A stretch of DNA of 38,272 bases, taken from NCBI GenBank assembly GCA_945872355.1, contig CAMBZU010000029.1:1-38272 (forward strand). Direction: 5' to 3'. This document shows, one piece after another, positions 1-38,272 of the stretch. The position numbers were made by a program, and so were the translations under genes. The DNA is from Chitinophaga pinensis. GTDB lineage: Bacteria; Bacteroidota; Bacteroidia; UBA4408. The notes beneath the pieces are model-generated. The model was not told where the DNA came from. It made no database searches and saw only the letters and a list, made by a program, of their open reading frames with translations. Every line of letters begins with the position of its first letter. The stretch's first letter is position 1.

Positions 1-1378
1 GTTTTTTTATGGTTTGTTGCAACATCATGTGCTCGGGCGTATAGTTTATATCACCGTTTTTTCCATTTACTTTTACTATAAAAGCAGCGGCTGGTATTTT
101 TTATTGATGATGGCTGCTGCTGTAATAGCGCACTTTTTGGCTATTAAAATTTATAAATCGCGCAAGCATTTAAAGCGTAAAACTTTATTGATCAGTGGTC
201 TTGTTTTGTTTTTAGGTTTGCTCGCCTATTTTAAATATACCAATTTTATTATTGATATCATTAATAATTTCAGCACCCAAAAAATACCCTTTCAATCTAT
301 CTTTTTACCATTGGGTATTTCGTTCTACACCTTTGAATTGATAAGCTATATAGTTGATGTTTACAAACGTAAATTTAAACCTGTCAAGCATTTATTGGAC
401 TTTAGTTTCTACATTTCTTTTTTCCCACATTTAGTGGCAGGCCCTATTGTTCGACCAAATGAATTGGTGCCTCAAATAAGAAGTAAACTATGCATTGATA
501 AAGATTATATTGGGAAGGGCATTTTTTTTATTTTATCGGGCCTCTTAAAAAAGGCCATTATCTCTGATTACATTGGAGTAAACTTTGTAGATAGAATTTT
601 TGATAATCCAACACTTTATTCAGGTGTTGAAAATTTGATGGGTGTTTACGGTTACACCTTGCAAATATATTGCGACTTTTCGGGCTACAGCGATATGGCG
701 GTTGGCATTGCTTTATTGATGGGATTTCATTTGCCTTTGAATTTTAATGCACCTTACCAAAGTACCAGCATTACTGAGTTTTGGAGGCGTTGGCATATTT
801 CCTTAAGTTCTTGGTTACGCGATTATTTGTATATTCCTTTAGGCGGAAATAAAGCAGGAAAGGCGCGTCAATACATTAATTTAATGATCACTATGTTGTT
901 AGGCGGTTTGTGGCATGGCGCCTCGTTTAAGTTTCTTGTTTGGGGCGGTATGCATGGTATAGCTTTAGCACTCGACAAAGCCAAAACGGAGTTGTTTAAT
1001 AAATTTAATATACAACTTCAAAACAATGTAATTTCGAAAATTGCAGGTTGGATGATTACATTTCATTTGGTGGCCTTTTGTTGGATATTTTTTAGGGCAT
1101 CAAGTTTCGAGAGTGCACTTGCACTTTTACATCAAATTACCTATAATTTTAAAGGGGAGTTATTGCTGCAACTTATTTCGGGTTACAATGCTGTATTTAT
1201 GTTAATGGCTTTGGGTTATCTCATACATTTTATTCCGGCTAAGTTTGAAGATAAAATCAAGAAGGGTATTACAGTTTCACCAAGTTTTGTGCAAGCTGCA
1301 TTGCTGGCGTTAATGATTTATTTAGTTTACCAAACCCGCAGTGCAGAGGTGCAGCCTTTTATTTATTTTCAATTTTAA
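1..1378 (+). CDS. MBOAT family O-acyltransferase (AlgI-like), 5' truncated
   Basis: Polytopic membrane protein of the membrane-bound O-acyltransferase family, which moves acyl groups onto exported polysaccharide or other extracytoplasmic acceptors. The frame is open from base 2 to the stop at 1376-1378. The TTG at 14 is unlikely to be the true start: the frame stays open to the window edge and the first transmembrane helix of AlgI-like proteins lies here, so perhaps 20 residues are missing. Counting from base 14, the MBOAT signature FWRRWHISLSSWLRDY begins near residue 256, and the conserved histidine sits in LGGLWHGASF near residue 302. Many hydrophobic helices are visible. The stop overlaps the stop of the convergent gene by 3-4 bases. 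The acceptor is unknown. Family membership is very likely; AlgI itself (alginate) is not implied. Confidence 0.9.
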   Translation, partial: FFYGLLQHHVLGRIVYITVFSIYFYYKSSGWYFLLMMAAAVIAHFLAIKIYKSRKHLKRKTLLISGLVLFLGLLAYFKYTNFIIDIINNFSTQKIPFQSIFLPLGISFYTFELISYIVDVYKRKFKPVKHLLDFSFYISFFPHLVAGPIVRPNELVPQIRSKLCIDKDYIGKGIFFILSGLLKKAIISDYIGVNFVDRIFDNPTLYSGVENLMGVYGYTLQIYCDFSGYSDMAVGIALLMGFHLPLNFNAPYQSTSITEFWRRWHISLSSWLRDYLYIPLGGNKAGKARQYINLMITMLLGGLWHGASFKFLVWGGMHGIALALDKAKTELFNKFNIQLQNNVISKIAGWMITFHLVAFCWIFFRASSFESALALLHQITYNFKGELLLQLISGYNAVFMLMALGYLIHFIPAKFEDKIKKGITVSPSFVQAALLALMIYLVYQTRSAEVQPFIYFQF

Positions 1379-2151
1379 AAGTTCTCAAAAACACCTAATC
1401 CAAACAAAGCATAATCATATTTAATGGGGTCTTTGGGGTCAAAATTCCGAAGTGCTGCATCCAACTCTTCAACAGCTTTCCAATCATTTTGTGTTCTGTT
1501 GAGTAAGCCTAATTTACGCGCTACGCGACCACTATGCACATCCAAAGGAATTGAAAGTAAGGCGGGATTAATATTTTTCCATAATCCAAAATCGACTCCT
1601 GCATTGTCTTTTCTCACCATCCAACGTAAGTACATGTTAATCCTTTTTGCCGCTGAATTTTCATGAGGTTTGGCAATATGTTTTGCAGTTCTATCAGGTC
1701 TTTTAAAACTGCAAAAGGTTTGCCCAAAACCGCTGATGGCTTGCTTTAGATTAATATCTTTTTTATTGATGTTTTGCACAAATACTGATTCGAGACCTCC
1801 AAAATTTTGGTACAAATGTTTAATTGAAGTAATAAAATAATCTAAATCATCAGCGTTGAAAGTACGGTGCACAAATTTTTTTGCTTTTAGCTTTTGAGCT
1901 GCGCTTCTATTGTAACTCATCACAAAATCATAAGGAGCATTGCCCATATAATTTACAAGTTTATGTCCGTTATTAATAATGGAGCGCCTATTTCCCCATG
2001 ATATGGTGGCTATAATAAAACCAATAATTTCTATGTCTTCTTTCTGTGTAAACAATCGCGGAATACTAATAGGATCAGATGCTATAAAGGAAGGGCGATT
2101 ATAGTATTTATATTTTTCTTCTAAGAATTCATATAACAAAGAATTATCCAT
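1375..2151 (-). CDS. TIGR02757 (DUF2400) family protein
   Basis: A 258-residue soluble protein matching the TIGR02757/DUF2400 family, found widely in Bacteroidota, with no established biochemical role. Recognisable pieces are the N-terminal LLYEFLEEKY segment, the ISWGNRRSI motif near residues 50-58, the MYLRWMVRKD segment near residue 175 and the LDVHSGRVARKLGLL stretch near residue 205. The last two recall helix-hairpin-helix DNA glycosylase-like folds, which is inference only. Length is typical for the family. It is transcribed convergently with the acyltransferase, overlapping it by a few bases, and divergently from the M50-like gene across an 88-bp gap that contains a palindrome. Confidence 0.85.
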   Translation of the reverse strand: MDNSLLYEFLEEKYKYYNRPSFIASDPISIPRLFTQKEDIEIIGFIIATISWGNRRSIINNGHKLVNYMGNAPYDFVMSYNRSAAQKLKAKKFVHRTFNADDLDYFITSIKHLYQNFGGLESVFVQNINKKDINLKQAISGFGQTFCSFKRPDRTAKHIAKPHENSAAKRINMYLRWMVRKDNAGVDFGLWKNINPALLSIPLDVHSGRVARKLGLLNRTQNDWKAVEELDAALRNFDPKDPIKYDYALFGLGVFENF

Positions 2152-2187
2152 GCATTAACACTTATTTGTTTATTCAATTTATGAAAA

Positions 2188-2223
2188 CACAATATTACGC
2201 TTAATATTACTGATAATATTGTG
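2188..2223. repeat. Inverted repeat between two divergent genes
   Basis: CACAATATTA (2188-2197) is repeated exactly in inverse as TAATATTGTG (2214-2223) with a 16-base spacer that contains another TAATATTA. It lies in the short gap between the divergent genes starting at 2151 (minus) and 2240 (plus), 17 bases before the latter. It could be an operator or an mRNA hairpin; AT-rich sequence makes chance palindromes easier. Confidence 0.4.
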
Positions 2224-2239
2224 CTGTAATTATTAAAGT

Positions 2240-2917
2240 ATGATTGATTGTTTGTTGGCAAATTGGCAATTTTATGCTTGTATTGCACTTGCTGCAGTGC
2301 TTAGCTTTATTCCAATTATTGGGAAGTTTTTAAATGTGTTGAATACATTGTTTCATGAAAGTGCGCATGCTTTAGTGGCTTTGCTCACAGGCGGAGGCGT
2401 AATGAACATAAAATTAAGTGCCGATGCAAGCGGAACAGCGCAAACTAAATCGAAGTATTGGTTAGGAAAAGTATTAACTTCTTTGGCAGGATATCCAATA
2501 TCTTCATTAACAGCCTGGCTCTTCTTTTGGCTTATAAAAGTGCATAAAGTGAAATTTATATTTTATATTATGCTCTCCCTGATCATGATTAATTTGGTCT
2601 TATGGGTAAGAAATACTTTCGGCCTAATTTGGTTGTTGCTTATGGGCTGTATTTGTGGCTTAGTTTATTTGTACACAAACCAAGAATTGCAATATTATTT
2701 TGTTACTTTTTGTGCAGGCATTGTGCTTTTTCAGTCGATTTATTCGGCAATTACACTTTTTATCATTTCAATAAAAAGCGCTTCAAAGGCTGGCGATGCT
2801 AAAAATTTAAAAGACTTTACTTTTATTCCGGCTGTAATTTGGGCACTTTTGTTTGTGCTCATTTCATTTTGGGTGGCCTTTATGGTTTTCAAAACTTTCC
2901 CTTGTATCACTAGTTAA
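2240..2917 (+). CDS. M50-like integral membrane zinc metallopeptidase
   Basis: A 225-residue polytopic membrane protein resembling the M50B-like (site-2-protease-related) group. The zinc-binding HExxH motif is visible as HESAH at residues 39-43, directly after the first transmembrane helix, as in this family. The segment LTSLAGYPISSL near residues 85-96 resembles the conserved NAxxGP-type region. About five further hydrophobic segments follow. Members are usually annotated only as 'M50 family metallopeptidase', and the substrate is unknown. ATG start at 2240; no Shine-Dalgarno sequence. A short hairpin follows the stop. Its role as an active protease is inferred from the motif only. Confidence 0.8.
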   Translation: MIDCLLANWQFYACIALAAVLSFIPIIGKFLNVLNTLFHESAHALVALLTGGGVMNIKLSADASGTAQTKSKYWLGKVLTSLAGYPISSLTAWLFFWLIKVHKVKFIFYIMLSLIMINLVLWVRNTFGLIWLLLMGCICGLVYLYTNQELQYYFVTFCAGIVLFQSIYSAITLFIISIKSASKAGDAKNLKDFTFIPAVIWALLFVLISFWVAFMVFKTFPCITS

Positions 2918-2923
2918 ACAAGG

Positions 2924-2944
2924 AAATGACTTATAGTGTCATTT
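2924..2944 (+). terminator. Short hairpin after the M50-like gene
   Basis: AAATGAC / GTCATTT form a 7-bp stem around a TTATAGT loop, beginning 7 bases after the stop. Only a weak T-rich tail follows, so it is a tentative terminator. Confidence 0.35.
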
Positions 2945-2972
2945 AAATTTTGAGTTTTACTGTTATCAATCA

Positions 2973-3001
2973 TTGATTTTCCAGGTAAAATTGTATATTT
3001 G
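2973..3001 (+). promoter_or_regulatory. Bacteroidota-type promoter for the T9SS protein gene
   Basis: TTG at 2973-2975, an 18-base spacer, then TATATTTG at 2994-3001, which fits the TAnnTTTG -7 element of Bacteroidota primary-sigma promoters. It would give a leader of about 30 bases before the ATG at 3040. Confidence 0.6.
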
Positions 3002-3039
3002 TAATTAAATTATTCTCAACCTATACATATATATTTAAA

Positions 3040-3777
3040 ATGAAAAAAATATTTTTACTTTCTATTATTGCCTTAGCATCTCTTCGCGGTGTTTTTGCAG
3101 AAGGAATTACAATAACCAAAGACGCCACAGACTATACCAACGGATCTTTTTCAGCTTGGTTTGATATCTCAGATTTTCCGGGCAACAATGCATTTACATT
3201 AAATGGATTTATTATAAAAAACACCAGTACAACTCCTAAAACTATTAGAATGATTAGGCAAGAAGTAAGTGTATTGCCTTTAACAGAAAACTATTTTTGC
3301 TGGACAGCTTGTTATTCGCCCGCTACAGATACATCGGAGGTGATTGACAATTTGGTGATGGCACCAGATGCAGTTTTTACAGGTGTATTTTTAGACTATA
3401 AGCCTAGTGGACAATTAGGAGAATCATTGATTCGCTATATATTTCAAAATGTAGCTGATTTAAATGATACAGCTTCAATTTTAGTGCGTTACAACGCTTC
3501 GGCAACTTCTATTAAGGAAATTTCTTCAACAGCTAAACTTAACGCACTTTTTCCTAACCCTGCAAATAATAACGTAACAGTAAACTACGCTGTTAATCAA
3601 GGTTCGGCATCCTTAGAAATTAAAAATTTATTAGGTCAAGTGCAAAGAGTAACTCCTATAGTTGCTGGTAGTAAGAGTGCAAACTTGCCTATTGCTGATT
3701 TGCCTAGTGGAATTTATTTTGTATCGTTAAAATCTAACGGTAATATTATTGATACTAAAAGATTAGTGGTTAATTAA
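3040..3777 (+). CDS. Secreted protein with T9SS type A sorting domain
   Basis: A 245-residue exported protein. Residues 1-20 form a Sec signal peptide (MKKIFLLSIIALASLRG, cleavage likely after VFA). Residues about 22-160 are a single beta-rich domain I cannot assign. It contains two nearby cysteines in the sequence FCWTACY. Residues about 165-245 are a typical type A C-terminal sorting domain: LFPNPANNNVTVNY, LLGQVQ, LPSGIYFVSL and a terminal LVVN. Such proteins cross the outer membrane through the type IX system and are attached to the cell surface or released. It has its own promoter-like site and is probably monocistronic, with a hairpin after the stop. Function of the passenger domain is unknown. 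Confidence 0.85.
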   Translation: MKKIFLLSIIALASLRGVFAEGITITKDATDYTNGSFSAWFDISDFPGNNAFTLNGFIIKNTSTTPKTIRMIRQEVSVLPLTENYFCWTACYSPATDTSEVIDNLVMAPDAVFTGVFLDYKPSGQLGESLIRYIFQNVADLNDTASILVRYNASATSIKEISSTAKLNALFPNPANNNVTVNYAVNQGSASLEIKNLLGQVQRVTPIVAGSKSANLPIADLPSGIYFVSLKSNGNIIDTKRLVVN

Positions 3778-3786
3778 TTCCACTTA

Positions 3787-3821
3787 TTTACTTAATTTTT
3801 TCTTTTTAGATATTAAGTAAA
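3787..3821 (+). terminator. Hairpin after the T9SS protein gene
   Basis: TTTACTTAAT (3787-3796) and ATTAAGTAAA (3812-3821) form a perfect 10-bp stem with a 15-base T-rich loop just downstream of the stop. There is no clean T run after the right arm, so termination is plausible but not certain. Confidence 0.4.
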
Positions 3822-3860
3822 CATGACCAATTTCTGTTGGCCGTTAAAATCTTTTAATAT

Positions 3861-5012
3861 ATGTTGTTTAAACAAGTAGCCGGTAATAATTCCATTAAGG
3901 AATCTCTAATCCAGCAGGTTCAGCACAATCGTGTAAGTCATGCACAGTTGTTTTTTGGTCCTGAAGGTTCAGGCTGTTTGCCTATGGCTATTGCTTTTGC
4001 ACAATTTATTTGCTGTATAAATAAACAAGCGCACGATGCTTGCGGAACTTGTTCTTCATGTATTAAATTTGAAAAGTTAGTGCATCCAGATTTTCACATG
4101 GTTTTTCCAGTAAATACTAATAATCAAATAAAGAAAGATGCCAGCTGCGATGATTTTATTGGTGAGTGGCGCAGTATGATTGCTGATAATCCTTATTTTA
4201 ATTTATACGATTGGCTTAAAAGTTTAGGTATAGAAAATAAACAAGGCAACATTGGTACCGATGAAGGTACTAATATCATTAGAAAGCTGAATCTTACCAC
4301 CTACGAAAGTGAATATAAGATTATGTTGATATGGATGCCAGAGTGTTTGAACATACATGCGGCAAATAAATTGCTCAAAATATTAGAAGAGCCACCCGAA
4401 AAAACAGTTTTTTTATTAGTAGCGGAATCTCGTGAGCAATTAATGACAACCATTCAATCCAGAACCCAAGCGTTAAGATTTAAACCTTTGTTAGAAACAG
4501 AAATAGTTCATTTTTTGGTTCAAGAACTTGCTGTTAATAGTGAAAAGGCCATTCAAATTGGTGCACTTTCTGAGGGGAATTTAAATCTTGCATTAAAGCT
4601 TTCTCAAGAAGCCGAGTTGTTGAAAAAAGATATTGAAGATTTTTTAGCTTGGATGCGTATTTGTTTCAAAATTAATATGCCAAAATTACTAGTTTGGGTT
4701 GATAAAATGGCTGGTGTTGGTCGCGAGAATCAAAAAAATTTCCTGTCACATGCAGTGCAATTAACGCGTCAAACTTTAATGTTGAATTTAAATTTACCCC
4801 AACTGGTCAAGTTGTCTGAAAATGATATTGAACTCCTAAAAAAGTTTTCTCAATTTGTAAACGCAGAAAATAGTGACGATTTATTAACTGCCTTTGACAA
4901 GGCTTATTATGCATTGGAAAGAAATGCCAATGCCAAAATGCTTTTTCTAAATTTATCATTTAGAATGAGCGCATTACTTAACAGGAAAGTGGGTATTAAA
5001 AATGTTGCTTAA
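3861..5012 (+). CDS. holB: DNA polymerase III subunit delta'
   Basis: Clamp-loader subunit delta' (383 residues), which helps open and load the sliding clamp at replication forks. The AAA+ N-terminus carries a degenerate P-loop, GPEGSGC near residues 33-39, where the usual lysine is cysteine; this agrees with delta' being a non-hydrolysing subunit. A cysteine cluster (C51/C52, C61, C64, C67) forms the family's zinc module. The LLKILEEPPEKTVFLLVAE sensor region near residue 172 is strongly characteristic, followed by the SRTQALRF motif. The next gene is RicT/PSP1-like, the same holB-ricT order seen in Firmicutes, which supports both calls. The two genes are 41 bases apart and probably cotranscribed. 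Confidence 0.93.
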   Translation: MLFKQVAGNNSIKESLIQQVQHNRVSHAQLFFGPEGSGCLPMAIAFAQFICCINKQAHDACGTCSSCIKFEKLVHPDFHMVFPVNTNNQIKKDASCDDFIGEWRSMIADNPYFNLYDWLKSLGIENKQGNIGTDEGTNIIRKLNLTTYESEYKIMLIWMPECLNIHAANKLLKILEEPPEKTVFLLVAESREQLMTTIQSRTQALRFKPLLETEIVHFLVQELAVNSEKAIQIGALSEGNLNLALKLSQEAELLKKDIEDFLAWMRICFKINMPKLLVWVDKMAGVGRENQKNFLSHAVQLTRQTLMLNLNLPQLVKLSENDIELLKKFSQFVNAENSDDLLTAFDKAYYALERNANAKMLFLNLSFRMSALLNRKVGIKNVA

Positions 5013-5053
5013 TTGCAATGTTTTTAATCTGCTGCCTAAATATATATATATAT

Positions 5054-6379
5054 ATGAGTTGTACAAGTTGTAGCACAAATAAGACCCCAGGAGGATGTAA
5101 AAGCAACGGTTCATGCGGAACCGGCGGATGTGGTAAATTAAACGTTTTTGATTGGCTGGCAAACATGGAATCGCCAGCAGGTTTAAAACCATTTAACCTG
5201 GTTGAAATTAGGTTTAAAAACGGCAGAAAGGATTTCTTTGGTAATGATACAGGTGTTGAGCTTTTTCAAGGAGATATTGTTGCCACAGAGGCTTCACCCG
5301 GTCATGATATTGGCGTGGTTTCTTTGTCAGGAGAATTGGTTCGCATGCAAATGAAGAAAAAGAATGTGCCAACTGATCATCCTGAAATTAAAAAAGTTTA
5401 TAGAAAAGCCAAGCAAGCCGACATTGATAAATGGCAAACAGCCAAAGATTTAGAAGAGCCTACAATGTACAAAGCACGTACATTAGCGCTTAAGCTAAAG
5501 TTGCAAATGAAGATAAGTGATGTAGAATATCAAGGCGATAAAACAAAGGCTATTTTTTATTACACTGCCGATGAAAGAGTTGATTTTAGAGAACTCATTA
5601 AAATTATGGCAGATGAGTTTAAGGTGCGCGTTGAAATGAAACAAATTGGTGCACGTCAGGAATCGAGCCGCTTAGGAGGCATTGGGTCTTGCGGAAGAGA
5701 ATTATGCTGTTCAACTTGGCTTACCGATTTTAGAAGTGTTTCAACAAGTGCTGCGAGGTATCAGCAACTTTCTTTAAACCCGCTAAAACTTGCGGGGCAA
5801 TGTGGTAAATTAAAGTGTTGTTTAAATTATGAATTAGATAGTTATTTAGATGCTATTAAAGACATACCAGATGCAAACACCAAATTAGAAACAAAGAAAG
5901 GACGCGCATTTCATCAAAAGACAGATATTTTTAAAAGAATGATGTGGTTTTCTTATTTTGATGATCCAGGTAATTTTATTCCACTAAGTGTTGATAGAGT
6001 AAATGAAATTATTGCATTAAATAAAGAAGGAGAAAGGCCTGATGATATTAGCGTTAAGAAAGAATTGCCTAAAGTAAAATTGCCTGACTTCGAAAACGTA
6101 GTGGGGCAAGATAGCCTTACTCGTTTTGACAATACCAAAAAGAAAAAGAAAAAGAAAAAAAATAAACCAGCAGGGGCGCCACAATTAAACAATGCCATAG
6201 TTGGTGATGCAGTTGTAAAACAAGCGCCTCAAACAACTGTTGCTAAGCCTATAGTTGAAGCTGCTAAGGATGGATCTAAAGAAAATACTGGGCAGTTAAA
6301 TCAAGTGAGAAGGCCGCAAAGAAACAATCGCAATAGAAATAATAATAACAGGCCACCAAAACCGCCTGCTGAGGCATAG
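5054..6379 (+). CDS. PSP1 / RicT-like iron-sulfur regulatory protein
   Basis: A PSP1-domain protein (441 residues from the start used here) related to RicT (YaaT), which in Bacillus forms a Ric complex affecting mRNA processing and binds an iron-sulfur cluster. The N-terminus is unusually cysteine-rich (MSCTSCSTNK, then GSCGTGGCGK). The PSP1 core carries two paired-cysteine motifs, CGRELCC near residue 213 and QCGKLKCC near residue 251. The C-terminus is low complexity: a run of about ten residues that is mostly lysine near residue 370, then Asn/Arg/Pro-rich sequence. I chose ATG 5054 over an upstream in-frame ATG at 5018, because the MSC-type Cys-rich start is the family pattern and the upstream stretch is mostly a TA repeat. 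It lies between holB and uvrC. Confidence 0.88.
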   Translation: MSCTSCSTNKTPGGCKSNGSCGTGGCGKLNVFDWLANMESPAGLKPFNLVEIRFKNGRKDFFGNDTGVELFQGDIVATEASPGHDIGVVSLSGELVRMQMKKKNVPTDHPEIKKVYRKAKQADIDKWQTAKDLEEPTMYKARTLALKLKLQMKISDVEYQGDKTKAIFYYTADERVDFRELIKIMADEFKVRVEMKQIGARQESSRLGGIGSCGRELCCSTWLTDFRSVSTSAARYQQLSLNPLKLAGQCGKLKCCLNYELDSYLDAIKDIPDANTKLETKKGRAFHQKTDIFKRMMWFSYFDDPGNFIPLSVDRVNEIIALNKEGERPDDISVKKELPKVKLPDFENVVGQDSLTRFDNTKKKKKKKKNKPAGAPQLNNAIVGDAVVKQAPQTTVAKPIVEAAKDGSKENTGQLNQVRRPQRNNRNRNNNNRPPKPPAEA

Positions 6380-6391
6380 TTATTTATTGGC

Positions 6392-8206
6392 ATGCAAAAA
6401 GATGAACACCTTTCTGGAATTATCAAAAACCTTCCTGAAAAGCCTGGTATTTATCAGTATTTTGATGAGGATGGTGTAATTATTTATATTGGGAAAGCCA
6501 AGGTTTTAAAAAAACGTGTATCGTCTTATTTTAATAGTGATCATCAGCACGACAAAAAAACCTTAGCCCTTGTAAGGAACATTTCAGCTATCAAATTTAT
6601 TATTGTTGAAACAGAATTAGATGCGCTGTTGCTCGAAAATAATTTGATTAAAAAGTATCAACCCAAATATAATATTTTACTAAAGGATGGCAAAACATAT
6701 CCATGTATTGTGGTTAAAAATGAGGATTTTCCAAGAGTCTTTCCAACCAGGGAAATTGTAAAAGATGGTTCAAATTATTTCGGTCCATTTGCATCTTTAA
6801 AAATGATGTACACCATGCTCGATTTAATAAAAGAAAATTATCCATTGCGTAATTGCAATTACAATCTTTCAGAGAAAAACATCAATGCACATAAGTTTAA
6901 GGTTTGTTTAGAGTATCATATAGGCAATTGCAAAGGCCCTTGTGAGGGCAAACAGGCTAAAGACGATTACGATAAAAGTATAGCGGAAATTAAACAAATT
7001 GTTAAAGGAAATATATACGGAACCATCAAACAATTAAAGTTCAGGATGGCTCGGCATGCCGAACAATTTGAATATGAAAAAGCACATCAAATAAAATTAA
7101 GAATTGATTCTTTAGAAAATTATCAAAGTAAATCAGCTATTGTAAGTACTTCAATTAATAATGTAGATGTTGTATCAGTTTTATCTGATAATGATTTTGG
7201 TTATGTGAACTACTTAAAAGTGGTAAATGGGTCCGTTGTGCAAGGGCATACCATTGAATTAAAAAAGAAATTAAATGAAACAGATGAAGAACTTTTATTA
7301 TTTGGATTTGCAGAACTTAGAGGACGATTTGGAAGCGATTCGGATGAGGTAATTGTGCCTTTTAATTTGGAGATTGTGGCCGATGGCATTCAATTTATTG
7401 TGCCGCAAAGAGGTGATAAAAAAAAGCTGTTGGATTTAAGCTTGCGCAATGTTGAATTTTATAAAAAAGATAAGCAAAAACAGCACGATTTAATTGACCC
7501 CGAAAGGCATACAAAACGTATGCTTGCTCAAATGATGAAGGATTTAAGGTTAACTATTGAGCCTAGGCATATTGAATGTTTTGACAATAGTAATATACAA
7601 GGTGCATACCCAGTGGCGGCCATGACTGTGTTTATAGATTTAAAACCAAGTAAGAAAGATTATAGGCACTTTAATATTAAAACAGTTGAAGGTCCAAATG
7701 ATTTTGCTTCTATGGAGGAAATTATTTTTAGGCGTTACAAAAGAATACAAGAGGAGCAATTGCCAATGCCCAATTTAATAGTTATTGATGGCGGCAAGGG
7801 GCAATTAAGTGCTGCACTGGAGAGTTTAAATAAATTAGGACTAAGAGGCAAGGTGGCCATTATTGGCATTGCAAAAAAATTAGAAGAGATTTATTATCCG
7901 GGAGATTCTTTGCCACTTTACTTAGATAAAAAAGGCGAAACCTTAAAGGTTTTACAGCATATTAGAGATGAGGCACACCGTTTTGGTATTACGCATCATC
8001 GCAATAAAAGATCAAAAGGAACCATAAAAACAGAATTAACTACAATTAAAGGAATAAGCGAAACAACAGCTAATAAATTGTTATCTCACTTTAAATCTGT
8101 TAAAAAAATTGCCTTATGTAGTGTAGAAGAAATAGCATCAATAGTGGGAAAAAGTAAGGCATTATTGGTTTTTGAGTATTTTAAATCTAATAAAATTGCA
8201 CAGTAA
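6392..8206 (+). CDS. uvrC: UvrABC system protein C (excinuclease subunit)
   Basis: Nucleotide-excision-repair nuclease that makes both incisions around a DNA lesion after loading by UvrA and UvrB. Length 604 residues, as expected. Domains in order: GIY-YIG nuclease from residue 17 (PGIYQYF, then IIYIGKAK); a cysteine-containing linker; a UVR (UvrB-binding) helix pair near 206-241 (FEYEKAHQIKLRI); the RNase H-like C-terminal nuclease near 390-545 (ECFDNSNIQG, VIDGGKGQL near 464); and tandem helix-hairpin-helix motifs near 551-600 (IKGISETTANKLL). All catalytic regions look intact. The start ATG lies 12 bases after the RicT-like stop, suggesting one transcript. Confidence 0.97.
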   Translation: MQKDEHLSGIIKNLPEKPGIYQYFDEDGVIIYIGKAKVLKKRVSSYFNSDHQHDKKTLALVRNISAIKFIIVETELDALLLENNLIKKYQPKYNILLKDGKTYPCIVVKNEDFPRVFPTREIVKDGSNYFGPFASLKMMYTMLDLIKENYPLRNCNYNLSEKNINAHKFKVCLEYHIGNCKGPCEGKQAKDDYDKSIAEIKQIVKGNIYGTIKQLKFRMARHAEQFEYEKAHQIKLRIDSLENYQSKSAIVSTSINNVDVVSVLSDNDFGYVNYLKVVNGSVVQGHTIELKKKLNETDEELLLFGFAELRGRFGSDSDEVIVPFNLEIVADGIQFIVPQRGDKKKLLDLSLRNVEFYKKDKQKQHDLIDPERHTKRMLAQMMKDLRLTIEPRHIECFDNSNIQGAYPVAAMTVFIDLKPSKKDYRHFNIKTVEGPNDFASMEEIIFRRYKRIQEEQLPMPNLIVIDGGKGQLSAALESLNKLGLRGKVAIIGIAKKLEEIYYPGDSLPLYLDKKGETLKVLQHIRDEAHRFGITHHRNKRSKGTIKTELTTIKGISETTANKLLSHFKSVKKIALCSVEEIASIVGKSKALLVFEYFKSNKIAQ

Positions 8207-8268
8207 TTCGGCTTAATTTTAAGTATGCCTTTTATATATTATTATCAAGTTAAACTAGCTTTTATCTT

Positions 8269-8276
8269 TACTTTTG
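8269..8276 (+). promoter_or_regulatory. Possible -7 element upstream of riboflavin synthase
   Basis: TACTTTTG fits TAnnTTTG 22 bases before the TTG start of the riboflavin synthase gene. No TTG -33 element is seen at the right distance, so this is weak. No FMN riboswitch could be recognised in the 92-bp gap. Confidence 0.3.
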
Positions 8277-8298
8277 TTATCAAATAAAATAAGATACA

Positions 8299-8907
8299 TT
8301 GTTTACAGGAATTATAGAAAATACAGCTAAAGTTATTGATATTCAGGCTAACCAAGATAATCTCACATTTACCTTGTTTTGTGCCTTTACCAATGAATTA
8401 AAAGTAGATCAGAGCCTCGCACATAATGGCGTGTGCTTAACTGTTACTGAAATTAATAATGCGCAAAATCATTATAAAGTAACTGCTATTAAAGAAACAC
8501 TTGATAGAACAAATTTAGGCAGGCTTAAAGTAGAAGATTTGGTGAATGTTGAGCGTTGCTTAAAATTAGATAGTTTACTTGATGGGCATCTGGTACAAGG
8601 CCATGTGGATACTGCAGCTATTTGTATTGAAGTGCAAGAAGATGGCGGGAGTTGGAAATATTTATTTGAATACATTAATAATGATAAGCTAGGATATATT
8701 ACAGTAGAAAAAGGTTCAGTAACTGTAAATGGTGTTAGTTTAACTGTCGTTAATTCTGGCAGCAATACTTTTTCGGTGGCCATTATTCCATATACCTATG
8801 CGCATACTAATTTTAAAAGTATAAAAATTGGGGATAGTGTAAATGTTGAATTTGATATTGTAGGAAAGTATATTGCAAAATTACTTGCCAAAACCAATCC
8901 ATTGTGA
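8299..8907 (+). CDS. ribE: Riboflavin synthase, alpha chain
   Basis: Catalyses dismutation of two 6,7-dimethyl-8-ribityllumazines to riboflavin and a pyrimidine, the last step of riboflavin synthesis in the cytoplasm. The 202-residue protein has the two lumazine-binding repeats: the first begins with the diagnostic MFTGIIE, the second near residue 95 with GHLVQGHVDTA; VNGVSLTV near residue 142 is also typical. The conserved MFTGIIE fixes the start at a TTG codon (8299-8301), a rare initiator. The stop overlaps the next gene's GTG start by four bases, so the two are probably translationally coupled. Confidence 0.95.
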   Translation: MFTGIIENTAKVIDIQANQDNLTFTLFCAFTNELKVDQSLAHNGVCLTVTEINNAQNHYKVTAIKETLDRTNLGRLKVEDLVNVERCLKLDSLLDGHLVQGHVDTAAICIEVQEDGGSWKYLFEYINNDKLGYITVEKGSVTVNGVSLTVVNSGSNTFSVAIIPYTYAHTNFKSIKIGDSVNVEFDIVGKYIAKLLAKTNPL

Positions 8908-9749
8908 GTATTCGTTTTTATACTTTTATTTTAGTTTTACTATTTAGTTTAGGGCCTTTGCAAGCAGGATTGCAGCCTACTTGCCGACAACTAATTAGTA
9001 CTATGCTTCAAGAAGTTGAAAATGTACATACAGCAAGTTATACTTTAAATTCATCTGAAAGAGTAAAAGGGAAAATCCTACGCGCCACTTCGCACATTAA
9101 ATTAAATTTACATCCGAGGCAGTTGTATTTTAAAAACAATGCAGGTGTTGAGATAATTTACAACGAATTAGTTGACAAAGAAAATGCACTTGTGTATCCC
9201 AATACATTTCCTTATTTCAATTTAAAGCTTGATCCACACCGCAGTATCATGCGAAACAATTTACATCATACTATATTTGAATTGGGTTTTCATCATGTGG
9301 GAAGTATTATACAAAATGCTGTAAAATATAGCGAACTTAACTTTGATAAGTGGTTTACTAACTTGGGTATTGTGAAGTTTAATAACAGAGATTGTTATAA
9401 AATTTATTTTGAATATCCTGATTTTAAGTATGTAAAATATAAAGTGCATAAAAAGGAAACAGCTACTAGCATAGCACTAAAACTAGGTGTGGGCGAATAC
9501 AGAATTATTCAAAACAATGCAAACATTTCTTTTACAGATTATATTAAGGAGGGCAGGATACTTTCGGTGCCCAATGTGTATGCATCTAAAACATTAATGT
9601 ATATAGATAAAGAATTAAATCTGCCAGTATATATCAAGGCTTTTGATGATCAAGGTTTTTATGAGTCGTATGAGTTTTTTGACTTAAAAGTGAATATCAA
9701 TTTTGCACCAACTGAATTTGAAAAATCATTTCCGGGCTATAAGTTTTAA
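8904..9749 (+). CDS. Secreted DUF1571 protein with an embedded LysM-like segment
   Basis: A 281-residue exported protein with an N-terminal signal peptide (FYTFILVLLFSLGPLQAG). The body resembles DUF1571: NVHTASYTLNSSERVKGK near residue 40, then a lipoprotein-carrier-like beta sheet with VYPNTFPY near residue 97, and a C-terminal YIDKELNLPVYIKAFDDQG segment typical of this fold. Between them, residues about 179-225 read as a LysM-like peptidoglycan-binding repeat (KVHKKETATSIALKLG, then GRILSVPNVYASKT). Such an arrangement suggests a periplasmic protein docking to the wall, but this is inference. The start is GTG at 8904, overlapping the riboflavin synthase stop. Confidence 0.75.
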   Translation: MSIRFYTFILVLLFSLGPLQAGLQPTCRQLISTMLQEVENVHTASYTLNSSERVKGKILRATSHIKLNLHPRQLYFKNNAGVEIIYNELVDKENALVYPNTFPYFNLKLDPHRSIMRNNLHHTIFELGFHHVGSIIQNAVKYSELNFDKWFTNLGIVKFNNRDCYKIYFEYPDFKYVKYKVHKKETATSIALKLGVGEYRIIQNNANISFTDYIKEGRILSVPNVYASKTLMYIDKELNLPVYIKAFDDQGFYESYEFFDLKVNINFAPTEFEKSFPGYKF

Positions 9750-9753
9750 AGGC

Positions 9754-11052
9754 TTATTTTAGGTTTGTAAAGCGGTCAAATGAGCCGTAATAGTCACGCT
9801 TGCGCGTGCTTTCATAATCATAAATCAAACGCCCTAATTGCGTTAAAAAAGGAAAACCAATAGTTTTGTATTCATACCTTCCATCATTTAATATTTGGTT
9901 TGCATTCACGTAAATAACAGCGCTTAAAAAGAAATCAACTTTGTTTTTGTGGTCTACAAAATAGGCGCAATCGCTAAGCCAACCGTAACTTTGCCCAACT
10001 ACATTAAATATTCTAAGAGAGTCAGTTTTAATGCTGTCATGATAATCTCCAAATAGCAAATATTTTTTATAACTATCTTCAAATTTACTTCCATCATAAT
10101 GTGGGTAATCGCTTTCGCGAGGGTATTGGCTCATGGCTTTCAAAAGCATATTGTAATCAGCTTCATTAATTTGTAATCTGTTGGCTTGTGGTAAAAGCTG
10201 AGGATAAATTAAACCAATCAGAAAATCATTAATTTCTTGCAAAGGCATACTGTTGTTATAGGTAAAAACTTTCGGTTTTTTAACCAATTTTCCTTTTGCA
10301 TTGTAATGGGCTTTTCCTTTGCTTTTTTTGGTGAATTTGTAGTTTTTATAGCTACTACTGTTTGAAGCTGCCTGTTTGTAAAGAGTGTCGCCGTTTTCAT
10401 TTAAAAAACATATTGGATTAAAGTATAGGTTATCTGCTGAATTGCATGCAACATCAAAGCGATGAATAATATCTGTTTGTTTTAATCCTATTGCTGTAAG
10501 TCTTTTTTTAAGTGCATCGCTGCCCATAAATTCGTACACCCTGCTATATGCATCATTATCGCTTACCAACATCATTCTTTTTACATAATTTGCTACACTT
10601 GGTTTGTAATTTTGAGAAGTGGAATCAATCATCACTTCTTTCTGACAGTGATGATTGGCGAGCGTAATCATGGTTGATGAAGCAGGAATATGAAGCTGAT
10701 TGCATTTTTCAAGTGCAAGTGCCGAAAGCGGCAATTTTACCAAACTTGCTGGATAAAAATATTGCTTTGGATTTAATTGATATTGGTGTTGAACGAGTTC
10801 AATTTCTCCTTTCTCTTTATGATTAATTTGTGTGTAAATAAGCTGTATTTCATATTTTTTTGGATTACTTAAAATGTTATTAAAGACGTTGGCCTTTCCA
10901 TGTAACAAATCATTAATTAAATTATCCTTTGAAAACTTTGTAGGTAAGCAGGAGTATGGCTTTTGGGCGTATGTTTTAAAATTAAAAGCAAAAATAAATA
11001 GTACTATTAAATGCTTTACAAATAGCTTAGTAAATGTATAAGTAGCACTCAA
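9754..11052 (-). CDS. Serine hydrolase of the class A beta-lactamase fold
   Basis: A 432-residue secreted protein with a signal peptide ending near TYAQK. It carries the SxxK motif (PASLVK, S103 and K106) and the SDN motif (S164-N166) of class A beta-lactamase-like enzymes. The third, KTG-type motif appears replaced: the equivalent region reads FNVVGQSYGWLSD, without the expected lysine. It is about 100 residues longer than a class A beta-lactamase and has a long insert between the SDN and third motifs. It may act on peptidoglycan or be a divergent hydrolase rather than a resistance enzyme. The start follows the stop of the upstream lipoprotein gene by one base, so the two are almost certainly one operon. 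Confidence 0.75.
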   Translation of the reverse strand: MSATYTFTKLFVKHLIVLFIFAFNFKTYAQKPYSCLPTKFSKDNLINDLLHGKANVFNNILSNPKKYEIQLIYTQINHKEKGEIELVQHQYQLNPKQYFYPASLVKLPLSALALEKCNQLHIPASSTMITLANHHCQKEVMIDSTSQNYKPSVANYVKRMMLVSDNDAYSRVYEFMGSDALKKRLTAIGLKQTDIIHRFDVACNSADNLYFNPICFLNENGDTLYKQAASNSSSYKNYKFTKKSKGKAHYNAKGKLVKKPKVFTYNNSMPLQEINDFLIGLIYPQLLPQANRLQINEADYNMLLKAMSQYPRESDYPHYDGSKFEDSYKKYLLFGDYHDSIKTDSLRIFNVVGQSYGWLSDCAYFVDHKNKVDFFLSAVIYVNANQILNDGRYEYKTIGFPFLTQLGRLIYDYESTRKRDYYGSFDRFTNLK

Positions 11053-11053
11053 T

Positions 11054-12259
11054 TTAATTCTTTTTTTTACTAAATAACATGAGGTTACTTTCGTTTAACT
11101 TATAATCATAACCAATGCCAAAGTTGAGCGGTTTTATGGTGCTTTTTTCAATACTATCGTAAGCAATTTTTAGGTCTTTTTGTAAGAAATTTCTAAATAA
11201 GTTGATAGGTGCATCGTAGGTGCCATAGTATTGATGATTCCAGTTTGCAGCATTGTAAAATCTAACAGGAATGCCTGAATCATCTTGAAGTACATATTTG
11301 CTTTTTTCGAGTATTTTTATTCTGATCACACTAAAATAAGGTTTATGCAAAAGATAAGATGCCGATTTTAAATAGGTAGTTACATTTGGCAGTTGATTTA
11401 ATAAAGCTTGTAATCTTTTATTTTTAGAAAGGCCTAAATCAGAAATATCGCAACTAAAATAATAAACTTCTTTAAGTGCTTTTGTTTTGTTATTGATACA
11501 CTTAATGTGAATTCCCTTGGTGCCAGATGAAAAAGTGGGGTTGTTGTTGTAAATAATCTTACCTAATGAATCAATGGATATTTCTTCAATAGATTGAATA
11601 GAATGACCGCTCCGTTGCATAAAAATAGAAATGAGTTGTACGGCACCATTCAATTCTTTAGTTGCAAAATCATCTTCCATACTCAAGGTGCGGAAAAAAC
11701 TAAAATTTAAGATAGCATGTAGTGATTTATTAATGGAATTAAAGTAATTATTTAAACTGTCTTTTTTCAAAGTGTCTAAATTTGGAAGTGTTCCTGGAGG
11801 CTCCAGCGCAAGCATAACGTAAGTTTTAGCTGATGGAAAAAATGTGGTAGCATTTAAAAAATCAGGACCACTAAAGGGATAAAATAGGGTGTCGTTGTTG
11901 CCAAAAATGCCCTTTAGTTCAACATCAGTAAATGCATGCATTGCTTTAAAATGATCATCATTTAATTGCGTCCATTTTTTATCTTGATTTGCAGCATAAA
12001 TCTTCCAACTTTCGTTATATAATTCAAGGTTAATTGTATTGCCTGCCGCAGGTTGAAGCCCTGCTATAAAGCGGCTTACATCATTGTATTTTCTGTTGGT
12101 AATTTCTGGTAATTGTTCAACCGTTGCTTCAACAAGTGAATCTTTTTGTAGTGGTTTTTTACTGTCCTGTTTGTTTTGCTGATTGCAAGAGGAAATAGTA
12201 ACTGCTGCAATAATTGTTAGTAAAACGCGGTAAACAAAAATTAAAAAGTTGTGTGACAT
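11054..12259 (-). CDS. Lipoprotein of unknown function
   Basis: A 401-residue protein with a type II signal peptide: a hydrophobic stretch ending in TISSC, with the lipidated cysteine at residue 25. The mature part begins with a Lys/Gln-rich linker and continues as one long domain without motifs I recognise. Visible landmarks are LFYPFSGPDFLNATTFFP near residue 125 and PVRFYNAANWNHQYYGTYDAP near residue 335. It is the first gene of a two-gene unit with the serine hydrolase (one base apart), so it probably works with that enzyme in the periplasm or on the outer membrane. The start ATG at 12259 gives a good signal peptide. Confidence 0.75.
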   Translation of the reverse strand: MSHNFLIFVYRVLLTIIAAVTISSCNQQNKQDSKKPLQKDSLVEATVEQLPEITNRKYNDVSRFIAGLQPAAGNTINLELYNESWKIYAANQDKKWTQLNDDHFKAMHAFTDVELKGIFGNNDTLFYPFSGPDFLNATTFFPSAKTYVMLALEPPGTLPNLDTLKKDSLNNYFNSINKSLHAILNFSFFRTLSMEDDFATKELNGAVQLISIFMQRSGHSIQSIEEISIDSLGKIIYNNNPTFSSGTKGIHIKCINNKTKALKEVYYFSCDISDLGLSKNKRLQALLNQLPNVTTYLKSASYLLHKPYFSVIRIKILEKSKYVLQDDSGIPVRFYNAANWNHQYYGTYDAPINLFRNFLQKDLKIAYDSIEKSTIKPLNFGIGYDYKLNESNLMLFSKKKN

Positions 12260-12287
12260 TGTTTAAAATCCAGAAATAATTTGAACG

Positions 12288-12295
12288 CAAAGATA
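12288..12295 (-). promoter_or_regulatory. Possible -7 element for the lipoprotein-hydrolase operon
   Basis: On the minus strand this reads TATCTTTG, fitting TAnnTTTG, 28 bases before the start at 12259. A matching -33 TTG is not evident. Confidence 0.35.
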
Positions 12296-12453
12296 TAAAT
12301 TATGCTGTTTGACTGCCATTGAATAGAGAATTTTACAAAGATTGCTGAAATACAGGTGCGATAGTAATACCAATTGTATTTATTAAATAACCCAAAGCTA
12401 TTTATTTTGCATAATCGGAATAATTTTAAAAGCATAAAAATATTTTTTACAAG

Positions 12454-12486
12454 TTGCATATAAAAGCCAAGGCAAACTTATATTTG
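12454..12486 (+). promoter_or_regulatory. Bacteroidota-type promoter for the cytochrome c gene
   Basis: TTG at 12454-12456 and TATATTTG at 12479-12486 with a 22-base spacer, 17 bases before the ATG at 12504. Confidence 0.5.
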
Positions 12487-12503
12487 CATAAAAAATCAAT
12501 ACA

Positions 12504-13112
12504 ATGAACATATTATTATTGCACAAAATTTCTATTTGGGTATTTCTTTTGATTTATTACGTAAAAAGTGTTTTACTTTTTTCTCATGAAGAGACAAAAC
12601 TAAAGCGTTTTTCGAAAGTGGTAAAAGTTCCTGAAATGATAGTAAGCACCCTATTCTTGCTTACAGGTATTTACATGTTTTATATATTAGGTGCCATAAA
12701 ATTATTACAGATATTTAAATTGATAGCCATTGTTGCAGCAATACCTTTAGCTATTATTGGCTTCAATAAAAATAAAAAAAGTATGATCGTTGCTTCAATG
12801 ATTTTGCTTCATACATCTTATTTTTTAGCTGAAATGGCACGCAGGTATGGCTTCTTGGGAGGCACGCGCACAGAAGTTGCTGCGGGTAAAGTTGATGGGA
12901 AAAGTATTTATTTAAACAATTGTGTTGAATGCCATGGAGAGAATGGAGCAAAAGGCTATAATGGTGCTTCAGATCTTTCTAAAACTACTTTAGATCGGGC
13001 TTCAATCATTAGTGTTATTAGTATTGGAAGACAGTCAATGATGCCTTTTAAAGAAACATTAACTACCGAAGAAATAAATGCAGTTGCTGATTATATTACA
13101 ACATTAAAATAA
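12504..13112 (+). CDS. Membrane-anchored cytochrome c domain protein
   Basis: A 202-residue protein with about four transmembrane helices in residues 1-112, similar in layout to small SirB2-like membrane proteins, followed by a periplasmic class I cytochrome c domain. The heme-attachment motif is CVECH at residues 140-144; the likely axial methionine lies in RQSMMPF (M179 or M180). The C-terminal helix [14 protein letters not shown] is typical of the fold. It is probably an electron carrier tethered to the inner membrane. The hflX gene starts two bases after its stop, although the two are not functionally linked by any family knowledge. Confidence 0.85.
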
Positions 13113-13113
13113 T

Positions 13114-14310
13114 TTGACAAAATTAATAGAGACTGCCATTAGGCAGAAGACAGCCATTATGGTGGGCGTTATTTCGCAGCAGCAAGATGAAGAGATGGTT
13201 AAAGAGTATCTTAATGAATTAAAATTTTTAATAGATACTTGGGGTGCACTTACTTTAAAAAGTTTTGTGCAAAAGATGGCTAAACCAGATGCTAAACACT
13301 TTGTAGGCACCGGTAAATTACAAGAAATAAAAAATTATGTCAAAGAATTTGCCATTGATATGGTTGTTTTTGACGATGATTTGAGTCCTTCTCAACTCAG
13401 AAATATTGAAAAAGTTCTTGAAGTTAAAGTGCTCGATAGAAGTGATTTGATTATTGATATTTTTGCTGCCCGTGCACAAACTGCGCATGCAAAAACGCAA
13501 GTGGAATTAGCGCTTTATCAGCATATTTTACCAAGGCTAACTGGCATGTGGACGCATTTAGAAAGGCAGCGCGGTGGAACAGGAACTAGAGGTGGGGCAG
13601 GAGAGAAGGAGATTGAAACAGATAGACGTATTGTTAGAGATAAAATTACCTTGCTTAAAGAGAAGTTGAAAGAGATTGATAAGCAAATGGCTACACAGCG
13701 CAAAAGTAGAGCCGAAATGATACGTGTAGCTTTGGTAGGCTATACAAACGTTGGTAAAAGTACCATTATGAACATGCTGAGTAAAAGTGAAGTTTTTGCC
13801 GAGAACAAATTGTTTGCAACACTTGATACAACAGTTAGAAAAGTGGTGATTGATAATTTGCCATTTTTATTGAGTGATACAGTTGGATTTATTAGAAAAC
13901 TACCTACACATTTAATAGAATCATTTAAATCAACTTTAGATGAAGTGCGCGAAGCTGATGTGTTGATTCATGTAGTAGATATTAGTCATCATAATTTTGA
14001 AGAACACATTCATGTTGTAAACCAAACTTTGCAAAGCATTGGCGCTTCTGATAAAAAAACCATACTTGTTTTTAATAAGATAGATGCCTTTAGTTTTATT
14101 CAAAAGGATGAAGATGATCTTACACCAATAAAACGAGAGAATTTAAGCCTGCAAGAACTTAAGCGAACTTGGATGAGTAAAAATAACAATCCTTGTATTT
14201 TTATTTCTGCAACCAACAAGGAAAATATAGATTCCTTTAGAACCTTAATTTATGATACTGTTAAGGAATTGCACGTGAAGCGATATCCTTATCATAATTT
14301 GCTTTATTGA
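13114..14310 (+). CDS. hflX: GTPase HflX
   Basis: Ribosome-associated GTPase that can split stalled ribosomes, particularly under stress. The 398-residue protein has the HflX N-terminal domain (VGTGKLQEIKNYV near residue 67, the GTRGGAGEKEIETDRR glycine-rich signature near residue 157) and a G domain: G1 GYTNVGKST at about 209-217, G3 DTVGF near 255 and G4 NKID near 321. The start used is TTG at 13114; a later ATG at 13159 would remove the beginning of the first beta strand (TAIMVGV), so TTG is preferred but not proven. It follows the cytochrome gene with almost no gap. Confidence 0.93.
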   Translation: MTKLIETAIRQKTAIMVGVISQQQDEEMVKEYLNELKFLIDTWGALTLKSFVQKMAKPDAKHFVGTGKLQEIKNYVKEFAIDMVVFDDDLSPSQLRNIEKVLEVKVLDRSDLIIDIFAARAQTAHAKTQVELALYQHILPRLTGMWTHLERQRGGTGTRGGAGEKEIETDRRIVRDKITLLKEKLKEIDKQMATQRKSRAEMIRVALVGYTNVGKSTIMNMLSKSEVFAENKLFATLDTTVRKVVIDNLPFLLSDTVGFIRKLPTHLIESFKSTLDEVREADVLIHVVDISHHNFEEHIHVVNQTLQSIGASDKKTILVFNKIDAFSFIQKDEDDLTPIKRENLSLQELKRTWMSKNNNPCIFISATNKENIDSFRTLIYDTVKELHVKRYPYHNLLY

Positions 14311-14412
14311 AATTAATAATTGCTTTGCAAAAGCCAATCGATCTATGGTAGTGAATTAAGCGCAACATTTTTGCTAAAATGAATTCGCAAGCTTAAAACG
14401 CAGGCTATACTT

Positions 14413-16746
14413 CTAATGCATAATTTCCGCTACATCATATTTTAAAAAAAGCTCATGGATAATTTTTGCGGTTTCAATTACTGCATCTTTCGGATGGTAC
14501 GCCGTATTGGAAATACCCGAAACTACCTTGGATATGTTGTGATCAACAGTTCCCTTTGCGCTCCAAGTAGCAGATGGGGCAACGGTTAAATAGGCCGAAA
14601 AATTGTGATGTTCCGACCCTGGTCTCTCGCCAATGATGTGCACAATACCATGACTTTTTAAAGATGATGCCTTTTGTCCAAACAACATTTCACCACAAGC
14701 ATATCCGGCACGCACACGACCATTTTTAATAACGATGTGTTGCGCACTTATTGAATAATTATCATCTTTAAGTTTACTTTTTAATCCACTCAAAAAAGAC
14801 AGTAGCTGTTCGTTATCCATTATTGCCCTTGCATTTAATCCATCAGAAATAATGATTTGTAGAGCTGGAGCCATTCCTTTCCAAGCGGTATTGATAGACT
14901 TGATGCTTTCCATTGAATGCGAACTTAATACTTCACCCGTTACAGGATGATAAATATAATCTTTTCTATCTTTAGAATTTGTAGTGATAGGAATTGCAGA
15001 AGGAATAAGCTTTATAAAAGAAGGGCTGAGTTCCGTCCACAAACTCACTTTGGCATCTTCGTAAAAGTGGCGTACTTTTTTGTCTAATGCAGGATTTAAA
15101 TCCCAATAATTTTCACCATAACCTACTGCTATTGATACCCCACGTTTTTCAACACGCGCAATGGCTTGTTTTCCTTCTTCACAAATTTCCGCCAAGGAGC
15201 GCTTGTCGTTTTTTGTTTGTCTGTATTTGTAATACACCCAAGTGGGGTCCCCAAAATGTTTGGTTGGCTTTCCATCTTCATCAATAATTTCTAATTTTTT
15301 AAAGAAATTCCACATCGCATCATTCACCTTATAGCCAAACTGCTCGCGAATCTTTACATGGTTGTTAAACGCGGTTGATAGGTAGCTAAGCATAGGATCA
15401 TTTTTTGTTGGTAAAGCCATCAAATACGCAGGGTTTGAAGGCATGATTTGTTCAATGCACCAATCTAAATCATCTAAGTTAATATCCATGTGAAGTGTAG
15501 AACAAATGTCTAATCCAATGGTCAATCCATGTAGTTTAGCCATTACTGTATCTTCCAAGCAACAGCGCACTAGCTGCTCTTTTGTTCTAAATACTTCAGG
15601 GCCTATAAATCCTGCAACATCATTTACGTGCACCCAAGAATTATTCCCACCCTTCAGTGCATTAATTCGTTGTTTTAACACCCTCAGAAAACCGTATTTT
15701 CTCGACTCATGAATGACCATATCAAACCCTTCGCCATGCCCATTGGTCATCTCAGATCCTTGGCCGGTTTCAGCGTAAAATCCAAATTGCCCATCTCTTT
15801 GAGAAGCATATTGCAACATCTTGTCAATGTATACATCATAGGTTTTGTTCGCATTTGCCGTGCCAGCAATACTTTGGAACCAAATACCGGTGGTTCCCGG
15901 ATTTTCTTTTTCAACCTGTGCTTGAATGTCGATATGCGAAAGCACACAATTTGGTATGGTTGCTTCTAATCCAAAACTTTGAATGATGTCATAAAGGCCA
16001 ATTTCAATTTTTGCCACAGATGATGCTTCGCTCGATACGGGGTTTGTTCCTAAAACAACATCTCCAACTGCATAAGACCAAGCATCAAAAACTTGCCAAA
16101 CAATGTCTTCAATATTATCTGTAGGAGAATTTGGTTGCACCCGGGCGCCCATATAGCCTTTACTTCCTATTTTACTATTAGGTAGCGGGTTAAACACTTT
16201 TTTACTAAGCAAAATAAGCTCTTCATTTGTCATTAATTTTACCAAAAAAGCGATGATGTCGCTACTTAGGCATGGCATAAGCTCTTTTATTTCAGCCTCA
16301 GATTTTGACAGTGTAAAATCTTTTAGTTCACTTAGTGTCCAGTTTTCAATTATTGAATTTTCTTGAACTGATTGCTGAATTAATAGGCTTATTTCATCTT
16401 CAAATACCAACTGTTTGTTTAGTTTTTGAATAACTGTATTCCCAAGTAATTCCCTTGCATGTATGCCAGATTGTTCATCATTAGCTGAAATACCCAATGA
16501 CTTATCACCTTCTTTGAACGCATTGGCCGCACCTAAAATTTGTCTGTATAAAGTGATGTCAAATTTTCCATTAATGCTATTGATGTAATTAAAAATATCC
16601 TGGTTGATGCTTGGTTTTTGAATAACAACGCCTTCTAGTGTAGTTACAATTGCTTCATCTTTTGGAATAAAAAAATCACATCCATTTAAGATTAAAACCG
16701 AAGCCCCAGCAAGGCCCGAAAGCTTTATAAATTCTTTTCTTTTCAT
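14413..16746 (-). CDS. Fused ethanolamine ammonia-lyase EutB-EutC with an export/lipoprotein signal
   Basis: A 777-residue fusion of the large and small subunits of ethanolamine ammonia-lyase, the adenosylcobalamin-dependent enzyme that turns ethanolamine into acetaldehyde and ammonia. EutB-like sequence spans about residues 60-500. The known substrate-binding positions are preserved: R202 and Q204 in GARVQPN, N235 in GTNPV, E326 in ETGQGS and D413 in GLDICST. EutC-like sequence covers roughly 560-770 (ISDGLNARA near 635, IGERPG near 705); the usual NCISNI-type segment reads HNISKVV here. Residues 1-30 are unexpected: MKRKEFIKLSGLAGASVLIL followed by NGC, a Tat-like (R-K) signal with a lipobox and cysteine at 23. 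Normal EutB is cytoplasmic. No EutA reactivase, transporter, aldehyde dehydrogenase or microcompartment genes are in the window. The fold assignment is firm; location and activity are inference. Confidence 0.85.
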   Translation of the reverse strand: MKRKEFIKLSGLAGASVLILNGCDFFIPKDEAIVTTLEGVVIQKPSINQDIFNYINSINGKFDITLYRQILGAANAFKEGDKSLGISANDEQSGIHARELLGNTVIQKLNKQLVFEDEISLLIQQSVQENSIIENWTLSELKDFTLSKSEAEIKELMPCLSSDIIAFLVKLMTNEELILLSKKVFNPLPNSKIGSKGYMGARVQPNSPTDNIEDIVWQVFDAWSYAVGDVVLGTNPVSSEASSVAKIEIGLYDIIQSFGLEATIPNCVLSHIDIQAQVEKENPGTTGIWFQSIAGTANANKTYDVYIDKMLQYASQRDGQFGFYAETGQGSEMTNGHGEGFDMVIHESRKYGFLRVLKQRINALKGGNNSWVHVNDVAGFIGPEVFRTKEQLVRCCLEDTVMAKLHGLTIGLDICSTLHMDINLDDLDWCIEQIMPSNPAYLMALPTKNDPMLSYLSTAFNNHVKIREQFGYKVNDAMWNFFKKLEIIDEDGKPTKHFGDPTWVYYKYRQTKNDKRSLAEICEEGKQAIARVEKRGVSIAVGYGENYWDLNPALDKKVRHFYEDAKVSLWTELSPSFIKLIPSAIPITTNSKDRKDYIYHPVTGEVLSSHSMESIKSINTAWKGMAPALQIIISDGLNARAIMDNEQLLSFLSGLKSKLKDDNYSISAQHIVIKNGRVRAGYACGEMLFGQKASSLKSHGIVHIIGERPGSEHHNFSAYLTVAPSATWSAKGTVDHNISKVVSGISNTAYHPKDAVIETAKIIHELFLKYDVAEIMH

Positions 16747-16823
16747 TATAACAGCAATGAGTTCTTTTTTAGATATAAACTTTTATATGATAGCGAGCTA
16801 GCCCATTCATTTTTGGCTAACCA

Positions 16824-17855
16824 TCAAAATTCCCTTAGTAATCTTCCTGATTTTATTAAAGGATCTTTGAAACCATTTTCTCTTAATGCATACCAAAAGG
16901 TAACTGCGTTTATACTAAGTATCGGAATCCCTATTTTGGGCTCTAGCTTTTCGGTTAAAGCAATCATGCTCATATTGGTGCCGAGCTGAACAACCGCATC
17001 TAGTTTATTTTGCGGTAGCGCAATATATTTTAAAATAGCTTCTTCTTTTGCCGAATCAGGAATATGCGCAATATCGTTTAAATTGCTGCAAGCAAATCCA
17101 AAACTTGTAACAACTTCGTAGCCCATGTCTTCAAACATTTTTTTTGCGTTTTCATTGCCTTTCTCGTTGAATGGGGTGATGAGGCCTATCCTTTTGGCTT
17201 TGTATTTTTTTAGCGCAGCATCTGCGGCATCATGCCATGTGGCCCATGAATATGGAAATTGTGTTTCAATTTGACGCATCAAATTTTCAATTTCATCTAA
17301 ACCATAAATAATGTGTTCTAGGCTCATGCCCATTATTAGATACTCGGGCTGCGCGATCGCTGCGGTTTCAATAGCAGTTTTGAGTCCACCAATGAATTGA
17401 TATTTGTAGCTTTCCAAATCCGCTTCAGTCATCATGCGAACTTTTGGAGTGATAATATTTGTGGTGTGAAGACCAATGCCTTCTAAACTTTGCTGATTAT
17501 TGAAAATGATGCTCCAAAGCTCATGTTCCATACTGGTGTTTGAAGCAGGAATCAATAAACCGAATTTGCGCTTAAAGCTTTTTACATCATGAAATTGCTT
17601 AGTGCTATCGAGTTTAAAGCTTGTTAGTTGCTTCCCATTTAATAAAAAATTACTGGCAAGGATTGAATGATGGGAGGAAATGTTTACCTCTGGCAGTTTG
17701 ATGGTTTTATTAGAAAGGCCTCCAATGATTATTCTTGATTCATAGCTCATCTGATTCATGTTTTTTGCTGGAGAAATATGTTGTGATAATTTTTTAGATG
17801 ACTTACATCCTACTATTGCTAAGAGAAATATACTAATTATAATTTTGAAATTCAT
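16824..17855 (-). CDS. Lipoprotein of the maleate isomerase / arylmalonate decarboxylase superfamily
   Basis: A 343-residue protein with a clear lipoprotein signal (hydrophobic stretch, LAIVGC, cysteine at residue 17) followed by a linker and then, from about residue 98 (FGLLIPASNTSMEHEL), a domain of the Asp/Glu racemase superfamily closest to maleate isomerase and arylmalonate decarboxylase. Canonical enzymes use two cysteines. Here the first position lies in MGMSLEH (175-181) and the second in QLGTNMSM, with G292 where cysteine is expected. This MGMS/GTN pattern resembles a known cysteine-less branch of the family, so activity may differ. LSINAVTFWYALRENGF near residue 315 is characteristic. 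Related proteins are normally cytoplasmic. It lies 77 bases upstream of the EutBC fusion on the same strand, with no terminator between, so they are probably an operon. Confidence 0.8.
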   Translation of the reverse strand: MNFKIIISIFLLAIVGCKSSKKLSQHISPAKNMNQMSYESRIIIGGLSNKTIKLPEVNISSHHSILASNFLLNGKQLTSFKLDSTKQFHDVKSFKRKFGLLIPASNTSMEHELWSIIFNNQQSLEGIGLHTTNIITPKVRMMTEADLESYKYQFIGGLKTAIETAAIAQPEYLIMGMSLEHIIYGLDEIENLMRQIETQFPYSWATWHDAADAALKKYKAKRIGLITPFNEKGNENAKKMFEDMGYEVVTSFGFACSNLNDIAHIPDSAKEEAILKYIALPQNKLDAVVQLGTNMSMIALTEKLEPKIGIPILSINAVTFWYALRENGFKDPLIKSGRLLREF

Positions 17856-18241
17856 GCTTTTTTATTTTTGACAATGGTTGTTATTTCAGATTGTAAAAAA
17901 TAGGCTCAACAAGCTGCTATGTAAATGTTGCAATAAATTTCAACTTAATCAAATAATAAAGTTTTTTTTGCATTGCTAAAAATAGCGAATGAAATTTTAG
18001 CAAAAGTAGGGCTTCCAAAAACGAAGAAATAAAAACTACGCCCAAAAGCACATTTGAGCTAGCTGCTGGTTAAATGTAAATTTGAAATTTCAGGTTTTTC
18101 TTTTAAGTTTTTAATAGTTTGAAAGTTCAACGCATCGCAAACCTGCTCTGCGCTTAGCCAGAACCCGTTGGGCGCTCAATTAATTATACATTCTTAGGTA
18201 GTAAAAGCAGGCTTTAAAAAGGTGCAGTAAAAAAAATAAAC
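17856..18241. other. 386-bp gap without a recognised gene
   Basis: AT-rich spacer between lptB and the lipoprotein-EutBC unit, both on the minus strand, so it must hold the promoter of that unit. A minus-strand TACTTTTG (18001-18008) fits a -7 element but lies about 145 bases from the start and lacks a matching -33. A local GC-richer patch at about 18140-18176 contains an imperfect GCGC...GCGC hairpin. I searched for a cobalamin riboswitch (B12-box-like sequence) because EutBC needs the cofactor, and saw none. No open frame of note. Confidence 0.5.
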
Positions 18242-18967
18242 TTATTTTCTGAGCTCAAAATTTTGCCCTAAATAAACTCTTCTTACTTGTTCATCAGCTG
18301 CCAGTTCTTCGGCAGTTCCGGCCTTTAATATTTTACCTTCAAAGAGCAGGTAAGCTCTATTGGTAATATTTAATGTTTCGTGCACATTATGGTCGGTAAT
18401 TAAGATGCCAATATTTTTTTCAATGAGTTTTGATACAATGGCTTGAATGTCTTCAACAGCAATTGGGTCAACGCCTGCAAAAGGCTCATCTAATAATATA
18501 AATTTAGGATTTACTGCTAATGCCCTCGCAATTTCTGTTCTTCTGCGTTCGCCGCCTGATAATACATCTCCTCTGTTTTTGCGCACTCTGTTTAAGCTAA
18601 ATTCATCTAACAAAGTTTCTAGCTTTTCTTTTTGCGCTTCTTTGGTCATATCAGTCATTTCTAAAATAGCACTAATATTATCTTCAACAGTTAACTTACG
18701 AAACACCGATGCTTCTTGTGCTAAATATCCAATACCTAATTGCGAGCGTCTATACATAGGCTCATTGGTAATTTCCTTATCATCTAAAAATATCTTGCCA
18801 GAATTTGGTCTTATCATGCCCACAGTCATGTAAAAAGTGGTTGTTTTTCCTGCACCATTGGGGCCTAATAAACCTACAATTTCGCCTTGATGAACTTCAA
18901 GTGAAACATCATTTACAACTGCCCTGTTTTTATATTTTTTTACAAGATGCTCTGCTCTTAAAATCAT
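18242..18967 (-). CDS. lptB: LPS export ABC transporter ATPase
   Basis: Cytoplasmic ATPase of the LptB2FG complex that extracts lipopolysaccharide from the inner membrane for transport to the outer membrane. The 241-residue protein has Walker [11 protein letters not shown] near residue 35, the Q-loop region [12 protein letters not shown], signature LSGGERRR near 138, Walker [19 protein letters not shown] near 157 and the H-loop ITDHNV near 194. [13 protein letters not shown] is diagnostic for LptB rather than a generic ABC ATPase. The partner genes lptF and lptG are not in the window. It starts 34 bases beyond the stop of the DUF5686 gene and has its own promoter-like site. Confidence 0.95.
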
Positions 18968-18990
18968 ATTTGTTCAATAACCATATATCA

Positions 18991-19019
18991 CAAAAATACA
19001 CTTAAAAAATGAACTGCAA
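18991..19019 (-). promoter_or_regulatory. Bacteroidota-type promoter for lptB
   Basis: On the minus strand TTG (19017-19019), an 18-base spacer and TATTTTTG (18991-18998), which fits TAnnTTTG. It overlaps the end of the DUF5686 gene and lies 24 bases before the lptB start. Confidence 0.5.
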
Positions 19020-21482
19020 GGTGCCTCTGAAACCTATTTTAGAAATACCAGGATTGTCTAAGTGCGATAAGCGCCACAATAAATCAAAACGCAAGATTTT
19101 AAAAATGTTTTCAACACCAATACCTGCCTCATAATAAGGTTTTCCATTGAGCGTATTTAATGCAGTTGGGAACATTAAAATTTGACTGCTTTTAGCATTC
19201 ACAGCGCCTACTAAAACTTTACCCGATGCCACTTCTCTCCATTTTAACTTGCGCATCAAAGGAATTTTATTTAAAAAGAAACCTTCAAAATGATGACTCA
19301 CACTTAAAGATGCATATTCATCACTCACAAACTCGTAAAAACGCATCATATTGTAAGCAAAGGGGTCGTAAAAATAGGTTTCATTTCCTGCATGTATTTC
19401 CATTAATGGAAAAGGAACATTTCCAAAAATTTTGCCTGCATCAAACACATAATCGGTATAGCCAATTGGGTTAATTCTAAAGCGATCTACAATGTTTAAA
19501 TTTACTTTTTGGTATTTATAATCACTCTTTAAAGCACCTTTAATTCCTGCAATAAATTGTACAGAAAAAATTGGCCATTTTGTGCCTAAGCTTAACCTTT
19601 CAAATTCGCCTGCTAAATATTTTTCATCAATGGCTAATCTTGCATACAATCTAATTTCAGAAGTAATAATATTTGGCAAGGTTTGCATGGTGTTATCGCT
19701 TCCTAAGTAGTTATATTTAAAGCCAGCAATAGGCGTGTAAATTCTGTGTACGAGTGATATTTTATTTTGAAATCCATGAAACCATTCATAGCTGTAGTAG
19801 GCACTGTAGTCTTGCAAATTAGTAAGGTTGGTTAAAGGTCTTATCCTAAAAATAGTTGCAATAAAGTTATCATAGGAAAATCCATTTTGACTTTGACCCA
19901 ATATTTCATAATCATTTTTGTAATTAAATCCTACCATTTGGCGTGGGTCTTTTGTAATAAAACCACGGTAACCAAGGCCATACTTATAAGTAAAATCTTT
20001 AAAACCATAGGCGGCGTATCCACTGAATTCGTGCCGCTTGCTAAATTTATTACTGGTGCGCCCTCCTAAGCGTATTCTGCTGCCTTCAATATTATTTCTG
20101 CTGTAAAGTTTGTTGAGAGGTCCAAGTTCAAAATAACCTAATACACGGTAACCGCTGGTAACACTTTCTATTATTTCTTGATAAGTTTTAAAAGCTCTTA
20201 TTGTTCTAATAGTATCTACCAGTTTATATATTCCTTGCTCATTTTTTGAAAGGGTATCATGTCTGTTTGCTAGCCAATAGCTTTCGTTCTTTGTTGTGGC
20301 TGCATCTTCAACAATTAAATTATCTGTTTTGCTATAAAAATTGTCGTCGAGCGGTTTATTTATAACAAATTTGGAGTATGAGGTAGATTTTCTTCCGTAA
20401 AAACCTGGTTTGTTTTTTTGTATGATGAAATCTACTACTAGTTTGTCTTTTTTTAAAAACCAAGAGCCGTCAACATTTTGATAATCTTGTACTACATTAA
20501 AGGTGTTTATATAATTGATGTTAGCATCGCCTGACATATTCATCTCCAATCTTTTAATCGCAAAGGTGGTATCGTTTATCCACATATTACCAACAAAACA
20601 CAATGCCTGTTTTCTTTTTGGCTTAAATTGTATTTGATAACAATACTTGCCGTCAACCATCATACTATCAATCAAGTAATACCTATAAAAAAACAGACCA
20701 GCATCAGAAACAGGACTGGTGAAATTTTTACCAAAAACCAAAATGGCATTGTCATAAATATTTACATTTTGATACAGGTCACCAGTAAATTGTGAAACGC
20801 TTTCATTGTCAACGCCTGCCACCTTTGTAGCTTTAATTATCTCTTTGGTTACCTTTGGTTTTTTTCTGTAAAAAAGTTCAGAAATTGATTCACTTAAGAA
20901 CAATGGCAATGAAGGTTTTTCAGCAATGTTAGAGCTATCTATATTATCAAAAATAAATTTAAAGGGCTTTATAACTCCGCTTTTCTTAAATTTATCGTTA
21001 ATGTTGTTAATATCAAATTCTAATTTATTGTAAACTTCATACTGGTAATATTCTAGTTTTTCTCGGTCATTATTTGGTTTGTTGCTGATCACCTTTTTAA
21101 AAATAGCGTGCGCAGGGTTTTCTCCTGGTTTTATAACTACTTCTTTTAATGCTACTGTGCTCGCATTTAGACCAACATTTAGTTGTTGCGATGTGCCAAC
21201 TTTTACTTTAATAGCCAAGCGGTCAAATCCAATAAAGGTAAATAGTAAGCTATCGCAGTTTTTATCTGTTGAAATACTAAAGTTGCCATCAAAATCGGTA
21301 GTGGTGCCTGCAGTTGTGCCTTTAAAAACAATATTGATAAAGGGCAATGGCTCGCGGCTTATAAAGTCAACTACTTTTCCGCTCACCTTGGTGCTTTGTG
21401 CATTGGCCAAGTTTGTTAAGGCAACAATAAAAAATGCCAAATTGAAAAATAAGCAGCTGAATAATTTATTGTTTTTGCTCAT
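19002..21482 (-). CDS. DUF5686 outer-membrane protein with carboxypeptidase-regulatory-like domain
   Basis: An 826-residue exported protein. After a signal peptide (residues about 1-28) there is a carboxypeptidase-regulatory-like beta sandwich at about 30-115 (KVSGKVVDFISREPLPFINI, then TTAGTTTDFDGNFSI), the domain that precedes many Bacteroidota outer-membrane barrels. The rest matches DUF5686: VVIKPGENPAHAIFKKVI near residue 115, YQYEVYNKLEFDI near 145, and a C-terminal half rich in alternating aromatic strands that ends in RGTLQFIF, typical of an outer-membrane barrel. No TonB plug was recognised. Such proteins are widespread but have no firm biochemical role. It is transcribed ahead of lptB on the same strand. 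Confidence 0.88.
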   Translation of the reverse strand: MSKNNKLFSCLFFNLAFFIVALTNLANAQSTKVSGKVVDFISREPLPFINIVFKGTTAGTTTDFDGNFSISTDKNCDSLLFTFIGFDRLAIKVKVGTSQQLNVGLNASTVALKEVVIKPGENPAHAIFKKVISNKPNNDREKLEYYQYEVYNKLEFDINNINDKFKKSGVIKPFKFIFDNIDSSNIAEKPSLPLFLSESISELFYRKKPKVTKEIIKATKVAGVDNESVSQFTGDLYQNVNIYDNAILVFGKNFTSPVSDAGLFFYRYYLIDSMMVDGKYCYQIQFKPKRKQALCFVGNMWINDTTFAIKRLEMNMSGDANINYINTFNVVQDYQNVDGSWFLKKDKLVVDFIIQKNKPGFYGRKSTSYSKFVINKPLDDNFYSKTDNLIVEDAATTKNESYWLANRHDTLSKNEQGIYKLVDTIRTIRAFKTYQEIIESVTSGYRVLGYFELGPLNKLYSRNNIEGSRIRLGGRTSNKFSKRHEFSGYAAYGFKDFTYKYGLGYRGFITKDPRQMVGFNYKNDYEILGQSQNGFSYDNFIATIFRIRPLTNLTNLQDYSAYYSYEWFHGFQNKISLVHRIYTPIAGFKYNYLGSDNTMQTLPNIITSEIRLYARLAIDEKYLAGEFERLSLGTKWPIFSVQFIAGIKGALKSDYKYQKVNLNIVDRFRINPIGYTDYVFDAGKIFGNVPFPLMEIHAGNETYFYDPFAYNMMRFYEFVSDEYASLSVSHHFEGFFLNKIPLMRKLKWREVASGKVLVGAVNAKSSQILMFPTALNTLNGKPYYEAGIGVENIFKILRFDLLWRLSHLDNPGISKIGFRGTLQFIF

Positions 21483-21496
21483 AATATAACATGCAA

Positions 21497-21532
21497 CAAA
21501 CCTAATTTTTTTGATTTAATACACCAAATATA
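21497..21532 (-). promoter_or_regulatory. Overlapping promoter-like sites for the DUF5686 gene
   Basis: On the minus strand there are two TAnnTTTG matches: TAGGTTTG (21497-21504) with a TTG 20 bases upstream (21525-21527), and TATATTTG (21525-21532), which overlaps that TTG. The second would give a more usual leader length of about 35 bases. Confidence 0.4.
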
Positions 21533-21612
21533 TTATGCTCATTAATGATAAAAAAACGCATTTAGCAGAAATACTTTTTTGGAAATAAATAATAGCCAAA
21601 ACATTTAGCATT

Positions 21613-21715
21613 TATACCGATGTGAAATAAGTAATGGCCCAAATTTGTTTCACGGCATTTACCAATCTAAGTTTTTAAATGATTGGCATAAATTATAAAT
21701 CACATTGGTATTATT
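21613..21715 (-). repeat. Dispersed palindromic repeat, copy A
   Basis: About 100 bases whose two ends are near-perfect inverted copies of each other (ATACCGATGTGA at the left, TCACATTGGTAT at the right, one mismatch). Positions 21615-21661 match the reverse complement of copy B (36247-36343) with about three mismatches in 47 bases, including the shared core AATGGCCCAAA and TTGTTTCACGGCATTT. The inner and right parts are more diverged. No coding sequence; MITE- or REP-like in build. Confidence 0.7.
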
Positions 21716-21815
21716 TACCCATGTGCTACCTTAAGCTCAGGAAAATTGGATAAAACTAATTGCAAAGAAAGGATTGCCCTTGTAAAATATTTTTGTAAGC
21801 CTCTTAAACTTCCTA

Positions 21816-21881
21816 ATGATTAATCAAGTTCAATTAATCTTTGCCATCCTTATTATTTGGATTGCTATTTATAGGCTGTAA
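21816..21881 (+). CDS. Possible 21-residue hydrophobic peptide
   Basis: ATG-started frame encoding MINQVQLIFAILIIWIAIYR plus a final Leu: a single predicted membrane helix with a charged end. A TATTTTTG -7-like box lies at 21788-21795, about 20 bases upstream, but its -33 element is poorly spaced. In AT-rich non-coding DNA such a frame can arise by chance, and there is no ribosome-binding evidence. Confidence 0.2.
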   Translation: MINQVQLIFAILIIWIAIYRL

Positions 21882-21960
21882 TAACTTCTACGCCAAGTTA
21901 AAATTGCGTATGTATTTGTTGAAATACAAAAAATAAATTGCTTTAATTACTTCATAGTAA

Positions 21961-22000
21961 ATATACAGTAAAGTTGTATGAGGACAACTTTACTGTATAT
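21961..22000 (-). terminator. Strong hairpin after the 569-residue protein gene
   Basis: A perfect 17-bp stem (21961-21977 with 21984-22000) around a 6-base ATGAGG loop, starting 9 bases past the minus-strand stop at 22009. There is no long T run, but position and strength fit a terminator or mRNA 3'-end stabiliser. Confidence 0.7.
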
Positions 22001-22008
22001 ATTTAATT

Positions 22009-23718
22009 TTAATCTTCAATTTCTAATTTAGCAACAGCATAATTTGGCTTTATGTTTTTAATATATAAATAGCAGCCGTATGGCGGAAACAAGCAGCCAA
22101 GCAACCATTTGCCAGTACTAATTCTTTTCCATGCTTGCAAATAAACCTCCTTGCCCGATTTTGACCAAGATGCGTATTTTGTATATAAAACGTGTGTTTT
22201 TGTTGAGGCTAAAAGTTTTTGATCTGTGTTTCCATTGGCATCTATTTTAGCAAAGGCTATTGATTTTGCCGCTCCAGAAACTCTCATGCTGTTGATGTTT
22301 TTAGCATTTTCAGGTTTTATTTTAAAAGTTTTAGGGTCGTAATTATTATTGTTATCAGCAAAAATAAACCTCAATTCATTTTTATCTCTAAAATAGCTAA
22401 AGGAGTTAAATGCACCATTGTCATTGGTTGTGTGTTGGTATTTCGGAATATGCTTTATCCAATTAATTTCGCCATTAGTGGCAATGTTAGCAATTAAAAT
22501 AGCTTTTGATACATAATGATAAGTGTAGGTTGTTTGCCCTTTACTATTTGTAGTTGTTGTAACATAAAAATAATCTTCTTCTAAAATTAAATTGGATGTT
22601 CCATTGTCCATAGCCACATATCCTCTCAATTTAAAGGCTGTTGAAATTCCTTCATCCTTTTTGGCATTTCTCTTTGTGGTCATAAATTCAACAGTTGACC
22701 TATCAAGTTTCTTTTGATTGTCTGATAATACTTCACCTGTTTTAGGGTTTAGTTTTGCATAAAAAATACCATCAAAATCATCTACATTCCCTTTTTTTGT
22801 TAATTCAGAATAGGTTCCTGCACATATTAATTCACCATCAGGAGTCATTTCTAACGAAGCTTTTAAAATCCCTTTGTTTTTAAATATCAAATCATACTCA
22901 AATGGTTTGGTATCGGGCTCATTTACATTAATGCCAACTATTTTATAATACCATGTAGCTTCCCCGTTTTTCTTTTTTTCTTTTCTTTCAGCCTTTGTTT
23001 CTGCTGCATTAACATATACTAAAGAATATACATAGCCATTGTCTCCAACTATCGCAGAACTGCCATATTCAGAAATACCCAAATCAAATGTTGCTGATGA
23101 TAATTCAGTCATGTCACTTGGATTGTAAAGCGTAAGTGTTACATCACCCGGGTATAATGATTTTTCAACTTTTTTAGAAGGCGCCTGATTGATAATTAAT
23201 ACCTTGTTTTTTAATCTATTCGTTTTAATTGTATATCCTCCACCATCAACTGAAGATAAATTAAAAATACCAGTTTTAACTGTCTTTGTGCTCCTTGTAG
23301 CTAACTTAGTCGATTTTGAAATTGGTTTATAGGAATTATCTAAATCTTGAAAATATAAAGAAGTAGTTTTATCTTTCCCTTCTCTTCTTGTATAAAAAAC
23401 CACTTCTTTGGTATCTAAACTTATCTTACTGAAATAGTTGTATTCGTCAGAATTAACTACCATACCACCTGATTTACTTTTTGTTGCCGTAATTGATTTG
23501 GCTTCACTATTGGGAATTAAACTGGTTGGTGATAATTTCCAATAATTCAAATCTCTCCCTTTACTTGTCATTACCGATAATTCATTATCATGTAATTTAA
23601 AATCTATAATATCACGCGCTCCGTTTAAGTTCGGACCAACCTTTAAACTGCCATCTTGCGCAAAAATGCTTTGGATGGAACACATAAATAATAGGGCAAG
23701 CTTGATCTGTTTTTTCAT
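22009..23718 (-). CDS. Secreted protein of unknown function
   Basis: A 569-residue exported protein with a Sec signal peptide (MKKQIKLALLFMCSIQSIFA, mature from QDGS). The sequence is beta-rich, with repeated units such as GGGYTIKTNRLKNKVLIINQ, GDNGYVYSLVYVN and PDGELICAGTYSE that suggest a beta-propeller-like fold; this is inference. I recognise no family. The C-terminal part holds a short cysteine-containing stretch (LLGCLFPPYGCYLYIKN) near residue 540, and there is no T9SS sorting domain. It is divergent from the protease gene at 23823 with a 104-bp gap, which may hold a shared regulatory region. Confidence 0.7.
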   Translation of the reverse strand: MKKQIKLALLFMCSIQSIFAQDGSLKVGPNLNGARDIIDFKLHDNELSVMTSKGRDLNYWKLSPTSLIPNSEAKSITATKSKSGGMVVNSDEYNYFSKISLDTKEVVFYTRREGKDKTTSLYFQDLDNSYKPISKSTKLATRSTKTVKTGIFNLSSVDGGGYTIKTNRLKNKVLIINQAPSKKVEKSLYPGDVTLTLYNPSDMTELSSATFDLGISEYGSSAIVGDNGYVYSLVYVNAAETKAERKEKKKNGEATWYYKIVGINVNEPDTKPFEYDLIFKNKGILKASLEMTPDGELICAGTYSELTKKGNVDDFDGIFYAKLNPKTGEVLSDNQKKLDRSTVEFMTTKRNAKKDEGISTAFKLRGYVAMDNGTSNLILEEDYFYVTTTTNSKGQTTYTYHYVSKAILIANIATNGEINWIKHIPKYQHTTNDNGAFNSFSYFRDKNELRFIFADNNNNYDPKTFKIKPENAKNINSMRVSGAAKSIAFAKIDANGNTDQKLLASTKTHVLYTKYASWSKSGKEVYLQAWKRISTGKWLLGCLFPPYGCYLYIKNIKPNYAVAKLEIED

Positions 23719-23822
23719 AAATGGAGGCTTTTTTTAAAAAAGAAAGTGACAAATTAAAGTCTTTTTTTTTAAACTAACAAAATTGTGTTTTATTTGCAAA
23801 ATATTGAAATTCTATACATACC

Positions 23823-25160
23823 ATGAAATACACAAGCTTACTTACAACCATAGCTATTTATTTATTTTGCACGCAACTGTATGCGCAAACAAATGCTGAT
23901 TCAGCAGGTGTTTGGAAGAAAGTTTGTGATGATTTTAAGGATTGCAAATTGGTATTTAATGAAAAGTTTAATGATAATTCAAATAAATGGCCACTTGTTA
24001 ATGATGCTGAAAAAGGTTTAGCCGAGTTAATGCCAAATGGCGGATTGCATATCAAAACAAATAAAAAAATTGATTTTGCGCAATGGATTAAATTGGATGT
24101 TGATCAATTTGAAGATTTCTCCATTGAATCAGATATCAAATTTACAGGCGGTAGTGGCGATGCCTTTTATGGCATTATATATGGCGTTAAAGACTGGGAA
24201 AATTATCATTTCTTTTGTATTAATGCTTCTGGGTATTATAATTATGGCGTGCGCTACGAGGGCTTAAATGCTGTTTTTAGTGGCAACCTATATTCTTCTA
24301 ACATTTTAAAAGGTAAGAATGTAAACAAATTAAAAATCAAAAAGAGCGGTAAAAAAGCTTATTTTAGTGTAAATGGTGAAATTCTAGATAATTTTAACTA
24401 CAGGCCAATCGTTGGTAAACGTGTTGGTTTTGTTTCTTTTGATGCCAAAATTAATTTAGAAATAGCCAATTTGATTTATCAAAAAGATATTGATACCGAA
24501 AGCACACCTGTTGAAAAAGGAGATGAAAAATTTACCTCAAGTGGCACAGGTTTTATTATAAGTCAAAAAGGTTATGTGGTAACAAATTACCATGTGATTG
24601 AAAAAATTGAAAAGTGCTTTGTTGAATTAAAAATAAACAACGAAGCTAAAACCTACGAAGCTGAAATAGTGCAAAAAGATCCAAAGTCTGATTTGGCCAT
24701 CCTTAAAATAAAAGGAGCCACGCTTGATCCTGTTCAGTTTAAAATTCCTTATACTTATCCTGCAAGTACTTCAGATGTTGGCACACAAGTTTTTACCTTA
24801 GGTTTTCCTATGGCGCTTACCAGCATGGGTAAAGAGGTAAAGTTTACTGATGGTAAAATAAGTGCTAAAACAGGCTACCAAGGCGATATTGGTTCTTATC
24901 AAACTTCAGTACCTGTGCAGCCAGGCAATAGCGGAGGACCACTTTTTGATAATGAAGGCAGATTAGTAGGCGTTATTAATGCAAAAATTATGGAAGCCGA
25001 TAATGTGTCTTATGCCATTAAATCGAGCAGTTTAAAAAATCTGTTTGAGCTTTTGCCAGAGTCTATTGAAATGGAAAATAAAAATGAAATTGCAGGTTTA
25101 ACATTAGAGCAAAAAATAAAAATGTTAAGCAAATTTACAGTGCTCATCAAATCAAAATAG
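23823..25160 (+). CDS. Secreted trypsin-like serine protease with N-terminal lectin-like domain
   Basis: A 445-residue exported protein: signal peptide (cleavage after LYAQ), then a concanavalin A/LamG-like jelly-roll at about residues 35-215 (VFNEKFNDNSNKWPL, FYGIIYGVKDWENYHFF, GKRVGFVSFDAKIN), then a trypsin-like domain at about 235-420. The catalytic triad is visible: H257 in VVTNYHVI, D290 in SDLAILKI and S370 in GNSGGPLF. The core resembles HtrA/DegP proteases but lacks a recognisable PDZ domain. It likely works in the periplasm or at the surface. Four paralogous barrel-like genes follow at 6-12 base spacings, which suggests the protease and the barrels form one operon and function together. 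Substrate unknown. Confidence 0.85.
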   Translation: MKYTSLLTTIAIYLFCTQLYAQTNADSAGVWKKVCDDFKDCKLVFNEKFNDNSNKWPLVNDAEKGLAELMPNGGLHIKTNKKIDFAQWIKLDVDQFEDFSIESDIKFTGGSGDAFYGIIYGVKDWENYHFFCINASGYYNYGVRYEGLNAVFSGNLYSSNILKGKNVNKLKIKKSGKKAYFSVNGEILDNFNYRPIVGKRVGFVSFDAKINLEIANLIYQKDIDTESTPVEKGDEKFTSSGTGFIISQKGYVVTNYHVIEKIEKCFVELKINNEAKTYEAEIVQKDPKSDLAILKIKGATLDPVQFKIPYTYPASTSDVGTQVFTLGFPMALTSMGKEVKFTDGKISAKTGYQGDIGSYQTSVPVQPGNSGGPLFDNEGRLVGVINAKIMEADNVSYAIKSSSLKNLFELLPESIEMENKNEIAGLTLEQKIKMLSKFTVLIKSK

Positions 25161-25166
25161 CGCGCT

Positions 25167-25886
25167 GTGAAGTTTTTAATTCCATTATTTTTAAGTTTCT
25201 TTTATTACTTGCAGGTTTCGGCGCAATCCGATACAGTGTCATTATTTCATAACAGTACAAGCGCAGCATCAAACAAAAGCACCAATTTGCATAAAAATGC
25301 AATTAATTGGAATCTATTTCAACTTACAAGAGGGGGAATTTTAGTTAATTATGAGCGCATTTTGGGCAATTCGGGCTTTGCAATTACTGCAGGAATTGGT
25401 GTAAGTGTTTTTGACCCCATTGGCCAGTTTTATGTCAAAAAATTTGCTTATTACTATAAGCCCGATAGCTATTATTCAAATGAAAGAGAAACCACTATAC
25501 GTGCGCTATATGATATTGGTGCTAAATATTATTTTGACAAGGAAATGGGTGGAAGTTATTTAGGCACAGGATTTACTTCCATTGCTAATACCGTAGGTTT
25601 ATCAATAAATAACTACGATGCAAATTCCGCATTAATTAATTCAAGTAAGTATCAATTAGATTATCGAAGCAATGAAATTAAATTTCTCATTGGTTTTGAA
25701 AATGAAAACGATAATCAATTTTATAATGATTTTAATTTTGGATTTGGTTACAGGATGATAAATTACGAAAATTTGGTTTTTACCAATACAACTAATCCGC
25801 TACAACCGATCGAAGTGAGTAAAGTGAATAAAACAAATCAAACCCCTTGGCTTTTTATGTCGTGGAAAGTGGGGCTAAGATTTTAA
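25167..25886 (+). CDS. Barrel-like outer-membrane protein, paralogue 1
   Basis: A 239-residue exported protein, first of four tandem paralogues. Signal peptide to SAQ, then the shared motif SDTVSLF, the family motif TRGGILVNYERIL near residue 56, IGQFYVKK near 84, YDIGAKYYFDKEMGGSYLGTGF near 112, YRSNEIKFLIGF near 165 and the C-terminus PWLFMSWKVGLRF. The alternating aromatic strands and terminal phenylalanine suggest an 8- to 10-strand outer-membrane beta-barrel, by inference. It starts at GTG, 6 bases after the protease stop. I know no named family for it. Confidence 0.75.
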   Translation: MKFLIPLFLSFFYYLQVSAQSDTVSLFHNSTSAASNKSTNLHKNAINWNLFQLTRGGILVNYERILGNSGFAITAGIGVSVFDPIGQFYVKKFAYYYKPDSYYSNERETTIRALYDIGAKYYFDKEMGGSYLGTGFTSIANTVGLSINNYDANSALINSSKYQLDYRSNEIKFLIGFENENDNQFYNDFNFGFGYRMINYENLVFTNTTNPLQPIEVSKVNKTNQTPWLFMSWKVGLRF

Positions 25887-25896
25887 TACATAAACA

Positions 25897-26625
25897 ATGA
25901 TCAAAAATTTATTTTTTATTTTATCTTTTATTTGTTTGGCTCAAAAAGGGCTGGCACAAAGCGATTCATTAGATGTGTTTAGAACACCATCAAAAAACAA
26001 AAGCAATAATAGTGCATCAGGTGCTATGGGCAATAATTCATTGTCTATTAGTCTTGCTCATTTAGGCAGAGGTGGCACTATGCTTACCTATGAACGTTTT
26101 ATTAATAACACTCCATTTGCAGTTTTTGCAGGATTGGGCTTCAATAAAATTGATCTTATAGGGCAATTTTCATTTGACAATGAAGGTTTTTATTATGAAA
26201 ATGATTATAACGATAATAACACTGCTGAATTATGTAAAATGATAGATTTTGGTGTAAAGTATTTGCCCGAGAAAGAGTTAGGCGGCGGTTATTTTGGATT
26301 AGCATATTCTTTTTATGAGAATATTATTACCCAAAAAGTGAACACAAGGTATGAATTAATAAACAGTACAAGTTCTTATAAACTCAACTATAATAGTAAA
26401 GAATTTAAAGTAATCTATGGTTCAGTTAATGATGTAGATAATAGGTTTTATAGTGATTTTTATATAGGCACTGGTTTTAGATTATTGGAGTATGATCAAC
26501 TAGATTTTAAAGAAACAGGTTCTTCAAGTCCCAAATATGATAGAGCGCTCGCAATTATTAAAGAAACAAAAAGTGCAACTAAACTATGGCTTTTTATAGG
26601 TTGGAAAATTGGGGTTAGATTTTAG
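25897..26625 (+). CDS. Barrel-like outer-membrane protein, paralogue 2
   Basis: A 242-residue paralogue of the preceding gene, 10 bases downstream. Signal peptide to LAQ, then SDSLDVFR, GRGGTMLTYERFI near residue 57, IGQFSFDNEGFYYEN near 87, DFGVKYLPEKELGGGYFGLAY near 115, YNSKEFKVIYG near 168 and LWLFIGWKIGVRF at the end. The same order of motifs as paralogue 1 shows gene duplication, but the proteins have diverged strongly, so the duplications are old. Confidence 0.75.
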   Translation: MIKNLFFILSFICLAQKGLAQSDSLDVFRTPSKNKSNNSASGAMGNNSLSISLAHLGRGGTMLTYERFINNTPFAVFAGLGFNKIDLIGQFSFDNEGFYYENDYNDNNTAELCKMIDFGVKYLPEKELGGGYFGLAYSFYENIITQKVNTRYELINSTSSYKLNYNSKEFKVIYGSVNDVDNRFYSDFYIGTGFRLLEYDQLDFKETGSSSPKYDRALAIIKETKSATKLWLFIGWKIGVRF

Positions 26626-26635
26626 TAAATAATCA

Positions 26636-27385
26636 ATGTCGAAATGTTCAATTTTATTGATTCTAAGTTATTTTGTTGTTGCTCTGGGCTATGCTCAAAC
26701 GGATAGTATAAGTGTTTTTAGAGTCAATCCTAATGCAAAAAAACAAAATGGGTCATCAAGTATTGGCCTCCGCAACGCTATTGCAATAAATATTAATAGT
26801 ATAGCCAGAGGCGGCGCCATGCTTAGCTATGAAAGATTGTTTAAAAGTCCTGAAATTTCTATTTATGCTGGCTATGGCCTAAGTTTTATCGATTTAGTGG
26901 GCCAATACTCATTTGATGAGGAACTTGAATTTTATCCACAGGACGACTATTCAACAAAATCAATGGTAAGCCCAGGTAGAATCATTGACGTTGGTTTAAA
27001 GTTTTGGGATGCTACCCTTTGGGATGACAGTTACATTGGTTTAGGATACTCGTATTATTCAAACAATCTAAAAAGAAAAATCGATAGTCAATACAATATA
27101 GCTCAAGATGGCCCCCGTTCTTATAATTTAGATTACATAAGTAATGAAATTAAACTTGTGCTAGGTTTTACAAATAGCGATACAAGAAGACTTTATGTTG
27201 ATGCTGCTGGTGGCTTAGGTCTCAGATTTGTAAATTATCAAAAATTAATAATTACAGACGACCCCTTTGCTGCTTTTAATATACTTACTGTAACAGCTAA
27301 TCGAGAAATTCAAGTTGACAAATCCAGTGAGTTTAAAATAAAATTTTGGGCCTTTCTAGGATTAAAAATAGGCCTAAGAATCTAA
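26636..27385 (+). CDS. Barrel-like outer-membrane protein, paralogue 3
   Basis: A 249-residue paralogue, 10 bases after paralogue 2. Signal peptide to YAQ, then TDSISVFR, ARGGAMLSYERLF near residue 61, VGQYSFDEELEFYP near 89, DVGLKFWDATLWDDSYIGLGY near 119, YISNEIKLVLGF near 173 and FWAFLGLKIGLRI at the end. The final residue is isoleucine where the other copies have phenylalanine. It ends 11 bases before the fourth, disrupted copy. Confidence 0.75.
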   Translation: MSKCSILLILSYFVVALGYAQTDSISVFRVNPNAKKQNGSSSIGLRNAIAININSIARGGAMLSYERLFKSPEISIYAGYGLSFIDLVGQYSFDEELEFYPQDDYSTKSMVSPGRIIDVGLKFWDATLWDDSYIGLGYSYYSNNLKRKIDSQYNIAQDGPRSYNLDYISNEIKLVLGFTNSDTRRLYVDAAGGLGLRFVNYQKLIITDDPFAAFNILTVTANREIQVDKSSEFKIKFWAFLGLKIGLRI

Positions 27386-28167
27386 ATGAACTATTTATGA
27401 AACAACTATTTTGTATTTTTTCGCTCTGCTTTTGTATACATCTTCATGTCAATGCACAATCAGATTCTCTTTCGTTATTTAGAGAAAATAATGCATCAAA
27501 TTTTGATAAAACAGGGAATAAAAAAAATTTCTTTTTTTTAAATCTAACCACGCTTTTTAGAGGCGGTTTTGCTCTTGGTTACGAAAAGTATTTTGGGTTC
27601 TCAGGATTGGCTGCTTATGCACATATAGGTTATACTGCAAGAGATTTTACAGGGCAATATTAAATTAAGGATGGTAATTCTATCTTCTTTAATTATGAAA
27701 CATACAAAGGAGGAAAAAAACCAGGCTATATGTATGAACTAGGTACAAAATATTATTTTGAAAAAGTACCAAGTGGAAACTATATTGCTGCAGCCTTTTC
27801 AACTATAATAAATACAAGGGTTAGAGATTTAACGGATGAATTTATACCTGTTAATATAAACAGTAAATCTTATTTAGTTAATTACTCAAGTAAGGAAATA
27901 AAATTAATGTTGGGAAAAGCGAGTGATGCCTCAGAAAAATTTTATACTGATTTTGCTTTTGGTGGTGGTTTGCGATTCCTAAAATATGATGATGTAAAGT
28001 TTACTACACAGGACGGACCTGCACTAGAAATAAACCGTTCCCATGCTATGAGAGGGTGGCGCTTCCAAACGAAATTTCCAAATGAAATAGTGCATTTTCT
28101 GCCAATCGAAATGCAACATACAAACTTAAAAACCGCCACTTTTACTTACCATGTTTTATGCCCAGTA

Positions 28168-28692
28168 TTAAATTGATTTGCTATATAATTCCTTCCATCG
28201 TAAGTCAGTTTGTTGGTCAACCCATTGTTTTGATTTGAACCCTCCGAATCTTAAACTTTGATTTAGTAGTTTCCCAACTCCAATTGAATAAATAATTCTA
28301 TTGTCTTTTTCTAATTCTATATAAATTCCATCTGAAACTTTGAATACACCATTCATACCTTTAATAGTTAAACCGTCGATTGAATTACTTGGTATTTGAC
28401 CAGGCAATATTTCTTTAACACCACAATTTTCATCTAAAACAAATATTTTACTATTTGAGAGATTTCGAATTATCCTACCTCCCTTTTTGAATTCTAATAA
28501 TTGCAGAAAGGATGCAATGCCGATACCTACTCCAATGCTTTTGTTTATTTGATTATTTGAAATTGATAGTCCCAAGGCAGCTATTAACCCAAGAGACATC
28601 CTTGTGTAAGGATCTATAGAATGTTCTAAAGATTTTAATCCCTTGAATGATATCAATCCTGAAGCTGTGGTAATTAAATTTTTGTTTTTCAT
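28168..28692 (-). CDS. Unknown protein inside the inserted segment
   Basis: A 174-residue protein. Residues about 30-65 are hydrophobic (MSLGLIAALGLSIS and GVGIGIASFLQLLEF), perhaps one or two membrane segments. The remainder is soluble, with GGRIIRNLSNSKIFVLDENC near residue 71 and a basic, tryptophan-containing C-terminus (KQWVDQQTDLRWKEL). No family recognised and no catalytic motif seen. It lies wholly within the insertion in paralogue 4, on the opposite strand, so it is probably cargo of that insertion. A 15-base palindrome lies 53 bases upstream of its start. Confidence 0.55.
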   Translation of the reverse strand: MKNKNLITTASGLISFKGLKSLEHSIDPYTRMSLGLIAALGLSISNNQINKSIGVGIGIASFLQLLEFKKGGRIIRNLSNSKIFVLDENCGVKEILPGQIPSNSIDGLTIKGMNGVFKVSDGIYIELEKDNRIIYSIGVGKLLNQSLRFGGFKSKQWVDQQTDLRWKELYSKSI

Positions 28693-28744
28693 GTTCTGTT
28701 TTATCTATTTTTTATTCATATTTCATGCCGAAATAAAAGACCGC

Positions 28745-28759
28745 CAAAATGACATTTTG
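28745..28759 (-). promoter_or_regulatory. Palindrome upstream of the inserted gene
   Basis: CAAAATG-A-CATTTTG, a perfect 7+1+7 palindrome in the short region before the start at 28692. Possible operator for the inserted gene. Confidence 0.3.
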
Positions 28760-28913
28760 TTATTTTTGAGACGATAATGCTTTTAATAGTTTTGGAAATA
28801 TCGGGCATAAAATTATTTGTATGTGAAATCCTTTAGCCAAAGTGTAAAAAAGGAAATAAAACCTTGGTTGTTTTTAACGTATAAAATTGGCTATAGATTT
28901 TGATGAAAATCTA

Positions 28914-30881
28914 TCAAGCTAATTTTTTTAATTCCGTCTGTTTAACCTCTAATTCAACATTCATACTTTCCCAATTAGAAACTATTAAATCTAATTCATG
29001 TTGTACCTTGCTATGCTGTTGATATAGCGTTTTTAATTTTTCGTTATCAGCAAGTGTTTCCGGCAAAGTTAAATCATGACTAATCACATTTAATCTTTTT
29101 TCAAATTCTTCAATGCTTTGCTCCGAAACACCTATTTGCTTAATTATTTTTTTTATTTCCTTGTCTAATTCTTTCTTTAATTCTGAATTTTTATGCTTGT
29201 CTTCTTTGCTAACTTCTACTATTTTAATTGAAGCTTTTGCTTCAACTTTTTTACGTTCTAAATCGGCTAGCGAATTCAGTTTGTTGTATTTTAAAAATTC
29301 ATAAATAGTGCCTATAAATGGCTTCACACTTTGTTTCCCAAAATAATACATCTTTTCTGTAAGCCCTTCTAAAAAGTCCCTATCATGCGATACTACAATT
29401 AAAGTTCCATCGTACTTTAATAAGGCATTTTTTAGTACTTCTTTCGAACGCATATCCAAGTGATTGGTGGGCTCATCCAGTACCAATAAATTGTAAGGAT
29501 GCAAAAGTAACTTACACAAGGCCAATCTGTTTTTTTCACCACCACTTAATACTTTCACTTTTTTATCGATAGTGTCGCCACTAAACAAAAAGGAGCCTAA
29601 CAAACCTCTAATGTTTTTTCTAATGTCACCAACGGCATCATCATCAATAATATCAAATACAGTTTTCTCTGGATTTAAGCTCTCCGCTTGATTTTGTGCA
29701 AAGTAACCTATATCAACTTGATGCCCAATTTGCAAATCTCCCGTATATTCAATTTCGCCAGCAACTATCTTTAAAAAGGTCGATTTTCCTTCGCCATTCT
29801 TTCCTACCAAAGCTATTTTTTGACCTCGTTCTACTTCAATTTCGGCATCCTTAAAAATTACTTTCTGACCATAACTTTTACCGACTTTAATTGCATTTAC
29901 AACCACTTTTCCCGAGCGTGGGGCAGGAGGAAAACGGAAATTAATGGAGGCGTTTTCATCGTCATCTACTTCAATAATTTCTAAACGATCAAGTTTTTTA
30001 ATTAAGCTTTGCGCAAATGCAGCCTTGTCTTTTTTTGCCCTAAATTTATTGATCAGCTCTTCGGTATGTTCAATAAATTTTTGTTGGTTTTTATGCGCTG
30101 CAACTTGCTGGTCTTTGCGCTCTTTGCGTTGAATTAGATAATTTGAATAGTTAGTTTTGTAATCATAAATCTTACCTAAACTTATTTCTATGGTACGATT
30201 AGTAACATTATCTAAAAATGCTTTATCATGGCTCACTAAAATGATGGCACCAAAATAATCTTTCAAAAAATCTTCTAACCATTGTATACTTTCAATATCC
30301 AAGTGATTGGTGGGCTCATCTAAAAGTATTAAATCTGGTTGTTGCAAAAGTATTTTGGCCAACTCAATACGCATGCGCCATCCACCACTAAAACTGCTGC
30401 AGGGCTCATTAAAGTCTTTGCGTAAAAAACCTAAACCAAGTAATATTTTTTCAGCATTCCCTTCCGCATCATAGCCTCCAATCATGTTAAAGCGCTCATT
30501 GGCATCGTGCAATCTAACCAATAAATCATGATAAGCTTGCGATTCGTAATCTGTGCGCGTGGCTACTTCATCATTCAGTTTTTCAATTAAATCTTGTAAT
30601 TGATTTACTTCTATAAAAGCTTTACAAGCTTCCTCCATCACTGTTAATTGGCTTGTACTTGCAATTTCTTGTGCCAAATAACCAACAGTTAAACCATTTT
30701 GCATCGATATTGTGCCCGAATCAGGCACTTGTTTGCCTGATAGTATTTTTAACAAAGTAGATTTTCCGGCTCCATTTTTTCCTGTTAAACCAACCCTGTC
30801 TTTTCTGTTTACTAAAAATGATACCTCTTCAAAAAGATAGGTGCCGCTAAAACTTACTGATACTTTACTTACTGATAACAT
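28914..30881 (-). CDS. ABC-F family ATPase
   Basis: A 655-residue soluble protein with two ABC nucleotide-binding domains and no membrane segments, the layout of ABC-F proteins that act on ribosomes. First domain: Walker A GKNGAGKST near residue 36, signature FSGGWRMR near 162, Walker B LILLDEPTNHLDIES near 184. An interdomain linker with many basic residues follows (about 240-300). Second domain: GKNGEGKST near 358, LSGGEKNR near 448, LLVLDEPTNHLDMRS near 470. A C-terminal charged coiled coil covers about 545-650. This resembles the YheS/Uup-like subclasses; the exact subtype and any antibiotic role cannot be told from sequence by eye. Ten bases separate its stop from the displaced end of paralogue 4, which is convergent. 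Confidence 0.92.
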   Translation of the reverse strand: MLSVSKVSVSFSGTYLFEEVSFLVNRKDRVGLTGKNGAGKSTLLKILSGKQVPDSGTISMQNGLTVGYLAQEIASTSQLTVMEEACKAFIEVNQLQDLIEKLNDEVATRTDYESQAYHDLLVRLHDANERFNMIGGYDAEGNAEKILLGLGFLRKDFNEPCSSFSGGWRMRIELAKILLQQPDLILLDEPTNHLDIESIQWLEDFLKDYFGAIILVSHDKAFLDNVTNRTIEISLGKIYDYKTNYSNYLIQRKERKDQQVAAHKNQQKFIEHTEELINKFRAKKDKAAFAQSLIKKLDRLEIIEVDDDENASINFRFPPAPRSGKVVVNAIKVGKSYGQKVIFKDAEIEVERGQKIALVGKNGEGKSTFLKIVAGEIEYTGDLQIGHQVDIGYFAQNQAESLNPEKTVFDIIDDDAVGDIRKNIRGLLGSFLFSGDTIDKKVKVLSGGEKNRLALCKLLLHPYNLLVLDEPTNHLDMRSKEVLKNALLKYDGTLIVVSHDRDFLEGLTEKMYYFGKQSVKPFIGTIYEFLKYNKLNSLADLERKKVEAKASIKIVEVSKEDKHKNSELKKELDKEIKKIIKQIGVSEQSIEEFEKRLNVISHDLTLPETLADNEKLKTLYQQHSKVQHELDLIVSNWESMNVELEVKQTELKKLA

Positions 30882-30998
30882 GTTTATTATTGATTGTGAA
30901 AAGGAAAGTAATTCATTGCAAAATTGAATAAGTTGAACTCAATTTTTTAATGGTAATGTCCGATCTAATATTTTTACTATTTATTTATTTTTTGATGT

Positions 30999-31949
30999 TT
31001 ATTTTTTGAGATGCAAAAACATATCATCACTCATCTTTTTTAAATCAAATTCCGCTTTCCATCCCCAATCTTGCTGCGCTGCGCTGTCATCAATGCTTTG
31101 AGGCCAACTGTCTGCAATCTGTTGCCTACTGTCTAGTTGATAAGTGATTTTAAAATTTGGATAATGATTGCAAATTTCTGCAGCAATTTCTTTCGGCGAA
31201 AAACTCATGCCGCTGAGGTTATAAGATGATCTAATTTTAACTTTATCAGCATCTGCATGCATCAAGTCAAGCGTAGCTTTTATTGCATCTGGCATATACA
31301 TCATGGGCAATGCAGTATTTTCACTTAAAAAACATTCATATTGTTGATGCTTAATTGCTTCATGATAAATGTGCACAGCATAATCAGTTGTACCACCTCC
31401 TGGTGCACTCTTATGGCCAATTAATCCAGGATATCTTAAACTGCGCACATCAACATTGTATTTATTGAAATAATACTCACACCATCTTTCACCTGTTTGT
31501 TTACTTATTCCATAAACTGTATTGGGTTCCATAATGGTATATTGTGGCGTATTTAACCTTGGCGTGCTAGGGCCAAAAACAGCTATTGAACTTGGCCAAT
31601 ATACTTTCTTAATATGACCTTCTTTGGCTAAATCAAGTACATTAAATAAACCATTCATATTTAAATCCCAAGCAAACATTGGGTTTTTTTCTGCTGTGGC
31701 TGAAAGCAAAGCTGCCAACAAATAAATTTGTGTAATTTCATATTTCTGAACAATTTCAAAAATACGCTTCCCGTTCAACACATTTAATGTTTCGTAAGGC
31801 ATTTCCGATTTAAGTGATTCTTTATCCAAATCCTTAATGTCACTAGCAATCACACTTTCTTGCCCGTAAATTAATCTTAATCCTTCTACCAATTCACCAC
31901 CAATTTGTCCAGATGAACCAATCACCAATATCTTTTCTTTAACTTTCAT
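30999..31949 (-). CDS. L-threonine 3-dehydrogenase, short-chain (GalE-like) type
   Basis: NAD-dependent oxidation of threonine to 2-amino-3-ketobutyrate, the first step of the threonine-to-glycine pathway. The 316-residue protein is of the extended short-chain dehydrogenase type used by Bacteroidota rather than the zinc-dependent Tdh. NAD-binding GSSGQIGG lies at residues 11-18; LLAALLSATAEKNP near 78 and WPSSIAVFGP near 118 are typical; the catalytic pair is Y146 and K150 in VYGISKQTGE; RYPGLIGHKSAPGGGTTDYA near 172 is diagnostic. The partner glycine C-acetyltransferase gene is not in the window. A TAGGTTTG -7-like box on the minus strand lies at 31969-31976. Confidence 0.9.
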   Translation of the reverse strand: MKVKEKILVIGSSGQIGGELVEGLRLIYGQESVIASDIKDLDKESLKSEMPYETLNVLNGKRIFEIVQKYEITQIYLLAALLSATAEKNPMFAWDLNMNGLFNVLDLAKEGHIKKVYWPSSIAVFGPSTPRLNTPQYTIMEPNTVYGISKQTGERWCEYYFNKYNVDVRSLRYPGLIGHKSAPGGGTTDYAVHIYHEAIKHQQYECFLSENTALPMMYMPDAIKATLDLMHADADKVKIRSSYNLSGMSFSPKEIAAEICNHYPNFKITYQLDSRQQIADSWPQSIDDSAAQQDWGWKAEFDLKKMSDDMFLHLKK

Positions 31950-32084
31950 ACTTCAAAATTTAAGGGTTCAAACCTACATTATTTTATAATATGTGCCCGA
32001 ATAAATTTTCAATAAAATAGAATAAATACAAGGGATAAGAAAACTATTTAGCATTTTTCAAGCTAATAATTCTCATTTTTACGC

Positions 32085-32092
32085 TACATTTG
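32085..32092 (+). promoter_or_regulatory. Possible -7 element for the small lipoprotein gene
   Basis: TACATTTG fits TAnnTTTG 17 bases before the ATG at 32110. No well-placed -33 TTG. Confidence 0.35.
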
Positions 32093-32109
32093 CTCAAATC
32101 CTTTTTTAA

Positions 32110-32775
32110 ATGAAAAATAAGCTTATTATAATTTTTTCTCTATTTGCTTTTGTTTTTGCTTCATGCAATTCTATTTACAAAAAGCACTATAATAATGGTT
32201 ATACATTTATTAAGCACAACAAAAAAAGCAAGGTAGAAGTTGCCAAAAAAGAGCAAACTTTACAAGAAAAGTCAATAGCCATAGTGCAGCGCGAAACTGA
32301 AACGGAAAAACATAACGCTCAAATAAATGCTGAAAAAACTTTTCAAACCTATCATAAATCACTCGATAAAATTCAAAACAACGCGCCCGGTCGTTTGCTC
32401 AGTAGCATTAATAAAATTTCAATTAATAAAATTGATGCCTTAAAATCAAATAAACTTTACAGAAAGCAGCAACCAAAAGATGATTCAGCCAGCAAAGCTC
32501 TGAACGATAAAACTCAAACTGCACTAATACTTGCAATAGTATCAATTGTTTCTTTCTTCTTATTATCATTTTTAAGCCTAATTCCTGCCATAATTGCCTT
32601 AGCTTTTGCAAAAAAAGCAACTGCCATGGCTCAATTAAACGGAGTGCCTGTGCCATCTGATGTTAAAACTGCAAAGGTTTTGGCTTGGATTACCATAGGA
32701 CTTAATATTTTAATGCTAATACTCATTGCGCTTTATCTATTATTAATAATTCTTATCATTTCATCAGGAATTTAA
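32110..32775 (+). CDS. Small membrane lipoprotein, DUF4190-like C-terminus
   Basis: A 221-residue protein with a lipoprotein signal (FAFVFASC, cysteine at residue 19), a Lys/Glu-rich probably helical middle of about 115 residues (KKEQTLQEKSIAIVQRET), and two C-terminal transmembrane helices at about 138-165 and 188-218 separated by AKKATAMAQLNGVPVP. The helix pair with QTALILAIVSIVSFFLLSF and AKVLAWITIGLNILML resembles the DUF4190-type module common in Bacteroidota. Function is unknown. It precedes folK by 20 bases on the same strand, but no link in function is apparent. Confidence 0.7.
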   Translation: MKNKLIIIFSLFAFVFASCNSIYKKHYNNGYTFIKHNKKSKVEVAKKEQTLQEKSIAIVQRETETEKHNAQINAEKTFQTYHKSLDKIQNNAPGRLLSSINKISINKIDALKSNKLYRKQQPKDDSASKALNDKTQTALILAIVSIVSFFLLSFLSLIPAIIALAFAKKATAMAQLNGVPVPSDVKTAKVLAWITIGLNILMLILIALYLLLIILIISSGI

Positions 32776-32795
32776 ATAGTATTTGGTAATTTTAA

Positions 32796-33314
32796 ATGGC
32801 TGTTTCATATATCTTACTCGGTTCTAACCTTGGCAATACTTTGTTAAATTTGCAAAATGCCATTCATAATTTGCAGCAAACAGAGGTGCAAGTTTTGGCC
32901 TGCTCAAATGTTTATCAAACCAAAGCGTGGGGGAACGTAAATCAAGATGATTTTTTAAATGTAGTTATAAAAGTAAATACTTATTTAAATGCAAGCGAAT
33001 TATTAACTACACTATTAGCTATCGAATTAAAAATGGGCAGAATAAGAGGTGAGGAAAAATGGATGCCAAGATTGATTGATCTTGATATTTTATATTTTAA
33101 TGATGAAATTATTGATGAACAACATTTAAAAATACCACATCCTTATATTGCAGATAGAAGGTTTACATTAATTCCATTGAATGATATAGCAGCTAATTAT
33201 TTTCATCCTCAACTAAAATTGACTACGCAACAATTGCTGCTAAATTGTAAAGACAATAGTGAGGTTTCATCCACTTCATATACGTTATCAATATCAAATC
33301 CTAAATTGGTATGA
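32796..33314 (+). CDS. folK: 2-amino-4-hydroxy-6-hydroxymethyldihydropteridine diphosphokinase
   Basis: Transfers pyrophosphate from ATP to 6-hydroxymethyl-7,8-dihydropterin in folate synthesis. The 172-residue protein has the family landmarks: LLGSNLGNTLLNL near residue 7, SNVYQTKAWG near 37, QDDFLNVVIKV near 50, the metal-binding DxD in RLIDLDILYF near 89-98 and IPHPYIADRRFTLIPL near 110. It overlaps the deoxynucleoside kinase start by four bases (ATGA-type junction), so these are translationally coupled, and formate-tetrahydrofolate ligase follows, giving a folate/nucleotide grouping. Confidence 0.95.
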   Translation: MAVSYILLGSNLGNTLLNLQNAIHNLQQTEVQVLACSNVYQTKAWGNVNQDDFLNVVIKVNTYLNASELLTTLLAIELKMGRIRGEEKWMPRLIDLDILYFNDEIIDEQHLKIPHPYIADRRFTLIPLNDIAANYFHPQLKLTTQQLLLNCKDNSEVSSTSYTLSISNPKLV

Positions 33315-33946
33315 TGCATAATTTTATAGCTATTGAAGGCAATATTGGTGCTGGAAAAACAACTTTAAGCACCTTACTTGCAAAACACTTTAATGCCAGG
33401 TTGGTACTAGAGCAATTTTCTGACAATCCCTTTCTTCCTGAGTTTTATAAAAATCCAACCAAGGTGGCTTTCCCCTTAGAGTTAAGCTTCTTGGCAGATC
33501 GTTACGGACAGCTAAAAGATGATTTAATCAACCTCGATTTGTTTAATGAAGTTTCAATAGCCGATTATTTTATTTATAAAAGTTTAATTTTCGCAAGTAA
33601 TAACCTAAAGGAAGATGAATTGCTTTTGTATCAGCGCTTGTTCGATATCATTGCTGCGTCATTGCCAAAACCCGATTTGTTGATTTATTTATATCTTGAC
33701 ACTGCGCAATTGCAAAAAAACATTGCCAAGCGCGGAAGAGTTTATGAGCTAGAAATTAAACCTGAATATCTTGATCAAATTCAAAACAGATATTTGGCTT
33801 TTTTACAAGGATTGCCTAATCAAAAAGTACTGGTAATAGATATGCAAGGCATAGATTTTATTGATGATAAAACTAAATTTGAGCAAATAGTTGCGCTGCT
33901 AAAAAACGATTACCCCAAGGGAATCACAAATATTTCCCTTCACTAA
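33311..33946 (+). CDS. Deoxynucleoside kinase
   Basis: A 211-residue P-loop kinase of the dCK/dGK family that phosphorylates deoxynucleosides in salvage. P-loop IEGNIGAGKTT at residues 8-18; the substrate motif LADRYGQL near 61, where the family's DRS is DRY; the LID-region arginines in KRGRVYE near 139. The substrate (deoxyadenosine or deoxyguanosine are common in Bacteroidota) cannot be read from sequence alone. Two adjacent ATG codons (33311 and 33314) could each start it. Confidence 0.9.
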   Translation: MMHNFIAIEGNIGAGKTTLSTLLAKHFNARLVLEQFSDNPFLPEFYKNPTKVAFPLELSFLADRYGQLKDDLINLDLFNEVSIADYFIYKSLIFASNNLKEDELLLYQRLFDIIAASLPKPDLLIYLYLDTAQLQKNIAKRGRVYELEIKPEYLDQIQNRYLAFLQGLPNQKVLVIDMQGIDFIDDKTKFEQIVALLKNDYPKGITNISLH

Positions 33947-33984
33947 TTTACAGGCCTAAAATCATTTAAAAATTTATTTTAAGA

Positions 33985-34018
33985 AATGATAAAAATTCTC
34001 TTTCTTTTATTTATCATT
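33985..34018. repeat. Inverted repeat upstream of fhs
   Basis: AATGATAAA (33985-33993) and TTTATCATT (34010-34018), 16 bases apart, in the 104-bp gap before fhs. Could be an mRNA hairpin ending the folK-kinase transcript or an operator; AT-rich, so possibly chance. Confidence 0.3.
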
Positions 34019-34050
34019 GCTATATAATTATAGAAAATAATTCCACAACT

Positions 34051-35718
34051 ATGAAAACAGATATTGAAATCGCCCAAGGTGTAAAATTAAGACCTGTAAC
34101 TGAAATGGCGGCTGAACTTGGCATTCCGGGTAATAATGTAATTCCTTATGGTCATTATAAAGCAAAAATTAAATACAAAGAAATTAATGAAGAGCGTGTT
34201 GCTAAAAGTAACTTAATTTTAGTTACTGCAATCACACCAACAAAAGCAGGTATTGGAAAAACCACTACTAGTGTGGCGCTTGCGCAAGGATTAAAACAAC
34301 TTGGTAAAAATGCCATTGTTGCTTTGCGAGAACCTTCTCTTGGTCCTTGCTTCGGAATGAAAGGTGGCGCATGTGGCGGTGGCTATTCTCAAGTTGTTCC
34401 AATGGAAGATATCAATTTGCATTTTACTGGCGATTTTCATGCTATTACTTCTGCAAATAATATGATTTCTGCATTGCTCGATAATTATCAGTATTACAAT
34501 AGAACAACGGGTAAAGCTTTAAAACAAATTACTTGGAGAAGGGTGCTTGATGTAAATGATCGTTCTTTACGTTATATGGTATCTGGCTTAAATGGCTCAG
34601 CAAACGGTATTCCTCAAGAAACGGGTTTTGATATTACACCGGCCTCAGAAATTATGGCTATATTTTGTTTAGCTACCAGTCTCGATGATTTACGAAAAAG
34701 AATTGATAATATTTTACTTGGTTATACAGCCGAAAATCTACCTTTTACTGTAGGAGATTTAGGCGTTGGAGGTTCCATTACTGTGTTGTTGAAGGATGCG
34801 TTAAATCCCAATTTAGTGCAAACTTTAGAAGGAGGAGCAGCCTTTATTCACGGAGGTCCTTTTGCGAATATTGCACATGGCTGTAATTCGGTGATGGCCA
34901 CTAAAATGGCGATGACTTTTGGAGATTATGTAATTACAGAAGCTGGATTCGGTGCCGATTTAGGTGCTGAAAAGTTCCTCAATATTAAATGTAGAAATGC
35001 CGGAATAGCGCCAAAAGCAGCTGTGTTGGTTACCACTTCGCAAGCGCTAAAAATGCATGGTGGCGTAGCTTTAGATGGAATTAAAAAACCTAATTTAACT
35101 GGCCTTCAAAATGGATTGAAAAATTTGGAAAGGCACCTCGAAAACCTACAGAATTTTGGACAAAGTGTGGTGGTGGCTTTTAATCAATACGATTTTGATA
35201 CGGAAGAAGAAATAACTTATCTCGAAAAATGGTGCAAAGAAAGAGGAGCAGACTTTGCCATTAATGATGGATTTGCAGAAGGCGGTAAAGGTGCGATGGC
35301 ACTTGCTAAAAAAGTACTTGAAGTAATTGAAAACAAACCATCAAAAAAGCTTCAATATACCTATGATTTAAATGATAGCATTCCAGATAAAATAAGAAAA
35401 ATTGTTACAAAGGTCTATCGCGGAAAGGATATAAACCTTACAAAAACTGCGGAAGCTTCACTTAAAAAAATAACAGAACTTAACTTGTCGCATTTGCCTG
35501 TTTGCATTGCTAAAACACAATATTCATTTAGCGATGATGCTACTCAAATTGGTGTGGCAAGTGATTTTACATTAACAATCGAAAACTTAATTATTAATAG
35601 AGGCGCTGGCTTTATTGTGGCTGTAGCGGGAGAAATAATGAGGATGCCAGGATTGCCTAAAGTGCCACAAGCTATTTACATAGATATTGTAGATGGTAAG
35701 GTTATGGGTTTAAGTTAA
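34051..35718 (+). CDS. fhs: Formate-tetrahydrofolate ligase
   Basis: ATP-dependent synthesis of 10-formyltetrahydrofolate from formate and tetrahydrofolate, feeding one-carbon metabolism. The 555-residue protein is of normal length. The P-loop-like motif ITPTKAGIGKTT spans residues 61-72; LREPSLGPCFGMKGGACGGGY near 91 is the strongly conserved active-site region; FTGDFHAITSANN near 130, GPFANIAHGCNS near 270 and AGFGADLGAEKF near 300 also match. All sites look intact. It follows folK and the kinase but with a 104-base gap, so it may be transcribed separately. Confidence 0.97.
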   Translation: MKTDIEIAQGVKLRPVTEMAAELGIPGNNVIPYGHYKAKIKYKEINEERVAKSNLILVTAITPTKAGIGKTTTSVALAQGLKQLGKNAIVALREPSLGPCFGMKGGACGGGYSQVVPMEDINLHFTGDFHAITSANNMISALLDNYQYYNRTTGKALKQITWRRVLDVNDRSLRYMVSGLNGSANGIPQETGFDITPASEIMAIFCLATSLDDLRKRIDNILLGYTAENLPFTVGDLGVGGSITVLLKDALNPNLVQTLEGGAAFIHGGPFANIAHGCNSVMATKMAMTFGDYVITEAGFGADLGAEKFLNIKCRNAGIAPKAAVLVTTSQALKMHGGVALDGIKKPNLTGLQNGLKNLERHLENLQNFGQSVVVAFNQYDFDTEEEITYLEKWCKERGADFAINDGFAEGGKGAMALAKKVLEVIENKPSKKLQYTYDLNDSIPDKIRKIVTKVYRGKDINLTKTAEASLKKITELNLSHLPVCIAKTQYSFSDDATQIGVASDFTLTIENLIINRGAGFIVAVAGEIMRMPGLPKVPQAIYIDIVDGKVMGLS

Positions 35719-35728
35719 TCCCGTGTTT

Positions 35729-35751
35729 TTTTGGCATGCTTGTTGCCAAAA
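35729..35751 (+). terminator. Hairpin after fhs
   Basis: TTTTGGCA (35729-35736) and TGCCAAAA (35744-35751) form an 8-bp stem with a 7-base loop 10 bases after the stop. No T run follows, so a terminator role is tentative. Confidence 0.4.
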
Positions 35752-35783
35752 GATGAATTCAAAATCTATAAAAAATATACAAA

Positions 35784-36170
35784 ATGAAAAAATTATTTTT
35801 GATTGCCTTTGCCTATATATTAAGTGCAAATGCATTAATGGCACAAAACGCAAAAAGTGATTCAAAATCGGTACAAGGAACCAAACCCAAAGTGGTACCC
35901 GTAAAAATGGCAACAAGGCCTGTTCCAATGACTGAAAGCAAACAAGCAACAACTACACAAGCAGCTCAAAATGCACCAAGTAAGGAGGCTGCCACCAATA
36001 CAAAGCCAAACCATCAAAATGAAAACTCAGGAGCACCAAAAGGCAAACCTGTTAACATGAAAAAAGATGGAACGCCTGATAAAAGATATAAAGACAATCA
36101 GAATGTTAAAAAAGATGGAACACCTGACAAAAGATATAAAGAGAATAAACCTGCTGAAAGTAAAAAATAA
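35784..36170 (+). CDS. Small secreted protein with KDGTPDKRYK repeats
   Basis: A 128-residue protein with a signal peptide (MKKLFLIAFAYILSANALMA, mature from QNAK). The mature part is low complexity and basic, rich in Lys, Gln, Thr and Pro. The C-terminus has two copies of KKDGTPDKRYK(D/E)N. At the DNA level these are 35-base repeats (36060-36094 and 36108-36142) 48 bases apart with two differences. The same short motif occurs in small exported proteins of other Bacteroidota, with no known function. A strong terminator follows directly. Confidence 0.7.
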   Translation: MKKLFLIAFAYILSANALMAQNAKSDSKSVQGTKPKVVPVKMATRPVPMTESKQATTTQAAQNAPSKEAATNTKPNHQNENSGAPKGKPVNMKKDGTPDKRYKDNQNVKKDGTPDKRYKENKPAESKK

Positions 36171-36172
36171 TG

Positions 36173-36200
36173 AAAAGCCAACCCAAGAGGTTGGCTTTTT
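36173..36200 (+). terminator. Rho-independent terminator
   Basis: AAAAGCCAACC pairs with GGTTGGCTTTT around a CAAGA loop and runs into a T tract, just after the stop at 36170. A textbook intrinsic terminator. Confidence 0.92.
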
Positions 36201-36208
36201 TATTTGCC

Positions 36209-36241
36209 TTCACTCAAATAAAGTACTAGTATTTGAGTGAA
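36209..36241. repeat. 12-bp perfect inverted repeat
   Basis: TTCACTCAAATA (36209-36220) and TATTTGAGTGAA (36230-36241) with a 9-base AAGTACTAG loop. It sits between the terminator and the dispersed repeat and is not explained by either. It could be an operator or a second hairpin, possibly belonging to the repeat's insertion site. Confidence 0.5.
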
Positions 36242-36246
36242 ACCTT

Positions 36247-36343
36247 TTATCCCAATGTAAATGCCGATCGGAGAAAAGTTTGGGACAAATGCCGTGAAAC
36301 AACTTTGGGCCATTGCTTATTTTACATCGGTATTATTATATTT
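36247..36343 (+). repeat. Dispersed palindromic repeat, copy B
   Basis: About 97 bases related to copy A (21613-21715) in the opposite orientation; the right half is nearly identical to the reverse complement of A. Its ends are imperfect inverted copies (CCCAATGTAAAT on the left, TTTTACATCGGT on the right). Its right end overlaps the -33/-7 region of the next gene. Confidence 0.7.
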
Positions 36344-36344
36344 G
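36313..36344 (+). promoter_or_regulatory. Promoter overlapping the palindromic repeat
   Basis: TTG at 36313-36315 inside repeat copy B, a 21-base spacer, then TATATTTG at 36337-36344, which fits TAnnTTTG. It lies 23 bases before the ATG at 36368. Confidence 0.55.
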
Positions 36345-36367
36345 TCCATCATTTAAAAATAAAATAC

Positions 36368-37930
36368 ATGAAGTTTAAGCTAGTTTTAATCATTTTGTTT
36401 GTTTCCTTAAAGGGCATGGCGCAAACCAATACTTGGAGCAATAATATAGCTTCAATTATTTATAGTAAATGTGCTTCATGTCACCACCAAGGCGCTATTG
36501 GGCCATTTAACTTAATGAGTTATAATGATGCTGTAGCAGCGGCCTCAGGCATTTTAAGTGCTGTTAGTAATGATAGAATGCCACCATGGCCTCCTGATAC
36601 CACCTATCGAAAATTTACTCATCAACGCACTTTAACTATTCAACAAAAAACAGCGCTTTTAGATTGGATTGCCAATGGTTTGCCAGAAGGTAATTCCTCA
36701 AATGCTCCTACTCCGCCTGTTTTTCCAGTTGGTACCACAGTTAATCAAACCCCAAATTTGGTTTCACAAATGCCCGTTTTTACCAATTACGCAAATTCCG
36801 ACATTTACCAGTGTTTTGTGATGCCAAGCGGTTTAAATACTGCTGAATATATAAAGGGTTTTGAAGTTATTCCTGGTAATCGTCAAATGGTACATCATGT
36901 GCTGGTATATGCTGATACAACTGGTACTTGTGCAACTTTAGATGCGCAAGATCCAAATGCAGGCTACCTTTCATTTGGAGGTATAGGGTCAAGTGCAGCT
37001 CAACTCATTGGCTTATGGGCGCCAGGAGCAGAACCACAATTTTATCCAAATGGCATGGGCTTGCGACTTCCCGCTAATGCGGATTTGATTTTTCAAATTC
37101 ATTATCCTGCCGGCACCAGTGGGCAGCAAGATAGTACTAAAGTGAATTTCTTTTTCAGCAATGCAACAACTATTAGATCTCTTTATGTATCGCCAATATT
37201 AAATCACTCCTCTTCATTAACCAACGGACCATTATTTATTGCAGCCAATCAAACCAAAACATTTTACGGTCAGTATGCAATACCTGCTGCTTTCGGTAAA
37301 GTTTCTATCTTACAAATAGCTCCGCACATGCACTTAATTGGCCGAAGTATTAATTCTCATGCAGTTGCACCTGGAAATATTAATATACCATTAGTTAAAA
37401 TAAATAATTGGGATTTTAAATGGCAAGGTGCATATGATTTTCAGCAAGTGCAGGTAATGCCGGTGGCAACAACACTGCATTTTGAAGCTTACTATGATAA
37501 CACCCTTAGCAATCCTTATAATCCTTTTAACCCACCAGTAAATGTGAGCGCTGGAGAAGCTACAACAGACGAAATGATGATGATTTATTTTACTTACACA
37601 GGCTATCAACCAGGCGACGAAAATATTATTATTGATAGCACCTTGATCACTCAAACAATAGATTACACAATTGCTAAAAATAACAGCATTAAAATTTACC
37701 CAAACCCAGCAGTAAACCAAAAAATAATATTTGATGCCATAGGCATGGAAGGGCAGAAGTGTATTGCTAAGGTTTCTGATTTATCGGGTAGGCTTGTGGT
37801 GCAAGAAGAATTCTTTGCCAATAACTTTAGTAATCAAATTAATTTGCCAGAATTGAACAATGGGTTATACATTTTGTTATTAAAGATTGAAAATCAAAAT
37901 TTAGTATACAAAATAAACTATCAACACTAA
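36368..37930 (+). CDS. T9SS-secreted cytochrome c / copper type II monooxygenase-like protein
   Basis: A 520-residue exported protein. I start it at ATG 36368 because this gives a proper signal peptide (MKFKLVLIILFVSLKGMAQ); the frame is open further upstream, but that part lies in the palindromic repeat. Residues about 22-110 are a cytochrome c-like domain with heme motif CASCH at 35-39. Residues about 130-425 resemble the copper type II, ascorbate-dependent monooxygenase (PHM-like) fold: H176-H177 in MVHHVLVY, H245 in FQIHYPAG, H320 and H322 in PHMHLIG, and a methionine cluster in DEMMMIYF near 405, matching the two copper sites. Residues about 440-520 are a T9SS type A sorting domain (IKIYPNPA, SGRLVVQEEF, LNNGLYILLLK). 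A surface oxidase or redox role is inferred; the substrate is unknown. Confidence 0.85.
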   Translation: MKFKLVLIILFVSLKGMAQTNTWSNNIASIIYSKCASCHHQGAIGPFNLMSYNDAVAAASGILSAVSNDRMPPWPPDTTYRKFTHQRTLTIQQKTALLDWIANGLPEGNSSNAPTPPVFPVGTTVNQTPNLVSQMPVFTNYANSDIYQCFVMPSGLNTAEYIKGFEVIPGNRQMVHHVLVYADTTGTCATLDAQDPNAGYLSFGGIGSSAAQLIGLWAPGAEPQFYPNGMGLRLPANADLIFQIHYPAGTSGQQDSTKVNFFFSNATTIRSLYVSPILNHSSSLTNGPLFIAANQTKTFYGQYAIPAAFGKVSILQIAPHMHLIGRSINSHAVAPGNINIPLVKINNWDFKWQGAYDFQQVQVMPVATTLHFEAYYDNTLSNPYNPFNPPVNVSAGEATTDEMMMIYFTYTGYQPGDENIIIDSTLITQTIDYTIAKNNSIKIYPNPAVNQKIIFDAIGMEGQKCIAKVSDLSGRLVVQEEFFANNFSNQINLPELNNGLYILLLKIENQNLVYKINYQH

Positions 37931-37933
37931 TTT

Positions 37934-38272
37934 ATGAATTTAAAAAGATTTATCGCTCTGATTTTTATCGCCACTGTAGGTATTATTGCTTTTTCAACTA
38001 CAGCTTATACCAATAACAATGGAAGAGCTGGTAATACAGGCTCGCCAGGTGAAAACCCTTGCAATCAATGTCATAATTCAAATACACTTAATTCAGGTGG
38101 TGGTAGTGTGAGCATCAGTAGTCCAAATATGCCCAATTGGACTTATTTCCCGGGAACCACTTACACCATTAATGTAAAAGTTAAAAAAGCAGGTATTGGT
38201 AAATTTGGATTTGGATTTGAAGCCCTACTTCCAAGTGGTGCCAATGGTGGTATAATTCAAACAGTAAATTCT
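37934..38272 (+). CDS. Exported CxxCH protein, choice-of-anchor V / reelin-like, 3' truncated
   Basis: Starts at ATG 37934, four bases after the copper-monooxygenase-like gene, and runs off the window after 113 codons. Signal peptide of about 24 residues (FIALIFIATVGIIAFSTTA), then GRAGNTGSPGENPCNQCHNS with a CxxCH heme-binding motif at C43-H47, followed by a beta-rich domain (FPGTTYTINVKVKKAG, then GFGFEALLPSG). This order (SPGE...CxxCH then a reelin-like sandwich) matches Bacteroidota proteins annotated as choice-of-anchor V domain, usually ending in a T9SS sorting domain that would lie outside the window. Close spacing suggests one operon with the upstream gene. Confidence 0.75.
   Translation, partial: MNLKRFIALIFIATVGIIAFSTTAYTNNNGRAGNTGSPGENPCNQCHNSNTLNSGGGSVSISSPNMPNWTYFPGTTYTINVKVKKAGIGKFGFGFEALLPSGANGGIIQTVNS

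Follow-up and report, generated by a model that had tools for sequence, protein, structure and literature searches.

The locus described here raises the question of whether an adenosylcobalamin (AdoCbl)-dependent ethanolamine ammonia-lyase (EAL) can work outside the cytoplasm. It lies in a 38,272-nucleotide stretch of the Chitinophaga pinensis contig CAMBZU010000029.1 (hereafter the window, meaning the whole stretch that was analysed) and encodes both EAL subunits, EutB and EutC, in one chain behind a predicted lipoprotein signal. AdoCbl is a light-sensitive cofactor derived from ATP, and the enzymes that use it become inactivated and normally need an ATP-dependent reactivase. We know of no AdoCbl-dependent radical enzyme that has been established as extracytoplasmic. 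In this study, we report that the window protein represents a conserved exported form of a known enzyme, present in several phyla and undescribed as such within the literature searched; no paper describing an exported EAL was found there, subscription papers being mostly outside its coverage.

With a probability of about 0.72, the window protein is an active, extracytoplasmic, AdoCbl-dependent EAL composed of a single EutB-EutC chain. The fusion, export signals of two unrelated types, selection, the EAL fold, and the presence of TatC and an adenosyltransferase can be read from sequence; we infer the periplasmic location, AdoCbl as cofactor and ethanolamine as substrate, and also that the enzyme would be active, loaded with its cofactor and reactivated outside the cytoplasm. 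AdoCbl chemistry in that compartment is the best-supported reading rather than a proven one. If it is correct, the enzyme must obtain, protect and renew AdoCbl without ATP, and ethanolamine is deaminated without being imported, with acetaldehyde released outside the cytoplasm.

The fused gene of the window

The open reading frame starts with ATG and is organised as follows.

14413..16746, minus strand: fused exported ethanolamine ammonia-lyase gene, 777 aa (stop counted), with Pfam and NCBIfam matches
16678..16746, minus strand: putative Tat-type lipoprotein signal, residues 1-23, with RKEFIK, a hydrophobic stretch, an LNGC lipobox and Cys23; kept in relatives, low dN
16549..16677, minus strand: start of the mature chain, residues 24-66, of which 24-50 are a fast-evolving linker
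15259..16548, minus strand: EutB large-subunit catalytic domain, residues 67-496, from Pfam, invariant residues and fold match
15136..15258, minus strand: inter-domain connection, residues 497-537, the gap between both Pfam matches
14446..15135, minus strand: EutC small-subunit domain, residues 538-767, from Pfam, kept DGL, GR and GERPG residues, and fold match

The original prediction of EutB and EutC in a single 777-residue chain was confirmed by the reading frame and by Pfam, in which EutB (PF06751) scored 435 bits over residues 67-496 and EutC (PF05985) 105.5 bits over residues 538-767, both above their gathering scores. Among the NCBIfam models, the EutB subfamily model was passed and the EutC equivalog model matched with a score below its cut-off. 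The curated family models used say only EutB and EutC, and so hide the location of the protein. The first 23 residues, MKRKEFIKLSGLAGASVLILNGC, carry the marks of a predicted Tat lipoprotein, namely a twin-arginine-like motif (RKEFIK), a moderately hydrophobic h-region and a lipobox Cys at residue 23. TatC is encoded in the same genome (G000; C1, 24459-25166). The window gene is the single EutB gene found by searching this 3.4 Mb genome, and its nearest relatives in the tree are from Flavobacteriaceae, which marks the genome as being of Bacteroidota type.

Distribution of the fused family

EutB was detected in 16 of 395 genomes of the class. Eleven of these have a canonical EutB (700-733 bits, ORF of about 460-490 aa) and five, including the window genome, a fused, divergent protein (428-444 bits, ORF 779-796). 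Scanning 84,980 species genomes yielded 142 confirmed relatives; the 80 loci retained come from Bacteroidota, Balneolota, Ignavibacteriota, Desulfobacterota, Planctomycetota, Myxococcota and Riflebacteria. Additional members came from surveys at the phylum level, of Desulfobacterota and of Planctomycetota, and from an order survey around locus L098. Both the signal and the fusion proved to be conserved in this large multi-phylum clade, and all 26 carrier genomes tested hold one EutB copy each. The exported family occurs in cultured genera such as Algoriphagus, Echinicola and Polaribacter; its width and these genera make the question of an extracytoplasmic EAL directly testable.

Export signals and selection

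All five fused proteins of the class survey have an N-terminal signal; three combine a lipobox with RKEF, RREEF or SRKSF, and RRDF occurs twice without a lipobox. Across the exported clade, an export signal was predicted in 103 of 103 members checked, 102 of them by the classifier. The sole miss, L124, gained a Sec-type signal once its start was set upstream (upstream sequence MRRAIGKLLTISIACFAIISMATYCGA). An R[RK]xF-type Tat motif precedes the hydrophobic stretch in 80 of the 103, the same rule firing in 54 of 1022 neighbouring ORFs; eight more have a weaker R-x version and the remainder are Sec-like. Overall, the signals are mostly of Tat type (lipoprotein or SPase I), with Sec signals in most Desulfobacterota. 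Sixteen further proteins (one being the L098 gene again) comprised 12 with Sec-like and three with Tat-like N-termini, and L176, which was ambiguous. Using the same classifier, no signal was found in 15 of 18 canonical EutB proteins, the other three being assigned to 'Sec/other', a class into which 41% of neighbouring ORFs fall as well under this crude rule; eight of eight signal-less fused proteins tested were likewise negative. TatC was present in 22 of 22 carrier genomes tested. Only two changes between Tat and Sec are needed on the tree, and judging from these N-termini export is retained while the route is switched.

In comparisons of the window gene with four close relatives, for which dS was mostly near saturation, dN was 0.11-0.23 for the signal, 0.12-0.14 for the EutB part, 0.22-0.27 for the EutC part and 0.25-0.66 for the linker (residues 24-50). 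The signal and the enzyme domains thus have similar dN, and selection therefore constrains both to a similar degree. The Tat-type R-K lipoprotein signal with Cys23 that had been proposed for the window protein is accordingly borne out at the level of sequence, conservation and low dN. A true start further downstream, which had been named as one way to refute that proposal, is contradicted by the relatives, which have the extension from residue 1, and by a dN that is lower in the signal than in the linker.

It is very unlikely that the protein is a cytoplasmic EAL whose N-terminal extension does not function in export. The characterised EALs known to us are all cytoplasmic or in microcompartments, and the Tat motif of the window protein is RK and not RR, which would suit that explanation. 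However, RR motifs occur among the relatives, as do Sec signals of unrelated sequence, a lipobox is present in about a third of exported-clade members, the signal is strongly constrained whereas the linker is not, and no such extension precedes the canonical-type fusions or the other fused lineages. Export of the fused EAL is strongly supported by these sequence comparisons.

Phylogeny of exported and signal-less fusions

In a first tree of 101 rows, the exported proteins formed one group (SH-aLRT 99) with the signal-less fused proteins outside it. In a larger tree, L120 and L178-L183, which are signal-less, remained outside the exported group. A single clean clade of exported proteins was not upheld, since the signal-less planctomycete proteins L144 and L147 fell inside it, in a tree where several branches are long and placements uncertain; one later loss of the signal in these two is possible from the sequences.

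The divergent fusions L120, L143, L152, L178-L183, L144 and L147 have the same architecture as the exported clade and are its nearest relatives, but differ in that no export signal was detected. Among them, L120 and L178-L183 make up a further divergent signal-less lineage scoring about 350-400 bits. A separate, canonical-type fusion (L110, L111 and L126, from the Desulfobacterota survey; ORF 705-706 aa) shares the single chain with EutB followed by EutC; unlike the exported family, it has no signal and groups with canonical EutB in the first tree. The EutB-EutC fusion itself is not new, given this canonical-type fusion and the one described for Pelobacter carbinolicus in the account of that organism (PMC3543383).

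Active site and fold

Ten substrate and active-site positions of EutB (R160, Q162, N193, S247, E287, V326, F329, D362, L402 and Y404, E. coli numbering) showed no variation among the 82 fused proteins compared, and M392 was kept in 80 of 82. The residues in the window protein are R202, Q204, N235, S292, E326, V377, F380, D413, L453 and Y455; of these, R202, Q204, N235, E326 and D413 had been aligned with the known EutB positions beforehand, and they do correspond to R160, Q162, N193, E287 and D362. As far as invariance and substitution rates can tell, purifying selection acts on the active site as well as on the signal. The EutC DGL, GR and GERPG residues are also kept in the fused proteins.

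AlphaFold2 modelling of the mature chain gave a pLDDT of 90.4 and a pTM of 0.90, with pLDDT below 50 at mature residues 1-13. The best PDB match, with a TM of 0.87 by target length, was 3abo_A, the large chain of an EAL structure that contains CN-Cbl and ethanolamine. The EutC half matched the small chains 5ysr_D (TM 0.73) and 3abo_D (TM 0.71), and diol dehydratase came next among the PDB matches, after the EAL chains. In the model, both halves adopt the EAL fold. The window protein shares with the canonical enzymes (E. coli, 3abo; Listeria EutB, 2qez) both domains, the fold and all ten active-site positions examined. It differs from them in that canonical EutB and EutC are two separate subunits without a signal peptide, in an identity of about 28% in the structural match, and at several EutC positions.

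The EutC differences are R136H, R141E and D211Y in 82 of 82 fused proteins and N261G in 81 of 82, at positions that are invariant in canonical proteins, and cobamide binding may differ as a result; no paper giving a cobalamin contact list for EutC was found in the literature search. In EutB, V327A, N367L and A369M occur in 82 of 82. Such replacements, often unanimous, of positions invariant in canonical enzymes, together with EutB scores of about 430-500 bits against about 700 for canonical proteins, could point to an exported AdoCbl enzyme of EAL fold acting on another substrate, be it a derivative of ethanolamine or a different vicinal amino alcohol. This is considered rather unlikely, as the ethanolamine-binding residues examined are identical, and the gene neighbourhoods described below also speak for ethanolamine.

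Gene clusters in Desulfobacterota

An aldehyde:ferredoxin oxidoreductase (AOR) gene was located within 8 kb of the exported EAL in 8 of 15 Desulfobacterota genomes, against 0.55 expected and a maximum of 6 in 200,000 random placements; as the genomes are related, independence is overstated. This arrangement fits B12-dependent acetaldehyde production and hence argues against a different substrate. In the order of L098, 8 of 8 Sec-type loci examined have, in this sequence, a porin-like gene, EutBC, a multi-TM protein (7 of 8), an ABC ATPase, Peripla_BP_2 and FecCD. Porin-like and BtuD/F/C-like flanking genes were found fully or partly in L115, L118 and L121, and in L187 a solute-binding protein precedes that array and MoxR and DUF58 continue it. 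The nearest NCBIfam models for the L115 ATPase and permease are corrinoid/BtuC models, matched below the equivalog cut-offs. None of the four signal-less fused loci checked (L195, L196, L199 and L201) has porin, BtuDFC or AOR neighbours. Both the AOR and the BtuDFC associations were seen in Desulfobacterota, in genomes related to one another, and not in Bacteroidota.

Directly downstream of the Sec-exported EAL, a conserved multi-pass membrane protein of about 260 aa is encoded (L187, 10725-11507; L115, 6622-7419), for which no Pfam match was found and, for the L115 copy, no NCBIfam match. A Bat-like array of MoxR ATPase, DUF58 and further genes lies downstream of the BtuDFC-like genes in the operon of the exported EAL (L187, 14424-17994; L203, 6424-12895).

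A similar arrangement is reported in the genome paper on Pelobacter carbinolicus, an organism able to grow on ethanolamine: eutBC is present twice, each copy being called 'an unusual fusion', with neighbours that include solute-binding, multi-transmembrane, corrinoid-related ABC transporter, VWFA, ATPase and AOR genes and, in that description, no eutA (PMC3543383). The fusion and the described gene content of Pcar_0491 and Pcar_0467 match the Sec-exported members, and by this content, rather than by their sequences, both would belong to the exported clade. The passages of that account on these genes note the fusion and, unlike the present analysis, do not mention export. A cluster of this kind in an ethanolamine-fermenting organism (PMC3543383) also argues against another substrate.

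The importer genes bear on a further explanation, that the protein is an EAL-derived, non-catalytic cobamide-binding lipoprotein, scavenging B12 in the manner of BtuG or BtuH. Surface lipoproteins that catch B12 are described in Bacteroidetes (PMC10404256, PMC8941943), and some members of the family do adjoin BtuDFC-like importers. Nevertheless, a protein that only binds would have no need of ten substrate and active-site positions without variation in 82 of 82 sequences, nor do AOR neighbours suit it, and this explanation is regarded as highly improbable.

Proposed mode of action

For the catalytic, exported EAL that is favoured here, the window protein would cross the inner membrane by means of its Tat signal and become lipidated at Cys23, which would tether it to a membrane, most likely facing the periplasm. 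The sequence after Cys23, DFFIPKDE, is unlike any Bacteroidetes surface-export signal known to us, so a periplasmic rather than a surface-exposed position is suggested. Ethanolamine from phosphatidylethanolamine breakdown would then be converted by the AdoCbl enzyme to acetaldehyde and ammonia outside the cytoplasm, and only these small products would enter the cell. In Tat-type members, the cofactor may be loaded before export. Sec translocates unfolded chains, and Sec-type members would therefore require AdoCbl loading in the periplasm.

Extended to the clade, we lean towards an AdoCbl radical enzyme that several phyla use outside the cytoplasm. Its Tat members might be exported with the cofactor already bound, and its Sec members would take up imported AdoCbl once in the periplasm. 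Desulfobacterota may have a dedicated porin and a corrinoid-type importer, and in that phylum only, the MoxR, DUF58 and VWA genes are a possible stand-in for the reactivase EutA.

Cofactor genes and genome context in Bacteroidota

A PduO-type adenosyltransferase was found in 25 of 26 carrier genomes, including that of the window. No convincing EutA was found in carriers, the hits being short, partial matches, mostly in frames of about 440 aa, and read as FtsA-like, and EutH was not found. Two Bacteroidota genomes with canonical EAL likewise lack a convincing EutA, so its absence is not specific to the exported enzyme; EutA and EutH, both missing in canonical-EAL Bacteroidota, were rejected as uninformative markers. 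No cobalamin riboswitch was detected near the loci tested. The flanking genes scanned around the window gene include no EutA, EutH or microcompartment genes, in agreement with the earlier remark that eut accessory genes are not nearby; all the earlier remarks that were checked proved correct.

The window gene has no conserved or informative neighbours. Conserved partners in Bacteroidota were sought and rejected, the gene being solitary, with neighbours that vary by genome and nothing in common beyond close relatives. A lipoprotein-type (MNFKIIISIFLLAIVGC) Amdase/Asp-Glu-racemase-like protein is encoded on the same strand 78 bp upstream of the EAL gene (16824-17855, minus strand); it was discarded as a partner, since 295 class genomes gave no close relative of it, only weak ones, and it is absent near other exported EALs. 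Elsewhere in the window (25167-27385 and 27730-28176, plus strand), three consecutive, similar signal-bearing proteins of about 240 aa and a shorter fourth are encoded, apparently as a result of tandem duplication.

Follow-up and report, generated by a model that had tools for sequence, protein, structure and literature searches.

What separates the two parts of an interrupted surface-protein gene in a duplicated array, and how that DNA arrived there, is the question raised by the locus described here, which lies in a contig stretch of 38,272 nt (hereafter the window). Three intact paralogues occupy the plus strand at 25167-25886, 25897-26625 and 26636-27385, and a fourth reading on the same strand (27397-28035) can be aligned with them over their length. 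Against a profile built from paralogues 1-3, the translated first part of paralogue 4 scores 138.5 bits; when all six-frame fragments of at least 15 residues from the window were searched with this profile, the piece 28811-28900 scored 17.7 bits (E 2.1e-4) and the best unrelated fragment 4.1 bits. The displaced C-terminus, with its stop codon, occupies 28811-28903. Omission of the intervening 775 bp (28036-28810) brings both parts into one frame, reading ...PALEIN/NYLYVKSFSQSVKKEIKPWLFLTYKIGYRF, with the cut falling exactly at 28035/28036 and the gene resuming at 28811. An earlier reading of the sequence alone had proposed an insertion with these very boundaries and had taken the terminal motif, in a different frame, for the family C-terminus: restoration of the frame establishes that the insertion is real and its limits exact, the profile match bears out the motif, and the change of frame follows from a length of 775 not being divisible by three. 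The first part also carries an in-frame TAA (27661-27663), separate from the insertion, so paralogue 4 is broken twice and is a pseudogene. The word 'barrel', used of these proteins in the sequence-only reading, was its author's own; Pfam gave no significant match to paralogues 1-3.

An uninterrupted version of the gene was sought in other genomes. A DNA search of 60 relatives found no empty site, and a protein search of the genus (four genomes, including the window's own) showed no paralogue 4 in the other three. In a synteny check of four relatives, two were without a paralogue at the locus and one, from another genus, without any in the stretch taken. The interval 22009-28903, between a gene for an 826-aa protein and an ABC-F gene, varies in content within the genus: it is empty in genome G001, holds only a 569-aa gene in G003, holds that same gene, a trypsin-like gene and one paralogue before the contig ends in G002 (the nearest relative), and holds four paralogues in the window's genome.

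The mechanism of insertion had been described as unidentified, a verdict that no longer holds: the insert can be recognised as an integron gene cassette that carries an attC. With a probability of roughly 0.92, 28036-28810 is one such cassette, joined outside any array by an integron integrase. Read on the minus strand, it begins with TTATGCCC (28803-28810), continues through a 174-codon open reading frame (ORF; 28692-28168) and closes with a 128-nt segment (28163-28036) ending in GGGAACG, which contains R'' GGGCATAA (28163-28156) and the L''/L' arms. The single opposite-strand ORF and the lack of a transposase noted previously both stand. The first cassette bases pair with R'' in 8 of 8 positions, as expected of a cassette that lies between foreign ends, and belong to an inverted repeat of 16 nt (88% complementary). 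The single ORF is thus followed by an attC in its own orientation with R''-L''...L'-R' pairing, although several L-box pairs have been lost. The boundaries of the insert coincide with attC core sites and there is no target duplication, both of which are expected if the segment is a cassette with an attC. The target, on the minus strand, is CAAATAATT^GTTTATTTC. Crossover at attG, or secondary, sites follows the rule G^TT (or G^WT); on the cassette strand the window's reads T^GTT rather than the usual G^TT, and the three bases after its R'' are AAA, in contrast to AAC in relatives. These departures may reflect a different position of the cut, or mutations acquired once the cassette was in place. 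The 174-aa product has no family in Pfam or NCBIfam; its predicted structure, of low confidence (mean pLDDT 66), has N-terminal helices followed by a small strand-rich part, and a fold search with this model returned nothing at E<=0.001.

Recognition of 28036-28163 as an attC draws on several lines of comparison. The segment is 86% identical over 138 nt to a site (L020:11761-11895) in G055, a genome from a different family, where the neighbouring sequence is not the same. This second site is fully palindromic, GCACTAAC-ACATGGTAAGC...GCTTACCATGGGAAC-GTTAGTGC, in what we take to be the R''/L''/L'/R' boxes, with R'' complementary to R' and L'' to L'; judged by its sequence it is a textbook attC. 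Twelve candidate sites were aligned with MAFFT, and RNAalifold found no consensus structure on that alignment. With an R/L structure assigned by hand from the same alignment, 78.1% of cells are paired (63.4% in shuffles) and changes on both sides affect 38 cells (15.7 in shuffles), so the pairing covaries. Shifting the structure by 1-3 columns leaves 26-38% paired, a control biased in the structure's favour because the structure was derived from this alignment. The window's own site folds only weakly as a single strand (-14.3 and -11.5). A leave-one-out covariance model (R2), built from 11 sequences with the window's site excluded, matches the window at 28163-28028 (76.4 bits, E 5.8e-18), the only real match in the 38 kb; in 16 loci (94 kb) chosen for other reasons and serving as a negative control, R2 recovered the window's site (within L033) and one match of 18.8 bits. 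Rfam held no matching family at gathering score for the six sources searched.

The sequence-only reading had suggested searching the insert against other genomes, and this proved informative: eight loci on genome contigs encode homologues of the ORF, and the own-genome copy (66%, contig C98) sits inside an array. Where flanks were available, most homologues lie between cassette ends. Loci with upstream sequence show a TTATGCC-like start, exactly TTATGCCCAATATTA in four of them (L011, L012, L019 and L005). On the 3' side, most carry TAATACTGGGCATAAC or a close variant (an R'' resembling GGGCATAAC) and then attC sites of different types, with L019 and L006 lacking that R''. The same gene is thus found in further arrays beside attC sites of other kinds, and its combination with cassette starts and varied attC types indicates that it travels as a cassette whose attC has changed.

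Across the window's genome, an attC model that includes the window's site (R1) gave 28 attC-like matches at E<=0.01, clustered on contigs C98, C86 and C122. One attC type recurs at 92-98% identity on C86, C84, C98 and C122. Sites standing alone, as the window's does, occur on C5, C6, C11, C22, C38, C57, C75 and C84, in stretches of 5-7.5 kb; being spread over many contigs, they make off-array cassettes look common in this genome. On C5 (L185:3451-3945), an ORF followed by a lone attC forms another apparent off-array cassette; we take its product to be MazF-like and the neighbouring gene to be alaS-like. Comparison with empty sites for two lone cassettes outside the window gave no clean outcome. 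Contig C22 (L188:1771-1923) carries a repeat of about 150 nt, of which the genome, C113 included, has more than 30 copies (89-97%); it is absent from the window, which holds two pieces of a neighbouring repeat (21668-21711 and 12367-12404). A tyrosine recombinase gene adjoins a transposase gene on the cassette-array contig C98 (L019:3824-5930), beside the homologous ORF. This recombinase was considered as the integrase and dropped, being paired with the transposase, which is presumably IS91-like.

Which enzyme might have carried out the insertion is less immediate. The integron integrase model TIGR02249 found no IntI above cut-off in the window's genome or in any of 60 relatives, and one in 295 genomes of the class. 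In G017 and G004, attC arrays are instead adjoined by another, Xer-like tyrosine recombinase. The window's genome encodes a member of this family on C113, a contig with 117 nt left beyond the stop codon of the integrase. A profile of four such integrases (A4) has matches at E<=1e-60 in 148 of the 295 genomes; in a scan of viral contigs, relatives reached at most 46% identity.

The family resembles IntI as a tyrosine recombinase, the core aligning over both halves with that of VchIntIA (PDB 2a3v), but differs in that the interval from box I to box II is some 42 residues shorter and an extra N-terminal domain is present. Where IntI has 63 residues, the Xer-like family has 21, and the distance from GLRxxE to HxLRH is 91-92 residues in all 40 integrases measured (3 of 43 fell outside the patterns), compared with 134 in VchIntIA and 95 in XerA when counted by hand on alignments. 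By this spacing the IntI-specific segment with the I2 helix is absent from all 40. Four family proteins score 193-215 bits with TIGR02249 (cut-off 265; none of four passes) and higher, 217-234 bits, with NF040815 'tyrosine recombinase/integron integrase' (cut-off 220; two of four pass). The extra part before the core domain measures about 75-105 residues (about 190 in one) and carries a WS..K.W motif.

The position of these genes relative to attC sites was followed at 43 integrase loci: 40 from the A4 search, those of G017 and G004, and C113. Model R2 gave 40 attC matches, 38 of them downstream on the integrase strand; the other two were a duplicate of a counted site, read in reverse, and one upstream site. 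Of the sequence searched, 112 kb lay downstream of the integrase and 239 kb upstream. Where at least 2 kb was available downstream, attC sites followed the integrase at 19 of 23 loci; the 20 loci with less had none there, 12 of these ending within 300 nt. As G017 and G004 were selected for their known attC sites, leaving them out changes the figures to 30 of 32 for matches and 17 of 21 for loci. A short motif, TATAWNNNAGTTA, lies within 260 nt past the integrase at 29 of the 43 loci (79-106 nt past it in 27); the 790,856 positions that these loci comprise contain it 34 times altogether. It had been picked after viewing 22 downstream stretches (19 of them among the 43 loci) and is present in 14 of the 24 remaining loci. 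We read it as a putative attI, cut at G^TTA; the window's genome has a copy, CTATAAGTAAGTTAGC, on C113. Integrase, attI-like site and attC array thus occur together in relatives as an integron platform. Two contigs (L127 and L141) stop exactly at the GTTA of the motif, as expected if variable cassettes begin there.

At the level of whole genomes, attC matches (E<=1e-6) occur in at least 162 of the 295, being found in at least 110 of the 148 with the integrase and at least 52 of the 147 without it (Fisher p 1e-11, not to be taken literally as the genomes are related). Among genomes with the best-scoring members (E<1e-120), at least 44 of 49 have attC sites. These are lower bounds, since no more than 11 candidates per genome were scored, under strict filters. 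The 52 attC-bearing genomes without the integrase may hold orphan cassettes, have missing contigs or use other enzymes. Twenty lower-scoring integrase loci were rejected as a negative control because they held 18 attC matches themselves, of which 13 follow the integrase on its own strand and 5, every one in G046, precede it on the opposite strand; the controls used instead were the 16 unrelated loci and the upstream sides of the integrase loci. The one-contig genome G046 (L171, L172 and L173) has short integrases, with open frames of 285-311 aa and matches from about profile position 100; its upstream sites on the other strand represent the divergent arrangement of classical integrons.

On the favoured reading, a cassette circle would have been joined, by way of its attC, to a secondary site resembling attG that happened to lie within paralogue 4, placing the cassette ORF against the direction of the host gene, in a reaction that would have used the genome's own C113 recombinase, Xer-like and without the IntI-specific segment. 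We infer that an integrase of the C113 type inserted the cassette because in related genomes such an integrase is directly followed by an attI-like site and attC arrays, a step that takes activity from position. Alternatively, a canonical IntI, since lost or acting in an earlier host, may have placed the cassette, with the C113 integrase a bystander: a binned genome may miss a contig, and IntI with the extra segment is the only enzyme reported to move cassettes in the accessible part of PMC7790495. This course is possible but unlikely, given that canonical IntI passes in so few genomes of the class while attC sites are so widespread, and that attC arrays follow the Xer-like genes in a single orientation, together with a conserved attI-like site.

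Far less probable is a small, non-autonomous MITE-like transposon with short inverted repeats (TTTTATGCCC/GGGCATAAAA) and one gene, mobilised by a transposase in trans. The inverted repeat near the ends of the insert and the lack of a transposase within it would suit such an element, but the left repeat arm (28154-28169) is set back 118 bp from the left end, where R'' is located, no target was duplicated and the host frame is exactly restored; moreover, the end segment recurs in G055 next to different sequence, and the same ORF elsewhere carries different end segments. An assembly artefact, in which a cassette contig was wrongly placed among the paralogues of this binned genome, is similarly improbable: the sequence is split into 133 contigs, and assemblies break at cassette arrays, but both junctions fall exactly at cassette ends with the frame restored, they lie well inside a 38-kb contig, and the search used, at its sensitivity, found a single copy of the window's attC type in the genome.

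Off-target insertion of a cassette into a chromosome is a known kind of event, represented here with clean anatomy. Like the cassettes at attG sites outside integrons, for which Loot et al. 2024 is cited in the accessible portions of PMC11023631 and PMC12901181, the window's has one ORF and an attC at a short, non-attI site without target duplication; it differs in belonging to a genome without recognisable IntI and in its T^GTT cut. The arrays on contigs without IntI resemble CALINs, clusters of attC sites lacking an integron-integrase, of which off-target insertion is one proposed origin (PMC8618304, in part), with the difference that an Xer-like integrase adjoins arrays in relatives. Any search demanding the IntI-specific domain, the method given in the available section of PMC9668308, would miss that integrase. 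The I2 helix is credited with allowing integron integrases to use folded, single-stranded attC, and its deletion kills IntI1 (PMC7790495, same part). Smyshlyaev et al. 2021 (PMC8138268, as far as its text was available) describe the IntI-specific insertion as not fully conserved in an 'integron-like' subgroup of tyrosine recombinases yet essential for integron function; insertion-free members are not tied to attC arrays in that text, unlike the present family. One complete Bacteroidetes integron, in Salinibacter ruber, is named in the accessible part of a 2022 survey (PMC9024848). Among the papers brought up by literature searches, PMC2426708 included and with subscription papers and preprints outside their scope, none was recognised as describing attC arrays that rely on an integrase lacking this segment.

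What emerges looks like a widespread, little-described integron lineage in the class. On balance, we favour a second lineage whose Xer-like integrase, free of I2, recombines folded attC sites, the task of I2 being done by another part of the protein, perhaps the extra N-terminal domain, with the cassette in paralogue 4 an off-target product. If half of the sampled genomes of the class do carry I2-free, attC-associated integrases, then integrons have been overlooked there or filed as orphan cassette clusters; and if the lineage is genuine, the need for I2 would become testable with natural enzymes. For its part, the cassette in paralogue 4 shows that chromosomal genes also receive cassettes.
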